Source: Nonlabens tegetincola (lineage in GTDB: Bacteria > Bacteroidota > Bacteroidia > Flavobacteriales > Flavobacteriaceae). From it: a stretch of DNA of 64,000 nt. Position 1 is the first letter of the stretch, and every line of letters starts with the position of its first letter. The stretch spans positions 310,001 through 374,000 of the forward strand of contig NZ_MQVV01000014.1 in the NCBI RefSeq assembly GCF_002954355.1, given 5' to 3'. A program made the translations under genes and the position numbers. Positions 1 through 64,000 of this stretch are shown one piece after another. The notes beneath the pieces were generated by a model. It had not been told where the DNA came from and made no database searches. It saw only the letters and a list, made by a program, of their open reading frames with translations.

Positions 1-453
1 AATGTTACTTTGTGTTCCTGCGTTGATGTAACTGATATCTAGATTATCCTCGTAATGTTCTTTAAACCATTTGTCTGCCAGTAACTTGTGATCGTTTTTT
101 AAACTAATTTCATCGTGTAGATAAATACCATAATCCTCTAATTCTGGCTTAATACTTTCGTGGAATATAGTACCTAAAAAATGCTGTTGCTCTTGGACTT
201 TGGCCAATATTTCTTTTACCAGTTTGGTTGGTTTGGTCTCTAATTTTTTTCGGTACTTTTTTCTTACCTTTTTAAGTTGTCGTAATTGAGAAATACGTAC
301 TCTAAAGAACTCATCCAGATTTGATGAGAAAATGGCCATGAATTTAATACGCTCATAAACAGGTAAGTGATCATTGGCTGCTTCTTGGAGCACTCTGTGA
401 TTAAAACTTAACCAATTAAGATCTCTATGTCGGTAAGGAAAATCGTATTTCAT
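1..453 (-). CDS. ppk1: Polyphosphate kinase 1, N-terminal part (cut by window edge)
   Basis: I translated this stretch by hand because it runs off the window. The first 151 residues are open with no stop. They contain RDLNWLSFNHRVLQEA near residue 10 and FSSNLDEFFRVR near residue 43, which is the typical N-terminal domain of Ppk1. Ppk1 makes inorganic polyphosphate from ATP reversibly. The phosphohistidine catalytic domains would lie beyond position 1. The start is the ATG at 453-451; a 9-bp inverted repeat abuts it directly. The gene follows udp on the same strand after 55 bp. Family assignment is confident; integrity of the rest cannot be judged. Confidence 0.9.
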   Translation of the reverse strand, partial: MKYDFPYRHRDLNWLSFNHRVLQEAANDHLPVYERIKFMAIFSSNLDEFFRVRISQLRQLKKVRKKYRKKLETKPTKLVKEILAKVQEQQHFLGTIFHESIKPELEDYGIYLHDEISLKNDHKLLADKWFKEHYEDNLDISYINAGTQSNI

Positions 454-481
454 ACAGCTCGTAAATTTAAAAACGAGCTGT
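454..481 (-). promoter_or_regulatory. Hairpin abutting the ppk1 start codon
   Basis: ACAGCTCGT (454-462) and ACGAGCTGT (473-481) form a perfect 9-bp stem with a 10-nt A/T loop. On the minus strand the stem ends exactly at the ppk1 ATG. No T-run follows in that direction, so it does not look like a terminator for udp. It occupies the place where a ribosome binding site would be, so it may modulate ppk1 translation (inference). Confidence 0.5.
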
Positions 482-508
482 GTTTAATTCTGTTATTGTT
501 AGGTTAAC

Positions 509-1369
509 TTAACTTAAACAATTAAGTGTAAAGCTAATAAGTTTTTCAACGGTCGCAGCTGGTTGTTCAGAAAAAGAACCTGTAGCTCGATTAGCAAGTA
601 TAGCATTTAATGAAACTGCTCTATGACCTAGTAGATTTGCCATGGCATATATTCCAGCGGTCTCCATTTCTAGATTTGTAATGCGCTGGTTGTCATGGTT
701 AAATCCTGCTAATTGCTCGTTGAGTTCCTCAAAAGCTGGTTTCAATCTTATAGTTCTACTTTGTGGACCATAAAATCCTACATTGGTTACCGTATTACCA
801 TTGATCATTTCTACAGTTTGAAATTTTCTCGCTAGATCTGGATTACAATGTATTACATAAGGATTACTGTGATTGTCGTTGCGCGGTATTTGTTGAGAAA
901 TCGCTTTCGCGAAAGCGGAATCACCACCATCATTTTGATACCAGTGATACAGACTGTCAAAACCGATTCCTCGTTGAGAAAGTACAAATGAGTCAACAGG
1001 AATATCAGGTTGTATGGCACCCGAAGTTCCCACACGAATAATGTCCAAGGAAGTAAGTTTCTTTTTTATTTTACGCGTTTTAAAATCAACATTCACTAAG
1101 GCATCCAATTCATTAAAAACGATGTCTATGTTATCCGTTCCAATTCCTGTACTTATAACGCTTATGCGTTTGTTGCGGTATAAACCTGTATGAGTATGAA
1201 ATTCTCGTTTTGCTACTCTAGTGTCTATTACATCAAAATGTTTGGAAACTTCACTTACACGTTCTGGATCACCAACAGTAATTATGGTAGAAGCTAGTTG
1301 TTCTGGCAATAAATTGAGGTGGTAAATACTACCATCATCATTTAGAATAAGTTCTGAGGATTCTAACAT
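509..1369 (-). CDS. udp: Uridine phosphorylase family nucleoside phosphorylase
   Basis: This 286-residue protein is a PNP_UDP_1 family nucleoside phosphorylase. It shows GDPERV at residues 33-38 (phosphate-binding loop), STGIGTDNIDI, RVGTSGAI, and the late LEMETAGIYAMA ribose-binding segment. Such enzymes split uridine or related nucleosides with phosphate into the base and ribose-1-phosphate in the cytoplasm, for salvage. The exact nucleoside cannot be read from sequence alone; the ME-T motif and overall match favour uridine. A copy of the 16-bp palindrome at 902-917 encodes AFAKA near residue 153, probably in a surface loop. It sits 4 bp downstream of ridA and is probably cotranscribed with it. 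Confidence 0.85.
   Translation of the reverse strand: MLESSELILNDDGSIYHLNLLPEQLASTIITVGDPERVSEVSKHFDVIDTRVAKREFHTHTGLYRNKRISVISTGIGTDNIDIVFNELDALVNVDFKTRKIKKKLTSLDIIRVGTSGAIQPDIPVDSFVLSQRGIGFDSLYHWYQNDGGDSAFAKAISQQIPRNDNHSNPYVIHCNPDLARKFQTVEMINGNTVTNVGFYGPQSRTIRLKPAFEELNEQLAGFNHDNQRITNLEMETAGIYAMANLLGHRAVSLNAILANRATGSFSEQPAATVEKLISFTLNCLS
902..917. repeat. Dispersed palindrome copy 1 (exact)
   Basis: Exact CGCTTTCGCGAAAGCG inside udp, read in the frame Ala-Phe-Ala-Lys-Ala. Confidence 0.95.
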
Positions 1370-1373
1370 GGGA

Positions 1374-1772
1374 TTAAGGCATTTTCTTTGCGATAAATGA
1401 AATTTCTACGTTTACGTATTTAGGAAGGTTAGCTACTTCTACTGTTTCTCTGGCAGGAGCTGTTTTATCATCAAAATACGATCCGTACACTTCGTTTACA
1501 GTAGCAAAATTTTTCATATCACTCAAAAAAATAGTTGCTTTAATAACATCTTCAAAATTCATATCTGCCTGCTCTAATAAGCTTTCTAGATGTTTCATTA
1601 CAAGATGTGTTTCTTCTTTTAAATCATCTATTTTAAGTTCGCCGCTTTCTGGATCCATCGCAATTTGACCACTTGTATATAAAGTGTTTTCAAAAGCGTT
1701 TACATAGTGTATAGCTTGGTTGTATGGACCAATTGGTGCAGGGGCATTTTTAGTATAAATAATTCTTTTCAT
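1374..1772 (-). CDS. ridA: RidA family enamine/imine deaminase
   Basis: This 132-residue protein is a full-length RidA (YjgF/YER057c/UK114). It has NAPAPIGPYNQAI at the N-terminus, YTSGQIAMDP around residue 33, and PARETVEVANLP near the C-terminus with the Arg that binds the substrate carboxylate. RidA hydrolyses reactive 2-aminoacrylate and related enamines released by PLP enzymes. The start ATG at 1772 gives the usual N-terminus. It leads a two-gene unit with udp. A TATCTTTA stretch about 30 bp upstream on the minus strand (1794-1801) is a weak -7 candidate. Confidence 0.93.
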   Translation of the reverse strand: MKRIIYTKNAPAPIGPYNQAIHYVNAFENTLYTSGQIAMDPESGELKIDDLKEETHLVMKHLESLLEQADMNFEDVIKATIFLSDMKNFATVNEVYGSYFDDKTAPARETVEVANLPKYVNVEISFIAKKMP

Positions 1773-1820
1773 AGCAGGTTATTAGAATTGACGTAAAGAT
1801 ACTATCAACAGTCTGATAAT

Positions 1821-1852
1821 AAAAAAAACGACCGCTTTTAAGCAGTCGTTTT
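1821..1852 (-). terminator. Rho-independent terminator of the S8 protease gene
   Basis: A GC-containing stem (CGAC-GCT with AGC-GTCG, one C/A mismatch) is flanked by A8 at 1821-1828 on the plus strand, which is a U-run for minus-strand transcription. It lies 24 bp past the protease stop codon. Confidence 0.8.
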
Positions 1853-1875
1853 CATTTATTAATTCTAAGAGGATT

Positions 1876-3357
1876 CTATTGAACGGCTTGTAAGGCGTCA
1901 ATATTACCGTAACCATAACTAGAATTACGGTTAGGGTAGAAGTGAGCACTTTGTTTGAGTTTGTTAAGCACTTGAGTTTTTGTCCATGATGGGTTTTTAC
2001 TCCAAACTAGTGCTGCAATTCCTGCTGTAGTAGCTGTCGCTACACTTGAACCGCCTACGTATTTTTGTTGACCTGTATTAAAGCCTAAAACAGGAACAGT
2101 TCTATTGCTATTACTAGCACGCTGCATGGTTACGGTAAAATCAATTTTAGAACCACTATGGCATACATCACAACGGTTGTAGCCATTATCTTTTATACCA
2201 GTTACTGCAACTGTCTCACTCATAGAAGCAGGAAAAATTACCCCATACCAATTGGTAAAAGATGTTGAAGTTCCACCTGCAGCAAAAATTAATTTCCCAC
2301 GACTATTAGCATATCGTACAGCATCTTTAATGTTACCGATACTCCAAACATAACCTATACTCATAGATATGATTTTAACATCACTACGGTTACCTAGAGT
2401 TCGTAACGCCTCACTTACACCTTTGCGCTCGTGGTAGTCATTAAGTACTACGTCTTCTGTACTGCGGTAAACTACAAGATTAGAATTATAAGCCACTCCT
2501 ACTGGTAACTTATCATTATTTCTAGGAGCAGCAGCAACGCTAGCCATTTGAGATCCATGTCCACAACGATCATTTGGCCCATCAACATTATTACTCCACC
2601 ACCAAGAAGAGTCTATGAAGTTACCGTATCGTTGTACATTTCTACCAGTCGAAGCTCCATCATTAAACCCAGCGTTCATTAGATAGTTATTTGGAGTAAG
2701 ACCTGTGTCAATTACAGCCAGGGTTACACCAGATCCTGTGCTGTAGTTCCAGGCATCGTCAATGTTGTGAATATTGAAATTCCATGGCATTCTTGCTCCT
2801 GGACTTATGTTTGTATAATCAGCGGTATTGATGTTATCAGGACTTTGGTTGCATCCGCTATTCGATTTTTGTTCTCCTGCCATTTCATAGGAGTAACCTA
2901 TAGGATCAATATATCTAATGCCTTGTAAATTTTGAAGCGCTTGAATGGTTTCAATTCTAGTAACCGATACTTCCAATTGATAGAAAAAATCGTGATCATC
3001 AATAAGTACTTCCTTTTCAGTTAAGGATTCTTTGTCTGCAACTATTTCTAGGATTTGATTTTTAAGGTCGTTAATTTCATTGCTTTTGGTTTCAGCAAAG
3101 TAATCATCATCGGTTCCATACCCTATATTAAGCATCATGTCTCCATTCACAGCTGCACTCCATAGAATTTGGGCAGGAGCGTTTGTCCAATCTACATCAC
3201 CTGTTTCTTGAAGTTGTTGATCTACGTATTTGTTGATTTGTTCAGGAGAAAGCAATTCCTTTTGTTGGGAGCTGTCGCTATTATTGCCTTCGGTTAAATC
3301 ATCACTACAAGAGTAGAGAATAAATACAGCTATCGCTGCGGTTAAGAGTTTTTTCAT
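1876..3357 (-). CDS. Subtilisin-like S8 serine protease, predicted lipoprotein
   Basis: This 493-residue protein begins with a lipoprotein signal, with lipobox LYSC and Cys17. A propeptide-like region of about 170 residues follows. The S8 catalytic domain carries Asp217 (LAVIDTGL), His267 (RCGHGSQMA) and Ser438 (GGSSVATATTAG). Two features are odd. The oxyanion-hole Asn (usually AAGN) is replaced: residues 359-362 read AAGG. Residues 396-400 read CDVCH, a CxxCH motif. The protein is predicted to be membrane-anchored outside the cytoplasm; its substrate is unknown. No T9SS sorting domain is visible at its C-terminus. The gene is monocistronic, with terminators on both sides. The protease family is certain; activity is less so. 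Confidence 0.9.
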   Translation of the reverse strand: MKKLLTAAIAVFILYSCSDDLTEGNNSDSSQQKELLSPEQINKYVDQQLQETGDVDWTNAPAQILWSAAVNGDMMLNIGYGTDDDYFAETKSNEINDLKNQILEIVADKESLTEKEVLIDDHDFFYQLEVSVTRIETIQALQNLQGIRYIDPIGYSYEMAGEQKSNSGCNQSPDNINTADYTNISPGARMPWNFNIHNIDDAWNYSTGSGVTLAVIDTGLTPNNYLMNAGFNDGASTGRNVQRYGNFIDSSWWWSNNVDGPNDRCGHGSQMASVAAAPRNNDKLPVGVAYNSNLVVYRSTEDVVLNDYHERKGVSEALRTLGNRSDVKIISMSIGYVWSIGNIKDAVRYANSRGKLIFAAGGTSTSFTNWYGVIFPASMSETVAVTGIKDNGYNRCDVCHSGSKIDFTVTMQRASNSNRTVPVLGFNTGQQKYVGGSSVATATTAGIAALVWSKNPSWTKTQVLNKLKQSAHFYPNRNSSYGYGNIDALQAVQ

Positions 3358-3620
3358 GGTTAAAATTTTAAGGGTGATTAAAAATAGGAAGGTTTTATCT
3401 ATAAATCACGCTTGCTTTTCAAATAATTAGATGTAGTTATTTAATAATTGTTAACATGTTCATAATTGTCAATAAAAACAATCAACAAATCACATATGTT
3501 AAAAAATTAACATTTCGATCTCTTTATGTTAGATAATCCTTGAACGTACCTCTTGTTCGCTTTAAAGTATTGTGGTTATTGTTAGAAGGTTAGTTTTACA
3601 TTTTGTTAATTAAACGGTAT
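3358..3620. other. Intergenic region upstream of the S8 protease
   Basis: About 260 bp of AT-rich DNA between the protease start and the terminator of the PPIase gene. I see no ORF, RNA gene or clear TAnnTTTG box on the minus strand. The protease promoter must lie here but I could not place it. Confidence 0.5.
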
Positions 3621-3649
3621 AAAAAAAGCCACCTGGAAAGGTGGCTTTT
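3621..3649 (-). terminator. Rho-independent terminator of the gldI/PPIase operon
   Basis: A perfect 11-bp stem (AAAAGCCACCT, loop GGAA, AGGTGGCTTTT). The A7 at 3621-3627 gives a U-run for minus-strand transcripts, 22 bp past the PPIase stop. Confidence 0.9.
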
Positions 3650-3671
3650 AATTGTTGATAATTTTCTATTA

Positions 3672-4838
3672 TTATTCGACTGGCAGCAGCTCTAATTCGA
3701 AAATCAAATCTGAATTAGCAGGAATTGGACCACGGGCTTGATCACCATAAGCCAATTCTGAAGGAATGAACGCTACAATTTTTTCTCCGTAACTCATACT
3801 AGCTATTGCATTTCTAAAACCAGAAACCAATTGCATTTTTTGAGGATCAAATGCCATTTGAATAGGCTTGTAAAAACCACCACGATCTTTACCTAGATTG
3901 TAAGCATTAAACTTTAAGGCATACTCTTTATCACTGCTGTCAAACATTCTTCCGTTTGTTAGAAAGCCTGAATATGGAATTAAAACAGGTGTTCCTACTT
4001 CAGGTTTTGTTCCATTACCTTCTTTAACCACATAAACTTTTACGTCGCTATTAGGTAATTTTTTTGCCTTCTTTTTAAGAGCTGTAAATTCTTTTTCTTT
4101 TTCTTCAATCAATTTAGGAGCGTTTTTAGCAAGTTCTGCTATTCTTTCTTGCTCTTTACGAGCTTCCTCCATACGTTCCTGTTCTTTGTCTTTTGAAGTT
4201 TGGATATAATCGGCAATAATTTTTGAAGCATCAAATTTTTTAGCCTCTTTACCTTTTCTTATGATTTTAACAGAGTTGATTACCATATCGGTATTCGGTT
4301 TGTCACGGAAACCAGTTGGAGTGGTAGCAATAGAATCTACTACTTCTAATCCTTTAATAACCTTTCCAAATACGTTGTAGTTACCATCTAAACTAGGAGT
4401 AGGTTTGTGCATGATGAAAAATTGACTTCCATTAGTATTAGGTCCTGCATTTGCCATTGACATAATTCCTTTGGCATCATGTTTAAGTGTATCTACAATT
4501 TCCTGATCAAATTTATATCCTACGCTACCACTTCCAGTTCCGGTAGGATCACCTCCTTGGATCATAAAGTTTTCAATAACTCTATGAAAGATTAGACCGT
4601 TGTAAAATGGTTTACCTTTAAGTGAGTCTATTACTGCCGGATGATCACCTTCGGCAAGAGCGACAAAGTTTGCTACTGTTGCAGGAGTAGCGTCATGATA
4701 AAGCTTTGCAAACATGGTACCTTTAGTGGTGTTTATTTCTGCATATATTCCATCTTCTACTTCTGGATAATCATCATCACACGATGCTGCCATTAATATT
4801 AATGATAAAGCAACTAATACTACTTTTAATTTTTTCAT
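3672..4838 (-). CDS. Dual peptidyl-prolyl isomerase lipoprotein (cyclophilin plus FKBP)
   Basis: This 388-residue protein has a lipoprotein signal ending LMAASC (Cys20). A cyclophilin domain covers about residues 30-195, with FYNGLIFHRVIENFMIQGG and NTNGSQFFI motifs. A charged coiled-coil linker lies at about 205-260. A C-terminal FKBP domain (about 270-388) includes ELAYGDQARGPIPANSDLIF. Both folds catalyse proline cis/trans isomerisation; here it would act on proteins folding in the periplasm. Cyclophilin-FKBP fusions are known as dual-family immunophilins and have been described in flavobacteria. It follows gldI by 15 bp and probably ends a nrnA-gldI-PPIase operon. Confidence 0.9.
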   Translation of the reverse strand: MKKLKVVLVALSLILMAASCDDDYPEVEDGIYAEINTTKGTMFAKLYHDATPATVANFVALAEGDHPAVIDSLKGKPFYNGLIFHRVIENFMIQGGDPTGTGSGSVGYKFDQEIVDTLKHDAKGIMSMANAGPNTNGSQFFIMHKPTPSLDGNYNVFGKVIKGLEVVDSIATTPTGFRDKPNTDMVINSVKIIRKGKEAKKFDASKIIADYIQTSKDKEQERMEEARKEQERIAELAKNAPKLIEEKEKEFTALKKKAKKLPNSDVKVYVVKEGNGTKPEVGTPVLIPYSGFLTNGRMFDSSDKEYALKFNAYNLGKDRGGFYKPIQMAFDPQKMQLVSGFRNAIASMSYGEKIVAFIPSELAYGDQARGPIPANSDLIFELELLPVE

Positions 4839-4853
4839 TTACTGTTTAATTAT

Positions 4854-5435
4854 TTAATTGTTGGGTATTTGAAATTCAATTTTGTTGTTGGAATCGTTTA
4901 CGTCAATAAGTTTGATATGACTTTTAAAAGGAATATTTGTTCCTATTTTATTCTCATCACCATAATAACCATAAGCTGTGTAAGATGGGAAATAAGCAAT
5001 CATAGAATCTCCTTTTTGCATTAATTTTAAAGCTTCTCTCATTCCCGTAAAAACACCATACTCTTGTTCCAGAGATTTAGTGATTGGTGATAATTCTTGA
5101 GTAGAGTAGATGGTATCGCCATTAAGAGCCAAGACATTATACTCAAAAGTGACCTTATCACCGAATTTAGGTGTAGGAGCATTGTTTTCACTTTTCTTAA
5201 ACAAGCGGTAGTAAAAACCATTTTGAGAACGCAACATTGAATCGGCATTGTTTTTAATGGCCTTTTCAATAAGCATTTCTTCTTGCTCTGCTAGTTCTTT
5301 ATTTCTTTCAATCGAAGATTTTAAATAAGAACTGCTTGATTTTGTTTTTGCTTTACGAGGTATCGTCTCGTTGAAACAGCTGCTTAATGTTAGACTAATT
5401 AAACTAAATAGCAGTATGTACCAGTTCTTCTTCAT
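4854..5435 (-). CDS. gldI: GldI-like FKBP-type peptidyl-prolyl isomerase lipoprotein
   Basis: This 193-residue protein has a lipoprotein signal (SLTLSSC, Cys20), a helical spacer and one FKBP domain from about residue 80, with GMREALKLMQKGDSMIAYFP and AYGYYGDENKIGTNIPF motifs. It resembles GldI, an FKBP lipoprotein required for gliding motility in Flavobacterium johnsoniae. The order nrnA-gldI-PPIase also fits flavobacterial genomes as I remember them. The start ATG (5435-5433) lies 32 bp inside the 3' end of nrnA, which is unusual, but the signal peptide demands this start. Role in gliding is inferred by homology; no other gld gene is in the window. Confidence 0.78.
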   Translation of the reverse strand: MKKNWYILLFSLISLTLSSCFNETIPRKAKTKSSSSYLKSSIERNKELAEQEEMLIEKAIKNNADSMLRSQNGFYYRLFKKSENNAPTPKFGDKVTFEYNVLALNGDTIYSTQELSPITKSLEQEYGVFTGMREALKLMQKGDSMIAYFPSYTAYGYYGDENKIGTNIPFKSHIKLIDVNDSNNKIEFQIPNN

Positions 5436-6429
5436 ATTGTGGCAAGATACTAATTAATTTATCGACTGTAGCCTTCATATCTAGATCTGATTTTCCTCCA
5501 GCGGCATTTAAATGTCCACCGCCATTCCAGTGTTTTCGCGCAAGCGTATTAACATCAAAATTTCCCTTGGAACGCAATGAAGTTTTAATAATACCTTCAT
5601 CAGCTTTTTGTATAAATATTTGAGCAAAAACTACATCCTTTAAACTTAATGCATAGTTTACAAATCCTTCAGTATCACCTTTCTTAAATCCATTGTCATC
5701 TAGTTCCTGTTGAGTAAGAGTAATAAAGGCTGTACGATAATTACTCAAAACGGTCATGTTATTGAGTGCAACACCTAATAATTTAAGCCTGCTTACCGAG
5801 TTTGCATCGTAAATATTGCGATTAATAGATTCAGCATCGGCACCTTTATCAACGAGTGCTGCCGCTACTCTAAGTGTAGTTGATGTTGTCGATCTATACT
5901 TAAAACTTCCTGTGTCAGTCAAAATGCCTGTATACATACTAGCAGCCATTGATGGCGTTATATACTCTACATGATCCATCATTTCAAAAAAGTGATACAT
6001 CATTTGGCAGGTACTGCTCATGCCAGTATCGCTATACATATAGGTAGCATATGGATCAGGTTGCTGGTGATGATCAATCATGACAAAGCTAGCTGTTGAT
6101 TCTTCAAGAATTGTTTGCATTTCACCAGTTCGGTGTAGGGCATTATGATCCAAGCTAAAAATGAGATCGGCTTCCTTTATTATGGAATCGGCAAGTTTAG
6201 AATCTTTTTCATAATTAATGATCTGTTCTGTATGTGCCATCCATTTTAGAAAATCTGGAAAGTCATTGGGTGAAATCATATGGACTTGATGATTCAATTG
6301 TACCAAGTATTCATATAGCGAGGTTATCGAACCTATTGCGTCGCCATCAGGTCCTTTATGAGGTACTATGACAATCTTTTTGGGATGTGATAACTCTTTT
6401 TTAAGCGCTGTGATTTGTTGCTCGTTCAT
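5404..6429 (-). CDS. nrnA: DHH/DHHA1 phosphoesterase (NrnA-like oligoribonuclease / pAp phosphatase)
   Basis: This 341-residue protein has HKGPDGDAIGS at residues 24-34 and MIDHHQQPDP (the DHH motif, metal ligands), followed by a DHHA1 domain with the substrate loop GGGHLNAAGG near residue 306. The family degrades short oligoribonucleotides and 3'-phosphoadenosine 5'-phosphate using Mn2+. The start ATG at 6429 is only 4 nt from a perfect -7 box on the minus strand (6434-6441), suggesting a leaderless mRNA. The 3' end overlaps gldI by 32 bp. It diverges from ndk. Confidence 0.88.
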   Translation of the reverse strand: MNEQQITALKKELSHPKKIVIVPHKGPDGDAIGSITSLYEYLVQLNHQVHMISPNDFPDFLKWMAHTEQIINYEKDSKLADSIIKEADLIFSLDHNALHRTGEMQTILEESTASFVMIDHHQQPDPYATYMYSDTGMSSTCQMMYHFFEMMDHVEYITPSMAASMYTGILTDTGSFKYRSTTSTTLRVAAALVDKGADAESINRNIYDANSVSRLKLLGVALNNMTVLSNYRTAFITLTQQELDDNGFKKGDTEGFVNYALSLKDVVFAQIFIQKADEGIIKTSLRSKGNFDVNTLARKHWNGGGHLNAAGGKSDLDMKATVDKLISILPQYEEELVHTAI

Positions 6430-6433
6430 AGCG

Positions 6434-6441
6434 CAAATATA
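6434..6441 (-). promoter_or_regulatory. -7 promoter box for nrnA (likely leaderless)
   Basis: TATATTTG on the minus strand matches the Bacteroidota -7 consensus TAnnTTTG. Only four bases separate it from the nrnA ATG, so transcription would begin at or within a base or two of the start codon. Confidence 0.6.
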
Positions 6442-6521
6442 AACAGTGTTGCTAGATGAGCGTAAATGACGGTCACATTAGTTTTTGTCACAATTATTAG
6501 GGTATACGTTTAAAAATGCAC

Positions 6522-6529
6522 TACTTTTG
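6522..6529 (+). promoter_or_regulatory. -7 promoter box for ndk
   Basis: TACTTTTG matches TAnnTTTG and lies 22 bp before the ndk ATG. It overlaps the open frame upstream of that ATG, which argues against the longer ndk start. Confidence 0.65.
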
Positions 6530-6551
6530 CAGCGCATTTAAAAAAGCAAAA

Positions 6552-6971
6552 ATGGCAACAAATAGAACATTTACCATGATTAAGCCAGATGCCGTAGAAG
6601 ATGGGCATATAGGCGCTATACTTGAAAAAATTACAGCAAGCGGTTTTAGAATCGTAGCTATGAAACTTACTCAAATGACTAAAGCAGATGCTGAGGAGTT
6701 TTATGCAATCCACAGTGAGCGTCCATTCTTTGGAGAGCTTGTTGAATTTATGACGCGCGGTCCTATCGTGGCTGCTGTTCTTGAAAAGGATAATGCTGTT
6801 GCTGATTTCCGTACGTTAATTGGTGCTACTAATCCTGCTGAAGCTGCAGATGGAACCATCAGAAAAATGTTTGCTAAAAGTGTAGGTGAAAACGCTGTAC
6901 ATGGATCTGATAGTGATGAGAATGCTGCTATTGAAAGCGCTTTCCATTTCTCAGGTCGTGAGATGTTTTAA
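6552..6971 (+). CDS. ndk: Nucleoside diphosphate kinase
   Basis: This 139-residue protein is a standard Ndk, which moves the gamma phosphate of ATP to NDPs through a phosphohistidine. It begins [20 protein letters not shown] and carries the catalytic His in [16 protein letters not shown] chose the ATG at 6552 over one at 6516. The extra 12 residues are not part of the family, and the -7 box at 6522-6529 overlaps them. A strong terminator follows. Monocistronic, divergent from nrnA. Confidence 0.96.
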
Positions 6972-6992
6972 TTAACGTTGAACACATATAAT

Positions 6993-7023
6993 AAAATCCA
7001 CTTTGTAAAAAGTGGATTTTTTT
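6993..7023 (+). terminator. Rho-independent terminator of ndk
   Basis: AAAATCCACT and AGTGGATTTT form a 10-bp stem around an 8-nt loop, followed by more T residues, 22 bp after the ndk stop. Confidence 0.88.
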
Positions 7024-7036
7024 GTTTTTAAGAGTA

Positions 7037-7052
7037 CGCTTTCGCGAAAGCG
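7037..7052. repeat. Dispersed palindrome copy 2 (exact)
   Basis: Exact 16-mer in the convergent gap between ndk and the HTH regulator. Flanks extend the symmetry: ACGC...GCGT, then TAATTACC on the right. Confidence 0.95.
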
Positions 7053-7072
7053 TAATTACCAACCAACGTATT

Positions 7073-8071
7073 TTAAAATAGCGGTTCCTCTTTTTGGGCA
7101 GTTATAAGTGCGGCTACACGATTAATTTTAATGCGCATGCGCTCAAAGAATTGTGCTCTGTCTTTTTCTCCAGAATGTACCAGTAGTTTTGAACTTTTCA
7201 TTTGTTGTTCAAAGAAATTAGCTAGTCGGTCACAGGTAGGTTTGTGTTCTACCTTGAGATAGGTAAGAACGGTAAAAGGTGTAAAGAACACGCGTTCATT
7301 TTTGGTTTGAACCATAATCGTATTACTCATGGTAAGTAAATCGCTGGTATATAATTGATAGCTTGCGGTAGAATCATTATTATCGATGGCTTGAGAAATA
7401 CATTGCTTTTCAACATGGTCAATAATACCGTGTAAATCCTTGCAAATTAATAAAGCATGTTTTTCGTCTAGTCTACCAGTTTCAAAATAATACAATATTT
7501 GCTGTAGAGAGCCATTTATAGTATTATCATTCCAAAATTCTGTAATATTTATGTAATCGTAGGTGCTGCCTAACTCATGGGCAGCCTTAAATAAACTACT
7601 AGGACAACGATCTAGAAACTCCGTAAAGGTCAACTTTGCCATAGAACCATTCTCGTTCAAAAATTTCAACCATACATAACATTTGTACTTTGTGATATAG
7701 GAATCTTTTAGTGTATAAAATAAAGGAATATCCTTAGCAGAATAGGTAATACTAGCGCTTTTGAGTTTTACAAGCTCCTGAATATTAGATAAGGAAACCT
7801 TAAAGTAGCTTTCTAGATCTTCAATGGTAGCAATGTGAGGAGAAACTTGCGTAAGAATACTATTTTGTTCACCGACCTCAAATAGTTTATTTAGCGATAG
7901 ACGATAATGTTTTGCCAGTATAACAGCCTCATTCAGGCTTAATTTGCTCATTCCATTAACACGTCTGTATGCTGCATCATAATTAATATCAAGAATACCT
8001 GATATTTCATCCATGAGATTTTTGTGTTCAGGAATTAACTGCTTGATTTTTCTAAATAGTTGTTCTTGCAT
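7073..8071 (-). CDS. HTH-domain transcriptional regulator (BetR/XRE-like), function unknown
   Basis: This 332-residue protein has an N-terminal helix-turn-helix of the XRE/BetR type at about residues 15-65 (DAAYRRVNGMSKLSLNEAV, then LAKHYRLSLNKLFEV). The remaining 260 residues are predicted mainly helical and carry no catalytic motif that I recognise; they may sense a ligand or mediate dimerisation. It is likely a DNA-binding regulator, but its targets cannot be read from the sequence. It stands alone, convergent with ndk, with a palindrome copy just past its stop. Confidence 0.65.
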   Translation of the reverse strand: MQEQLFRKIKQLIPEHKNLMDEISGILDINYDAAYRRVNGMSKLSLNEAVILAKHYRLSLNKLFEVGEQNSILTQVSPHIATIEDLESYFKVSLSNIQELVKLKSASITYSAKDIPLFYTLKDSYITKYKCYVWLKFLNENGSMAKLTFTEFLDRCPSSLFKAAHELGSTYDYINITEFWNDNTINGSLQQILYYFETGRLDEKHALLICKDLHGIIDHVEKQCISQAIDNNDSTASYQLYTSDLLTMSNTIMVQTKNERVFFTPFTVLTYLKVEHKPTCDRLANFFEQQMKSSKLLVHSGEKDRAQFFERMRIKINRVAALITAQKEEPLF

Positions 8072-8185
8072 GGTCTAAAAGTACATCTTAGAACTAAATC
8101 CTATTTGTATTTTTTACAAAAAACGTAAATCTTTATTTGCGTTTTGTGAATAATCTAGATATTACTAATTGAATGTCTAACCTTT

Positions 8186-8392
8186 TTAAGAATCTTTCTT
8201 TTTAGAAAAATAGTTATCATAATAATATCTAATCAACTCACTAACAATTAAAATAATAAGGAAGAACAGTATTTCATTTACCCAATTTTCAAAGACAAAA
8301 CGCTCTATTTGAAAATCAATGTCTGCTCCATAGAACAAACTACCGAAGATAAGTGCTAAAAGAAAAGATATAGTTAACACTACTTTATTCAT
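8186..8392 (-). CDS. Small two-helix membrane protein, unknown function
   Basis: This 68-residue protein has two hydrophobic segments (about residues 4-22 and 42-58) and a charged C-terminal tail ending YYDNYFSKKKDS. Its ATG overlaps the maf stop codon as TAATG, which suggests translational coupling and supports it as a real gene. I do not recognise the family. It is the last gene of the DUF2520-KdsC-UbiA-maf operon. Confidence 0.6.
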   Translation of the reverse strand: MNKVVLTISFLLALIFGSLFYGADIDFQIERFVFENWVNEILFFLIILIVSELIRYYYDNYFSKKKDS

Positions 8393-8973
8393 TATCTGTT
8401 TTTCAAATATTCATACACTTTAGGTAATGGTAGTCCCATGACATTATAATAACAACCTTCTAACTTTTCAATCCCTGTGTATCCTATCCAATCTTGAATT
8501 CCATAAGATCCAGCCCGATCGTAAGGTTTGTAACTATGAACATAGTATTCAATTTCTTCTTTACTTAATTTTTTAAAATAAACACTAGTGCAGTCGTAGA
8601 TAGTATCTTGCCTTTGAGTACTCGTAAAACATACTGAAGTAAAAACCTTGTGTTTTTTTCCACTCATGGCAGTGAGCATTTCAATGGCATGTTCAGTAGT
8701 TTTAGGTTTACCTAATGCTTGGTTGTCTAACCATACAATAGTATCACTCGTGATCAGTAGATCCTTTTCCTGTAAAATTCCGTTAAACGCCGAAGCCTTT
8801 AATTGCGCGAGGAAATTTGTAATTTGTTCCTCTTTAAAAGCTTTGTCGTAGATCTCTTCCACAGGTCTAGTTTGTATGACAAAATCAAGATCTAGTCCTT
8901 TAAGTAACTCCTGTCTTCTAGGTGATTGAGAGGCAAGAATGATATTGGTCTCTAGGTATTTTTCTTTAAGCAT
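8392..8973 (-). CDS. maf: Maf-like nucleoside triphosphate pyrophosphatase
   Basis: This 193-residue protein has the Maf N-terminal ASQSPRRQELL, SDTIVWLDNQALGKP near residue 75, YDRAGSYGIQ and GCYYNVMGLPL. Maf enzymes hydrolyse canonical or modified NTPs (dTTP/UTP or m7GTP type) to monophosphates, a pool-cleaning role in the cytoplasm. The NTP preference is not assigned. Spacing is 3 bp after the UbiA gene and a 1-bp overlap with the next gene. Confidence 0.92.
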   Translation of the reverse strand: MLKEKYLETNIILASQSPRRQELLKGLDLDFVIQTRPVEEIYDKAFKEEQITNFLAQLKASAFNGILQEKDLLITSDTIVWLDNQALGKPKTTEHAIEMLTAMSGKKHKVFTSVCFTSTQRQDTIYDCTSVYFKKLSKEEIEYYVHSYKPYDRAGSYGIQDWIGYTGIEKLEGCYYNVMGLPLPKVYEYLKNR

Positions 8974-8976
8974 TTT

Positions 8977-9885
8977 TTACAAATTGTAATTAAGATATAC
9001 AGCTATTATACCGATTACTAAAACTATTTTCATGATAGTGCTTAGTGTAGTCAACTCTTTATTGACTGTTGTTGACCACAATCTAATTGATACATACATA
9101 AGTGGTCCCATAAGACCAAAAACGATCAAGTAAATCATATACTCTTGATTTATAAAAACAGTAATTACCGAGGTTCCTAATCCTAAAACCACAAGTAAGC
9201 TAATTGAAGCGGCAATTTTAGAAGCCCTAGATCTTCCTAAAAGAATGGGTAAACTATTGCGACCAGCTACTTTATCGCCACTCACATCCACACAATCTTT
9301 AATCATTTCCCTAATTAAATTTAGCACAAAAGCTATACTTGCTATCCATACTAATTGCTGCATGATCGCAACAAATAATGCACGATTCTCTTCATTTATT
9401 ACCGGAAACAGATCAAAAATCCCTGTTATCACAACAACTAATCCTACCATAAAGGATATTAGAATATTACCAACCAGCACCATTTTTTTTACCTGATTGG
9501 CATACGAGTATAATAGAAATGCAATAATGATGAATATAGAAGCTAGTACAGGTTTACCAATTCTATTGGCAAGTATAAAACCGCTTATCACTGCTATAAC
9601 CGTGAGAATTACATAAAATGAAAAGGCATTTTTTTCAGTGATATGTTTTTGGACAATTATTTTATTCGGTTTATTAATCTTGTCGGTAGTCACATCCATA
9701 ATATCATTGATTACGTTACCACCGGCAACTAGCATCGCAGTTGAAACAATTAAAAGAATAGCATTTGTTAAATCAAGAGCGGTACCAGTCACCATCGTAT
9801 CGATAACACCATAAATAATAATACATTGACATAATATTGTAATGACTACATTAAGAGGTCTGGTAAGTAGAAAGTAATATTTCAA
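8977..9885 (-). CDS. UbiA-family prenyltransferase (geranylgeranylglyceryl-phosphate type)
   Basis: This 302-residue integral membrane protein has about eight to nine hydrophobic helices. The first Asp-rich motif is NVINDIMDVTTDKINKPNK near residue 57. The second is REMIKDCVDVSGDKVAGR near residue 192. Together they bind Mg2+-prenyl diphosphate. Bacteroidota members next to maf are usually annotated as geranylgeranylglycerol-phosphate geranylgeranyltransferases; the real acceptor here is not proven. It sits in the tight operon between the KdsC-like gene and maf. Confidence 0.82.
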   Translation of the reverse strand: MKYYFLLTRPLNVVITILCQCIIIYGVIDTMVTGTALDLTNAILLIVSTAMLVAGGNVINDIMDVTTDKINKPNKIIVQKHITEKNAFSFYVILTVIAVISGFILANRIGKPVLASIFIIIAFLLYSYANQVKKMVLVGNILISFMVGLVVVITGIFDLFPVINEENRALFVAIMQQLVWIASIAFVLNLIREMIKDCVDVSGDKVAGRNSLPILLGRSRASKIAASISLLVVLGLGTSVITVFINQEYMIYLIVFGLMGPLMYVSIRLWSTTVNKELTTLSTIMKIVLVIGIIAVYLNYNL

Positions 9886-9905
9886 AATAGCTTATAACAA
9901 TGATA

Positions 9906-10436
9906 TTATGACGATACAGCTTGAACAGCTTGTGTAGCGTTCCATTTTCCTTGAACCTTCATTACTTGTTCAATAACATCACGCACACAGCTGTCACCGC
10001 CGTTACGATGTGATATGTAGTTGCAAATTGATTTAACTTCTTGAATGGCATCTTGTGGACAAGTAGCCACGCCTGCGTATTCAAGTGCTGGCAGATCTGG
10101 CATGTCATCACCCATATAAAGTATCTCTTCTGGTGTTAAATTATGTTTTACAACATATTCTCGCATTTGCACCATTTTATCACTGGCGTTAAGAAAAACA
10201 TCTTCAACGCCTAATCCCATTAATCTGGATTTAACACCATCATTGCGACCACCAGTAATAATACAAACCTTATAACCATTATTGAGGGCAGTTTTAATAG
10301 CATATCCGTCTCGTGCATTCATGGTTCTTAATAACTCACCACTTTCAGAAATTAGCAATCTTCCGTCCGTAAGCACACCATCAACATCTAGGATAAAGGT
10401 TGTTACATCGTTCAATAATTCTTTATAATTCTTCAT
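9906..10436 (-). CDS. kdsC: KdsC-like HAD phosphatase (KDO-8-phosphate phosphatase family)
   Basis: This 176-residue HAD subclass IIIC protein has FILDVDGVLTDG with nucleophile Asp17 and acid/base Asp19, IITGGRND, and MGDDMPDLPAL. The length fits KdsC, which releases phosphate from KDO-8-P during lipid A inner-core synthesis. The C-terminal tail is longer than minimal KdsC. Its ATG lies 14 bp inside the end of the DUF2520 gene. The family is firm; the KDO substrate is inferred. Confidence 0.82.
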   Translation of the reverse strand: MKNYKELLNDVTTFILDVDGVLTDGRLLISESGELLRTMNARDGYAIKTALNNGYKVCIITGGRNDGVKSRLMGLGVEDVFLNASDKMVQMREYVVKHNLTPEEILYMGDDMPDLPALEYAGVATCPQDAIQEVKSICNYISHRNGGDSCVRDVIEQVMKVQGKWNATQAVQAVSS

Positions 10437-11190
10437 ACATTTTTTTAATAGATTCTGTAATGGCTAGATACATTTTATGATCTTTTTCTGCCAGTAATTT
10501 TAAATGGGTTTCAACTGTTTCTTTATCTCCACGTTTAGCAGGTCCAGTTTGTAAATCTTTTGCCGGTTGATCAATTGTTTTTAAATAAGTTTCTTGACGC
10601 AACGCGTTGAGTAGGTCAATGGGAATATCATATTTATTCATAATTTCTTCTGCCTTAGCATAGCAATGGTTTACAAAGTTGTTAGTGTATACAGCTGCTA
10701 CATGTAAATATTTACGTTGGTCAGAATTTAAGTAATTACGCTTTCGCGAAAGCGTGCTAGCCACCGTTTCTAGTATTTCCTTACTTTCATCATTGTTGTA
10801 TTCCAGGCAAATGGGTATTTCATTGAAATCAACATCCCTTTGTTTAGAAAAACTTTGCGGCATATAAAAAACCCCATAGTTACTATGCTTCTTGAGTACA
10901 TTCATAGAGACACTGCCTGAAGTGTGTGCAACGGTAGCGTGACTACTAAGTACACGTGACACGTTTTTTATAGTATCATCTGGGGTAGCAATAAATAGGA
11001 TATCACACTCAGGTATTGTGTATAAATCTGTATATAATTTAGAATTTAATTGAGGTTCTTTTTTTTCAGAACGATTGTAATAACCTACAAGTTTAACTGT
11101 TTGTTTTTGAGTGTTTAAAGCGATTTGCTCAAATGCTTTACACAAGTGCAATCCTAAGTTTCCAGTTCCTATTACAAAAACACGTATCAT
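10423..11190 (-). CDS. Rossmann-fold DUF2520 protein
   Basis: This 255-residue protein starts MIRVFVIGTGNLGLHL, an NAD(P)-binding GxGNxG Rossmann motif, followed by FIATPDDTI and HTSGS. It then has a helical DUF2520 domain (QRKYLHVAAVYTNNFVNHC). It looks like a small dehydrogenase of the 6-phosphogluconate/F420-type fold, substrate unknown. I prefer the ATG at 11190 to an upstream one at 11208 because it starts right at the Rossmann strand. A palindrome copy encodes LSRKR near residue 147. First gene of the operon that ends with the small membrane protein. Confidence 0.78.
   Translation of the reverse strand: MIRVFVIGTGNLGLHLCKAFEQIALNTQKQTVKLVGYYNRSEKKEPQLNSKLYTDLYTIPECDILFIATPDDTIKNVSRVLSSHATVAHTSGSVSMNVLKKHSNYGVFYMPQSFSKQRDVDFNEIPICLEYNNDESKEILETVASTLSRKRNYLNSDQRKYLHVAAVYTNNFVNHCYAKAEEIMNKYDIPIDLLNALRQETYLKTIDQPAKDLQTGPAKRGDKETVETHLKLLAEKDHKMYLAITESIKKMYEEL
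10739..10754. repeat. Dispersed palindrome copy 3 (exact)
   Basis: Exact 16-mer inside the DUF2520 gene, flanked by TAATTA. It is read in the third possible frame, giving Thr-Leu-Ser-Arg-Lys-Arg. Confidence 0.95.
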
Positions 11191-11251
11191 AAGCGTAAAA
11201 ATAAGCACTCTTCATCGACTCACAAACTATGGCAGGTCGGCTTTTGTGAAG

Positions 11252-11259
11252 TATCTTTG
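11252..11259 (+). promoter_or_regulatory. -7 promoter box for ccsBA
   Basis: TATCTTTG, perfect TAnnTTTG, 42 bp before the ccsBA ATG, in the gap with the divergent DUF2520 gene. Confidence 0.65.
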
Positions 11260-11301
11260 CGGCCGGTAAAATATTCCTGATTTTACCCTTAAAAATTGAC
11301 T

Positions 11302-14300
11302 ATGAAAGACAAATTGATAGCTTTTTTCTTCAGTACCCGTACTATGGCAGTTCTTATGATAGGATTTGCAGCTGCGATGGCTTTTGGAACCTTTATTGAA
11401 AACAGTTACGATACACCTACATCAAAGATTTGGATCTATAATACTTGGTGGTTTTCCTTGATAATGTTGTGGTTGATGGCAAACTTTATTTATAATATTA
11501 AACGCTATCAATTGCTACAATGGAAAAAGTGGGCTGTGTTATTACTTCATATCTCTTGGGTACTCATAATAATAGGAGCAGGAATTACCAGATATATTTC
11601 TTATGAAGGTATGATGTTGATTCGTGAAGGAGAAACCGAAAAATTCTTTTTCAGCGAGAGTACTTACTTCAGTGCTATTATCCAAGGAAAAAGTCCAGAT
11701 GGTCAAGATATCCAACGTACTGTGGATGAAAAGGTCCTCATATCACCTTATGATTATGATATAGAAACCTCGTTTGAATACTTTAATGATAAAGTTACGG
11801 TGACTATCGATAGTTTACTATACGATGCTGTTGAAGGACTGGTGCCAGTTGAAGAAGGTACTGGTGATAGATACTTAACTGTAGTAGAAGCAGGTAGTGG
11901 TTCTCGTCACGATCATCTAATCAAGGATGGTGAGAAAAGTAGTATACACGGTGTACTTTTTGGTGTTAATATAGATCCCGAAATTGCTGCTAAAGAGAAA
12001 ATTATAAACATCACTGAAAACTGGAATGGTTATACAATTCAAACTCCTTATGAAGGTGAATTTTTAAGAATGGCAGACCAAATGAAAGGAACTGTTATTC
12101 AAGATAGTATTCAACCATTACAATTAAGATCTTTATATACCACAGCTGGTTTGCAATTTGTGATACCTAATGGAATTACTGAAGGTAGACCAGGAATTGT
12201 TCAAGCAAGTCCACCTACTAAAGCAAAAGCCTACGGCTTGTTTGTTACTATATCGGATGGTATTGAAAGTAAGAAAATGGAATTGCTAGGAGGAAAAGGT
12301 ATGATATCAGATTATGAAAATATTCAATTAGGCGATAAAAATGTGTACCTCAAGTATGGCTCAAAGCAACTTGAATTACCTTTTAGTGTAACTCTGGATG
12401 ATTTTGTGGCAAACAAGTACCCAGGTACTGAAAACGGATATTCTTCCTTTGAATCTTATGTTACAGTAAATGATGAATCTGGTGCAGTAAAGGAACATAT
12501 CTATATGAATAACGTATTAGATAAAGAAGGATATAGGTTTTTCCAAGCAGGCTTTGATCCAGACGAATTAGGAACACATTTAAGTGTTAACCATGATTGG
12601 TGGGGAACAAATATCACTTATTTGGGGTATTACCTTTTATATATTGGTTTATTAGGATTATTGTTTTCAAAACATACTCGCTTTGCAGAGTTAGGTAGAT
12701 TGGTGAATAGAGTAGTAAAACGTAAGGCCAAAATGGCTACTACTATCGTTGTTATTTTGTTTTCTATCTCTGGTGCTATAGCACAAGATAATCATGCCGG
12801 TCATGATCATGAAACAAATTCGGTAGCTTCGGATTCATTAGCCTCAGTAATTACGCAAGAGGCACCGCCTATCGAAGAAGTAAAGATGCCTGTGATACCA
12901 AAACAAAAATTAGACAGTATCATAGTTGCTAATATGGTTCCAGAGAAGCAAGCAGAAATGTTTGGTAGATTGGTAGCTCAAGATGATGGTAGAATGAAAC
13001 CAATCTCTACTTTATCAAGTGAAATTTTAAGAAGACTATCAGAAAAGGAATACTACGAGGCTGAAGTGGGAGACAGCATTGTCAAATTAACACCAGAGCA
13101 AACTCTTTTGAGTATGATGCAACTGGGACAATTGTGGTTTGAAGTACCTATCATTAAATTAAAAAGAGGTAACGACTCTATTCGTGACTTATTAGGAATT
13201 GATCGTAGTAGAAAGTTTGCTAGTGGAACAGATTTCTTCAGACGACCAGATGATACCTTTGGAAGTTACAAATTAAGCAGGTTAGTTGATGAAGCAAACG
13301 CTGCTGATATAAAGACTGCGCAGCAGAATAACATATTAGATCTCAACTTCTCGACGGGTATTTTAAACGAAACTCTTTCAGGAAATATCCTTAAAATTTT
13401 TCCAGGACAAAATACAGAGAATAACAAATGGTATTCCCCAATCGAAACTGAAAAGGCTAACTATCAAGCAGAACCAGAAAAGGAGTTTGCAAAAAATTTC
13501 ATTCCGGCATATTTGACATTGCTTAATCAAGGTAAACAAACAGGGAATTATCTAGCAGCAAATGCTGCTCTCAATGGGATGTTTGAATTTCAAAAGCAAT
13601 TTGGTGGTGATTTGTTGCCAAGTCAGGATAAGATTGACGCTGAGATTTTTTACAATAAACACGATATTTTCAAAAATTTGTACAAGTGGTATGGTTGGTT
13701 TGGATTATTAATGTTGCTTCTATTGGTGGCAGAGATATTAAAACCAATGAAACAAATCAGATGGAGTATAAATTTTCATCATATAGTTATTATTGGATTA
13801 TTTCTTGCTCATACAGCTGGATTAGTAGTTAGATGGTATTTAAGTGGTCATGCTCCATGGTCCGATGCTTATGAATCATTGATTTATGTAGCATGGGCTA
13901 CTATGGGTATGGGATTGTTGTTAAGCCGTAAAAGCCAGTTAATTGTTGCAGGAGCAGCCTTTGTAGTTGCTATAATTCTTTGGGTAGCTCAGTTAAATTG
14001 GTTAGATCCATCTATTTCCAATTTACAACCTGTATTAGACTCGTATTGGTTAATGATACACGTTGCTGTGATTGTAGGTAGTTATGGTCCATTTGCTTTG
14101 GGTATGATACTAGGATTGATAGCCTTGATTCTAATGATTGTAACTACTGAAAAGAATAAAAAACGTATTGATTTAAATATTAAAGAGCTTACCTACCTTA
14201 ACGAAGTAGTTTTGACTATAGGTATAATTATGCTTACAATAGGTAACTTTTTAGGAGGTATGTGGGCAAATGAAAGTTGGGGTAGATACTGGGGTTGGGA

Positions 14301-14607
14301 TCCTAAAGAAACCTGGGCTTTAATTTCTATTTTTATTTATGCCTTTGTTTTACACTTAAGACTCATTCCTGGTCTCAAAGGAAGATGGACTTATAACTTG
14401 TGGTCGGTATTGGCCTTTGGTTCCATATTGTTTACATACTTTGGTGTTAACTTCTATTTATCAGGTCTTCATAGTTATGCTAGCGGTGATCAAATCTTAT
14501 CTTATAAATTTATAGTTACCACACTGGCTGTTGTTTTAGCTATTGGATTTTTAGCAAGGTGGAAAGAAATGAAGCATTTCAAGCGTAAACAACGTGAAAT
14601 GGAATAA
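11302..14607 (+). CDS. ccsA: Fused cytochrome c biogenesis protein CcsBA (ResB plus ResC/CcsA)
   Basis: This 1101-residue membrane protein fuses two System II cytochrome c maturation parts. The N-terminal half is ResB/CcsB-like: several TM helices, a large periplasmic loop from about residue 105, and a further TM near 450. The C-terminal third is CcsA with many TM helices, the His-containing HTAGLVVRWYLSGHAPWSDA, and the WWD heme-handling motif (NESWGRYWGWDPKETWAL). It exports heme and ligates it to CxxCH apocytochromes outside the inner membrane. A His-rich AGHDHE stretch near residue 500 lies in the central loop. I chose ATG 11302 over TTG 11296. Confidence 0.93.
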   Translation: MKDKLIAFFFSTRTMAVLMIGFAAAMAFGTFIENSYDTPTSKIWIYNTWWFSLIMLWLMANFIYNIKRYQLLQWKKWAVLLLHISWVLIIIGAGITRYISYEGMMLIREGETEKFFFSESTYFSAIIQGKSPDGQDIQRTVDEKVLISPYDYDIETSFEYFNDKVTVTIDSLLYDAVEGLVPVEEGTGDRYLTVVEAGSGSRHDHLIKDGEKSSIHGVLFGVNIDPEIAAKEKIINITENWNGYTIQTPYEGEFLRMADQMKGTVIQDSIQPLQLRSLYTTAGLQFVIPNGITEGRPGIVQASPPTKAKAYGLFVTISDGIESKKMELLGGKGMISDYENIQLGDKNVYLKYGSKQLELPFSVTLDDFVANKYPGTENGYSSFESYVTVNDESGAVKEHIYMNNVLDKEGYRFFQAGFDPDELGTHLSVNHDWWGTNITYLGYYLLYIGLLGLLFSKHTRFAELGRLVNRVVKRKAKMATTIVVILFSISGAIAQDNHAGHDHETNSVASDSLASVITQEAPPIEEVKMPVIPKQKLDSIIVANMVPEKQAEMFGRLVAQDDGRMKPISTLSSEILRRLSEKEYYEAEVGDSIVKLTPEQTLLSMMQLGQLWFEVPIIKLKRGNDSIRDLLGIDRSRKFASGTDFFRRPDDTFGSYKLSRLVDEANAADIKTAQQNNILDLNFSTGILNETLSGNILKIFPGQNTENNKWYSPIETEKANYQAEPEKEFAKNFIPAYLTLLNQGKQTGNYLAANAALNGMFEFQKQFGGDLLPSQDKIDAEIFYNKHDIFKNLYKWYGWFGLLMLLLLVAEILKPMKQIRWSINFHHIVIIGLFLAHTAGLVVRWYLSGHAPWSDAYESLIYVAWATMGMGLLLSRKSQLIVAGAAFVVAIILWVAQLNWLDPSISNLQPVLDSYWLMIHVAVIVGSYGPFALGMILGLIALILMIVTTEKNKKRIDLNIKELTYLNEVVLTIGIIMLTIGNFLGGMWANESWGRYWGWDPKETWALISIFIYAFVLHLRLIPGLKGRWTYNLWSVLAFGSILFTYFGVNFYLSGLHSYASGDQILSYKFIVTTLAVVLAIGFLARWKEMKHFKRKQREME

Positions 14608-14631
14608 CCCATTTGCACCTCAATTATTATC

Positions 14632-15249
14632 ATGAAAAAACTAAATGCTGCATTTTATCAACAAGATGATGTGGTAGCACTCGCGAGGTACCTAATAGGG
14701 ACCGAATTAGTTACTGAAATTGATGGCTTAAAAACTTCGGGAATTATAACTGAAACCGAAGCTTATAGAGGCTACGATGATAAGGCTTGTCATGCACATT
14801 TGGGTAGATTCACTGAAAGAACGAAAGTAATGTATGAAACAGGTGGCGTTGCCTATGTTTACCTATGTTATGGTATTCATCACCTGTTCAATATTATTAC
14901 GAATAAAAAACATAACGCCGACGCCATTTTAATAAGAGCCATACAACCTACTTCTGGTCTAGACCACATGCTTAAAAGACGAAATAAAAGCAAAGTTGAA
15001 GCTAGCTTAACAAGTGGACCTGGTAATGTTTCAAAAGCTCTCGGAATATCAAAGTCTCATTACGGTAAGGATCTTCAAGGTTCTCAAATTTACATACTTG
15101 ATAAAACCAAAACGCTTCCTGTAATACAAAGTGTTAGAATAGGTATAGACTATGCCGGTGAGGACGCACAATTGCCCTGGCGATTTTACGCGGCCGATAA
15201 TCCCTATGTAAGTAAAAAATTAAAAGCTGATACGCCGTGTCAAGAATGA
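14632..15249 (+). CDS. DNA-3-methyladenine glycosylase (AAG/MPG family)
   Basis: This 205-residue protein matches the AAG family: TETEAYRGYDDKACHAH (catalytic Glu in the first TETEAY), GRFTERTKVMYETGG, AYVYLCYGIHHLFNIIT and TSGPGNVSKALGI. It removes alkylated purines (3-methyladenine, hypoxanthine) in base excision repair. Length is normal for bacterial AAG. It follows ccsBA by 24 bp and may be cotranscribed, though the functions are unrelated. Confidence 0.93.
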   Translation: MKKLNAAFYQQDDVVALARYLIGTELVTEIDGLKTSGIITETEAYRGYDDKACHAHLGRFTERTKVMYETGGVAYVYLCYGIHHLFNIITNKKHNADAILIRAIQPTSGLDHMLKRRNKSKVEASLTSGPGNVSKALGISKSHYGKDLQGSQIYILDKTKTLPVIQSVRIGIDYAGEDAQLPWRFYAADNPYVSKKLKADTPCQE

Positions 15250-15254
15250 TTCTA

Positions 15255-15875
15255 TTAGACTATTGAGAATATCGCAGCACCGTACAGTGCAAACCTCAAA
15301 AATCGCAGCAATCCAATGAGTACCCAATTTTTGAATGGGTATTTAAGCATTCCAGCAACTAGACTAGCCATAGAAAAAGGAAGCGGTAGAAGAGCGCCTA
15401 CTCCAATTAAAATCCCACCCCATTTGCGTGCCATTAGTAACTGTTTAGCCATTTTCACTTCTAAATATTGATGTACAGATGGAATTTTAAGAGCACGTCT
15501 TCCTATAAAATAAGAAGTCATTCCACCCAAATAAGAAAAAAGAGCTAGCAAAAACAAGTTTAATACAGGTGAGCTAGTTTCACCAGCCCAAGCTATGAAT
15601 AATTCTGGCGGAACTAATCCAAGAATAGTTTCAGAGGCATAAAAGAAAGCAAGAACCCCATAATCAGGTAAATTTTCTACAGCATATTTCAATGCTACAG
15701 GAATTTCCATTACAAAAAAGTGAACCAGCAACAAGATAATTACAATAGCGATCACTGGTGGCATTGATTTTTTAATACTATCAATCACAAACTCATAAAA
15801 TCCAGTGATTTTATAGTACCGGTGAGCACGTTTTGGTTCAAATTTTTTTTTCTTTTTATCTAGCACTTGTTCCAT
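15255..15875 (-). CDS. DedA/VTT-domain membrane protein
   Basis: This 206-residue protein has a basic N-terminus (LDKKKKKFEPKR), one TM near residue 45, and a VTT (SNARE-associated) domain with PPELFIAWAGE, LFSYLGGMTSYFIGRRAL and a late GALLPLPFSMASLVAGM. VTT proteins are polytopic; some DedA members act in lipid carrier recycling or ion homeostasis. The specific role here is unknown. It is convergent with the glycosylase gene, with only 5 bp between stops, and I see no terminator hairpin there. Confidence 0.82.
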   Translation of the reverse strand: MEQVLDKKKKKFEPKRAHRYYKITGFYEFVIDSIKKSMPPVIAIVIILLLVHFFVMEIPVALKYAVENLPDYGVLAFFYASETILGLVPPELFIAWAGETSSPVLNLFLLALFSYLGGMTSYFIGRRALKIPSVHQYLEVKMAKQLLMARKWGGILIGVGALLPLPFSMASLVAGMLKYPFKNWVLIGLLRFLRFALYGAAIFSIV

Positions 15876-16001
15876 TTTTGATGGCAGGAAAATAAGCCTA
15901 CAAAAATACGGTGTCTTATTCTATTAATTGTTAAAGAAGACTGAATTAAAAAGAAACTAAAATTCCATCATCATCAAGCTAGATAAACCTTTTAAATGCC
16001 C

Positions 16002-16009
16002 TATTTTTG
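16002..16009 (+). promoter_or_regulatory. -7 promoter box for the SF2 helicase
   Basis: TATTTTTG, a TAnnTTTG match, 26 bp before the helicase ATG. Confidence 0.6.
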
Positions 16010-16035
16010 CAAATCTCAAAAAAAAATAGCATTGT

Positions 16036-17553
16036 ATGAATTCCCCAGAAAATAGCACTGAAATTAAATCCCTTTACGATTATCAAGAACGTGATTTAGC
16101 GGCTATTTTTGATAGAATAAACAATAAACCAGATGACTATAATATGGTTTATCAGCTACCAACTGGTGGTGGTAAAACTGTTGTCTTTTCTGAAATCGTA
16201 CGTCGATATCTAGAGCAAAAAAATAAGAAAGTTGTGATCCTTACACACCGTATAGAATTGTGTAAGCAAACAAGCAAGATGTTAAAAGGTTTTGGCGTAA
16301 GAAATAAAGTGATCAACTCAAAAGTCAAGGATCTTAATGATCAAAAAGACTACGATTGCTTCGTAGCGATGGTAGAGACCTTAAATAACAGAATTCAAGA
16401 TGATAAACTTCTCCTTGAAGATATTGGATTAGTCATCATTGACGAGGCGCATTACAATAGTTTCCGTAAGTTGTTTAAGTACTTTGAACATTGTTTTATG
16501 CTAGGTGTTACGGCAACTCCTTTAAGCTCTAACTTCAAATTGCCAATGAAGGATAATTACAAGGAGCTTATTGTGGGTGATAGTATTTCAACGCTAGTAG
16601 AAAAAGGCTTTTTAGCACAAGCTGTTACTCATACATATGATGTCGGATTGAGTGGATTAACTATTGGTATGAATGGAGATTATACGGTTAAATCCAGTGA
16701 GGCCCTTTATACTAATGCAACCATGCAGGATAAGTTGTTAACCTCGTATAATGAAATTTGTAAAGGAAAGAAAACACTAATCTTTAATAATGGTATACGT
16801 ACTAGTCTAGAAGTTGAAGATACTTTTAGAAGAGCTGGTATTGAGATCAGGCATTTAGATAATACTAATACAAAAGAGGAGCGACGTGAGATATTAAAAT
16901 GGTTTAAAGAAAAACCAGATGCCGTCCTTACTTCAGTGAGTATTTTAACTACAGGATTTGATGAACCTTCTGTAGAATGTATTGTTCTTAATCGTGCTAC
17001 AAAATCTCTTACTCTATATTTTCAAATGATAGGTCGTGGATCTAGAATATTTGAGAACAAAAAGGAATTTCATATCATCGACTTAGGTAACAACGTCGCC
17101 AGATTTGGATTATGGAATGAGCCTATCGACTGGCAACAAATTTTCAGAACACCAGACTTCTATGTTGAAAACATAGTGTCTGATGAGGAAATAGAGCGCA
17201 ATTTTGTATATAAAATGCCAGATGATGTAAGAGCCGAATTTCCTAATACAACAGACTTTACCTTTGATATAAAAGGAGCTTATAAACGAATCACAAAAGA
17301 AGGACGTAAGTCCAAAGAAGTACTAGACGAATCTATAGCTCAACACGTACAATGGTGCGTAGAAAATAGTGAAGATGTATTCGACGCACGTATTTTAGCT
17401 AGGTTGTTAAAGGATGATATTAAGGATAGAGTAAAACGTTATGCTTACTGTATTATCAATAATACCAACAATTACAAGGAATGGTTAGAAGAGGATTACT
17501 ACCGTCGTTTACGCATGGGAATCCAACAAGCCTTTGCTGGTATAGAGGCTTAA
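16036..17553 (+). CDS. DEAH-box superfamily 2 helicase
   Basis: This 505-residue protein has Walker A LPTGGGKT (motif I) near residue 42, VIIDEAHY (motif II), GVTATP (motif III), and the C-terminal helicase domain with TTGFDEPSVECIVLNRAT and QMIGRGSR (motif VI). The domain layout resembles ResIII/RecQ-like or Rad25-type DNA translocases. No nuclease domain or methylase is fused or adjacent, so I see no reason to call it a restriction or defence gene. Exact function is unknown. It has its own promoter box. Confidence 0.85.
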   Translation: MNSPENSTEIKSLYDYQERDLAAIFDRINNKPDDYNMVYQLPTGGGKTVVFSEIVRRYLEQKNKKVVILTHRIELCKQTSKMLKGFGVRNKVINSKVKDLNDQKDYDCFVAMVETLNNRIQDDKLLLEDIGLVIIDEAHYNSFRKLFKYFEHCFMLGVTATPLSSNFKLPMKDNYKELIVGDSISTLVEKGFLAQAVTHTYDVGLSGLTIGMNGDYTVKSSEALYTNATMQDKLLTSYNEICKGKKTLIFNNGIRTSLEVEDTFRRAGIEIRHLDNTNTKEERREILKWFKEKPDAVLTSVSILTTGFDEPSVECIVLNRATKSLTLYFQMIGRGSRIFENKKEFHIIDLGNNVARFGLWNEPIDWQQIFRTPDFYVENIVSDEEIERNFVYKMPDDVRAEFPNTTDFTFDIKGAYKRITKEGRKSKEVLDESIAQHVQWCVENSEDVFDARILARLLKDDIKDRVKRYAYCIINNTNNYKEWLEEDYYRRLRMGIQQAFAGIEA

Positions 17554-17582
17554 AATAGTATAAGTAATTAGGTTGTGAATTA

Positions 17583-17598
17583 CGCTTTCGCGAAAGCG
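17583..17598. repeat. Dispersed palindrome copy 4 (exact)
   Basis: Exact 16-mer in the 132-bp gap after the helicase gene, flanked by GAATTA on the left and TACTC on the right. Confidence 0.95.
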
Positions 17599-17685
17599 TA
17601 CTCTCTACAAGCACCACTAGATAGGTAAGTATTTTTATGGAATAATTAGGAACAATGCACCTCTATAGGTTGTAATTTACCCATT

Positions 17686-18480
17686 ATGAAAATGAAAATA
17701 TACAATCTTGTTGCAATAGCTATTTTTTCTTGTTTAATGATTTCATGTGTTTCATCACGAGGAATTAATTTTAAAAAACAAGCTAGAACAAGTAATAGTT
17801 CAGTACCACTAGTTAACGAGATAAATCACCAACAATGGGATGATTTACTAAAAAAACATGTTCGTGAAGAAGGACTGGTGGATTATAAAGGATTTCAAAA
17901 AGATAGTGCTTTATTGTCCGAGTATTTAATATACCTATCAGAAAATGTACCTTCTGAAAAATGGAGTTACGAAGAACAACTAGCGTATTTCATAAATCTT
18001 TATAATGCGAGTACGGTACACCTGATTGTAAAAAATTACCCTATTAAAAGTATTAAAGATGTAGAAGCTACCATATCTCCGTTTTTGAAAAAATTTATTC
18101 AAATAGGTGATGAAAAACTGTCTCTAGCCGATGTAGAAAAGGGAATCCTGCAGAAAATGAATGAGCCTAGAATTCATTTTGCCATCAACTGTGCATCTTA
18201 TTCTTGCCCCAAGTTAATGAGAGAAGCTTATACAGCAAAGAACGTGGATTCTTTAATGGAGCAGGCAACAACGGAGTTCATTAACTCTGATAAAAACGAG
18301 ATAACAAGTGATAGAGTAAGAATCTCTGAAATATTTAAATGGTATAAGAAGGATTTTTTAAAACAAGCTAATTCTATAGACGAATACATTAATCAATATT
18401 CTGTAGTTAAAATTCAACCGACTACCGAGATTAATTATTTAGAATATGATTGGAGACTTAATGAAGTAGGTGTCAATTAA
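17686..18480 (+). CDS. DUF547 domain lipoprotein
   Basis: This 264-residue protein has a lipoprotein signal (SCLMISC, Cys21) and a DUF547 domain with LAYFINLYNASTVHLIV, IHFAINCASYSCPKLM and a late LEYDWRLNEV. DUF547 proteins are widespread in Bacteroidota; the conserved Cys and His pattern suggests an enzyme-like fold, but I know of no defined reaction. Predicted envelope location. Convergent with the DUF2807 gene, 6 bp between stop codons. Confidence 0.85.
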   Translation: MKMKIYNLVAIAIFSCLMISCVSSRGINFKKQARTSNSSVPLVNEINHQQWDDLLKKHVREEGLVDYKGFQKDSALLSEYLIYLSENVPSEKWSYEEQLAYFINLYNASTVHLIVKNYPIKSIKDVEATISPFLKKFIQIGDEKLSLADVEKGILQKMNEPRIHFAINCASYSCPKLMREAYTAKNVDSLMEQATTEFINSDKNEITSDRVRISEIFKWYKKDFLKQANSIDEYINQYSVVKIQPTTEINYLEYDWRLNEVGVN

Positions 18481-18486
18481 CGAATA

Positions 18487-19233
18487 TTACTCAATAATTA
18501 CACGACCAGTATACAATTCTTCTACGTTTACAACAGGTGGCTCTTCGGTTAGAATTAAATTTCCTGTACTCAGTAAGGAGCCTGTCACTTGTTGTTTTGC
18601 TTGAAGAAAAATATCGTTAGTACCTCTATGGTAGACCTGAGCTGTTTGCACCTCTAGGTTTCTACCTTCAAATCTCGAGTCTCCTAAAAGGAATTTTAGA
18701 TCGAGTTCATTCACAGTCCCATTTAAAAAGAAATTACTCAGACCATTTGTTTCTATAGAAAGCTTATCTACATTAATATCGAGATCAAAGTCGCCGCTAA
18801 TATGAAAAGCATCTTCTTCTTCGGTATCCTCACACAGCAAGGTAAGTTCGTTCAAATTAAGAGTGCCTGAACTTTTCACAGCAAGGCCAGAACTGTTTCT
18901 TAAAACTTGAAGATCAGGTAAGGTTACATATACTTTAGTTACTCCATATTCCCGTATCAGGTTACAACTATTATTATTTTTAATGGATAGGGTAGCATCG
19001 GTTACTGTAATATCAATATCATTTACAAGATTTTCTCCGGTTTCTAGGATTACTTCATAAGGTCCTTGTGATACAATAAGCTGGCTACGTTCATAGACTA
19101 TAATTTTATTGAAACCTGTAATATCATAATCAATTTGTACTAGGTCACCCGATGTTTGCACACAATCATTAACATTCTCTGAATCACAAGAGAAAAGAAT
19201 CACGACAAAAAGGAAAAAGAATGCTTTTTTCAT
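18487..19233 (-). CDS. GIN-domain (DUF2807) lipoprotein
   Basis: This 248-residue protein has a short lipoprotein signal (VVILFSC, Cys16), then a beta-rich region typical of the head GIN domain (DUF2807): ITGFNKIIVYERSQLIVSQG followed by repeating short strands. The fold resembles a right-handed beta-helix adhesin-like solenoid. Function unknown; probably at the cell envelope. It starts 1 bp after the stop of the PagL-like gene and is likely cotranscribed with it. Confidence 0.78.
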   Translation of the reverse strand: MKKAFFFLFVVILFSCDSENVNDCVQTSGDLVQIDYDITGFNKIIVYERSQLIVSQGPYEVILETGENLVNDIDITVTDATLSIKNNNSCNLIREYGVTKVYVTLPDLQVLRNSSGLAVKSSGTLNLNELTLLCEDTEEEDAFHISGDFDLDINVDKLSIETNGLSNFFLNGTVNELDLKFLLGDSRFEGRNLEVQTAQVYHRGTNDIFLQAKQQVTGSLLSTGNLILTEEPPVVNVEELYTGRVIIE

Positions 19234-19234
19234 A

Positions 19235-20340
19235 TTATAATCTTATACCAATTCCAAATTCAACAGCTTCAGCTTTGGCGCCATGTGAATGCACATTTAC
19301 CACTCCAAAAAATTTATCGCCAAAATATCTTTTAAGTCCTAATCTATTATAAACTCGATTTTCAAATTCTACCGGCCAGTAAACATAGTAGCCTAAGTGT
19401 GTGATAAAAGCAATTTTATTAAAACGTAATTCGTGACCTATAAAAACACCAACTCTCTTAAAATCTGTATCGGCGCTTATATTATTTTCAGGAAACGCAA
19501 TAGATTGATGTTTGATATATTCCTTTAAAAAATAAGAAACAAATAATTCTGACCCTGCTAACAACGTGCTTTTACGATTAATTTTTTTATCTATAAAACC
19601 AGTAAAAACATAAAAAGGGAATTGACCACTTCCATTAATATCACTTTCATTAATACCACTCCTAAATACGAAATTGTATTTAAAAGGTTCTGTGTATTTT
19701 TTACTTTCAGTATTAGGAATATAATCTGGGAATTGGTCATGGTTAAATTGATAGCTTAAACCTGCCGTTAGTGCAAAGGTGTTTGTACTATTATTAGGAG
19801 CTTTAATGTTTGCATTAGAATAATGAATGATGGTAAAACCAGCGTGAATACCTAATCCTTTAACTAGATTTTCTTTTATATATCCAAATTTTAGGTAAGT
19901 CGAGCTCAGTAACCTAGTGCCGTAAGCGTTGTTTATATAATTAGTATTGCGATCATAGGGACTACTAGTAAAGGCGATACCTTGACCAATTCTCAAAGTC
20001 AAACTTCGTTTCAAAAAGTAGAAATTAAAATGCCCGTATAGGCCAATATTTTCTCCTAAATATTGGTTTTTCATATCTTGATAGGATAGAGAAAAACCCA
20101 GTCAGGATAGTTGAATCGTCTTTCCCATTGGTTGTAACCGTATGTTTTCTTGTTATAACTTACGATAAAACCTGTAGGATGATCAGTGATTAAATGAGCT
20201 ATATCAGGATTGTGTTCTAGAATAGTACCATAAAATGGATTGAAGTCTAATGAAAAAGATTTTATCTCATTATCCTGGGAATGAGCATGGAAACAACTAG
20301 AAAAAAGAAGTGTATAAAAAAAGTATTTATATTTCGTCAA
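19235..20340 (-). pseudogene. PagL-like lipid A 3-O-deacylase (acyloxyacyl hydrolase family), frameshifted
   Basis: Two overlapping reading frames (20340-20071 and 20074-19235) together make one protein. The first encodes a signal peptide and LDFNPFYGTILEHNPDIAHL. It breaks after FNYPDWVF. The second continues SYQDMKNQYLGENIGLYGHF. Adding one C to the CCC at 20097-20099 joins them into 368 residues. The C-terminal part keeps the PagL catalytic His-x-Ser motif in IHYSNANIKAPNN and ends in an outer-membrane-type strand. PagL removes the 3-O acyl chain of lipid A. This is either true inactivation or a homopolymer sequencing error; see findings. Confidence 0.8.
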
Positions 20341-20439
20341 AGGTTGGTTTTAGGGTTCTCTCAAAAGTAAGAAACAACTTAGAAAAACACCCAACCCAAG
20401 GAATAATTTATTAGCTCTATTTTAATAGACTCCAATTAA

Positions 20440-21081
20440 TTACATTTCAATTTTACTCAATTCCTTATAGTTTCTTTTCAATCTTTTGAGTAAAATTCCA
20501 TAAACCAAGCTGTAAATCCCGTAAATCACAAGACACATTACCAATAAGTAAATGAAGGTAAACCCTAAAAACATCAATTTAATTTTTAATTCATGTCCTG
20601 CGTTTGAAGGAGCATGCACCATATTGTAAATTCTAGGGTCATTTTCTAACATTAGGATACTAAAAATCACACCGTATACAAAGACAAAGGCTAGGTTAAA
20701 CCAGATATAAGCCCTCATTGTTTTACGAGTAATGATAATGTTACGCAACAATTCCTTTACTGGTTGAACTGCTGATATGCGACGGTAGTTACGGTAAAAT
20801 AAATACACAAAAATTATAAGCGCGATGTAGCTAAATACATACGTTCCATAATGAAAACTCTCGCCTGTGATTTCAATAGCCTCATCTCTAGCATCAGTCA
20901 TAAAGGGCAGAAAACTTACCAAAGTGAGTAGTGCAAATTCAATTAACGCAATGTAGAGTAACCATTTTACGATGTTACTACTTTTCTTGTGAAGCATACT
21001 GCTCAGTGCAGTTGTAGAAAATTTAGGTAAACCTTTTTCCTGTTGCTTCCAGTTTTCTTTTAAAATATCTAATTGATCCAT
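20440..21081 (-). CDS. Four-helix membrane protein, putative anti-sigma partner
   Basis: This 213-residue protein has a cytoplasmic-looking N-terminus (LDILKENWKQQEKGLPKF) and four hydrophobic helices at about residues 38-60, 80-97, 122-142 and 168-196. The N-terminal LKENWK...LP pattern recurs in flavobacterial proteins encoded right after ECF sigma factors. The gene starts 3 bp after the sigma factor. I infer a regulator of that sigma factor, but no zinc anti-sigma motif is visible, so this stays tentative. Confidence 0.6.
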   Translation of the reverse strand: MDQLDILKENWKQQEKGLPKFSTTALSSMLHKKSSNIVKWLLYIALIEFALLTLVSFLPFMTDARDEAIEITGESFHYGTYVFSYIALIIFVYLFYRNYRRISAVQPVKELLRNIIITRKTMRAYIWFNLAFVFVYGVIFSILMLENDPRIYNMVHAPSNAGHELKIKLMFLGFTFIYLLVMCLVIYGIYSLVYGILLKRLKRNYKELSKIEM

Positions 21082-21084
21082 AGT

Positions 21085-21579
21085 TTATGGATTTACAAGT
21101 TTAGCAAGTTTTGTTTTTATTCGATTCATCTTTACTCGGGCATTTACCTCGCTTATACCCAAAGTGTATGAGATCTCCTTATAATTTTTATCCTCCAGAT
21201 ATAAAAAAACAAGAGCTTTATCTATATCATTAAGTTGTTTAATAGCACTGTACAATAACGTAAGTTGTTCGTTTGAATCATCTTCCTCTTTACGGTCTTC
21301 AATTTTAAATTGTACGCTATCGTATTCTTGAGTTTTAACTCTACGTTTGTTTTTACGATACAATGTAATTGCCGTATTCAGTGCTACACGATACATCCAG
21401 GTTGAAAACTTGCTATCACCTCTAAATTTGGGATAGGCTTTCCACAGTTGTATCGTAACTTCTTGAAACAAATCATTATGTGCATCTTGATCATTGGTAT
21501 ATAACCGGCATATTTTGTGCACGATATTCTGGTGTTTATCAAGTAGCTCTACAAATTGTTTTTCTTGGTCTGGTTTCAC
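21085..21579 (-). CDS. ECF-type RNA polymerase sigma factor
   Basis: This 164-residue protein has sigma region 2 (DLFQEVTIQLWKAYPKFRG, STWMYRVALNTAITLYRK) and region 4 (LEDKNYKEISYTLGISEVNARVKMNRI), the normal ECF layout and length. It would redirect RNA polymerase to a small regulon. It heads a two-gene unit with the 4-TM protein and diverges from lpdA across a 200-bp gap that holds a palindrome copy. Confidence 0.92.
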   Translation of the reverse strand: MKPDQEKQFVELLDKHQNIVHKICRLYTNDQDAHNDLFQEVTIQLWKAYPKFRGDSKFSTWMYRVALNTAITLYRKNKRRVKTQEYDSVQFKIEDRKEEDDSNEQLTLLYSAIKQLNDIDKALVFLYLEDKNYKEISYTLGISEVNARVKMNRIKTKLAKLVNP

Positions 21580-21663
21580 AAAATCAGATTATGCTTATAA
21601 GTAGTTTAGGTTCACTTTTTGTTACAACACAAATGATAAATTTAAAAAAGTAGGTAGTGAGTA

Positions 21664-21679
21664 CGCTTTCGCGAAAGCG
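21664..21679. repeat. Dispersed palindrome copy 5 (exact)
   Basis: Exact 16-mer in the divergent promoter region between the sigma factor and lpdA, with TA-rich flanks (GTAC...GTAT). Confidence 0.95.
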
Positions 21680-21736
21680 TATAATCACATTCTATCATAT
21701 AACAGTCCAGAATGTATGAAAAAAAAGCCTATTTCT

Positions 21737-21744
21737 TATCTTTG
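21737..21744 (+). promoter_or_regulatory. -7 promoter box for lpdA
   Basis: TATCTTTG, perfect TAnnTTTG, 35 bp before the lpdA ATG. Confidence 0.65.
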
Positions 21745-21779
21745 TTATTCATTACAAATATGAAATAAAGACCTCTTTT

Positions 21780-23180
21780 ATGAGTAAATACGATGTAGCC
21801 GTTATAGGCTCGGGACCTGGTGGATATGTTGCAGCAATTCGATGTGCACAACTAGGTATGAAAACTGCCATTATAGAAAAATACAATACATTGGGTGGAA
21901 CCTGTTTGAATGTGGGTTGTATTCCATCAAAAGCACTTTTAGATTCTTCTCATCATTATGATGATGCGATGAGACATTTTGAAGAGCACGGTATCGATAT
22001 TCCAGGTGATATTAAGATCAATTTTGAAAAAATGATCTCTCGTAAACAAAAAGTAGTTGATCAAACTTGTGATGGTGTAGCATTTCTTATGAAAAAGAAC
22101 AACATCGATGTTTTTACTGGAATGGGTTCATTTGTCGATGCTACTCATATTAAAATAGAAGGTGAAGAAACACAAACTATCGAGGCAGCAAAAACTATAA
22201 TTGCAACAGGTTCAAAACCTGCTACATTGCCATTTATAGAACTAGATAAGGAGCGTATCATTACATCTACCGAAGCATTATCGCTTAAAGAAATACCTAA
22301 ACACATGATCGTAATAGGTGGTGGAGTTATAGGATTAGAGCTAGGTCAGGTTTATCGTCGTCTAGGAGCCGATGTTACCGTGATTGAATACATGGATCGC
22401 ATTACTCCAGGAATGGATAAGGTTTTATCTAAAGAGCTTACCAAGGTTCTTAAAAAGCAAGGAGTAAAATTCCAGTTATCTCATGCGGTTAATAAAGTGG
22501 AACGCAATGGTGATGAAGTAACGGTAACGGCTAAAAATAAAAAGGGAGAAGAAGTAAGTTTTACTGGTGATTACGTTTTAGTAAGTGTAGGTCGTCGCCC
22601 TTATACAGATAAATTAAATGCTACCGCAGCCGGTGTAAAGGTTAATGAGCGTGGTCAAATAGAGGTAAATGAACATTTACAAACCAATGTCTCAAACATT
22701 TATGCGATAGGAGATGTAGTACGTGGCGCTATGCTAGCTCACAAGTCAGAAGAAGAAGGTGTCTTTGTAGCCGAAACTATTGCTGGTCAAAAGCCACATA
22801 TTAATTACAACCTTATTCCTAACGTAATTTACACTTGGCCAGAAGTAGCAAGTGTAGGTCAAACGGAGGAACAACTTAAGGAAGCTGGGGCAAATTACAA
22901 AGTTGGTCAATTCCCTATGAGAGCTTTAGGACGATCTAGAGCAAGTGGTGACATTGATGGATTAATAAAGATTATTGCCGACAAAGCAACCGACGAGGTT
23001 CTAGGTGTACACATGATAGGTGCTCGAGTAGCCGACCTAATTTCAGAAGCTGTTACAGCAATGGAATTTAGAGCTAGCGCCGAGGATATTGCTAGAATGT
23101 CACACGCACATCCTACCTATGCCGAGGCTGTTAAAGAAGCGGCTCTTGCTGCAACTGATGATCGTGCTCTACATGTATAA
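21780..23180 (+). CDS. lpdA: Dihydrolipoyl dehydrogenase
   Basis: This 466-residue flavoprotein is E3 of the 2-oxoacid dehydrogenase and glycine cleavage complexes. It shows the FAD motif GSGPGGY at residues 10-16 and the redox disulfide GGTCLNVGCIPSKALL (Cys42, Cys47). It also has the NAD motif VIGGGVIGLELG, the second FAD motif IYAIGDVVRGAMLAH, and the catalytic His in HAHPTYAEAVKEAAL. Full length. It has its own promoter and terminator, so it is a single-gene unit here, away from E1/E2 genes. Confidence 0.97.
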   Translation: MSKYDVAVIGSGPGGYVAAIRCAQLGMKTAIIEKYNTLGGTCLNVGCIPSKALLDSSHHYDDAMRHFEEHGIDIPGDIKINFEKMISRKQKVVDQTCDGVAFLMKKNNIDVFTGMGSFVDATHIKIEGEETQTIEAAKTIIATGSKPATLPFIELDKERIITSTEALSLKEIPKHMIVIGGGVIGLELGQVYRRLGADVTVIEYMDRITPGMDKVLSKELTKVLKKQGVKFQLSHAVNKVERNGDEVTVTAKNKKGEEVSFTGDYVLVSVGRRPYTDKLNATAAGVKVNERGQIEVNEHLQTNVSNIYAIGDVVRGAMLAHKSEEEGVFVAETIAGQKPHINYNLIPNVIYTWPEVASVGQTEEQLKEAGANYKVGQFPMRALGRSRASGDIDGLIKIIADKATDEVLGVHMIGARVADLISEAVTAMEFRASAEDIARMSHAHPTYAEAVKEAALAATDDRALHV

Positions 23181-23203
23181 TATTGTATAAGTAATGAATT
23201 TAT

Positions 23204-23235
23204 AAAGTGCGAGTTTTAATTTACTCGCACTTTTT
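23204..23235 (+). terminator. Rho-independent terminator of lpdA
   Basis: AAAGTGCGAGT and ACTCGCACTTT form an 11-bp stem with an 8-nt loop, followed by T residues, 23 bp after the stop. Confidence 0.9.
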
Positions 23236-23251
23236 GTTTCTAAATTAGTAA

Positions 23252-24565
23252 GTGAACAAACGACAAACATATTCTATCCAAAAGGATGCTGCGGCATTTA
23301 AAACTGCCTTAATACATTTTTTTAAAAAGGAATCTTTTTTCTTTTTATTAGACAGTAACCATCATCAGGATCAATATGCTAATTATGATTGGTTAGTGGC
23401 AGTAGGTGCTCTAGAAAAATTAATTCCCCAATCAGGTGAAGCTTTTAATAGTTTGAGATCCTTTAGAGAAGAATTTCCAGATTGGTGTTTTGGATGGTTG
23501 ACCTACGACTTAAAAAATGAGGTAGAAGAACTTGAGTCATTGAATGTAGATGGGATGCAAATACCGGTGATGCAATTTGTAGTACCTCAATATGTATTTA
23601 GTTGTAAAAAGGGACAGGTAGAATTACATGCCTATGTAAACGATTCAAGAGTTGTTACAGACTTAATTAATCATATAGTTCAGCATCCAATATCTCATCA
23701 CGCAACAGTAGTTAAATCTCAGTTTATTGAAGCTCGAGATGAAGAAGATACTTACATAAAAAAGGCCCATCGATTTTTAAACCATATTAAGCGAGGCGAT
23801 ATTTATGAAGCCAACTTTTGCACAGAATTTTTTGCTCATGATGCCTATCTTGATAGTATAAAAGCTTATAATGATTTAAATAAAATAAGCGAACCTCCGT
23901 TTGCAGCTTATGTAAGAAGTAATGAGTTCTCACTAATATCAGCTAGTCCAGAAAGATATTTACAAAAAAAAGGAACTAAGATCATATCACAACCGATTAA
24001 AGGAACAGCTGCAAGATCTGGACATTTTGTGGTGGATGAATCTTTAAAAGAAAAACTACAAAACGATCCTAAAGAACGTTCTGAAAATGTGATGATCGTT
24101 GATCTGGTACGCAATGATTTATCAAGAGTAGCCCAAAAAGGAAGCGTGCAAGTAGAAGAACTTTTTGGTGTTTATACCTTTAAACAAGTACATCAAATGA
24201 TAAGTATTATTACTTGTGAACTTAGGGAAGAAATAAGCGCTGTTGATGCGATTGAAAATTCCTTTCCTATGGGCAGTATGACAGGCGCTCCTAAAATAAG
24301 TGCCATGAAAATTATAGAAGAGCAAGAAAGCTTTAAACGCGGTTTATACAGCGGTTCAGTAGGGTATTTTACTCCCAATGATGATTTTGATTTCAATGTG
24401 GTTATCAGATCTATATTGTATAACTCAAACTTAAAATACCTGTCTTTTTCAGTAGGTAGTGCCTTAACCGTTGCAGCACAACCTGAAAAAGAATATCAAG
24501 AATGTATGCTTAAGGCCAGAGCTATGAAGAATGTTTTAGCTTTACAAGGCTTTGAATCACGATAG
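23252..24565 (+). CDS. pabB: Aminodeoxychorismate synthase component I
   Basis: This 437-residue chorismate-binding enzyme has the PabB-specific SQPIKGTAAR (nucleophilic Lys), NVMIVDLVRNDLSRVAQ, and GSMTGAPKISAM (PabB-type rather than TrpE). It combines chorismate with ammonia from PabA to make 4-amino-4-deoxychorismate for folate. The start is GTG at 23252, 15 bp past the lpdA terminator; no ATG is available nearby. The promoter is not clear. It is followed by tilS after 2 bp and probably forms an operon with tilS and dsbD. Confidence 0.9.
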   Translation: MNKRQTYSIQKDAAAFKTALIHFFKKESFFFLLDSNHHQDQYANYDWLVAVGALEKLIPQSGEAFNSLRSFREEFPDWCFGWLTYDLKNEVEELESLNVDGMQIPVMQFVVPQYVFSCKKGQVELHAYVNDSRVVTDLINHIVQHPISHHATVVKSQFIEARDEEDTYIKKAHRFLNHIKRGDIYEANFCTEFFAHDAYLDSIKAYNDLNKISEPPFAAYVRSNEFSLISASPERYLQKKGTKIISQPIKGTAARSGHFVVDESLKEKLQNDPKERSENVMIVDLVRNDLSRVAQKGSVQVEELFGVYTFKQVHQMISIITCELREEISAVDAIENSFPMGSMTGAPKISAMKIIEEQESFKRGLYSGSVGYFTPNDDFDFNVVIRSILYNSNLKYLSFSVGSALTVAAQPEKEYQECMLKARAMKNVLALQGFESR

Positions 24566-24567
24566 GT

Positions 24568-25902
24568 ATGTTACAAGATTTTAAACAACATATTCAAACC
24601 GCATTTCCAGAACTTTTAAACGCATCCCTGTTAATTGCAGTAAGCGGCGGTTGTGATAGTATGGTATTGTGGGATTTAATTCATCGGTCAGGTTTGAACT
24701 ATGCCGTGACTCATTGTAACTTCCTTCTTAGAGATAACGAAAGTGATAAAGATCAAGAGCTTGTTGTTAATAAAGCGCAAGAACTAGGGGTTGTTTGTCA
24801 TACAACTAGCTTCAATACTCAAAAGTTTATGAAACAGCACAACATGGCTGTTCAAGAAGCTGCTAGAAAATTAAGATACGATTATTTCTATGCTATGTGC
24901 AGGGAATTTAATTATGATTACATTCTCACTGCTCACCATTTAGATGATCAAATAGAAACATTCTTTATGCATCTTAATCGTGGTGCAGGATTAAATGGCC
25001 TTACAGGTATACCTGACCGCAATAATAAAATCCGAAGACCATTATTGGTTTTCTCTAGAGAGAGAATTGAAAACTATGCAACAAATAATCAGGTAGAGTA
25101 TAGAGAGGACGCAAGCAATAATCAAAATAACTATTTACGCAACCAATTGCGTAATCTCGTGCTTCCACAATTGTATAAAGCTTTACCACAATTAAAGGAA
25201 AATCTTCCCAAAGTGTTGGTTAATTTAAAAGCTAGTAAACAATTACAAGATGATGCGGTATCACGCTTTCGCGAAAGCGTAATCACACAGGTTCAGGATG
25301 AAATACATTTCTCGATAAAAGCATTAAAATCTTACCATCAAGCTGGTTTGTATTTTTATGAAGTTGTCAATCAATATACAGCCGTTAACTACGATGAATT
25401 AATGCAATTTATGTATTCACCAAGTGGTAAGAGATTAGAATTAGGTGCTTACCAATTATGGCGAGATAGAGAATATTTTAAGTTAATTCTCTTACCGAAA
25501 AAGATTGAATTTGATGTAAGTATGCCTATTGAAAATTCTAAAGTGAAAACTGAGATAGGAACTTTTGAACTTGAAATACGATCGGTAAATAATCCATTAG
25601 AGCTTGTAAAAAATGAAGCAAGCAAGAATAATTTGTTTCTTGATGCTGAATTAATAGACGCTCCTGTAAAAATAACAAATTGGAAAGCAGGAGATAAATT
25701 ACAGCCATTTGGTATGAAGGGGAAAAGTCAATTAGTAAGTGATATACTTACAAATTATAAGGTTTCTACCTTTGAAAAGCCCAATGTTCCAGTATTGCGT
25801 TATCTTGGTCATTTATTATGGGTGATAGGGTATAGAAACAGCATTCATTTTCCAGTTACATCATCTACTAAAAAACTATTAAAAATAACTTTTCATTCAT
25901 GA
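24568..25902 (+). CDS. tilS: tRNA(Ile)-lysidine synthetase
   Basis: This 444-residue protein has the PP-loop SGGCDS (residues 26-31), an ATP pyrophosphatase domain with LTAHHLDDQIETFFMHLNRG, and a C-terminal TilS domain (WKAGDKLQPFGMKGKSQLVSD). It modifies C34 of the AUA-reading tRNA(Ile) with lysine, an essential step. A palindrome copy at 25264-25279 encodes RFRES near residue 234, in the linker between the domains. The stop overlaps the dsbD start (ATGA). Confidence 0.93.
   Translation: MLQDFKQHIQTAFPELLNASLLIAVSGGCDSMVLWDLIHRSGLNYAVTHCNFLLRDNESDKDQELVVNKAQELGVVCHTTSFNTQKFMKQHNMAVQEAARKLRYDYFYAMCREFNYDYILTAHHLDDQIETFFMHLNRGAGLNGLTGIPDRNNKIRRPLLVFSRERIENYATNNQVEYREDASNNQNNYLRNQLRNLVLPQLYKALPQLKENLPKVLVNLKASKQLQDDAVSRFRESVITQVQDEIHFSIKALKSYHQAGLYFYEVVNQYTAVNYDELMQFMYSPSGKRLELGAYQLWRDREYFKLILLPKKIEFDVSMPIENSKVKTEIGTFELEIRSVNNPLELVKNEASKNNLFLDAELIDAPVKITNWKAGDKLQPFGMKGKSQLVSDILTNYKVSTFEKPNVPVLRYLGHLLWVIGYRNSIHFPVTSSTKKLLKITFHS
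25264..25279. repeat. Dispersed palindrome copy 6 (exact)
   Basis: Exact 16-mer inside tilS, read as Arg-Phe-Arg-Glu-Ser, followed by GTAATCAC. Confidence 0.95.
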
Positions 25903-27974
25903 GAAACTACCTAAGCATTTTATTGTGCTTTTTGAGCTTTTATGCTTTTGCACAGTTTGGTGACCAAGATCCTACCAATTGGAATACAACCGTTGAAAAA
26001 ATAGCAGAAAACGAATATGTTTTCAAAACTCAAGTAACTCTAGAACCTGGATGGCATTTATACTCTCAAACAGGTGAAAAGGGTAGAGGACCTATTCCAA
26101 CTACATTTAGTTATTACGGAGTTGAAGATAAAATTGAACTTATCGGTGTAAATAAGGAGGAAGGATCTTTTGCAGAGTTTTCTTCCGTTTGGGATTTCAA
26201 TGTGTATCAATTTTCTGATAAAGGTAGTTTTGAACAACGGGTGAAAATACTAGATGAAGCTCTAGAATACATCGTTGGAGAAATAGGTTATCAGGTGTGT
26301 GATGATGAAAAGTGTTTAAGACCAACTTCTTTTTCATACGTGTATAAACTCAATCCTGATGTTGTAGTTCCTGATGACGCCACTGATATCATTGATGTTT
26401 ATTATGATGAAGAAAAGGAACCTTTACTTTCGCAAGGACCTGAACCCAGTTCCATTCCACTAATGGAAAGTCATGACTTAGAATCTAAATCAGAATCTGA
26501 TGTAGAAGCATCTGAAAGTGATACGAGTAATAAACAAAATGATAAAATTGAAAATGACACGGAAGAAAAGAGTTTATGGGCTATTTTCTTGGTTTCCTTT
26601 TTAGCCGGTTTTGCAGCCTTATTAACACCTTGTGTATTTCCAATGATACCGCTTACGGTGAGTTTCTTTACTAAACAAAGTAGTAACCGAGCTAAAGGAA
26701 TATCAAACGCTATTCTATATGGCTTTTTTATCATATTAATCTATGTGTTGTTAGGTAGTGTAGTGGTGGCTATTTTTGGTGACCGCATCCTAAATGCCAT
26801 GTCTACTAATGCTTATGTCAATTTAGGTTTTTTCATCATTCTTATAATTTTTGCCGCTTCTTTCCTTGGAGCGTTTGAAATTACCTTACCGCAATCTTGG
26901 GCAAATAAAGTCGACGAAAAATCCAATAAAGGTGGATTTATAGGTATATTTTTTATGGCATTGGCTTTAGCCATAATTTCATTTTCTTGTACGGGACCTA
27001 TTGTTGGATCATTGATTGTTGAAGCAGCCAGTAAAGGTGGAGTAGCACCTATTGTTGGTATGCTAGGATTCTCGACTGCTCTTGCTCTTCCCTTTACTTT
27101 GTTTGCCATCTTTCCTGGCTGGATGAATTCGTTACCAAAATCAGGTGGATGGTTGAATACAGTTAAAGTTGTTTTGGGTTTTTTAGAGTTAGCGTTAGCA
27201 TTCAAATTTTTATCCAACGCAGATTTAGTTTATCAATTCATGCTGTTACCACGTGAGGTGTTCCTGGCCTTTTGGATAGCCATATTTGGTTCATTAGCCT
27301 TGTATTTATTTGGTAGAATTAAAATGCCACACGATGGACCAGAGTCAACTATTTCAGTAGGTAGAGCCTTGTTAGGTGTGGTTGTTTTAGCCTTTACTAT
27401 TTACATGATTCCTGGTATGTGGGGTGCACCATTAAAAATTATATCAGGTTTTCCACCGCCATTAAATTATGCGGAGTCACCTTATGGAGTAGGTTACAAA
27501 AAGCTTACTGAAGTGACAGAAATTCCTGAACATGCGCATTTAGGTGTTCACGACATCATAACTTTTGATGATTATGATGAAGGATTGGCGTATGCTAAAC
27601 AAGTCAATAAACCCGTGTTAGTAGATTTCACTGGTTATGCTTGTGTGAATTGCCGTAAAATGGAAGAACGTGTTTGGTCAGATTCTAGAATATTGCCCAT
27701 ATTAAAGAATGACTTTGTGATGATTTCTTTATACGTAGATGATCAAAACAAACTACCCAAAGAAGAGCAATATGAAAGTGAAGTCTTAGGAGGAAAAGTA
27801 AGAACGATAGGAGATAAGTGGTACGAGTTACAAAAGAAACAATTTAAGAATGCAGCACAGCCTTATTATGTGAAACTTAATGCGGATGGAACTCAAAAAG
27901 GAATGCCTGATCCAGTAGGTTATACGCCAGACATAAATGAATATAGAGATTGGTTAAAAGAAGGTATCCAATAA
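25899..27974 (+). CDS. dsbD: Thiol:disulfide interchange protein DsbD
   Basis: This 691-residue protein has all three DsbD parts. An N-terminal periplasmic domain follows a signal peptide and holds the Cys134/Cys139 pair. A spacer of acidic and Ser residues lies at about 180-222. A TM core carries LLTPCVFPMIPL and FSCTGPIVG Cys motifs. A C-terminal thioredoxin-like domain has YACVNCRKM (Cys582, Cys585). DsbD carries electrons from cytoplasmic thioredoxin across the inner membrane to reduce periplasmic disulfides, which also serves cytochrome c maturation (ccsBA is in this window). Overlaps tilS by 4 bp. A strong terminator follows. Confidence 0.93.
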   Translation: MRNYLSILLCFLSFYAFAQFGDQDPTNWNTTVEKIAENEYVFKTQVTLEPGWHLYSQTGEKGRGPIPTTFSYYGVEDKIELIGVNKEEGSFAEFSSVWDFNVYQFSDKGSFEQRVKILDEALEYIVGEIGYQVCDDEKCLRPTSFSYVYKLNPDVVVPDDATDIIDVYYDEEKEPLLSQGPEPSSIPLMESHDLESKSESDVEASESDTSNKQNDKIENDTEEKSLWAIFLVSFLAGFAALLTPCVFPMIPLTVSFFTKQSSNRAKGISNAILYGFFIILIYVLLGSVVVAIFGDRILNAMSTNAYVNLGFFIILIIFAASFLGAFEITLPQSWANKVDEKSNKGGFIGIFFMALALAIISFSCTGPIVGSLIVEAASKGGVAPIVGMLGFSTALALPFTLFAIFPGWMNSLPKSGGWLNTVKVVLGFLELALAFKFLSNADLVYQFMLLPREVFLAFWIAIFGSLALYLFGRIKMPHDGPESTISVGRALLGVVVLAFTIYMIPGMWGAPLKIISGFPPPLNYAESPYGVGYKKLTEVTEIPEHAHLGVHDIITFDDYDEGLAYAKQVNKPVLVDFTGYACVNCRKMEERVWSDSRILPILKNDFVMISLYVDDQNKLPKEEQYESEVLGGKVRTIGDKWYELQKKQFKNAAQPYYVKLNADGTQKGMPDPVGYTPDINEYRDWLKEGIQ

Positions 27975-28003
27975 TTTAGTCGATTCCTTACAATAAAGTA
28001 CAT

Positions 28004-28034
28004 AACCCGTTTGAAGCTTCAAACGGGTTTTTTT
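28004..28034 (+). terminator. Rho-independent terminator of dsbD
   Basis: AACCCGTTTGAAG and CTTCAAACGGGTT form a perfect 13-bp inverted repeat followed by T5, 30 bp after the stop. Confidence 0.92.
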
Positions 28035-28204
28035 ATTGCTAGCTTATCTCAATCTACTTAACTGTTTTATATTCTTCCTATTCTTTTTATAGATTTAAAG
28101 ACCTTATTCTTTATCGATGATTTGGTCAGAATGTAATCGAGTTTGGGAAGTGTGAACTATGGTATTAATGATGTATATAGAAGAGTTTCTTTTTGAAAAA
28201 GAAT

Positions 28205-28261
28205 AGAAGTATAGCTAGTATCCTAAATAATTGGACTATTTAGGATACTAGCTATACTTCT
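28205..28261. repeat. Perfect 25-bp inverted repeat (hairpin)
   Basis: Arms 28205-28229 and 28237-28261 are exact reverse complements separated by 7 nt. No U-run follows on either strand, so it is not a normal terminator. It could be a structured RNA, a recombination or replication-related site, or the remnant of a small mobile element. A small palindrome (TTCTTTTTGAAAAAGAA) ends 1 bp before its left arm. Confidence 0.75.
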
Positions 28262-28450
28262 TATGTCTGTCTTGAGATCGCTTATAATCTCAAAAGCTTA
28301 AGTACCTGTATTAGATGAATTCTTAATTTACTTATCATGTGGGTTGTTAAAAGACTTTTCAGCTTAGTTTAAGTGTTGATGTAATGTATCTTTTTTCTTA
28401 GAATATGTTCAGAAATATATACACATTTGATATTCATAAAATACAGAAAT

Positions 28451-28478
28451 AAAAAAAGCTGCCCGACTGGGCAGCTTT
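28451..28478 (-). terminator. Rho-independent terminator of ompA
   Basis: AAAGCTGCCC, loop GACT, GGGCAGCTTT form a perfect 10-bp stem; A7 at 28451-28457 is the U-run on the minus strand, 24 bp after the stop. Confidence 0.92.
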
Positions 28479-28502
28479 ATATTAACAGAAAGAACAGTTA
28501 GA

Positions 28503-29786
28503 TTAGTTTACTCTAAAAGTAACTCTTCTTACCATTTGTCTAGCTTGTGCGCTATTTTTATCTACTGATGCATCTTCACCATCACCGTTAACAGTTAACC
28601 TTGAAGCATCAATACCAGCTGCAACCATTACATCATTTACCATCTTAGCACGACGCTCAGACAATTGTTTGTTGTATTCTGGGCTTCCGATTTCATCAGC
28701 ATATCCAGTTAAAGTAGCAGTTGCAGAAGGGTGATCCTTCATATACTGTACGATAGTGTTAAGAGCTCCTAAACTATAAGTAGTAGGCTTAGTGCTGTTA
28801 AACTGGAAATATACATTTACGTAACCTTCGTTGATTAATTTTTTAACTAGATCAGAGTCAGCAGCTCCAGCTTGATTCATCATGTTTTCAGCATCGGTCT
28901 TATTTACATAAGTATTAGCTAAAGAACTTTCCATATCATCTGGGATACCGTTTTTGTTCATGTCGATTGCGCGACCTTTACTATCAACTCTCACACCACT
29001 TTCAGTAGTATTATCACGGTCTAAATAGTTAGGAACACCATCTTGATCATCATCTGCTTGCTCGCGAGCCATTTTATCAACAGCTGCTGCCATTTCAGCA
29101 ATTTTCTCATCATACATATCTGGAGCCCAGTCTGCATGAATATCATTACTACCTAGGTAAATATTTAAACCTGCAGAAGCATTTACCACAAATCCATTAA
29201 ATCCTCTGGTTCCTGTTCTTCCTAGACCGTCAAAAGTATAGTCTTGTCTAACATGTCCTAGTATAGATAAATCTCCGAATAAAGCGATTCTATTAGATAA
29301 TCTCACTTGTGGAGTAACTCCAAGCTGGAAATTAAGCATGTATTCTTCATCTAATTCAATAGGTTCAACTGGTTTTAGAGTAGATACACCCATACCTCCG
29401 TGAACTAAAAGACCTAATCGGTCGTCTAATTGATTTAATCCAATAATATGTCCTGCGTTAAGTACACCTTCAAGTGTTGCTCTTACATACCTGCTTTCAA
29501 AATCACGGCTTTCTTCATCTGCATTGAAGCTATTATATCCTAAATCAAGATTAAAACCAAATTTATTGTTCACCATGTAACGAATACCTAAATCTGCCTG
29601 CCACAAGGATGGTGTGTTAGTAAAGGCTCCTGATGATACTGGTCTTACAGGTTTTGTTACACCCGCACCTACATCGATCGACCACTTGTTAAAGTCGTTA
29701 ACTTTAACATCTGATTCCATTTCGTCATTTTGTGCAACAGCTATACTAGCTACTAAAGCCATTGCCAAAAAAATACTTTTTTTCAT
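28503..29786 (-). CDS. ompA: OmpA-family outer membrane protein with TSP3 calcium repeats
   Basis: This 427-residue protein has a signal peptide (ending SIAVAQ), an N-terminal beta-barrel of about 190 residues, and a thrombospondin type-3-like Ca2+ linker (DDDQDGVPNYLDRDN and DMNKNGIPDDMES). A C-terminal OmpA peptidoglycan-binding domain ends it (LTGYADEIGSPEYNKQLSERR). It anchors the outer membrane to the cell wall and may be an abundant porin. The strong -7 box and strong terminator fit high expression. Single-gene unit, divergent from ugd. Confidence 0.92.
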   Translation of the reverse strand: MKKSIFLAMALVASIAVAQNDEMESDVKVNDFNKWSIDVGAGVTKPVRPVSSGAFTNTPSLWQADLGIRYMVNNKFGFNLDLGYNSFNADEESRDFESRYVRATLEGVLNAGHIIGLNQLDDRLGLLVHGGMGVSTLKPVEPIELDEEYMLNFQLGVTPQVRLSNRIALFGDLSILGHVRQDYTFDGLGRTGTRGFNGFVVNASAGLNIYLGSNDIHADWAPDMYDEKIAEMAAAVDKMAREQADDDQDGVPNYLDRDNTTESGVRVDSKGRAIDMNKNGIPDDMESSLANTYVNKTDAENMMNQAGAADSDLVKKLINEGYVNVYFQFNSTKPTTYSLGALNTIVQYMKDHPSATATLTGYADEIGSPEYNKQLSERRAKMVNDVMVAAGIDASRLTVNGDGEDASVDKNSAQARQMVRRVTFRVN

Positions 29787-29817
29787 GAAGTTTGTTTTTT
29801 TGCTTTCTATTAAGCGA

Positions 29818-29825
29818 CAAAGATA
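29818..29825 (-). promoter_or_regulatory. -7 promoter box for ompA
   Basis: TATCTTTG on the minus strand, perfect TAnnTTTG, 31 bp before the ompA ATG. Confidence 0.7.
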
Positions 29826-29903
29826 CTTGTTTTTAAGAGATAGGCTAATCTTTTCTTACTTTTTAGTCTTAAAATTTAATTAAACGTTTTAGTGATGAAT
29901 AGT

Positions 29904-29911
29904 TACCTTTG
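29904..29911 (+). promoter_or_regulatory. -7 promoter box for ugd and the polysaccharide locus
   Basis: TACCTTTG, a TAnnTTTG match, 14 bp before the ugd ATG at 29926. It is the first visible promoter of the surface-polysaccharide region. Confidence 0.65.
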
Positions 29912-29925
29912 CCGCTTTAAATGTA

Positions 29926-31323
29926 ATGAACATGATTAAAAACATCTGTTGTATCGGAGCAGGATATGTTGGTGGCCCTACAATGACTGTGATAGCTGCT
30001 AATTGTCCTCACATAAAAATTAATGTAGTTGATGTTAATAAGAAAAGAATTGAAGCTTGGAACGATTCTGATGTTTCCAAAATACCTATTTACGAACCAG
30101 GTCTATCTGACTTAGTAAAACAAGCTAGAGGAAGAAATCTATTTTTCTCGACAGAGGTCGATCAAGCGATCAAGGAAGCTGATATGATTTTTATTTCTGT
30201 TAACACTCCTACAAAAACCTATGGAGTAGGAAAAGGAATGGCGGCCGATTTAAAATATATTGAATTATGCGCTAGACAGATTGCCGATGTTGCCGAGGAT
30301 GACAAAATAATTGTTGAAAAAAGTACACTACCTGTTCGTACAGCCGAAGCTCTCAAAAATATTCTTGACAATACTTCCAAGGATGTAAAGTTTCAAATTT
30401 TATCCAATCCAGAATTTCTTGCAGAAGGAACCGCTGTTCAAGATTTGTTAAATCCTGACCGGGTACTTATTGGTGGTGAACAAACTGAGGAAGGACGTAT
30501 GGCCCAAAAGGCTTTAGTAGATGTTTATGCTAATTGGGTGCCTTCTGATAGAATTTTGACGACCAATGTTTGGTCTTCAGAGCTTTCTAAACTTACTGCC
30601 AATGCGTTTCTCGCACAACGAGTTAGCAGTATAAATGCACTTAGTGAGCTTTGTGAAAAAACTGAAGCTGATGTCAATGAGGTAGCGAGAGCTATAGGAA
30701 CTGATTCTAGGATAGGACCCAAGTTTTTGAAAGCATCCGTTGGTTTTGGAGGTAGTTGTTTTCAAAAGGACATTTTAAATCTTGTATACATTTCTAGGTC
30801 TTATGGTTTGCAAGAGGTAGCTGACTATTGGGAGCAAGTAATCATAATGAATGATCATCAAAAAAGGCGATTTGCATCTAATATTGTAAAAACGCTTTAT
30901 AATACTGTTTCAGGCAAGAAAATAGCAATGCTTGGTTGGGCGTTTAAAAAAGATACGAATGACACCCGAGAATCTGCAAGTATATATGTAGCAGATGACC
31001 TACTTAATGAACAGGCAGAAATTGTGGTTTACGATCCTAAAGTAACTGCTGAACAGATTTATGCCGATTTAGATTATTTAAATACTCGAAGTAGCGAAGA
31101 AAATAGAAAAGGAGTTACTGTTGTTAACGATCCTATGGAGTGTTTCGATCAGGCTCATGCGATTGCTATTATGACAGAGTGGGATGAGTTTAAAGATTAC
31201 GATTGGAAATCTATTTATAACAAAATGTTGAAACCTGCGTTCCTATTCGATGGCCGTATGATTTTGGATCATGATAAAATGGAAGATATAGGATTCAAAA
31301 TGTATACTATAGGTAAAGGTTAG
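29926..31323 (+). CDS. ugd: UDP-glucose 6-dehydrogenase
   Basis: This 465-residue protein is close to the eukaryotic-type [21 protein letters not shown] (NAD fold), [20 protein letters not shown], catalytic Cys in [16 protein letters not shown], and [17 protein letters not shown]. It oxidises UDP-glucose twice to UDP-glucuronate, a precursor for acidic polysaccharides. ATG 29926 and 29932 are both in frame; I kept the first. It differs clearly from the second dehydrogenase at 34351. First gene of the locus. Confidence 0.93.
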
Positions 31324-31331
31324 AAGTATTT

Positions 31332-31347
31332 CGCTTTCGCGAAAGCG
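31332..31347. repeat. Dispersed palindrome copy 7 (exact)
   Basis: Exact 16-mer in the 38-bp gap between ugd and rmlB, followed by GTAATTAC-type flank. It lies 8 bp after the ugd stop, inside a probable operon. Confidence 0.95.
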
Positions 31348-31361
31348 TAATTACAACATCA

Positions 31362-32411
31362 ATGAGAAAAACAATTGTTATAACAGGAGGAGCTGGATTT
31401 ATAGGTTCGGAAGTGGTGCGCTTATTCGTTACCGAGTATCCAGATGCTCACATTATTAATCTTGATGCGCTTACCTATGCAGGAAATTTAGAGAATCTTA
31501 AAACTATCGAGCACAAAGAGAATTATACATTTTATCGGGTAAATATCAATGATGCTCAGGCTGTAGAAACTGTATTTAAAAATCATCAAATTGATGTGGT
31601 TATCCATCTAGCTGCAGAATCTCATGTTGATCGATCCATAAGTGATCCACTAGCCTTTGCTCGTACTAATGTTTTAGGTACTCTTAATCTTTTAGAAGTT
31701 TGTAGATCAAATTGGAATGAGGACTTTACCGATAAGTTGTTTTATCATATAAGTACTGATGAGGTTTATGGTGCTTTAGGTGAGAAAGGTCTTTTTACTG
31801 AAGAATCGCCCTATAGTCCTAATTCGCCTTACTCGGCCAGTAAAGCTAGTAGTGATCATTTTGTACGCGCTTATCATGAAACTTATGGTTTGCCTATTGT
31901 TATAAGTAATTGTTCAAATAACTATGGACCTTATCAATTTCCTGAGAAATTAATACCGTTGTTTATTAATAATATTAAACATGGAAAGCCATTACCTGTT
32001 TATGGAGATGGTAATTACACACGGGATTGGTTGTATGTTAAAGATCATGCCTTGGCAATTAAAACTATAATGGAGCAAGGGCAATTAGGTGAGACCTATA
32101 ACATTGGTGGTCATAATGAATGGAAAAATATTGATCTTGTACAGTTATTGTGTGATGAAATGGATGTGATGCTGGATAATGATGCAGGAACGAGTAGGTC
32201 TTTAATTACATTTGTAAACGATAGACCGGGACATGATTTTAGATACGCCATAGATGCGTCCAAAATGTCAAACGAATTAGGATGGATGCCATCAGTAACT
32301 TTTGAACAAGGTTTAAAAGAAACAATCTCATGGTACCTAGAGAATCCTTTATGGTTACAACGAGTAACTTCTGGTGCTTACAAAGAATATTATAACCAAC
32401 AGTATAAATAA
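31362..32411 (+). CDS. rmlB: dTDP-glucose 4,6-dehydratase
   Basis: This 349-residue short-chain dehydratase has GGAGFIGSEVVRLF, HLAAESHVDRSI, STDEVYGALG (with the Asp-Glu pair that sets 4,6-dehydratase activity) and the YSASKASSDH catalytic Tyr-Lys. It converts dTDP-glucose to dTDP-4-keto-6-deoxyglucose. The stop codon is directly followed by the rmlA ATG. rmlC and rmlD are not in the window. Confidence 0.95.
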   Translation: MRKTIVITGGAGFIGSEVVRLFVTEYPDAHIINLDALTYAGNLENLKTIEHKENYTFYRVNINDAQAVETVFKNHQIDVVIHLAAESHVDRSISDPLAFARTNVLGTLNLLEVCRSNWNEDFTDKLFYHISTDEVYGALGEKGLFTEESPYSPNSPYSASKASSDHFVRAYHETYGLPIVISNCSNNYGPYQFPEKLIPLFINNIKHGKPLPVYGDGNYTRDWLYVKDHALAIKTIMEQGQLGETYNIGGHNEWKNIDLVQLLCDEMDVMLDNDAGTSRSLITFVNDRPGHDFRYAIDASKMSNELGWMPSVTFEQGLKETISWYLENPLWLQRVTSGAYKEYYNQQYK

Positions 32412-33263
32412 ATGAAAGGTATTGTATTAGCAGGTGGCTCAGGAACTAGATTGCATCCTTTAACCATAGCAGTGAGTAAGCAATTGCTACCTGTTTATGA
32501 CAAACCTATGATTTATTACCCTTTATCTGTACTCATGCTGGCAGGTATAAGAGAGATTTTAATTATTTCAACTCCGCATGATTTACCAAATTTTAAAAAA
32601 CTTTTAGGCGATGGTTCAGATTACGGGATACGTCTACAATATAAAGAGCAACCATCACCTGATGGTTTAGCACAGGCTTTTGTAATAGGAGAGGATTTCA
32701 TAGGAGATGATGATGTAGCTATGGTGTTGGGAGATAATATTTTTTATGGAGCAGGATTCTCTCAAGTGCTTCAAAGTGCTGTACATACTGTAACCAATGA
32801 AAAGCGAGCAGTGGTGTTTGGTAATTATGTTAAAGACCCAGAACGTTATGGAGTTGCCTCTTTTAATGAAGAAGGACAGGTAACTAGTATTGAAGAAAAA
32901 CCTAAACAGCCTAAAAGTAATTTTGCTGTAGTTGGTTTGTATTTCTATCCAAATTCTGTTATTGATGTAGCTAAAAGATTGAAGCCTAGTGCTCGAGGAG
33001 AGTTAGAAATCACTAGTTTGAATCAATATTATTTAGAAAAAAGGGAACTGAGCTTAGAAATTTTAAGTAGAGGTTTTGCCTGGTTGGACACAGGTACTCA
33101 CGAGGCACTTTCTGAGGCAACGGAGTTTGTAAAAGCCATAGAGAATAGGGCTGGATTAAAAATTTCATGTTTAGAAGAAATTGCTATTAAAATGGGTTGG
33201 GTTGATAAAAACAAAGTTGCAGAACGGATTAAAGATTTAAAGGGTCCTATTTTGAGTACTTGA
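32412..33263 (+). CDS. rmlA: Glucose-1-phosphate thymidylyltransferase
   Basis: This 283-residue nucleotidyltransferase begins [20 protein letters not shown] and has [37 protein letters not shown] and [19 protein letters not shown]. It makes dTDP-glucose from dTTP and glucose-1-phosphate, feeding RmlB. Length is normal. Zero spacing after rmlB. Confidence 0.95.
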
Positions 33264-33299
33264 AAACGATAACCTTGTAGTAACTCCTAAACAGTGAGT

Positions 33300-33307
33300 T
33301 ATTTTTG
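33300..33307 (+). promoter_or_regulatory. -7 promoter box for the 4-epimerase gene
   Basis: TATTTTTG, a TAnnTTTG match, 26 bp before the GTG start at 33334. CCTTG at 33273-33277, 22 bp upstream, could serve as the -33 TTG element. Confidence 0.6.
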
Positions 33308-33333
33308 TACTTTCGCAAATTCAAATATTTAAG

Positions 33334-34305
33334 GTGAAATCAATCAAAGTTTTAGTTACAGGTGCTGCTGGTTTTATAGGTAGCAATCTTTGCGAGTTCT
33401 TATTGAATAATAATTATAACGTTACAGGGCTAGATAATTTTTCTAATGGTCACCGTTATAACATTGAGCCTTTTATTCAACATCCTAATTTCACTTTTAT
33501 AGAAGGGGATATTAGGGATTTAGATACTTGTCATCGTGCTGTAGCTGGTTGTGATTACGTACTTCATCAAGCTGCTTTGGGTAGTGTTCCTAGATCAATA
33601 AAAGACCCGATCACTTCAAACGATGTCAATGTAAGCGGTTTTCTAAATATGTTAGTAGCGTGTAAAGATGCAGGAGTAAAGAAAATGGTATATGCGGCTA
33701 GTAGTTCTACTTACGGAGACTCTGAATCGTTGCCAAAGGTGGAAGACAAAATAGGTCGTCCTTTATCTCCGTACGCTATTACAAAGTTCGTTAATGAGCT
33801 GTATGCGGATGTGTTCTACAAAACCTATGGTCTTAACACTATCGGTCTTAGGTACTTTAATGTTTTTGGACGTAAACAAGACCCAAACGGAGCCTATGCA
33901 GCTGTGATTCCAAAATTTACTTCTAGCCTAATGAAGAAAGAATCACCTATTATAAACGGTGACGGTACCTACAGTCGTGATTTTACGTATATAGATAATG
34001 TGATTCAAGCTAACGTAAAGGCAATGTTGGTTGATTCGCCAGAAAGTGAAAATCAGGTATTTAATGTTGCCTACGGTGATCGAACTACATTAATTGAACT
34101 AATTGAGTATTTGAAAAAGCACTTAAGTAAATTTGATTCTGATATTCGAGATGTGGTAATTAAGCACGGTCCTAATCGTGCAGGTGATATCCCTCATTCA
34201 CTAGCATCTATTGAAAAAGCTAAACGACTCCTTGGGTATGAGCCTAAGTTTAATATTGATCAAGGTCTCAAAGAGGCTGTAGAATGGTATTGGAATAATT
34301 TATAA
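33334..34305 (+). CDS. wbpP: UDP-N-acetylhexosamine 4-epimerase (WbpP/TviC type)
   Basis: This 323-residue SDR-family protein has [46 protein letters not shown], the YAITK catalytic pair and [14 protein letters not shown]. The VPRSI segment is typical of WbpP/TviC, which interconvert UDP-GlcNAc(A) and UDP-GalNAc(A). The start is GTG at 33334; no ATG fits. The next gene is the matching 6-dehydrogenase, which supports a UDP-GalNAcA pathway as in Vi antigen and P. aeruginosa O6. Confidence 0.85.
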
Positions 34306-34317
34306 TTAGTTAATCTA

Positions 34318-34333
34318 CGCTTTCGCGAAAGCG
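34318..34333. repeat. Dispersed palindrome copy 8 (exact)
   Basis: Exact 16-mer in the 45-bp gap between the epimerase and the nucleotide-sugar dehydrogenase genes. Confidence 0.95.
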
Positions 34334-34350
34334 ATCAAAACAAACGAGGA

Positions 34351-35628
34351 ATGAATAAGAAAATTTGTGTTATTGGTTTGGGTTATGTAGGACTTCCTTT
34401 AGCTAGGCTCTTTGCTACTCAATACGATGTGGTTGGCTTTGATATTAATCAAGCTAGGGTAGATGAGCTTAATAAGGGTAGGGATAATACACTTGAAGTA
34501 GATGAAGAAACACTTCAGAAAGTGCTTAAAAATGAGTCAAATGATTCTTATGGATTGTATTGTACTACTCAATTAGAAGATATAGCGGACGCTCAAATAT
34601 ACATTATCACTGTTCCTACACCAGTTGATAAAAATAATCGTCCTGTATTAATTCCGCTTCAAAAAGCTAGTGAAACGGTTGGGCAGGTACTTAAAAAAGG
34701 AGATATTGTTATCTATGAATCTACGGTTTACCCAGGAGCAACTGAAGAGGAGTGTATACCAGTATTGGAACAAGTGAGCGGTCTTAGCTTCAATACTGAC
34801 TTTTATGCGGGCTATTCACCAGAACGCATTAATCCAGGAGATAAGTTACATACCGTAGATAAAATTCTGAAAGTTACTTCAGGAAGTACTCCAGAAATTG
34901 GTCAGGAAATTGATGAGCTTTATAAGTCAGTTATTACCGCAGGTACTCATCTAGCACCAACTATAAAAGTTGCTGAGGCGGCTAAAGTCATTGAGAATTC
35001 ACAAAGAGATATCAATATCGCCTTTGTCAATGAACTAGCTAAAATTTTTAATTTGTTAGAAATAGACACACATGCAGTTCTTGAGGCAGCCGGCACCAAA
35101 TGGAATTTTTTACCATTCAAACCAGGTTTAGTAGGAGGACATTGTATAGGAGTAGATCCATATTATTTAGCACAAAAAGCTCAAGAAGTAGGCTATCATC
35201 CTGAGATTATTTTGGCTGGGAGACGTATGAATGATAGCATGGGTTCTTATGTTGCAGGGCAATTTGTTAAACTCATGTTAGCTGAAAATATTTCGGTAAA
35301 AGATGCCAAAGTGTTAGTTCTAGGAATAACATTTAAAGAAAATTGTCCAGATATAAGAAACACTAAAGTTGTAGATGTTATTCAAAATTTGAAAGAATAC
35401 GGGATAGATGTAAGTGTTCATGATCCTATGGCAAACCCAGATGAGGTGTTTGAAGAGTACGGTTACTACTCATTCAAAGAATTTAAGAAAGAACGTTATT
35501 CAGGAATTTTATTAGCGGTTGCACATGAGGAGTATCTTGATATTGATTTAAATAAGTATCTAGTAAAGGAAAGTGTTATTTATGACGTAAAAAATGTTTT
35601 AGGTACAAAATCAAATGGCAAGCTATAA
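34351..35628 (+). CDS. wbpO: UDP-N-acetylhexosamine 6-dehydrogenase (WbpO/TviB type)
   Basis: This 425-residue nucleotide-sugar dehydrogenase has [47 protein letters not shown], and catalytic Cys in [19 protein letters not shown]. The SPERINPGD and [10 protein letters not shown] segments are typical of TviB/WbpO enzymes that oxidise UDP-GlcNAc or UDP-GalNAc to the uronic acid. It pairs with the upstream 4-epimerase. Substrate choice between the two HexNAc forms is not resolved. Confidence 0.88.
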
Positions 35629-35664
35629 TAGTTTGATACTTTATAATAATAGAGAAAATAAACC

Positions 35665-35672
35665 TACTTTTG
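35665..35672 (+). promoter_or_regulatory. -7 promoter box for the pse gene block
   Basis: TACTTTTG, a TAnnTTTG match, in the 177-bp gap before pseB. It would leave a 5' leader of about 130 nt, which is AT-rich and shows no clear hairpin. Confidence 0.5.
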
Positions 35673-35805
35673 TAACCTGAATAATGACAAAGATGATAAC
35701 TATATAATAATCAGTATTTTACGTGCGAATATAAAAACTTTAAAATTACGCTATCACATTAGTACTTTAGTGAAGTGGTATTCTTGTTTTAAATAATAAA
35801 ATAAT

Positions 35806-36834
35806 ATGAATCTAGACAATAAATCAATTTTAATAACAGGTGGAACAGGATCCTTTGGTAAAATGTTTACTAAACTTATTTTGGAACGATGTCCAAAAGT
35901 AAAACGTTTAGTGATTTTATCGAGAGATGAACAAAAACACTTTCAAATGGCTCAAGAATTTAGTGAGTCGGAGTATCCTCAAATTAGATATTTTATTGGA
36001 GATGTAAGAGATAAAAATAGACTTAAAAAAGCATTTGAAGGAATAGATATTGTTATCCATGCTGCTGCAATGAAACACGTACATCTTGCAGAATATAATC
36101 CCATGGAATGTGTTAAAACAAATATTAACGGTGCAGAAAACGTAATTGACGCAGCTCTAGAATCAAATGTTCAAAATGTAGTAGCACTTTCTACCGATAA
36201 AGCAGCAGCACCTATTAATCTATATGGAGCGACAAAATTGGCTTCAGATAAGTTGTTTATTGCTGCAAACAACATCAAAGGAAATAGAGATATTAAATTT
36301 TCTGTGGTTCGTTATGGTAATGTTATGGGATCTAACGGTTCTGTTATGCCATTCTTTTTAAAGAAGAAGAATGACGGAGAGTCTTTTCTACCAATTACAG
36401 ATAACAGGATGACAAGGTTTAACATTTCGCTTGAGGATGGATGTGAAATGGTTTTCTATGCTATTGAAAACGCATGGGGTGGAGAAGTATTTGTTCCTAA
36501 AATACCGTCTTATCGAATTCCTGATGTTGCAACTGCGATTGCTCCAAACTTGGAACAAAAAGAAGTCGGTGTAAGACCTGGTGAGAAACTTCATGAAGAA
36601 ATGATTACAGCATCTGATTCATTCAATACTGTTGATATTGGTAAATATTATGCTATTTTACCACAACCTTCTCCCTATTCAAGATATACCAAAGAGGAGT
36701 ATAAAAAGGCATTTAATGGAGTTGATGTTGAAGATGGATTTGCCTATGATTCTGGTACTAATACAGAATGGGAGTCAATTGAAAGCTTGAGAGCGTTAGT
36801 TAAAAAGCATGTAGATCCTAATTTCTCAGTGTAA
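35806..36834 (+). CDS. pseB: UDP-N-acetylglucosamine 4,6-dehydratase (inverting), PseB
   Basis: This 342-residue SDR protein matches PseB/FlaA1: ILITGGTGSFGKMFTKLIL, AAAMKHVHLAEYNPMEC, STDKAAAPINLYGATK and VRYGNVMGSNGSVMPFF. It removes water from UDP-GlcNAc and inverts C5, giving the 4-keto-6-deoxy-L-arabino sugar. First step of pseudaminic acid synthesis. It is separated from pseC by 1 bp. Confidence 0.93.
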   Translation: MNLDNKSILITGGTGSFGKMFTKLILERCPKVKRLVILSRDEQKHFQMAQEFSESEYPQIRYFIGDVRDKNRLKKAFEGIDIVIHAAAMKHVHLAEYNPMECVKTNINGAENVIDAALESNVQNVVALSTDKAAAPINLYGATKLASDKLFIAANNIKGNRDIKFSVVRYGNVMGSNGSVMPFFLKKKNDGESFLPITDNRMTRFNISLEDGCEMVFYAIENAWGGEVFVPKIPSYRIPDVATAIAPNLEQKEVGVRPGEKLHEEMITASDSFNTVDIGKYYAILPQPSPYSRYTKEEYKKAFNGVDVEDGFAYDSGTNTEWESIESLRALVKKHVDPNFSV

Positions 36835-36835
36835 T

Positions 36836-38029
36836 ATGTCAGTAAGTATTCCATATGGTAGACAAAATATTCAGCAATCAGATATTGATGCTGTAGTAGA
36901 AGCTTTACAAGCAGACTATTTGACTCAAGGTCCTAGGATAAATAAATTTGAAGAAGAATTTGCTAATTACGTTGGGGCTAGATTTGCTGTGGCGGTATCT
37001 AACGGTACGGCAGCACTTCATTTAAATGCTCTTGCATTAGGGGTTTCCCCAGGTGACAAGGTAATTACTACTCCTATTACATTTGCCGCTAGTGCAAACT
37101 GTATACGATATTGCGGTGGTGAAGTAGTTTTTGCGGATATCGATCCCCAAACCTATTTGCTTGATATAAACAAAGTTCGTGAGTTATTAGAAGCATCTCC
37201 TAAAGGTACGTATAAAGGTATCATTCCAGTAGATTTTGCTGGTAGAGCGGTCGATTTAGAAGCATTCAGAGCTTTAGCCGATGAGTATGGTCTTTGGATT
37301 ATTGAAGATAGTTGTCATTCTCCAGGAGGTTATTTTATAGATAGTTCTGGAAATAAACAACATTGTGGTAACGGACAATTTGCAGACCTAGCCATCTTTT
37401 CATTTCATCCAGTTAAACATATTGCTTGTGGAGAAGGAGGGATGATAACAACTAATGATGAAAGGTTATATAAAAAATTACTCAGTCTAAGAACACACGG
37501 TATTGTAAAGGACGATTCTTTATATATTAATAGTAAGGAGTTCGCTTCCGCGAAAGCGGAAACACAAGAATACCCAGGATGGTATATGGAAATGCAGGAT
37601 TTAGGATATAATTATAGAATTACTGATTTTCAAGCTGCGCTAGGAAGTAGTCAATTAAAAAGAGCTGATCAAGGAATACAAAGAAGAATTAAAATCGCAA
37701 AAACCTATAATGAGGCTTTTATCAATAAATCGTTTATCCATGGTCAATCAGGTTTTATTGAAGGGCATGCTTATCACCTTTACGTTATAGAGGTTGACGA
37801 TAGATTAGAGTTATATAACTATTTAAGGCAAAATGGCATTTTTGCTCAAATTCATTATATACCTTGTCATTTAATGCCTTATTATAGAGAGTTTGGCTGG
37901 AAAGAAGGTGATTTACCTCATGCGGAGAGTTACTATTCTAAATGTATAAGCTTACCGATGTTTCCTACTCTAACAAATGAGGAACAACAATTTGTTTTGG
38001 ATACAATAGATAATTTTTACAATGTCTAA
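36836..38029 (+). CDS. pseC: UDP-4-amino-4,6-dideoxy-N-acetyl-L-altrosamine transaminase, PseC
   Basis: This 397-residue DegT/DnrJ-family PLP enzyme has VAVSNGTAALHLNALALG, IIEDSCHSPGG and the PLP lysine Lys194 in FHPVKHIACGEGG. It aminates C4 of the PseB product. A one-mismatch palindrome copy at 37543-37558 encodes FASAKA around residues 237-242, probably in a loop between the large and small domains. Overlaps pseF by 8 bp. Confidence 0.92.
   Translation: MSVSIPYGRQNIQQSDIDAVVEALQADYLTQGPRINKFEEEFANYVGARFAVAVSNGTAALHLNALALGVSPGDKVITTPITFAASANCIRYCGGEVVFADIDPQTYLLDINKVRELLEASPKGTYKGIIPVDFAGRAVDLEAFRALADEYGLWIIEDSCHSPGGYFIDSSGNKQHCGNGQFADLAIFSFHPVKHIACGEGGMITTNDERLYKKLLSLRTHGIVKDDSLYINSKEFASAKAETQEYPGWYMEMQDLGYNYRITDFQAALGSSQLKRADQGIQRRIKIAKTYNEAFINKSFIHGQSGFIEGHAYHLYVIEVDDRLELYNYLRQNGIFAQIHYIPCHLMPYYREFGWKEGDLPHAESYYSKCISLPMFPTLTNEEQQFVLDTIDNFYNV
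37543..37558. repeat. Dispersed palindrome copy 9 (one mismatch)
   Basis: CGCTTCCGCGAAAGCG, 15 of 16, inside pseC; read in the Ala-Phe-Ala-Lys-Ala frame, but as Ala-Ser-Ala-Lys-Ala because of the mismatch. Confidence 0.88.
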
Positions 38030-38708
38030 ACTATGTATTATACCGGCTCGTGGTGGTAGTAAAAGAATTCCTAGAAAAAATATAAAATCATTTTTAGGAA
38101 AACCAATTATAGCCTATTCAATCGACGCAGCATTAAATTCAAAACTATTTGATGAGGTTATGGTTTCCACTGATGATGAGGAAATTGCTGAGATTGCCAT
38201 GAAATACGGAGCCACTGTACCTTTCTATAGGTCTGAAGAGAACTCAAACGATCATGCTACAACATTTGATGTTTTAAAAGAGGTCATAGAGGAATACAAG
38301 CTTAGCTACAAAAAGGAATTTAAATATGCTTGTTGTATTTATCCCACGGCACCTTTTGTCACATCCAAGCGATTGAGTGAGTCATTAGATACTTTGATTA
38401 AAAACGATTTTGATACCGTATTTCCAATAATAAAATTTGGATTCCCGATTCAAAGAGCACTAAAGCTTTCGGAATCTGGTAAGATTGAGTTCTTTAATAA
38501 AGAACATAAAAACACAAGGAGTCAGGATTTAGAGTCGACATTTCATGATGCTGGTCAATTCTACTGGTTTAATGTGATTCGATGTTTAGAAGTAAAAACG
38601 TTAATAACTCAAAACTGTGGAAGCGTAATAATAAAGGAAACCGAAGGTCAAGATATAGATAATGAAATAGATTGGAAACTAGCAGAACTTAAATATGAAC
38701 TCTTATAA
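38022..38708 (+). CDS. pseF: Pseudaminic acid cytidylyltransferase, PseF
   Basis: This 228-residue CMP-sugar synthetase has CIIPARGGSKRIPRKNIK near the start, SIDAALNSKLFDEVMVSTDD and CCIYPTAPFVTSKRL. It activates pseudaminic acid with CTP to CMP-Pse, the donor used by transferases. PseF is preferred over NeuA because of its place directly after pseB-pseC and the overall match. Its end overlaps the GNAT gene by 14 bp. Confidence 0.9.
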   Translation: MSKLCIIPARGGSKRIPRKNIKSFLGKPIIAYSIDAALNSKLFDEVMVSTDDEEIAEIAMKYGATVPFYRSEENSNDHATTFDVLKEVIEEYKLSYKKEFKYACCIYPTAPFVTSKRLSESLDTLIKNDFDTVFPIIKFGFPIQRALKLSESGKIEFFNKEHKNTRSQDLESTFHDAGQFYWFNVIRCLEVKTLITQNCGSVIIKETEGQDIDNEIDWKLAELKYELL

Positions 38709-39252
38709 AGCTTTGACCACGCAAGTTTTTTCAAATGATGAGTATAGAATAGTTCCTATTCGTATAGAAGATCGTTATGATATTATGCGATGGCGTAATG
38801 AACAAATATATCATTTAAGACAAAATAAGCCATTAACTAAAAAAGATCAGGACAATTATTTTGAAAATGTGGTTTCTAAATTATTTGATCAGGATAAGCC
38901 ATCTCAATTTCTATTTTCATTTTTAAAAAATAACGTTTGTGTTGGTTATGGTGGTTTAGTACATATCAACTGGATTGATAAAAATGCAGAAATATCTTTT
39001 ATTATGGATACAAAATCAGAAGATATTTATTTTGAAAAGTATTGGACTATTTATTTAGACCTAATTGAAAAATTAGCTTTTCAAGAACTTAAAATTCATA
39101 AGCTTTATGTTTACGCGTTTGATTTAAGACCTCATTTATATAAGGTGTTAAAGAAAAATGATTATTATCTTGACGCAATACTCAAGGAGCATTGTTATTT
39201 TAATAATAGATACTTAGATGTAGTAATTCATTCAAAAATTGATTCTAAATGA
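38695..39252 (+). CDS. GNAT-fold protein in the PseH position, P-loop not recognisable
   Basis: This 185-residue protein has a GNAT-like layout: MRWRNEQIYHLRQ, a central beta segment (VGYGGLVHINWIDKNAEISF) and a C-terminal KLYVYAFDLRPHLYKVLKK. Its place in the block is that of PseH, which N-acetylates C4 of the amino sugar. Where GNATs carry the acetyl-CoA loop (Q/R-x-x-G-x-G/A), it reads EDIYFEKYW without glycines. It may therefore be a divergent acyltransferase or inactive. It overlaps the following formyltransferase by 4 bp, so the two are tightly coupled. Confidence 0.7.
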   Translation: MNSYKALTTQVFSNDEYRIVPIRIEDRYDIMRWRNEQIYHLRQNKPLTKKDQDNYFENVVSKLFDQDKPSQFLFSFLKNNVCVGYGGLVHINWIDKNAEISFIMDTKSEDIYFEKYWTIYLDLIEKLAFQELKIHKLYVYAFDLRPHLYKVLKKNDYYLDAILKEHCYFNNRYLDVVIHSKIDSK

Positions 39253-40117
39253 AAATTGGTGTACTAGCTAGTGGTAATTTAGGTTTTGAAGTAGTTAAAG
39301 GGCTTACTAAAATTCATCAAATTGAATTCATTTGTACCGACTCAAATTCAAATAGTATTATAGAATTTGCTGAATCAAATGGTATTAAAAATTACAAAGG
39401 CAATCCAAGAAATGGAAAAGCGATTAGAGTGATTGGTGATATTCGTGTGGATGTTTTATTATCAATTAACTACTTGTTTTTGATCGAGGAAGATTTAATT
39501 TCTTTACCTTCTATAATTGCAATAAACATTCATGGTTCTTTATTACCTAAATACAGGGGAAGAACCCACATGTTTGGTCCATCATTAATGGAGAAACGGT
39601 GGCAGGAATTACCATCCATGAAATTAGTAAGGGTTGTGATGAAGGTAAAATTATTGAGCAGTTAAAAATTCCAATTCATTCTGAAATGACTGGAGGAGAA
39701 CTTCTGGCTGCGTATGGAAATAACTATTTACCTTTACTATTAGAGACTCTAAACAAAATAGAGAATAACGATTATCAACTAATCACTCAAAATGAAAACT
39801 TCGCAACTTTTTTTGGAAAAAGAACACCTGATGATGGATTAATTAATTGGGATTGGAGTAGAGAAAGAATTTTCAATTGGGTACGTGCGCAATCCAAGCC
39901 TTATCCTGGGGCCTTTACATACTTCAACGGGCATAAAGTTGTTATTGATAAAGTAAGTTTTAGTAATTTAGGATTTACATATGATATGCCAAATGGCATG
40001 ATCCTGAGTTTAGATCCTATTGTGGTTAAATGCTGTAATGGTGCATTGGAGTTAAGGGATGTTAGAGAAAGTGAAATAATTAATAAAAGAATAAAAATTA
40101 AAGCAGTTTTTAATTAA
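39249..40117 (+). pseudogene. Formyltransferase-family protein in the pse block, frameshifted
   Basis: Two overlapping frames (39249-39665 and 39599-40117) form one 289-residue formyltransferase (Fmt/ArnA-N fold) if one C is added to CCC at 39565-39567. The repaired stretch reads LLPKYRGRTPHVWSIINGE, holding the hallmark HGSLLPKYRG of 10-formyl-tetrahydrofolate enzymes. The C-terminal part has GITIHEISKGCDEGKIIEQ and VRAQSKPYPGAFTYF. It lies where PseG might be expected and could formylate an amino sugar, giving an N-formyl pseudaminic acid. Could be a sequencing error or real inactivation. Confidence 0.8.
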
Positions 40118-41156
40118 TGAGAATAGGAAATTTTAATATAACAAATCACGGTTCTTCTTTTATAATAGCAGAGTTGTCCGCAAATCATAACGGTAATTTA
40201 GAGGTTGCCTTACAAACAATTGAGGCGGCAAAACGTGCTGGAGCCGATGCCATTAAATTACAAACTTATACTCCGGATACTTTAACTATTGATGTGGATA
40301 ATGAGTATTTTAGAATTAATGGAGATACCCTTTGGGACGGTAAAAGTTTATATGAGCTTTATAGTGAAGCTTACACTCCGTGGGAGTGGCATAAAAAGCT
40401 ATTTGATAAAGCAAAAGAGTGTGGTCTGATTTGTTTCTCGTCACCATTTGATTTTACGGCAGTTGATTTTTTAGAAAACTTGAGTGTTCCTGCTTATAAA
40501 ATAGCCTCTTTTGAAATTCAAGATATTCCCCTCATTAAGTATACTGCTAGTAAAGGAAAACCTATCATAATTTCCACAGGGATTGCTAACGAAGATGATA
40601 TTCAATTAGCTGTTGACGCCTGTAGATCAGTCGGAAATAATGATATAGCTTTATTAAAATGTACAAGTTCATATCCCGCCCCTTTAGATATCGCAAACTT
40701 GAAAACAATTACAGATATGGGGAAAAAGTTTGATGTTAAAGTAGGTTTTAGTGATCATACTTATGGCTCGCTTGCGCCTGTGGTAGCTGTAACTTTAGGA
40801 GCAAAAATTATTGAGAAACATTTTATTTTAGATAAATCAATTGGAGGACCTGATGCTGATTTTTCTTTAGATGAAAACGAATTTACTCAAATGGTCACTG
40901 ATGTTCGTAATGCAGAGAAATTAATAGGTAATATTGACTACACAGTTACGAAAAAAGTTGAAAAAAACAGAAAGTTTGCTCGTTCCCTTTTTGTAGTTGA
41001 GGACGTTCAAAAAGGTGAAATGCTTACTTCAAAAATATTCGTTCCATAAGACCAGGCTATGGATTACATCCAAAATATTATGAAAGTGTAATTGGCAAAA
41101 CTGTAAATACTGACCTTTGTAAAGGAACTCCTTTAAAATTAGATCATATTAACTAA
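40117..41156 (+). pseudogene. pseI: Pseudaminic acid synthase PseI, frameshifted near the C-terminus
   Basis: The frame from 40117 matches PseI/NeuB: FIIAELSANHNGNLEVAL, AIKLQTYTPDTLT, CFSSPFDFTAVDFLENL, STGIANEDDIQLAVDA and GFSDHTYGSLAPVVAV. It condenses the freed amino sugar with PEP to pseudaminic acid. It stops at 41049 after 310 residues, inside the C-terminal SAF (antifreeze-like) domain. The missing end, SIRPGYGLHPKYYESVIGK and onward, is in another frame up to TAA at 41154-41156. Adding one A to A5 at 41031-41035 restores 346 residues, the normal length. The TIM barrel is complete but the SAF domain, which helps form the active site of the partner subunit, is broken. Confidence 0.88.
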
Positions 41157-41194
41157 AATCTTGTCTTATAATAAATAAGATTTTACTCAGTTTT

Positions 41195-42388
41195 ATGAAA
41201 TTTAATGTTCTTTATTTTAACACTTTAGGTACGCTCTTTGATAAAGTGTTGCCTTTAATTATAACGTTACTTTTATCACCGTTTATTTCATCCTCAGATT
41301 TTGGTGAATGGGCATTATACTATCAATTTTTATTGTTTTCAAACGCGGTTGTTATATCTCCTTTACTTGGTTTTTTTAATCGTAAGTTTTTTGATGCTAA
41401 CAGCCCAAAGAAAATGGTATTATATAACTACCCGATTTTATTAGTGCTTTTTGTTTCATGTCTGGTAGTTTATTACACCTTTTTTGCCTATTCTATCAGT
41501 AATTTATGGTACGAGGTTTTCGTAATCATTGGCTTTATTGCTTATAATTATTACACACAATATCTTAGATTTAAAGAACAAGATAGATACTACTTATATG
41601 TGTCATTAGGAAGATTAATCGTATTCTGTACCTATTTAGTGTATTCTAAATACTTGAATGAAATTATAGTATATAAAGATTTACTTATTGCAATGGCATT
41701 AGCGCATATCCTAGTATTGTGCTTAAGTATTTTTAATATGAAACTTTCACCAGAAAAAAAACTAATTGAAACTAAAGAATTTCTGAGTCTTTCATTCTAC
41801 GGATTTTTCACGTCTAGTATTAATGGAATTGATAAATTTGTGATTGTAGCTTTAGGCTTCTCATCTCAGTCGCTTGGTATTTACTCTTACTTTTTGTCAG
41901 TGGCAGCTACTCCAAATTTGCTAGTTGAAATTGCAAAAAAAATTTTTACACCACTTCAATTCAAAGAGTTTTCAATGTTTGGCGAGATAACAAAAGAAAC
42001 AACAAGAAAAATAAATTTATTCCTAGTTGGATTGTTCTTTTTACAAATAATTATTCCGCAGATTGTTTTTATAGTTCTAAGAGAATTAAATTTGATCAAT
42101 CAAGACTTTTTGGCTTTTCAATCACCAATACTATTACTATTTATATTCTCAATAGGATTGTATATTTTTAGTATATACCATTTTATAAATCCGGTGCTTA
42201 TTTATTTTAAGAAATCTATATTTATGTCTATTTCTTTATTTGTTTCCGTGGTCGTTTATCTATTGTTGATGTATATGTTTTCAGATGCTTTTGATATAAT
42301 ACTTTTCAGTTTTATCAAGAGTATTATGTTGACTATCGCTGTAATTATTACTTGGCTATTTGTTAAAAAAGTACGTAAATGGAATTAA
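41195..42388 (+). CDS. wzx: Wzx-like polysaccharide flippase
   Basis: This 397-residue protein has about 11-12 hydrophobic helices, a start NTLGTLFDKVLPLIITLLLS and the pattern of the MATE/oligosaccharide flippase superfamily (FGEWALYYQFLLFSNAVVIS). It would move undecaprenyl-PP-linked repeat units across the inner membrane. Only low primary-sequence conservation is expected in this family, so the call rests on topology, length and neighbours. Overlaps the next gene by 10 bp. Confidence 0.75.
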   Translation: MKFNVLYFNTLGTLFDKVLPLIITLLLSPFISSSDFGEWALYYQFLLFSNAVVISPLLGFFNRKFFDANSPKKMVLYNYPILLVLFVSCLVVYYTFFAYSISNLWYEVFVIIGFIAYNYYTQYLRFKEQDRYYLYVSLGRLIVFCTYLVYSKYLNEIIVYKDLLIAMALAHILVLCLSIFNMKLSPEKKLIETKEFLSLSFYGFFTSSINGIDKFVIVALGFSSQSLGIYSYFLSVAATPNLLVEIAKKIFTPLQFKEFSMFGEITKETTRKINLFLVGLFFLQIIIPQIVFIVLRELNLINQDFLAFQSPILLLFIFSIGLYIFSIYHFINPVLIYFKKSIFMSISLFVSVVVYLLLMYMFSDAFDIILFSFIKSIMLTIAVIITWLFVKKVRKWN

Positions 42389-43602
42389 TTCATGCGTTCA
42401 GATTTTATAAAGATAATTATGATTTAATACAAAAGTTAAATCACAAAAGATATGTAGTTGTAGAGTATATTATTTTAATATTTCTCAGATTAGTTACATG
42501 GACTTATATAAATCGATTATTCAAGCTTTTTCTAAACCGATTGCTTAAGTCAAAGAAGTTCTCTGAAAGCCAAGTTGTGGTCTTCATTTTTGGACAGAAC
42601 CATGCTAATGTATACCGGGAACTTGAAAATAACGGTTTTGATTTTTGTATTTACAATATCCTATCTTCTTCTGCAGTTGATAATTTGAAAGGTGAAACGA
42701 TATCAATAAATAGATTATTATTGTTGATTTCAATTATGGCCAACTCTTCAAGATTCTTAAATTCTTGGAAAAATGGTAAAGACCTATATTATATCAAACA
42801 TAATTTTTTTAGAATGTTGAAATTAAGTGGCTTAGAGTTAATTTTTGAACATCTTTTAAAGGATCAAAGAACCATATTAAAATTTAATGATCATAATCCA
42901 TATAGTTTTTTACTTTTTGATCTGGCTAAAAAATTAAATGTTAAAACAGTTTATATCCAGCATAGTCCCGTTTCAGAACGATTCCCTGAATTACATCATG
43001 ATTTGAATGTGTTATTTAGTGAAGATAGTGTTGAAAAATATAAGAATGAGAATAATAAGAGGATTATTAAACTTTTTGATTTCCGATTTCTTTCAGGTCT
43101 TAAATACAGAAAGTACAAAACTAGAAATAGAAAAATTTTAATAGCTTTCAATCAATTAGATGACTTGGACCAAGTTTTGAAAATTGTAAATAATCTAAAT
43201 GCCGATTTTGAACTAATTTTAAGACCTCATCCTGCAGATAAAAGGGATATTAAGTCAATTGAGTTGATTGATAATGTAAAACGTAGTAGGAATAAATCCA
43301 TTTTTGACGATCTTAAAGAGGTAACTTATGTCATATGTAATGAAACCGCCGTACCTTTGGAGTCAATATTTTTGGATAAATTAACTTTTAAAGCAGCATT
43401 TTTATCTGAAAGTTTTGATAACTATGGGTTTATTAGACAAGGATTGATTAAAGAAGAATTTACCGAACTACAGGATTTGGTAAACTCTATCAAGCAAAAT
43501 AAGAACTTTAGTAATAAAGATAAACTCACCTTTTTTTTAGGTGATTTAACAAACCATAAGGATAAAATACGTAAGCTATACCATGAAATATTATCTGTCT
43601 GA
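42379..43602 (+). CDS. Putative glycosyltransferase with HP motif (candidate nonulosonic acid transferase)
   Basis: This 407-residue protein has no domain that I can name with certainty. It looks like a two-lobed GT-B enzyme: KTVYIQHSPVSERFPELHH around residue 191, then FELILRPHPADKRDIK with Arg282-Pro-His-Pro, and a C-terminal CNETAVPLES. A HP motif and an acidic-rich loop are shared by polysialyl-, sialyl- and CDP-glycerol-type transferases. Given the upstream CMP-Pse pathway, it may transfer pseudaminic acid (inference). Overlaps both neighbours (10 and 20 bp). Confidence 0.5.
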   Translation: MELIHAFRFYKDNYDLIQKLNHKRYVVVEYIILIFLRLVTWTYINRLFKLFLNRLLKSKKFSESQVVVFIFGQNHANVYRELENNGFDFCIYNILSSSAVDNLKGETISINRLLLLISIMANSSRFLNSWKNGKDLYYIKHNFFRMLKLSGLELIFEHLLKDQRTILKFNDHNPYSFLLFDLAKKLNVKTVYIQHSPVSERFPELHHDLNVLFSEDSVEKYKNENNKRIIKLFDFRFLSGLKYRKYKTRNRKILIAFNQLDDLDQVLKIVNNLNADFELILRPHPADKRDIKSIELIDNVKRSRNKSIFDDLKEVTYVICNETAVPLESIFLDKLTFKAAFLSESFDNYGFIRQGLIKEEFTELQDLVNSIKQNKNFSNKDKLTFFLGDLTNHKDKIRKLYHEILSV

Positions 43603-44338
43603 AATAAAATACTTAATTAATGAAAAATTCAATAAACTTAGCAAGTCTGATGAGGAATTCTATGAAGTTTTAAGTAATGATGGAATAGCAGTTATTGAAG
43701 ATTTTCTTAGTGATGATACTTGTAAGGAAATTAGAAATAAAATTGATCACCTGATAGATGTAAAATCCAAAGCTAACTGGGAAGATAAAGAGAAAAGCGA
43801 TCAGAGGATTATGGGCGTAGAGCGTTTTGATAAGCGTTTTACGGATCTATTTGAAGTTGAGAAACTGAATAGTATTTATGCTAAGTACATTGATTCAAAA
43901 AACATGCATGGTTTCATCATGACCAATAGGGTTAACCACATGGAAAATAATTCTGGAAGTGGTGGTGGTTGGCATAGGGACATGATGAATAGGAGGCAGC
44001 TCAAGTTTATGGTTTATATTAATGACGTTTCAGAATCAAATGGCTGTTTTGAGTATTTGGTTGGAAGTCACAAACCTTCCATGAAAAGAAAATTGAATTC
44101 ATCTTTAAAACTACCGTTAAGTACTTATCGATATTCTAAAGAAAATATAACTGAACTTAATAAACTAGGATATAATTCAACGTTATATCCTGCAAAGAGA
44201 GGAACTTTAATTGTTTTTGACAGTAGTGGAATCCATCGAGGGAAGCCACTATCATCAGGTGTACGTTATGCGGTAACCAAGTATATGTGGGACACTGCCA
44301 TACCCAAACATATTTTAGATTTATTAAATAATAATTAA
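43583..44338 (+). CDS. Phytanoyl-CoA dioxygenase (PhyH)-family oxygenase
   Basis: This 251-residue protein has the Fe(II)/2-oxoglutarate dioxygenase triad: His131 and Asp133 in GGWHRDMMNR and His218 in FDSSGIHRG, with Arg228 (SSGVRYAVTKY) in the 2-oxoglutarate site. It would hydroxylate a small substrate, possibly a sugar, lipid carrier or nucleotide sugar made in the locus. It is set between a glycosyltransferase and the polymerase, overlapping the former by 20 bp, so it belongs to the operon. Substrate not known. Confidence 0.78.
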   Translation: MKYYLSEIKYLINEKFNKLSKSDEEFYEVLSNDGIAVIEDFLSDDTCKEIRNKIDHLIDVKSKANWEDKEKSDQRIMGVERFDKRFTDLFEVEKLNSIYAKYIDSKNMHGFIMTNRVNHMENNSGSGGGWHRDMMNRRQLKFMVYINDVSESNGCFEYLVGSHKPSMKRKLNSSLKLPLSTYRYSKENITELNKLGYNSTLYPAKRGTLIVFDSSGIHRGKPLSSGVRYAVTKYMWDTAIPKHILDLLNNN

Positions 44339-44343
44339 TTCTT

Positions 44344-45636
44344 TTGGATTACTTGAATCATAAACTTGGAATTCCTAAATTAACTAGGCACATCTCAACT
44401 CAAGGATTTCGAGTCATTTTGTTATATCTATTTATTTTCTATTTGATACCTTTTATCGGTGTTTTCTTTTACTTTGATGATTATGCATTTCAATTCAATG
44501 GAATAGAAAACACTTATAACGTAGTCTATATTCCTTTAATTCTATTATTCGTTGTAATTCTAGATAACCTAATTGAAGATTTTAAGTTAGGGAATAAATT
44601 GTTAACTATGGTACTGTTGAATAAGAGATTGAATTTTGCATTATCATTTATAGGAGTAGCGTTATCAATAAACTTTTTTTTAAATTATTCTATTAATTAC
44701 CGTCATGCAGGAGAAGGACTTGCGGAATCGGGTTTTTTAGTTATTGCTTTAGTAGCTTTAAAAGCGTATTTCAGGGTTTATTTAGTCTATCAATTGATTA
44801 TATTTTCTCACGGTGATAAATTTAGCAAAAGTGATAGATGGTTGTCTTTTTTGATCTTGTTAATGTTTCTAATTAGTATAAATGCTTCCTTAGAGGTTCT
44901 CACAATTTTTCTATGTCTTTTATTAGCCTTAGGTATTAGCAAACCATTATTTATAGAAACGATTAATGTAATTAATCCGATCAAGCCCATTTTTAGGGGA
45001 GTGGTGTTAGGAATAGTGGTCATTTTAGTTGTGTTTATGGGTAATGCCAATAAAGTGGGTACTGATAAAGCCATTGAAAGATTTACTAATAAAGAAGAAA
45101 TTAATAATACAGTTTTCAGGACAATTAAAAGAATATCAACTTATCATGTTAGCCTTTTAAATGTACCAACTCAATATCATGAGGACAATGAATTTGTATA
45201 TGAGGGAATTCAAGGAACTTGGGATAATCTTAAGCTTCGAGTTTGTTTAGTATTTAGTAATGATTGTGGAAGTAAACCTCAGGTTTGGTCTATTTTTAGA
45301 GCTAACTTTCTTCAAATAACAAAAGTCATATTTAGTGATCGGGCAGGTGCTTCCCCTGGATTGTTTGCCTCAGCATTCTATATACCTTTTTTTCCTCTAA
45401 ATCTTTTTATTATTTCCTTTTATATAGTTTTAATTTTAAGAGTTTTTTCAAAAATATTTAGTTATTCAAAAAAGAAACTTTCTTGGATATTTTTCTTTCT
45501 TCTACTTTTTTTAATTACCTACGTATTAGATAGTCCAGTAGATATTATAAATATTTTAGGTCCTCAATTTATTTTCTTAATCTTTCTTTTCTCTCTTCCT
45601 AACGCTTTAAGTTTAACCCTAGATGAAAAATGTTAA
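44344..45636 (+). CDS. wzy: Putative Wzy-like polysaccharide polymerase
   Basis: This 430-residue protein has about 10-11 TM helices and a large non-membrane loop at about residues 230-330 that holds several Cys and charged residues (RVCLVFSNDCGSK). That topology, together with Wzx and glycosyltransferases around it, suggests the O-unit polymerase, although sequence identity of Wzy proteins is always low. The start is a TTG at 44344 five bp after the PhyH stop; no ATG occurs before the first TM helices. Overlaps the GT4 gene by 14 bp. Confidence 0.6.
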   Translation: MDYLNHKLGIPKLTRHISTQGFRVILLYLFIFYLIPFIGVFFYFDDYAFQFNGIENTYNVVYIPLILLFVVILDNLIEDFKLGNKLLTMVLLNKRLNFALSFIGVALSINFFLNYSINYRHAGEGLAESGFLVIALVALKAYFRVYLVYQLIIFSHGDKFSKSDRWLSFLILLMFLISINASLEVLTIFLCLLLALGISKPLFIETINVINPIKPIFRGVVLGIVVILVVFMGNANKVGTDKAIERFTNKEEINNTVFRTIKRISTYHVSLLNVPTQYHEDNEFVYEGIQGTWDNLKLRVCLVFSNDCGSKPQVWSIFRANFLQITKVIFSDRAGASPGLFASAFYIPFFPLNLFIISFYIVLILRVFSKIFSYSKKKLSWIFFFLLLFLITYVLDSPVDIINILGPQFIFLIFLFSLPNALSLTLDEKC

Positions 45637-46837
45637 TAAAATTCTATACATTCATCAATACTTTATCACTCCAGATCAACCTGGTGGAACTAGATCCTAT
45701 TGGATTGCAAAAGAAATGGTTTCTCAAGGTTATCGTGTGACCATGCTTACCAGCAATTCAGATGGAGATAATAAAGTAAAACAATGTGAAATAGACGGTA
45801 TAAAAGTAATTTACCTACCAAATAAATATTCCCAAAACATGGGTGTTCTAAGAAGATTTTATTCTTTCATTTCATTTATGTTTAAAGCTTCTATTTATGC
45901 TTTAAAAGAGAAGGAAGTAGACTTGATTTATGCTACTTCCACCCCATTGACCATAGGGATTCCAGCACTTCTATGTCGTTGGTTTAAAAAAATACCGTTC
46001 ATATTTGAAGTTAGAGATTTATGGCCTGAAGTACCTATTCAATTAGGAGCTTTAAACAATAAATTTTTACAATGGGTAGCCATTAGTTTAGAAAAGATCA
46101 TATATAAAAATGCTTTGTGGATTATTGCATTATCACCAGATATGGAAAAAGGTGTCAATAGATTTGGTTCAACTTTTGGCAAGACATCCATGGTTCCTAA
46201 TATGTCAAAGTTAGAGGAGTTTAAAAAAGAAAGACCAAAAGAAGAAATTATTAAAAGATTTAATGTAGATAAAAGTATTTTTAATGTTGTTCATTTTGGA
46301 TCAATGGGAATAGCAAATGGCCTTGACTACATAATTAAAGCCGCAAAGATTTCTGAAGATAATAATAATCCAATTCATTACCATTTTTTAGGTGCCGGAC
46401 AAACAGAGGAAGAATTAAAAAAAATGTCTAAAAAACTAGACTTAAACAATGTTTTTTTTCATGGCCCACAACCCATGAAATTAGTTTCTGATTTTTTGGA
46501 TTTATGTGATGTATCATTAGTTTCATTTGCAAATTACCCCATATTAAAATCTAATTCACCAAATAAACTTTTTGATAGTTTATCTGCTGGTATACCTTTG
46601 GTTGTTAATTCAGCTGGCTGGACGAAAGAAATGGTAGAAAAGGAAAAGTGTGGAGTGTACGTAGATCCAAATTCACCAAAAGATTTAGCTGAAAAGCTCG
46701 AATTGTTAAGAAATTCACCTGAGTTATTAGTATCCTACCGACAAAACGCAAGAAAACTTGCGGAAGAAAAGTATGATAAAAAGATACTTTGTAGACAAAT
46801 TATGGATAAACTTAAAGATTTAGATAGGCATGTATGA
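45623..46837 (+). CDS. GT4 glycosyltransferase (WbuB-like)
   Basis: This 404-residue GT-B enzyme has the N-terminal [19 protein letters not shown] and [17 protein letters not shown] that typify WbuB/WbjE-type GT4 enzymes, and the C-terminal donor site in [12 protein letters not shown] and [19 protein letters not shown] (Glu-7 motif variant). These often add L-fucosamine or a related amino sugar. The acceptor here cannot be assigned. Followed by the first sugar transferase with an 8-bp overlap. Confidence 0.85.
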
Positions 46838-47429
46838 AGTGCTAAAAATAATTTTAGATAAAGTTGTTGGTATTTTGTTATTGATAATTGTTTGTCCAAT
46901 CTTTTTAATTGTGTTATTGCTATTGTCTTTTGCTAATTCGGGTAAACCCTTTTTTACTCAATTACGACCAGGGAAGAATGGAGACATCTTTAGAATTATC
47001 AAGTTCAAAACCATGAATGATAAAAAAGACGAAAATGGCGAGCTTTATCCAGATGATATTAGGTTAACGACAATAGGTAAAATCGTAAGAAAAACTTCAT
47101 TGGATGAATTACCACAACTTTTAAATGTAATTAAGGGAGATATGAGTTTCGTAGGTCCTAGACCTTTGTTACCAGAGTACCTTCCTTTATACTCTAAAGA
47201 GCAGGCCCGTAGGCATGAAGTTAAGCCTGGAATTACCGGCTGGGCACAAGTTAATGGGCGTAATGCTATAAGCTGGCAAGAAAAGTTTAAATTAGACGTT
47301 TGGTATGTAGATCATCAATCCTTTGTTTTAGATTTAAAAATTTTATTTAAAACAGTTAAAAAAGTATTTATTTCAGAAGGTATATCTGCGGAAGGACAAG
47401 CAACAACTACAAGATTTAAAGGAAATTAA
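46830..47429 (+). CDS. pglC: Monotopic phosphoglycosyl transferase (PglC-like)
   Basis: This 199-residue protein has one N-terminal re-entrant helix (about residues 8-30), [31 protein letters not shown] with the catalytic Asp-Glu dyad, and GPRPLLPEY. Bac_transf (PF02397) enzymes of this length put a phosphosugar on undecaprenyl phosphate, starting repeat-unit assembly. The next genes are pglD and pglE, so UDP-diNAc-bacillosamine is the likely donor. A second similar enzyme is at 48016. Confidence 0.88.
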
Positions 47430-47432
47430 TCT

Positions 47433-48026
47433 ATGTATATTTACGGTGCTAGCGGTCACGGCAAGGTGATTTTAGATATTCTCAGACTCAATGAAATATG
47501 CGTGAGCGGATTTATAGATGACAATAGTAATATAAATACCTTTTGCGATCACCCAGTTCAACAAAACAGTTTGGTTGATAAGTTAATCATTGCAATAGGA
47601 GATAATCGGGTAAGAAAATTTATAAGTACTAAATATCTAGATAATAATTTTATAAAGTTATTTCATCCTAGATCTATTATAGCAATTGATAGTACTATAA
47701 ATACAGGTAGTGTTACAATGGCAGGTGCTGTTGTAAATAGTGCAGTTACGATAGGCAAACATGTTATTATTAATTCTAATGCTACGGTTGAACATGATTG
47801 TGAAATTAAAGATTTTGCTCACATTTCACCTGGATCAACATTGTGTGGTAACGTTTCCATAGGCGAAGGGACCCACATTGGTGCAAATGCAGTTGTGATT
47901 CCAGGAATAAAAATAGGTAAATGGTGTAGGGTAGGAGCTGGAGCTGTAGTCATATCGGATTTACCAGATTATTGTACGGTAGTCGGCAATCCTGCACGAA
48001 TTATAAAAATGGGCAATGAAGCGTAG
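47433..48026 (+). CDS. pglD: PglD-like sugar O/N-acetyltransferase
   Basis: This 197-residue protein begins MYIYGASGHGKVILDIL (a Rossmann-like half with Gly-rich UDP-sugar site) and ends with a left-handed beta-helix hexapeptide domain (VIINSNATVEHDCEI, then HIGANAVVIPGIKIGKW). It fits PglD, which acetylates the C4 amino group of UDP-bacillosamine precursor with acetyl-CoA. The catalytic His is in VEHDC. Sits between two phosphoglycosyl transferases, overlapping the second by 11 bp. Confidence 0.88.
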   Translation: MYIYGASGHGKVILDILRLNEICVSGFIDDNSNINTFCDHPVQQNSLVDKLIIAIGDNRVRKFISTKYLDNNFIKLFHPRSIIAIDSTINTGSVTMAGAVVNSAVTIGKHVIINSNATVEHDCEIKDFAHISPGSTLCGNVSIGEGTHIGANAVVIPGIKIGKWCRVGAGAVVISDLPDYCTVVGNPARIIKMGNEA

Positions 48027-48546
48027 TTTTGACGTTGTACTATCGTTTTTGTTATTACTACTTTTATTACCACCGCTACTTTTTGTAGTTATATTTTCAT
48101 CAAGTTTGATTTTTACTCAGTATCGAATTGGTAAACACGGTGAACCTTTTCTAATTTACAAGTTAAAAACCATGCAGAATGGAAAAGTAACCCGAATCGG
48201 AAAGTGGTTAAGAAAGTATAAAGTTGATGAACTACCTCAATTATGGAACATCCTTAAAGGTGAAATGAGTTTTGTAGGTCCTAGGCCAGATATCCCTGGC
48301 TACTACGATAATCTTAAAGGAGAGCAGCGCACAGTGTTACTTTTGAAACCTGGATTAACCAGCCTTGCCGCTATAAAATATAGAAATGAAGAGCTCTTAC
48401 TTTCTCAACAAGTAAATCCACTCGAATATAACGATACTGTAATTTTTCCAGATAAGGTAAGAATGAATTTAGAATATTTGGAGAAACGCTCGTTTTTATA
48501 TGATTTAAAAATCATAATCCTAACTATAAAATCTCTTTTTAACTAG
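48016..48546 (+). CDS. Second monotopic phosphoglycosyl transferase
   Basis: This 176-residue Bac_transf protein has a single Leu-rich N-terminal helix (about residues 8-30), FLIYKLKTMQNGKVTRIGKW, the Asp-Glu dyad in KVDELPQLWNILKG, and FVGPRPDIPGYY. It is shorter and distinctly different from the copy at 46830, so it is not its fragment. It may act on another donor sugar or serve another glycan. No promoter in front. Confidence 0.82.
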   Translation: MKRSFDVVLSFLLLLLLLPPLLFVVIFSSSLIFTQYRIGKHGEPFLIYKLKTMQNGKVTRIGKWLRKYKVDELPQLWNILKGEMSFVGPRPDIPGYYDNLKGEQRTVLLLKPGLTSLAAIKYRNEELLLSQQVNPLEYNDTVIFPDKVRMNLEYLEKRSFLYDLKIIILTIKSLFN

Positions 48547-48548
48547 GC

Positions 48549-48556
48549 TATCTTTG
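48549..48556 (+). promoter_or_regulatory. -7 promoter box for pglE
   Basis: TATCTTTG, perfect TAnnTTTG, 16 bp before the pglE ATG and 2 bp after the stop of the previous gene. Confidence 0.65.
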
Positions 48557-48572
48557 CCACAAATAAATTTCT

Positions 48573-49712
48573 ATGTCACAGGATAAAATTTGGTTGTCTT
48601 CTCCACACATGGGAGGAACTGAACGAGACTTTGTAAAAGAAGCTTTTGATACAAACTGGGTAGCACCATTGGGTCCTAATGTTAATGGATTTGAAGAAGA
48701 TTTGAAAAATTACCAAGGAGAAAATGTTCACGTTGCAGCCTTAAGTAGTGGTACTGCGGCCATACATTTAGCCTTGATTCAGGCTGGCGTAGGACCAGGA
48801 GACGAGGTGCTTTGCCAAAGTTTTACTTTTTGTGGTACCACAAACCCTATATTGTATTTAGGAGCTATACCTGTTATGGTAGATAGCGAACCAGAGACAT
48901 GGAACATTTGTCCAGAATCCTTAAAGCAAGCTTACGAGGATCGGGTTAAAAAGGGAAAAACACCTAAAGCCTTGCTTTCTGTTCACTTGTATGGAATGCC
49001 TTATAAAATAGATGAGATTCACGCTTTCGCGAAAGCGAAACAACTCACAGTCATTGAGGATAGTGCCGAGGCTCTAGGAAGCACCTACAAGGGTAGGAAG
49101 TGCGGAACTTTTGGAGACTATGGGATTTTGAGTTTCAATGGGAACAAAATCATTACTACTAGTGGTGGTGGTGCGATGGTAGTACCTTCTAAAGAAAGAA
49201 AGGAAAAAACAGTTTTTCTAGCCACGCAAGCTAGAGACAATGCACCGCATTATCAACATAGTGAAGTAGGATATAATTATCGAATGAGTAATATAAGTGC
49301 AGGAATAGGGCGTGGTCAAATGCAGGTATTGGACAAGCATATTTCCCTGCGTAGGGATATGCATCAATTCTATAGCAAATTATTTAATCAAATACCTGGG
49401 GTTATACTTTTAAGTGAACCCAATTCTGATTTTTATAGTAATCATTGGTTAAGTGCTATTTTAATTGATCCTAAAAAATCAGGTGGTATTACAAGAGAGG
49501 ATTTACGTCTTGCGTTTGAGGTAGAGAATATAGAATCTCGACCTTTATGGAAACCTATGCACCTGCAACCTTTGTATCATGAATACCCATTTTATGGAAC
49601 TGGAGTTTGTGAAAGGCTATTTGAAAATGGATTGTGTTTACCTTCAGGATCTAACTTAACCGATTCAGATAGAAGTCGAATAGAGGAAGTGGTTCATAAG
49701 CTTTTTAAGTAA
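48573..49712 (+). CDS. pglE: UDP-4-keto-6-deoxy-GlcNAc aminotransferase (PglE-like)
   Basis: This 379-residue DegT/DnrJ PLP enzyme has IWLSSPHMGGTERDFV at the N-terminus, ALSSGTAAIHLALIQAG, VIEDSAEALGSTYKG and Lys192 in SFNGNKIITTSGGG. These match PglE, which aminates the PglF product on the bacillosamine path. An exact palindrome copy encodes residues 151-155 (AFAKA) just before the strand VIEDSAEA. pglF lies 3.9 kb downstream past the T9SS gene. Confidence 0.88.
   Translation: MSQDKIWLSSPHMGGTERDFVKEAFDTNWVAPLGPNVNGFEEDLKNYQGENVHVAALSSGTAAIHLALIQAGVGPGDEVLCQSFTFCGTTNPILYLGAIPVMVDSEPETWNICPESLKQAYEDRVKKGKTPKALLSVHLYGMPYKIDEIHAFAKAKQLTVIEDSAEALGSTYKGRKCGTFGDYGILSFNGNKIITTSGGGAMVVPSKERKEKTVFLATQARDNAPHYQHSEVGYNYRMSNISAGIGRGQMQVLDKHISLRRDMHQFYSKLFNQIPGVILLSEPNSDFYSNHWLSAILIDPKKSGGITREDLRLAFEVENIESRPLWKPMHLQPLYHEYPFYGTGVCERLFENGLCLPSGSNLTDSDRSRIEEVVHKLFK
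49022..49037. repeat. Dispersed palindrome copy 10 (exact)
   Basis: Exact 16-mer inside pglE, Ala-Phe-Ala-Lys-Ala frame. Confidence 0.95.
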
Positions 49713-50212
49713 CAAAATTCGTTACTGCAAATAAAAATTTTTAGACTACAACATTTCGTAGTGTCTTGTTTTTATTGGTTTCAAACCATCCAAAAAGTCA
49801 GTATACATAGTGATAGTGATTTCATTTTAATAAAGGATAGTGATTTTTAATGTTTCGAATACTAGATGATTCTATTACATTGTTCTAAATCTGATTTTTT
49901 TAAATTGATTCTAAGCAGATTTATATATTGGTTAGTTAATACAATTGTTATCTCATTTAAAACTAATAGTTTATAATTTTTACCTAAGGAATCAAAGCAG
50001 GTAACTAATACGAAGTCCCGTTTTGTGATTTCAAAACTTATTCGATAAGTGGTTGTTTATTCTTTATGATCTATCCGAATTATCCGACAAACTGATCGGT
50101 TTTTTCTATTAACAACCCAAGCCATTTTATTTAATATAACCTTAATATTCAGAGCTTAAAAAAGAGTTAAAAACAGACTATTTTTGAGATCTAATTAACT
50201 ATTAATCAACTT
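49713..50212. other. 500-bp intergenic region before the T9SS gene
   Basis: AT-rich DNA. It ends with the -7 box of the next gene at 50179-50186. A 6-bp stem (AGTAAC/GTTACT, 49709-49727) next to the pglE stop and a 4-bp stem near 50084-50106 with a following T-run are weak terminator candidates. I see no ORF of coding character. Confidence 0.5.
50179..50186 (+). promoter_or_regulatory. -7 promoter box for the T9SS-exported protein
   Basis: TATTTTTG, a TAnnTTTG match, 26 bp before the ATG at 50213. Confidence 0.6.
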
Positions 50213-53200
50213 ATGAAAAGAATTTTACTATTAGTTGTGTTATTTACTAGTTTGTATTCTAACTCTCAAACGGTCTTCTACACTCAAGATTTTGAAGTTT
50301 CTCAAACAGGATATACCAATACACCAAATCAAACGCCAGATGCTGATCCTGGTGATCAGTATTTTAGCAATGCCGTAGCTACTAATACATCAATATATGA
50401 GAGTGGTTCACAGTTATATACGAACGTTACCAACAGCTCACTTTTTGTTGGAAGTGCTCCCAATGTAATTAATTCAGGAAATCCAGGAATTTTGTTACTA
50501 GATCCCATTTCAGTTTCAAATGCGACAGATGTTGAGATCTTAGCTGATTTTGGTGCAGTTCCTAATGACTGGGACGATGTTGATGGGCTTTTTATGGAAT
50601 ATAATTTTGATGGAGGTCCGTGGCAACCTTTACTTGAATTTAGTCATTCAAATGGTTCAAACGATCCTCTGGTTCTACAAGTTAATAATGGTGTAGGGAC
50701 AACTGATTCGGCTACTGGATTGGTTTTAACTTTTAACCTACAGACAGTTAAAGCTACCTTGGGATCGACGGGAAGTATTTTAAATGTTAGAATAATATGT
50801 GATTCAGGTAATAATTACGAGGCATTTGGAGTTGATAATATAATTGTAAGAGGTACTCCAGTCGGAGGTAACCCAGCTCCTGGTATAGCTAATGTATCCG
50901 TTTCTCCAAACACGCCAACATCAAGTGATAATGTTACCATTAGTGCTGATGTTACTGATGACGATGGAATAGATAGCGTTGTATTAAATTGGGGTACTTC
51001 GAGTGGAAGCTTAGGGAACTCCATCGCCATGACTGTGTTGTCAGGTGATACTTATACTGCTGATATTCCAGCTCAAGCTAATGGTACTGAAGTTTTTTTT
51101 GAAATCGTAGCTACTGACGACAATGCTAGTCCAGAGATTACTACTACTATCGAAGCTTCTTATCAAGTCTTTGATCCAGAACCTCAAGGTTTTGGCGTTC
51201 CAAATACAGATGTTAGATATACCATTGATTTTGGTAACACCGTGGCAAATGTTAATAACGGTAGTTTTGATGGATCCGGTTTAGCTCAACTTCCATCAGC
51301 AGGTCAATTGGATTCAAATACTTTCTCCTTTGACGGATTTAATGATGGAGATACCGATTTTGATGCTGACTACACTTCAGGTGATTATGCCAGAGGTCAA
51401 ACTACAGGTGGCGTGAGTAGTGGTGGTTTGTATGCATTTGATCTAGGTGCAGGAAATACAGCACTTGGAATTCAACCTACAGGTTCAGATTTTACTCCAG
51501 GTACCGTTTATTTTAAATTTAGAAACGATACAGGTGAAACCGTAACTAATATTTCAATTGCTTACGATGCATACTTCTTAAATAATGAGAATAGAACAAA
51601 CAGTTTAGTACTTGCTCACGGTCCATCAAAAACGAATCTTACTTCAGTTACTGATTCTTTTATTGAAACAGGGATTGGACAAGATGCCGTAGAAGAGTGG
51701 GAACGTAACTTTGTAACAGCGGATATCACAGGTCTTTCCATTTTAGATGGTGAAACCTATCTTATCGCTTGGGAATCTAGTGATAGTGGTAGTGGTAGTT
51801 CTGATGAGTTAGCTATTGATAATATCCAACTTGTAGTAAACCCAACATCAGAAAGCCCAAGACTTTTTGGAGACGTTAATTCTTTAACTGTGTTAGGAGA
51901 TGTAATTGTTAGTTCAAGCAGTAGCGTAAAGGAATTTGTTAATCTAGTAGATGGTGTTGTATCGACCAATGATAATTTAAGTTTATCAAGCTCAGACGGA
52001 GCAAGCGCTTATATTGCAGAAGTAACAAATGGATCATTGAACGGTGATTTAATAGTGGAGCAATTTTTTCCAGCTAGACGTGTATTTAGATTCGTTTCTT
52101 CACCAGTAAACATGACATCATCGGTTTTTGATCAATGGCAACAATCGGGTCTTAATCCAGGAGATATTGGTTATCAGGATAATGTAGGTACACAAATTAC
52201 AGGTGGAATGGTCTCCAACGGTTTTGATCAGTCACCAACAAACAATCCATCGATTTTTAACTTTGACAACTTGCCGTCCCAAACATGGAATGCAGAAGCA
52301 GCTACAAATAATTTAAATTTAAATGCCGGTGACCCTTTAAGACTATTTATTCGTGGTGACAGGTCTGTAGATTTAACATCGGCCACTCAAACCGCAACAG
52401 ATACTAAATTAATAACCAAAGGAAGTTTACAAACAGGAGATGTTGTGAATTCTTTTTCAAATACCTTATCTAACGGAGAGTTCTTGTTTGTAGGAAATCC
52501 ATATCCTTCACAAGTTGATTTCAATTTGGTTTTACAAGATGGTGGAACAACTGATATTAATGCAGCTAATTACTACGCTTGGGATCCAACTGTTCAAACT
52601 AATGGTGCTTACGTATCCTATGACTTTGGTTTAGGAATAAATACGGTAGCAGGTTCACAAGTTGATGAAAATTTACAGCCTACTCAGGCAGTATTTGTTG
52701 AGGTAAGTGATGATAGTACAGCTCCTTTTGATCCACAAATAACATTTAAAGAGTCTCACAAGATTGCTAGTAATCAAACTAATGCTGTTTATAGATCTAG
52801 TAGTATGGATTACTTTAGAGTTAATTTGAGCCCAATAACTAATGGAACAACTATCGCCGCCGTAGATGGGACTATTGCTAAATTTTCTAATCCTACTTCT
52901 TCTACTATGACCAAGTTCATGAATCTTAATGAAAGTATTTGGATTGAAGATAATAATGAAAATTACGCGATAAACTCCTATGGTTTACCATTTGATGGGA
53001 TGGAAATTCCGTTGAATTTATCTGGATTAATAAATGCTCAATATGAGCTCTCACTTGACCTACAGCTTACAGGTACTAATCTACAAGTAGTTTTAGAAGA
53101 TGCTTATACTAATACTGAAAAGGTATTAACTGCTTCAGATAATACGTACGTGTTTACCCAAGATCCTGCTACTACCTCTAGTTTCACAAACAGGTTTACC

Positions 53201-53497
53201 ATCAAGTTTACTACTGTGACATTAGGACAAGGTGATATCGCTTTCGCGAAAGCAGTGACCGTGTATCCAAATCCTATTAGTAACGGTGATGTATTAAAAA
53301 TGAATGGTTTAAATCCATCATCATCATACTCCTGGAGCGTAACCGATCTAAGAGGAAGAGTTTTAACTTCCAATATCCAAAAAGGTAGCGAGATTATGAA
53401 TGATGGATTGTTAATTACGAATTTGAAGTCTGGTGTTTATCTCGTGCAATTGGAATCCAATGGTGCCCTAGCAACTCAAAAAATTGTGGTTGAGTAA
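50213..53497 (+). CDS. Large secreted protein with T9SS type A sorting domain
   Basis: This 1094-residue protein has a signal peptide (LLLVVLFTSLYSNSQ), a beta-rich N-terminal module (about 20-215), an Ig-like domain (VSPNTPTSSDNVTISADVTDDDG, about 225-325), a further jelly-roll-like region, and a low-complexity Thr/Asn-rich part. The last 80 residues are a T9SS type A sorting domain (VTVYPNPISNGDVLKMNG, then GVYLVQLESNG). It would cross the outer membrane through T9SS and be anchored or released at the surface. An imperfect palindrome copy encodes AFAKA right before this domain (residues 1010-1014). No enzymatic motif recognised. It interrupts the pglE-pglF order. Confidence 0.85.
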   Translation: MKRILLLVVLFTSLYSNSQTVFYTQDFEVSQTGYTNTPNQTPDADPGDQYFSNAVATNTSIYESGSQLYTNVTNSSLFVGSAPNVINSGNPGILLLDPISVSNATDVEILADFGAVPNDWDDVDGLFMEYNFDGGPWQPLLEFSHSNGSNDPLVLQVNNGVGTTDSATGLVLTFNLQTVKATLGSTGSILNVRIICDSGNNYEAFGVDNIIVRGTPVGGNPAPGIANVSVSPNTPTSSDNVTISADVTDDDGIDSVVLNWGTSSGSLGNSIAMTVLSGDTYTADIPAQANGTEVFFEIVATDDNASPEITTTIEASYQVFDPEPQGFGVPNTDVRYTIDFGNTVANVNNGSFDGSGLAQLPSAGQLDSNTFSFDGFNDGDTDFDADYTSGDYARGQTTGGVSSGGLYAFDLGAGNTALGIQPTGSDFTPGTVYFKFRNDTGETVTNISIAYDAYFLNNENRTNSLVLAHGPSKTNLTSVTDSFIETGIGQDAVEEWERNFVTADITGLSILDGETYLIAWESSDSGSGSSDELAIDNIQLVVNPTSESPRLFGDVNSLTVLGDVIVSSSSSVKEFVNLVDGVVSTNDNLSLSSSDGASAYIAEVTNGSLNGDLIVEQFFPARRVFRFVSSPVNMTSSVFDQWQQSGLNPGDIGYQDNVGTQITGGMVSNGFDQSPTNNPSIFNFDNLPSQTWNAEAATNNLNLNAGDPLRLFIRGDRSVDLTSATQTATDTKLITKGSLQTGDVVNSFSNTLSNGEFLFVGNPYPSQVDFNLVLQDGGTTDINAANYYAWDPTVQTNGAYVSYDFGLGINTVAGSQVDENLQPTQAVFVEVSDDSTAPFDPQITFKESHKIASNQTNAVYRSSSMDYFRVNLSPITNGTTIAAVDGTIAKFSNPTSSTMTKFMNLNESIWIEDNNENYAINSYGLPFDGMEIPLNLSGLINAQYELSLDLQLTGTNLQVVLEDAYTNTEKVLTASDNTYVFTQDPATTSSFTNRFTIKFTTVTLGQGDIAFAKAVTVYPNPISNGDVLKMNGLNPSSSYSWSVTDLRGRVLTSNIQKGSEIMNDGLLITNLKSGVYLVQLESNGALATQKIVVE
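53239..53254. repeat. Dispersed palindrome copy 11 (15 of 16)
   Basis: CGCTTTCGCGAAAGCA, last base changed. Encodes Ala-Phe-Ala-Lys-Ala at the border to the T9SS sorting domain. Confidence 0.9.
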
Positions 53498-53523
53498 TCT
53501 TACAAAATTTAAGAATAATTAGG

Positions 53524-53553
53524 AAAGGTAATCCGTACGGATTACCTTTTTCT
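53524..53553 (+). terminator. Rho-independent terminator of the T9SS gene
   Basis: AAAGGTAATCCGT directly followed by its exact reverse complement (26-bp palindrome, 53524-53549) and T residues, 26 bp after the stop. Confidence 0.9.
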
Positions 53554-53554
53554 T

Positions 53555-53562
53555 TATTTTTG
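53555..53562 (+). promoter_or_regulatory. -7 promoter box for pglF (likely leaderless)
   Basis: TATTTTTG, a TAnnTTTG match, starts 5 bp after the terminator palindrome and ends only 4 bases before the pglF ATG. Confidence 0.6.
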
Positions 53563-53566
53563 CGGC

Positions 53567-55504
53567 ATGAAGTGGAATTACTTTAAAAAACGATCAGCCA
53601 ATGTTTTATGGGGTGAGAAAAGCTCTTTGAGTTTTAAAAATTTGAATTACCTACCTAGATGGGTGATCCTTACCATAGATCTCACCATAGTTCTTATCTC
53701 TTTTTTATTGAGTTTTGCGATCATTAACCGCATTACCCCTAATTTTTATCATGTACTTACTCTAGAGCAACAAGGCTTAACTATTGGTCTAAGTTATTTG
53801 ATGTTCTTTTTTATTTTCAGCACCTATTCTGGTTTAATTCGTCACAGTACGTTTGTAGATTTATTTAAAGTAGCGGTGGCTTGTAGTTCGAGCATTCTTT
53901 TACTTTTAATAATTAATTATCTGTATTACTTCACTTTTCATTCAAAGATTTATTTAGTTCCTTTTTTACTGGTAGATCTTATGGTGACTTTTACCTTATT
54001 ATTTGCTTTTCGATTTACCGTAAAAGGTTTCTATAAGCTCTTTTCTACTATCAATACGGAGTCCATTAATGTCCTAATTTGGGGCGTAAATGATAATTCT
54101 ATTGCTTTGGCTGAGGCAATTTCCATATCGGATAATGCAAAGTACAACTTAAAAGGATTCATAAGCTCCTCTAAAAGGATGGGGCGAATTAAGATTCAAG
54201 GTAAGAGTGTTTTTAAAAACGATGATGAATTATATGAGAATATCGCTCCCTTGAAAATAGGCGGAGTTATTATAGCTGACAATACGATTTCTCGCAAAGA
54301 AAAGAATAAAATTGTCGATAGTCTACTAGCCAAAGGACTTAAAGTGTTCAATGCTCCTAAAATTGATGAGCTAGACGGATCCTCTAATGTGAATGAAAGT
54401 ATTAAGAAAATACAAATTGAAGATCTTCTAGAGCGTAATCCGATAAGATTATCAGACGATAAAATTAATGAATATTTAAGAGGTAAAACAATTCTCGTTA
54501 CTGGTGGAGCAGGATCTATTGGAAGTGAGATTGTCAGACAAATTTCAAATTACAAGCCCAAGAAAATTTTGGTGTTAGATCAGGCTGAGTCACCACTATA
54601 TCATGTTGAAATAGAGGTGAAAAAAGCATTTCCTGAGCAGGAATACGATTTTCTTTTGGCCGATGTTAGAGAGCATCATCGATTAGAGTCTATTTTTCAG
54701 AAAAATGATATTTCAGTTGTTTTTCACGCGGCTGCTTACAAACATGTTCCATTAATTGAACACAATCCTAAGGAAGCTATCAATGTAAACGTTTTGGGAA
54801 CTACACATCTTGCAAATTTAGCAGTTAAGTATGAAGTGTCTAAATTTGTGATGGTAAGTACTGATAAGGCTGTTAATCCAACTAATGTGATGGGTGCGAG
54901 CAAACGTTGTGCCGAAATGTACGTACAGTCTCTACAAAAAGAAAATCATAAAACTACTTTTATAACTACCAGATTCGGTAATGTACTTGGTTCTAATGGA
55001 TCGGTGATACCTTTCTTTAAAAAGCAAATTGAAGAAGGTGGACCTGTAACAGTTACTCATAAAGATATTATACGTTTCTTTATGACTATACCAGAAGCCT
55101 GTCAATTGGTACTCCAAGCCGGGACTATGGGTAAAGGAGGTGAGATTTTTGTGTTTGATATGGGTAAACCAGTGAAAATTATGAATCTGGCAGAGCGTAT
55201 GATAAGGCTTTCTGGGTTTGAACCGAATGTTGATATAGAAATAAAAGTAATAGGTTTAAGACCTGGTGAAAAACTCTACGAAGAATTGTTAACGGATGAG
55301 TCGACTACTTTACCTACACACCACGAAAAAATCATGGTAGCAACGGTAGATTCATACCCATATACCGATATACATAATAATATCGAGGACTTAAAAAAGC
55401 TTACCTTAGGTTGCAATGATGAAAGTATTGTTTCCAAATTGAAGGAAATTGTACCTGAATTCAAGAGCAATAACAGTATCTTTGAGGCCTTAGACAAAAA
55501 TTAA
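53567..55504 (+). CDS. pglF: Membrane nucleotide-sugar 4,6-dehydratase (PglF/WbpM/CapD family)
   Basis: This 645-residue protein has four N-terminal TM helices (about residues 27-170), a CoA-binding-like Rossmann domain (about 175-275), and a large SDR domain with TILVTGGAGSIGSEIVRQI, HAAAYKHVPLIEHNPKEA, STDKAVNPTNVMGASK (Met in place of the usual catalytic Tyr, as in the family) and TRFGNVLGSNGSVIPFF. It converts UDP-GlcNAc to UDP-4-keto-6-deoxy-GlcNAc, the substrate of PglE. The -7 box ends 4 nt before the ATG, so the mRNA is probably leaderless. Confidence 0.9.
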   Translation: MKWNYFKKRSANVLWGEKSSLSFKNLNYLPRWVILTIDLTIVLISFLLSFAIINRITPNFYHVLTLEQQGLTIGLSYLMFFFIFSTYSGLIRHSTFVDLFKVAVACSSSILLLLIINYLYYFTFHSKIYLVPFLLVDLMVTFTLLFAFRFTVKGFYKLFSTINTESINVLIWGVNDNSIALAEAISISDNAKYNLKGFISSSKRMGRIKIQGKSVFKNDDELYENIAPLKIGGVIIADNTISRKEKNKIVDSLLAKGLKVFNAPKIDELDGSSNVNESIKKIQIEDLLERNPIRLSDDKINEYLRGKTILVTGGAGSIGSEIVRQISNYKPKKILVLDQAESPLYHVEIEVKKAFPEQEYDFLLADVREHHRLESIFQKNDISVVFHAAAYKHVPLIEHNPKEAINVNVLGTTHLANLAVKYEVSKFVMVSTDKAVNPTNVMGASKRCAEMYVQSLQKENHKTTFITTRFGNVLGSNGSVIPFFKKQIEEGGPVTVTHKDIIRFFMTIPEACQLVLQAGTMGKGGEIFVFDMGKPVKIMNLAERMIRLSGFEPNVDIEIKVIGLRPGEKLYEELLTDESTTLPTHHEKIMVATVDSYPYTDIHNNIEDLKKLTLGCNDESIVSKLKEIVPEFKSNNSIFEALDKN

Positions 55505-55509
55505 ATTAC

Positions 55510-56292
55510 ATGAAAATTGCTAAGCTTAAAAGCTTAATACTATTACTTGTCCTTTCAGCTCTTTCTTTTTCGTGCACGACAAGAAAGCAGATTGTATATG
55601 TTCAGGATATTAACGAAAATCTTCCTGTCGAAAATAACAATTATGAGGTAACGATTAAACCCGATGATTTACTGCGTATTACTGTAACAACAGATGATAT
55701 GACAACGGCTCAACAATATAATAAGTTTGTTCCAGCGATAAATCAAAATACTACCCAAATTGTTAGTCAACAAATGCTAGACGGTTATTTAGTAAAACCT
55801 GATGGAACAATCACATTTCCAGAGTTAGGGGAAATCTTGGTTAAAGGTAAAACCTTAATGGAAGTCTCGGAATTATTAACCTCCAAGCTCTCCAAATACC
55901 TGAAACAACCTGATGTCGAAGTGAGATTACTGAATTTTAAATTTACTGTAATAGGAGAAGTAAATCGTCCAGGGACTTATGATTTTAAGGATAACCGAAT
56001 TTCGCTTATACAAGCATTAGGTTATGCTGGTGATTTGACTATTGATGGTAGAAGAGATGAAGTTCTTATTATTCGTGACAACGAAGGAAATCAGGAAACC
56101 TTAAAAGTTGATTTAACTAGTTCTGCTTTTATAAATAGCGAAGCTTACTATTTAGAACAAAATGATACTGTTATAGTGCAACCTAATGGTGCTAAGGCTA
56201 GCTCAGGAGGTTACACTCGATATGCAGGTGTATTCGTGAGTATTGCGAGTTTAGTGTTATCAGTAATTATTTTAATTACACGTAATAATTAA
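55510..56292 (+). CDS. wza: Wza-like polysaccharide export lipoprotein
   Basis: This 260-residue protein has a lipoprotein signal (SALSFSC, Cys22), a Poly_export domain ([17 protein letters not shown], then [18 protein letters not shown]) and a SLBB domain ([18 protein letters not shown]). A C-terminal TM helix ([15 protein letters not shown]) follows, as in many Bacteroidota members, rather than the long helix barrel of E. coli Wza. It forms the outer-membrane channel for the polymer. Start 5 bp after pglF, with wzc 8 bp after it. Confidence 0.9.
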
Positions 56293-56300
56293 AGATATAT

Positions 56301-58691
56301 ATGGATTCAAATAATCGAACAAACCAGAATAATCTTAATTTAGCTGATCAACTAAAACCTTATTTAAAGGCCAGCCCTTTTATTATATTTTCAATATTTC
56401 TCTGTACAGTTTTAGCATTTATATATTTACGCTATGCTGTGAACGAATATTCAGCGGATACCTCAGTGATCATTAAGGATACTCAAATGGGAGGCGGAAT
56501 ATCCGAACAGTTGGCTTTAGGGGATATTGATGCTTTTGGAGCTTCTTACAATTCTTTAGAAAATGAAATGGAAATTTTAAAATCTAAAAGGTTGATAGAA
56601 GATGTAATTAATAAACTCGATTTGGCCACCAGTTATCAAGTCCTAGGGAATATAAAAGATTCATATGTTTACAAACAATCTCCTATTTTAATTAAACGAT
56701 TTACCGATAGTCTGCATTATAAAATAGATAAGCCAATCCATATTTTTTTAAAAAACCCTACTGATGAGGCCGTAAACTATAAATTGTCAGATAAGGATAG
56801 TTGGAAAAGTATCAAGTTTGGATCACCTTTATTAATAGGAGATCGGTTAGAGATCATCTTGTTACCTAATCTATCAAATAAAAATAGTCAAGAAAGTTTA
56901 GAAAATTTATCTGAAAAAGAGTTTCAGTTTACTTTAAAGCCTATCAGTAAAACTATTCTCTCTTATCAATCTAATTTAAAACTAAGTAAACCTGATAAGA
57001 GAAGTAGTGCCTTGAAATTATCTATTACTAATCCAAATAAGGAAAAGGCAATAGATTTTTTAAATACCTTGGTAGATGTATATAATCAGGACGCTATTCA
57101 GGATAAAAATATAGTAGCCTTAAACACCATTGATTTTATAGATGAACGTTTAAAAGAAGTTCAAAGAGATCTAGATAGTGTTGAAACTACCCAACAGTCC
57201 TTTAAAGATTCTAGAGGTATCACAGATTTATCTGTTGAAGCTGGTTTGGATTTACAGCAGTCAAATCAACTTCAAGCCCAAATAACTGCCGTACAATCTC
57301 AGATTGAAATGGCGAAATCTGTCAAAAGATATATGAATACAGATTCGAATACCACATTGCCTACTGGTATTGGGCTGGAAAATCTTACCATTGCTGATTT
57401 GTCAGAAAAATATAATACCCTTGTATTAGAATATAATAAACGACTAGAATCTGCTACAGAAGAAAATCCGGTAGTTATCAATTTATCGACTCAGATTGAT
57501 GCAGTAAAAACATCCATTGAAAGTTCGATTGATTCTTATATTAAGAACTTAGAAATAAATTTAAACAATTTAAGAAATCAAAAGGCGAGGATAGCAGGAC
57601 AAATTGCCGCAGTCCCAGATAAAACAAGATACAGTCGAAGTATTGAACGTAACCGTTCAGTAATTGAAGCTATTTATCTCATACTAAAGGAAAAAAGAGA
57701 AACTACAGCTATTTCTGTGGCTTCTGCTACTCCTAAAGCTAAAATAGTAGATAGGGCGTGGGCTACAGATGATCCTGTTTCACCTAAACCAAAAATTATT
57801 TATTTTGCCGCTTTAATTATTGGTTTATTAATTCCCGTCGCCGTCATTTATCTCAAGACTCTTTTTAATAATAAAATAGAAAGTCGTAAGGATCTTGAAA
57901 AGTCGCTGGCTGAGACTGCAATTCTAGGCGAAATCCCAAAACTTGCTAAAGATGATAAGGATCGTATACAGACGAACGATAGATCCGTACTTGCTGAGGC
58001 ATTCCGAATTCTTAGGACGAATTTAGCTTATAAGCTAAATGCTTTACCTGAAGAGCAACGTGCTCAAAAGGTTCTAGTCACATCAACGGTAAAAGGAGAA
58101 GGGAAAACTTTTGTAGCCTTTAACTTAGCACTTACTAATGCTTATTCAGGAAAAAAAGTATTATTAATTGGAGGTGATATTAGAAATCCACAATTACACA
58201 GGTTTTACAACAAACAATTTAAACGCAAGCGTGGAGTAACAGAATTTCTGACTAATGATTCAATCAAAATCAAAGATCTTGTTATTACCGATCCAGATAA
58301 TTCAAATCTAGATATAGTACTGTCTGGAGCTATACCGCCGAATCCAGCGGAGCTTTGGATGCAAAAAAGAACGCAAGACTTATTTAATGAAGCTGAACAC
58401 AATTATGATTTGATCATCATCGATTCGGCACCAACTATTTTAGTAACCGACACCTTGTTGATTAACAAATACGCCGATGTTACCGTTTATGTAACTCGTG
58501 CCGATTATACAGAGTTTTCACTATTAGAGTATATTTCAGATACTCTGAAATCAGAGAAGATTAAGAATGCTGCATTAGTGATTAACGATGTTAAGATGGC
58601 CAACTTTGGTTATGGTAATAAGTATGGTTACTCTTACGGAGCGGAAAAACAAAGTTTTTGGACCTCTTTGAAGGAGAAGTTTAAAAGATAA
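56301..58691 (+). CDS. wzc: Wzc-like polysaccharide co-polymerase and tyrosine autokinase
   Basis: This 796-residue protein has a Wzz domain with TM helices near residues 25-45 and 502-520, a long coiled-coil periplasmic part (about 270-480), and a BY-kinase domain. The kinase has Walker A in [14 protein letters not shown] near residue 600, A' in [15 protein letters not shown], and Walker B in [14 protein letters not shown]. Its C-terminus is Tyr-rich ([12 protein letters not shown]), the autophosphorylation cluster. It sets chain length and drives export with Wza. Its terminator lies inside the 3' end of the convergent phosphatase gene. Confidence 0.92.
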
Positions 58692-58708
58692 TAGACCAGA
58701 CCATTTTA

Positions 58709-59443
58709 CTAGGAATTAAAAATAAGCTGGTGGTTCTCCATCAGCTTTTTTGTTGCAGGTAGCCACTTACTCTTAATTTGAATATTTTTCAATTTTTCTA
58801 AGTGTTCTGGCTTGTGAGCATCGGTGCCTATGTAGCTGTAGTACCCTTGAAGTAAGTATTTTTCAGCTTTCGAGAAAGCATCCTTACCATAATGATCACT
58901 TAACGATAATAAATTAAGTTGTAACTCAAAACCTCTTTCTATCAAACTCTCCATTTTTGAACTTCCAAAATACCGATAACGTTCTGGATGAGCGAGTATC
59001 GGAATTAAGTCCATAGAACACATTTTAAATACAAGATCGTTTAAATTTTGTGGTGGTTGAAAGTAACTTAACTCGGTAAGGATATAAGTATCCTTGATAC
59101 ATAAATATTTATCTTGATCGAGAAGGGATTCAAAACTACTATCCATCATATATTCAGATGCGGCATGAACAATAAAGTCACGAGCATGTGTTCCTACTAA
59201 TTCTTGTTTTGTATTACGAAAATGGTTTGTGATTTTTATATCATCATTGCCGTAGTAATCCTCCATAGTGTGTGGAGTAGCTATAGCGTGTTTAAATCCA
59301 CACGACTTCATTCCTTCTACCATTTTTAATGTCATGTCTAAATCCTTAGAGCCATCATCAATATTGGGTAAAATATGATTGTGAATGTCGGTTAATCCGT
59401 CAATCAAATCAACAAGGAAATGCTTTTTTGAAAAAAAGAACAT
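58709..59443 (-). CDS. cpsB: CpsB/YwqE-type PHP-domain tyrosine phosphatase
   Basis: This 244-residue PHP protein has metal-binding motifs DIHNHILPNIDDGSKD near residue 19, ATPHT, LAHPERYRY and GTDAHKPEHL. It belongs to the CpsB/YwqE group that dephosphorylates BY-kinases such as Wzc. The convergent position next to wzc supports this. A decayed palindrome copy encodes AFSKA near residue 189. Sixteen bp separate the two stop codons. Confidence 0.88.
   Translation of the reverse strand: MFFFSKKHFLVDLIDGLTDIHNHILPNIDDGSKDLDMTLKMVEGMKSCGFKHAIATPHTMEDYYGNDDIKITNHFRNTKQELVGTHARDFIVHAASEYMMDSSFESLLDQDKYLCIKDTYILTELSYFQPPQNLNDLVFKMCSMDLIPILAHPERYRYFGSSKMESLIERGFELQLNLLSLSDHYGKDAFSKAEKYLLQGYYSYIGTDAHKPEHLEKLKNIQIKSKWLPATKKLMENHQLIFNS
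58722..58751 (+). terminator. Terminator of wzc inside the cpsB 3' end
   Basis: AAGCTGGTGG, loop TTCT, CCATCAGCTT make a 10-bp stem with one G-U pair, followed by T residues to 58751. The G-U pair works only in the plus-strand RNA, so it serves wzc. It overlaps the last codons of cpsB on the other strand. Confidence 0.78.
58866..58879. repeat. Decayed palindrome copy 12
   Basis: GCTTTCGAGAAAGC, one mismatch in the 14-bp core, inside cpsB; on the coding strand it is read in the Ala-Phe-Ala-Lys-Ala frame as Ala-Phe-Ser-Lys-Ala. Confidence 0.55.
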
Positions 59444-59447
59444 ATAA

Positions 59448-60833
59448 TTATAATCCTGTTATTAACTGTTGAATTTCATCGGACTTATACACCTTGGGGA
59501 AAAGTAATTCAAAAGCAATGATTTGTTCAGGTTCAGCCTTTAAACAATTTTGCAAATAATACTTTCCCTTGAAAGGTTTCCCGGTGAGGTAGTAAACTCC
59601 GCTCAATCTACATTCTAAGTCTGGATTATTAGGATAAAACTCAAGACCATGTTCCAAGGTAATAATGGCAGCTCGCCATTCTCCAAGTTGAATAAGGATA
59701 TCTGCACGCTCTATCCATGTGTCAAATTCATAATTTCCTAATTCGATAGCTTTTCTATAACCGTATTCAGCCTCTTCAAAAAAATTGAGTTTGTTATTTA
59801 ACACTGCAAATCGAATCCAGTATAAAGCGTTATCACCATCTATTTCTATTGCTTTGTCTAAATAGTTGAGCGCTCGTTGATAATTTAATCTCTCGGTATA
59901 AAAATCCACAATGGCTATCCAACCTTTGTCTAACAGTGGATCTTCTTTTACGGTACGTTTTAGATATTTAATCGCTTCTTCTTCATTCCCTAATTTAAGA
60001 TGACACTTTCCTAATCTTAGGTAGGCAAAGGAAGTTGGATCGTCTAGCCCTAGGGTAAGCTCATAATTAAAAATGGCTTCGTTGTATCGCCCGAGTTTTT
60101 CAAGGACTTTACCTTTTTCTAAATAAGCACCGACAAAGGTATCATCAGATATTATTGCAAAATCAAATGCAGAAAGTGACTTTTCATATTCTTTAAGGTC
60201 AAAATATTGCTTTCCTACTTGATGCCAAGCTACCTCACTATAAGGATTGGAGTCCAAATACTTGTTTAAATAGTCTATCGCCAGCTGATTTTCTTTTAAA
60301 AAATCAAAACAGTAAATGATGTTGTATAAGGCAGCATAGTCTTGATCGTCTAGCTCTAGACACTTCATAAAGTTCACCTTAGCATTAGAATAATCCTCCA
60401 TAAAAAGAAATTCCATGCCGATCAAATTATACACATCAGCTTGATCCTCGGTGAGGTCTAAAGCTTCATTTAATAATTTTATTGCCTTGTCGTGATTCTC
60501 AGTCTTTGAGTAAATATTTGCCTTTTGAATAAAAAGTTCGGCATTATTGGGCTCCATTTCATATAGCTCATCTAAAAGCGCATGAGCCTCTTTAAAATGA
60601 TTATCAAATATGAGCATTTCTGCCTTGAACAAACGTATAGTAACTGAACTAGGGTGTTGTGATAATGCTAGACTAATGGCTTTACGAGCTGTAACCATTT
60701 GCCCTACATTAAGATAGTGTTCTATGATTTGCTCAAATTCGTCACTATCGAAAAATCCTACTTCATTACTGCGTAGCATAAGTTCAAATTTCTCAATGCT
60801 GTGCTCGTGTTCATTATTATACTCAAAATGCAT
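59448..60833 (-). CDS. Tetratricopeptide repeat protein
   Basis: This 461-residue protein has at least ten TPR units (for example AELFIQKANIYSKTENHDKA, and AYLRLGKCHLKLGNEEEAI), covering residues 30-440. It has no signal peptide, TM helix or enzyme domain that I can see, so it is probably a cytoplasmic scaffold. Its start lies 4 bp upstream of nothing else on this strand, and it ends 4 bp before cpsB, so the pair may be cotranscribed. Role unknown. Confidence 0.88.
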   Translation of the reverse strand: MHFEYNNEHEHSIEKFELMLRSNEVGFFDSDEFEQIIEHYLNVGQMVTARKAISLALSQHPSSVTIRLFKAEMLIFDNHFKEAHALLDELYEMEPNNAELFIQKANIYSKTENHDKAIKLLNEALDLTEDQADVYNLIGMEFLFMEDYSNAKVNFMKCLELDDQDYAALYNIIYCFDFLKENQLAIDYLNKYLDSNPYSEVAWHQVGKQYFDLKEYEKSLSAFDFAIISDDTFVGAYLEKGKVLEKLGRYNEAIFNYELTLGLDDPTSFAYLRLGKCHLKLGNEEEAIKYLKRTVKEDPLLDKGWIAIVDFYTERLNYQRALNYLDKAIEIDGDNALYWIRFAVLNNKLNFFEEAEYGYRKAIELGNYEFDTWIERADILIQLGEWRAAIITLEHGLEFYPNNPDLECRLSGVYYLTGKPFKGKYYLQNCLKAEPEQIIAFELLFPKVYKSDEIQQLITGL

Positions 60834-60934
60834 AGGCAGAATTTTAAAAATTCGCGTACTTAAAATTGTAAATATTATTGGTTAGTCAGCGGTTGTGCTT
60901 CAAAGTGTTGTCAACAAATTATAAACAGGCTTAT

Positions 60935-62125
60935 TTAACTGCTATAATATTCATCAATAGTTTCTTTTAAAACCGCACAGGCATGATCAATTTCTTGATC
61001 AGTAACTGTATAAGGTGGACTTATACGTATTGCTCTTTTTTCAAACAACAATAGGAAAAAGATGACACCTTTCTCTCTACATCTATCCACAATTCGTGCC
61101 GTATATTGATCGTCAGGTAAAATAGCGGCAATCATAGCACCTTTTCCACGTATTTCCTTAATGTTATTGTGTTGTAAGCTTTCGCGAAAGCGTAATTCTA
61201 TTTCCTTAACTCGTTCTGGATAACCTTTGTCCTCAATAGCTTGCAAGGTTGCCAGGGCAGCAGCGGCTATAACGGGATTTCCACCAAAGGTAGTTATGTG
61301 ACCCAGCATAGGAAACTCTTTAAACTGTGTCATGTGTGACTGTCTGGCAGTGAGAGCTCCTATCGGTAGTCCACCTGCTAGACCTTTTCCAGTGATAACC
61401 ATATCTGGTATGATATCATGCTGTTGAAAATAGCAGAAACTTCCTGTGCGCCAAATCCCTGGTTGAATTTCGTCAACGATTAATAATGTCCCTGTTTGAT
61501 TGCATCGCATTCTAAGGTGTTGCAACCAGTGACTAGAAGGCACTTTAAAACCAGCACCACCTTGAATAGTTTCAATAATTACCGCAGCTGTATTTTTAGT
61601 AATTAATCTTAACTCTTGAACACAATTAAAGGTAATGTGGTGAACGTCTGGTAATAGTGGTCTGAAAGGTGCTTTACGCTCTTCATAATCCATTAATGCC
61701 AGAGAACCGGTTGTATTGCCATGATACGCATTTTTCATAGCAATAATTTGTGATCGACCGGTAACTCTTCTAGCTAATTTTATGGAAGCTTCTGTAGCCT
61801 CTGTTCCGCTATTTACCAGATAAGTAGTGTCTAATGGATCGGGCAGTAAGGATGCAATTTTTTTACATAATAGGGTAGCAGGTGACATGGCATATTCTCC
61901 ATATACCATAACATGCATATACTTATCTAGTTGATCCTTGATAGCTTTTACAACAGCAGGATGTGAATGTCCTAACGGTAAAGCACTTACTCCAGCGACC
62001 ATATCTAAATATTTATTACCATGAGTATCAAAGAAATAGTTCCCATTTGCATGGCTTATTTCTAATCCCGGAGCAAATGGATTGGTTTGTGCTTGATATT
62101 TAAAGAAATCTGATTTAATTCCCAT
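60935..62125 (-). CDS. Class III PLP-dependent aminotransferase
   Basis: This 396-residue protein has the class III pattern: AGVSALPLGHSHPAVVKAI, LVNSGTEATEASIKLAR, AYHGNTTGSLALM, IVDEIQPGIWRTG and the PLP lysine in ITGKGLAGGLPIGAL. These enzymes usually move the amino group of ornithine, GABA, 4-aminobutyrate analogues or acetylornithine; the substrate is not clear. I chose the ATG at 62125; the frame also has a GTG at 62137. A palindrome copy encodes RFRES near residue 311. It overlaps the upstream LptA-like gene by 11 bp. Confidence 0.88.
   Translation of the reverse strand: MGIKSDFFKYQAQTNPFAPGLEISHANGNYFFDTHGNKYLDMVAGVSALPLGHSHPAVVKAIKDQLDKYMHVMVYGEYAMSPATLLCKKIASLLPDPLDTTYLVNSGTEATEASIKLARRVTGRSQIIAMKNAYHGNTTGSLALMDYEERKAPFRPLLPDVHHITFNCVQELRLITKNTAAVIIETIQGGAGFKVPSSHWLQHLRMRCNQTGTLLIVDEIQPGIWRTGSFCYFQQHDIIPDMVITGKGLAGGLPIGALTARQSHMTQFKEFPMLGHITTFGGNPVIAAAALATLQAIEDKGYPERVKEIELRFRESLQHNNIKEIRGKGAMIAAILPDDQYTARIVDRCREKGVIFFLLLFEKRAIRISPPYTVTDQEIDHACAVLKETIDEYYSS
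61177..61192. repeat. Dispersed palindrome copy 13 (15 of 16)
   Basis: AGCTTTCGCGAAAGCG inside the aminotransferase gene, read as Arg-Phe-Arg-Glu-Ser; flanked by TAATTC. Confidence 0.9.
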
Positions 62126-63815
62126 TATTTTCTTCACCTGATGGTTGCTGTAATTCTTTGGACTGATTTTCTATACGATTTTCTAGTTCGCCATTTTGCA
62201 AGACCGAATTCTCATTAAGTTTTCCATCATCTTCATCAAAAAAACCTTCATCCAGTTCAGGTAAAGGAATTCCTTTAATTTTTGTGAATACAGGTGGTTT
62301 TTTGCCTTTGAATAAATCAGCTTTTGTATTTAATCGTTCATCACCTCGCCAGTTAAATCCTCTCAGAGTTCTAGCATTCTCTGGTAGTTCTTTTGGTGGA
62401 TAAAGTATGTCTTCAGAATTATCAGCAGGAGCAATGATGGATATTGCCTTGTCTTCAAATTCTATTTCCATGGTTCCACTTGTACCTTTGTTAATTCCTA
62501 TTAATTCCTGTTTGTCGTTACGGCTATAAATGAGGTTTTCTACATTTTTATTGAGAAAAACTTTATCTAATTCATTGTTCTTGAAAAAGCCAGTCAATTC
62601 CTTTCCTTTAATTTGGTTAAAGCCGCCACTGGAGTCTTGATCAATGATAAACGCGTTATAGAAAACTCTTAAACTATCTAACTTTTCGGTTTTGACATTA
62701 CTTTGTAAGAAAATCGAATCACCCGTCATTTGACTTTTACCACTCCATAGTATTGGTTTCCTAATCATTTTGGTTAATCCAGTGCTTTGTCTTGTGGTTA
62801 TAGAGTCACATTTACCGCTTAAGTCTGTTTTAAAAAGTCTTACATCGTTATAACCTCTTACAAATCTATTGTCTTTGGGACCCGTTACAATTAGTTGGTT
62901 TGCAGTCATGTAAACACTGTCTTGCTGTTCTATCGTTATAGCTAGTGGACGTTTAGTAATCATAACCGAATCCTTATCTCTGTAAACTTCGGCGTAATGT
63001 CCTTTGATGATACTATTATTGATCGTATCGGTCACAACTATATTGTTAGTTGCGCTTGCAAAATTTCTGGGCCTACTGAAATAAAGACTATCTCCTGTAA
63101 TAGTTCTCGTGTTGTAATCAATTCGGGAGTTTTTTACAAAATAACCTGTATCACCTCGAGTATCATAGAAACCTCGTTCACAATATACCTTACTGGTCTT
63201 ACCTGTTATGGTACTCGGTCCATACATAAAGGCATGTCCATTTTCTTCGTAAAAATCTAGATGATTCGAGTTTATGGTATATTCAGGATTAGTTACTACT
63301 ACATTGTCTATAAATCGGTACTTCTGCTCTTGTATATAAAATCTTCCTACTCGGCTTGTTAATGTGCTAGCACTATCTCTAACGGTACCACCAGACCTAT
63401 AATAAGCTTGCTGTTTTATTCGATTGAAAAATAGAGTGTCGGTAGTTAAACGAGTATCGGGTGTAATCATATTTACCTTTTCACTCGCGAATGCTAATTG
63501 GGTATTACCATTATATTCGGCATAATTACATGTCATTGTGATACTATCACCTTGTTTCATGATGACGTTTCCTACTGCGCGTAAAAAGTTATCTTTTTGA
63601 TATAAAACAGCTCTATCGCAAGTCATTTCAATACCTCTATGATTCACTACAACCCTGCGAGCATTATCCTTAGAATAGATAACTGCATCGGGTAGGACTG
63701 CTTCATCGATAGTTTGATATCCTGCAGTTACCCGGATAAGGGAATCTACTGGCTGTTCTTGTGCTGTGAGCGCTTTCGCGAAAGCGAAACATAAAAAGAC
63801 AATGAGATATTTCAA
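62115..63815 (-). CDS. LptA/OstA-like lipopolysaccharide transport family protein
   Basis: This 566-residue protein has a signal peptide (LIVFLCFAFAKALTAQ), then OstA/LptA beta-jellyroll segments repeated several times (AVLYQKDNFLRAVGNVIMKQ, TSKVYCERGFYDTRGDTGYF), and a charged Asp/Glu-rich C-terminus. It resembles Bacteroidota OstA-like proteins that are thought to help carry LPS across the periplasm. A palindrome copy forms part of the signal peptide. Seven bp follow the upstream gene, so it is in an operon with it and the aminotransferase. Confidence 0.82.
   Translation of the reverse strand: MKYLIVFLCFAFAKALTAQEQPVDSLIRVTAGYQTIDEAVLPDAVIYSKDNARRVVVNHRGIEMTCDRAVLYQKDNFLRAVGNVIMKQGDSITMTCNYAEYNGNTQLAFASEKVNMITPDTRLTTDTLFFNRIKQQAYYRSGGTVRDSASTLTSRVGRFYIQEQKYRFIDNVVVTNPEYTINSNHLDFYEENGHAFMYGPSTITGKTSKVYCERGFYDTRGDTGYFVKNSRIDYNTRTITGDSLYFSRPRNFASATNNIVVTDTINNSIIKGHYAEVYRDKDSVMITKRPLAITIEQQDSVYMTANQLIVTGPKDNRFVRGYNDVRLFKTDLSGKCDSITTRQSTGLTKMIRKPILWSGKSQMTGDSIFLQSNVKTEKLDSLRVFYNAFIIDQDSSGGFNQIKGKELTGFFKNNELDKVFLNKNVENLIYSRNDKQELIGINKGTSGTMEIEFEDKAISIIAPADNSEDILYPPKELPENARTLRGFNWRGDERLNTKADLFKGKKPPVFTKIKGIPLPELDEGFFDEDDGKLNENSVLQNGELENRIENQSKELQQPSGEENNGN
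63771..63786. repeat. Dispersed palindrome copy 14 (exact)
   Basis: Exact 16-mer inside the signal-peptide codons of the OstA-like gene, Ala-Phe-Ala-Lys-Ala frame. Confidence 0.95.
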
Positions 63816-63822
63816 TCTTTAT

Positions 63823-64000
63823 TTAATTTATTTGAATCCAGTCTACAGGAGAATTGTTTACTGAAGTTGATGTATAGGTAACGAGACTAGGCCTTGCGGT
63901 ATTGTCTACTTTAACAACCTCTTGTACACTATAAGTAATTAAATTCCAACCTTTAAGTAGGTTGATGTCGTACTTGTAATTAGTTGTAAAAATACTAGTC
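63823..64000 (-). CDS. Unknown protein, C-terminal part (cut by window edge)
   Basis: An open frame runs from the right edge to TAA at 63825-63823 and encodes 58 full residues ending SVNNSPVDWIQIN. It contains a beta-like pattern (KYDINLLKGWNLITYSVQEV). It resembles the end of flavobacterial envelope lipoproteins, but I cannot name it. It lies 7 bp upstream of the OstA-like gene on the same strand, so it is probably in the same operon. Confidence 0.55.
   Translation of the reverse strand, partial: TSIFTTNYKYDINLLKGWNLITYSVQEVVKVDNTARPSLVTYTSTSVNNSPVDWIQIN

Follow-up and report, generated by a model that had tools for sequence, protein, structure and literature searches.

A perfect 25-bp hairpin lying between two convergent genes of the 64-kb window (the whole stretch of Nonlabens tegetincola DNA analysed here) is best read, at evenly balanced confidence, as a rare and young inverted duplication left by template switching during replication, and as probably functionless. 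In such a switch, the polymerase would briefly have copied nearby sequence on the opposite strand, so that about 25 bases reappear as their reverse complement, seven bases from the source. The inverted duplication could have arisen in a single step or by the completion of an imperfect hairpin. The two terminators enclose about 425 bp of fast-changing non-coding sequence, in which the copy would then have been tolerated. This reading is proposed because the stem is perfect and single-copy, the surrounding DNA appears unconstrained, and no counterpart was found in the relatives searched. The rarity of lone non-terminator hairpins (one in 2.02 Mb) also fits a rare-event origin. An earlier note on this DNA had kept a chance inversion or repair product as its fallback in case the hairpin had no second copy, no transcript and no conservation. 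Second copy and conservation are lacking in the genomes searched, and that fallback has become the preferred reading, with template switching as its concrete mechanism.

The hairpin is genuine and far beyond chance. An independent inverted-repeat search recovered the arms described in the earlier note, at 28205-28229 and 28237-28261, each 25 nt long, 100% complementary and separated by a 7-nt spacer. The longest arm in ten 64-kb first-order Markov resamples, which served as the length control rather than exact shuffles, was 12 bp with loops of up to 30, and the second-longest perfect arm of the actual window is 13 bp. The RNA fold of the 171-nt hairpin region has a z-score of -6.2 and the DNA fold of an 84-nt region one of -10.5, with none of 200 shuffles equally good in either case. 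The small palindrome said to lie just before the hairpin is indeed present (Table 1). It also pairs in the computed DNA fold, and its first half is the U-rich tract that follows the stem when the minus strand is read. Outside the arms, the first two positions are unpaired (T/T and A/A), which speaks for template switching. Beyond these two bases, pairing is possible at five of the first 12 positions, and the edges are imperfectly clean.

Table 1. Positions in the window of the hairpin, the adjacent palindrome, and the flanking genes and terminators.
Feature	Position	Strand	Basis
Perfect inverted repeat, 25-bp arms, 7-nt loop ATTGGAC	28205..28261		sequence, repeat search, folds
Smaller palindrome TTCTTTTT-G-AAAAAGAA, 8 bp plus one central base	28187..28203		read from sequence, folds
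dsbD-family gene (DsbD_TM, thioredoxin-like), left neighbour	25899..27974	+	Pfam
ompA-family gene, right neighbour	28503..29786	-	Pfam
Terminator of the dsbD-family gene, perfect 13-bp stem and T-run	28004..28029	+	
Terminator of the ompA-family gene, T-run after stem	28455..28478 (read 28478-28455)	-	

The dsbD/ompA gap measures 528 bp, and the distances from the hairpin to the ends of the two genes are 231 and 242 bp. Both gene terminators were located, which bears out the placement between terminators of convergent genes. The gap's description as gene-free and encoding nothing visible also stands: its only open frames of at least 20 aa are 24 and 22 aa long. A decayed gene was considered and rejected, as a six-frame search against the relatives' loci gave no match better than E 0.7. 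The sequence TAnnTTTG is the -7 element of flavobacteria (consensus from PMC9723704). No exact copy of it is found in the gap; one lies upstream of the ompA-family gene and one upstream of the UDP-sugar dehydrogenase gene. The box occurs 84 times in the window against 96 expected, that is, at chance level, so its absence from the gap is weak evidence. A promoter scan for a TTG box at fixed spacing found none in the gap and none in the ompA/ugd upstream control region, and promoter inference thus depends solely on the exact -7 box. Separately, Por_Secre_tail gave 36 matches, 33 of them above the cut-off, which points to a flavobacterium-like lineage within the Bacteroidota.

No second copy of the arm exists at up to three mismatches in the 3.03-Mb source genome, and the 25-nt arm is absent at the same tolerance from 22 other genomes of the genus. 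The arm's absence from these 22 led to the rejection of a dif-type site. None of the 396 other family genomes sampled (397 with the source genome) holds a two-armed copy; two of them carry one arm match each, with three mismatches and on a single strand. A similarity search of 58 relatives with a 231-bp query gave no match on the arms. The exact arm 18-mer occurs in no viral contig, and in two named species genomes it appears with no second arm in the surrounding 150 nt, in a search that may omit the window's own or nearest genomes. The dsbD gene was matched in 21 other genus genomes, nine of which carry ompA in convergent orientation within the downstream flank inspected (1.5 kb, except 628 bp at one locus, L045). 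In the convergent gaps of these nine relatives, no perfect hairpin of at least 12 bp lies away from the gene ends. Eight of the gaps were measured, at 396-963 bp. Six were aligned with the hairpin gap with no clear homology by eye, and blastn of the hairpin gap against the relatives' loci gave only chance-level similarity among the matches listed. The search of the genome and its relatives proposed in the earlier note has therefore returned neither a second copy nor conservation, and the family of short inverted-repeat elements that it raised is not supported for this arm, which is single-copy and has no two-armed copy in the genus and family genomes searched. REPs and MITEs are multicopy. The hairpin resembles these palindromic repeats in being an extragenic palindrome and differs from them in being single-copy. 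The same note had also seen in the perfect arms either recent origin or strong constraint. The first fits a single copy absent from the relatives searched; as for the second, no conservation was seen.

A few weak similarities were set aside. A match in the source genome (C14:422953, E 0.002) lies, by eye, inside a lipoprotein-like gene, and one in the relative G002 (C1:399214, E 4e-4) spans what looks by eye like the junction of two transporter-subunit-like frames; both were taken as chance. Six matches in other relatives (E 0.002-0.009) get at best as far as the small palindrome and the start of the arm. Matches of the 171-nt region in phages and plasmids were also rejected: none covers more than 36% of the region, and all have E values of 0.1 or worse.

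Long perfect stems are themselves no oddity in this genome. In 864 kb of it (the window and 40 further stretches), there are 11 perfect hairpins of at least 18 bp, of 25, 23, 22, 20, 19 and 19 bp and five of 18 bp. Apart from the 25-bp one, all show on inspection by eye the A-tract...T-tract arrangement of terminators, and when up to four mismatches are allowed, 11 of the 12 hairpins of at least 18 pairs prove to be perfect. Since long perfect hairpins are mostly terminator-like here, length and perfection are shared with ordinary terminators, and the distinguishing traits of the 25-bp hairpin are its composition and its place. The survey was carried out over 2.02 Mb of four genomes (these 864 kb and, from other genomes of the genus, 400 kb each of G002 and G017 and 360 kb of G010, with about 12 kb masked), using a d'Aubenton-Carafa-type formula. 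A non-terminator was defined, by a cut-off of our own, as a hairpin scoring under 5 in both directions. Among hairpins of at least 18 bp, this definition retained the 25-bp one, the 23-bp hairpin of the source genome (L070) and two palindromes of G002. L070 has a clear terminator build, and is scored too low because the script trims up to 11 base pairs. As for the G002 palindromes, the core of one (L112) recurs at L114, and the other (L121) is accompanied by near copies at distances of 1.1 and 1.7 kb. At this cut-off, the 25-bp hairpin is the sole single-copy non-terminator hairpin of at least 18 bp in the four genomes, a rough base rate of one such perfect hairpin per 2.02 Mb, from which it follows that the generating process is rare here.

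Two repeat arrangements were noted along the way. The 400 kb of G002 contain two small palindrome families with 14-20 paired bases per arm, one with two copies (L112 18323-18360 and L114 4691-4724) and the other with three (L121 3623-3662, 4691-4728 and 5283-5318). In the source genome, the same pair of hairpins stands at L062 1643-1750 and 7838-7945 on contig G000:C14. This recurrence, at a distance of 6,195 bp, suggests a direct duplication close to where contig 14 begins.

The main rival to template switching is a backup transcription barrier acting mainly leftward, which we consider possible though doubtful. A polymerase reading through the ompA terminator would make an RNA hairpin of 27 pairs followed by UUCUUUUU, and would stop there before producing RNA antisense to dsbD. 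The predicted leftward RNA is a stable one, with 27 pairs around a 3-nt loop and then a second hairpin of seven pairs, at -41.4 kcal/mol. The earlier note had stated that the hairpin lacks a U-run; this holds on the plus strand and fails on the minus strand, where the stem is followed by one base (A) and then by TTCTTTTT, seven T in eight (A-UUCUUUUU in the leftward reading). When 57-bp blocks were placed at 12,300 random intergenic positions in the sampled genome, 2.6% had seven T of eight at 0-2 nt from one end or the other. The convergent context also speaks for a barrier, as nine of the 11 perfect hairpins of at least 18 bp in the 864 kb, the 25-bp one included, sit in convergent gaps by simple open-frame calls. 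So does the finding that antisense RNA in F. psychrophilum arises mostly through imperfect termination and non-canonical initiation (PMC9723704). Against this, the terminator-like score is -0.3 leftward and -5.0 rightward, which ranks the hairpin 39th of 42 hairpins of at least 14 bp, while the two neighbouring gene terminators reach 33.1 and 56.7; on stem and tail combined, it thus falls short of them as an intrinsic terminator. It has the long perfect stem and the convergent setting of bidirectional intrinsic terminators, but unlike them it has no A-tract/T-tract frame, has an AT-rich stem base, scores low, and lies more than 200 bases from either gene end. In Bacillus cereus, conservation is higher for bidirectional than for one-way terminators (PMC5381666), and a conserved barrier here should echo that trend; nine relatives with the same gene arrangement have no counterpart.

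A function of another kind is unlikely. The hairpin could be a species-specific structured small RNA, an RNase III substrate, or a cruciform or protein-binding site, as it folds strongly on both strands and lies in a long gap (528 bp, whereas the 104 convergent gaps of the genome sample, delimited by open frames of at least 100 aa, have a median of 58 bp; eight of them, this one included, reach at least 528 bp). The gap, however, lacks an exact TAnnTTTG box, none of the Rfam matches listed reaches the gathering score (24 lie below threshold), and no conservation was seen among the genus and family genomes searched. An improbable variant joins function to the preferred origin: the hairpin would have been born by template switching and would now be kept as a species-specific functional element, either a leftward tandem-hairpin RNA 3' end or a target for RNase III or a protein. 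In that case, one would be seeing a terminator or regulatory RNA at the moment of its emergence. A mobile element has little probability, whether as two terminal inverted repeats (TIRs) left by internal deletion or as a very small palindromic element. Perfect arms around a short spacer do resemble paired TIRs, and the best plasmid match (E 0.1-0.3), which coincides with the hairpin, is another perfect palindrome, of 33 bp, located directly after the partition gene prgO; the two palindromes have the core ATAGCTAGTAT in common. Yet the arm has no other copy at three mismatches in the source genome or the 22 genus genomes, there is no target-site duplication of at least 3 bp directly at the hairpin ends, and the plasmids come from another phylum, with matches at chance level. 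The plasmid palindrome occurs in six records from Levilactobacillus, Pediococcus and Lactiplantibacillus, 95-100% identical, and a search with the hairpin only found nine records in the same genera (E 0.3-4). None of the 396 other family genomes contains the core hairpin ATAGCTAGTAT-N(4-34)-ATACTAGCTAT. It is found in three viral contigs (with stems of only 14, 11 and 14 bp), of which two carry a single stretch in opposite orientations, against 0 and 1 contigs for two scrambled-core controls. Because of these controls and the absence of the core from the family, the likeness is taken as a coincidence between AT-rich hairpins, a shared origin being possible. Very improbable, finally, is an assembly or library artefact: fold-back chimeras do yield perfect inverted repeats, but the hairpin lies at 338 kb within a 536-kb contig, and ordinary reads are long enough to cross it.

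On the plasmids themselves, the 33-bp perfect palindrome after prgO, seen for instance on the Lactiplantibacillus pentosus plasmid NZ_CP129544.1 (L178 1736-1816), is possibly a terminator or a partition site.

Template switching, the reading preferred here, is reported to be able to produce a perfect stem in one event, and also to repair stems that already exist (Monttinen and Loytynoja, PMC8794818). In another study, the excess of inverted repeats in bacterial intergenic regions is ascribed to terminators and regulation, and template switching is discussed for coding sequence (PMC4060949). The hairpin has what is expected of such quasipalindrome products, namely a short, perfect reverse-complement copy close beside its source, with no family found. 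It differs from them in that its ancestral state was not seen, and we infer the event. A search for a one-arm ancestor in the gaps of the nine relatives gave partial matches of 12 of 13 positions at L021 and L033 and chance-level results in the other seven. These two weak matches, equalled by one of 30 resamples for L021 and by none of 30 for L033, concern different parts of the arm and different places. What stands against template switching is that neither the donor arm nor the event was seen, that the outer edges of the arms are not wholly clean, that the process is rare here, that the minus strand carries a U-rich tract, and that most long convergent-gap hairpins here look like working terminators. 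If the reading is true, the hairpin would clearly exemplify how a long perfect stem can arise at one stroke in the intergenic DNA of a bacterium, and such stems would offer material from which terminators or small RNAs could form. Apart from this value as an example, the hairpin is ordinary.

Another palindrome of the window, GCTTTCGCGAAAGC, looks far more interesting than the 25-bp hairpin. It has 577 evenly spaced copies in the source genome and is abundant throughout the genus; in the window, it stands at 903, 7038, 10740, 17584, 21665, 25265, 31333, 34319, 49023, 53240, 61178 and 63772. The 864 kb sampled contain 165 copies where base composition predicts about none, and 115 of these are inside open frames, though frames cover 90% of the sample. 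Its intervals have a coefficient of variation of 0.50, against 0.92 for random placement (the lowest of 300 trials being 0.75), and only one of 125 is under 1 kb, against 28 in random placement. Similar values are obtained in G002 (0.52, with two of 64 intervals under 1 kb). The 16-mer CGCTTTCGCGAAAGCG of this palindrome is present at 180-737 copies per genome in all 23 genus genomes, its reversed control at 0, and the flanks form an extended T/G-rich half-site. GCTTTCGCGAAAGC has the look of a highly iterated palindrome or of a binding site that organises the chromosome, and may resemble parS/Noc-type sites and HIP1. None of the papers searched contains its 14-mer or 16-mer; its 10-mer core occurs in 10 papers, none of them about such a repeat as far as titles and the first lines of abstracts tell. 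Outside the genus, 20 of 98 sampled family genomes hold 1-17 copies. Two 20-kb stretches, chosen because GCTTTCGCGAAAGC clusters there, have three copies (L171, G131:C1:2536001-2556000) and four (L172, G122:C1:2822001-2842000). By eye, the open frames of L171 encode metal-transporting P-type ATPases, a CzcA-like efflux pump and adaptor proteins, so the palindrome may mark DNA transferred from the source genus.
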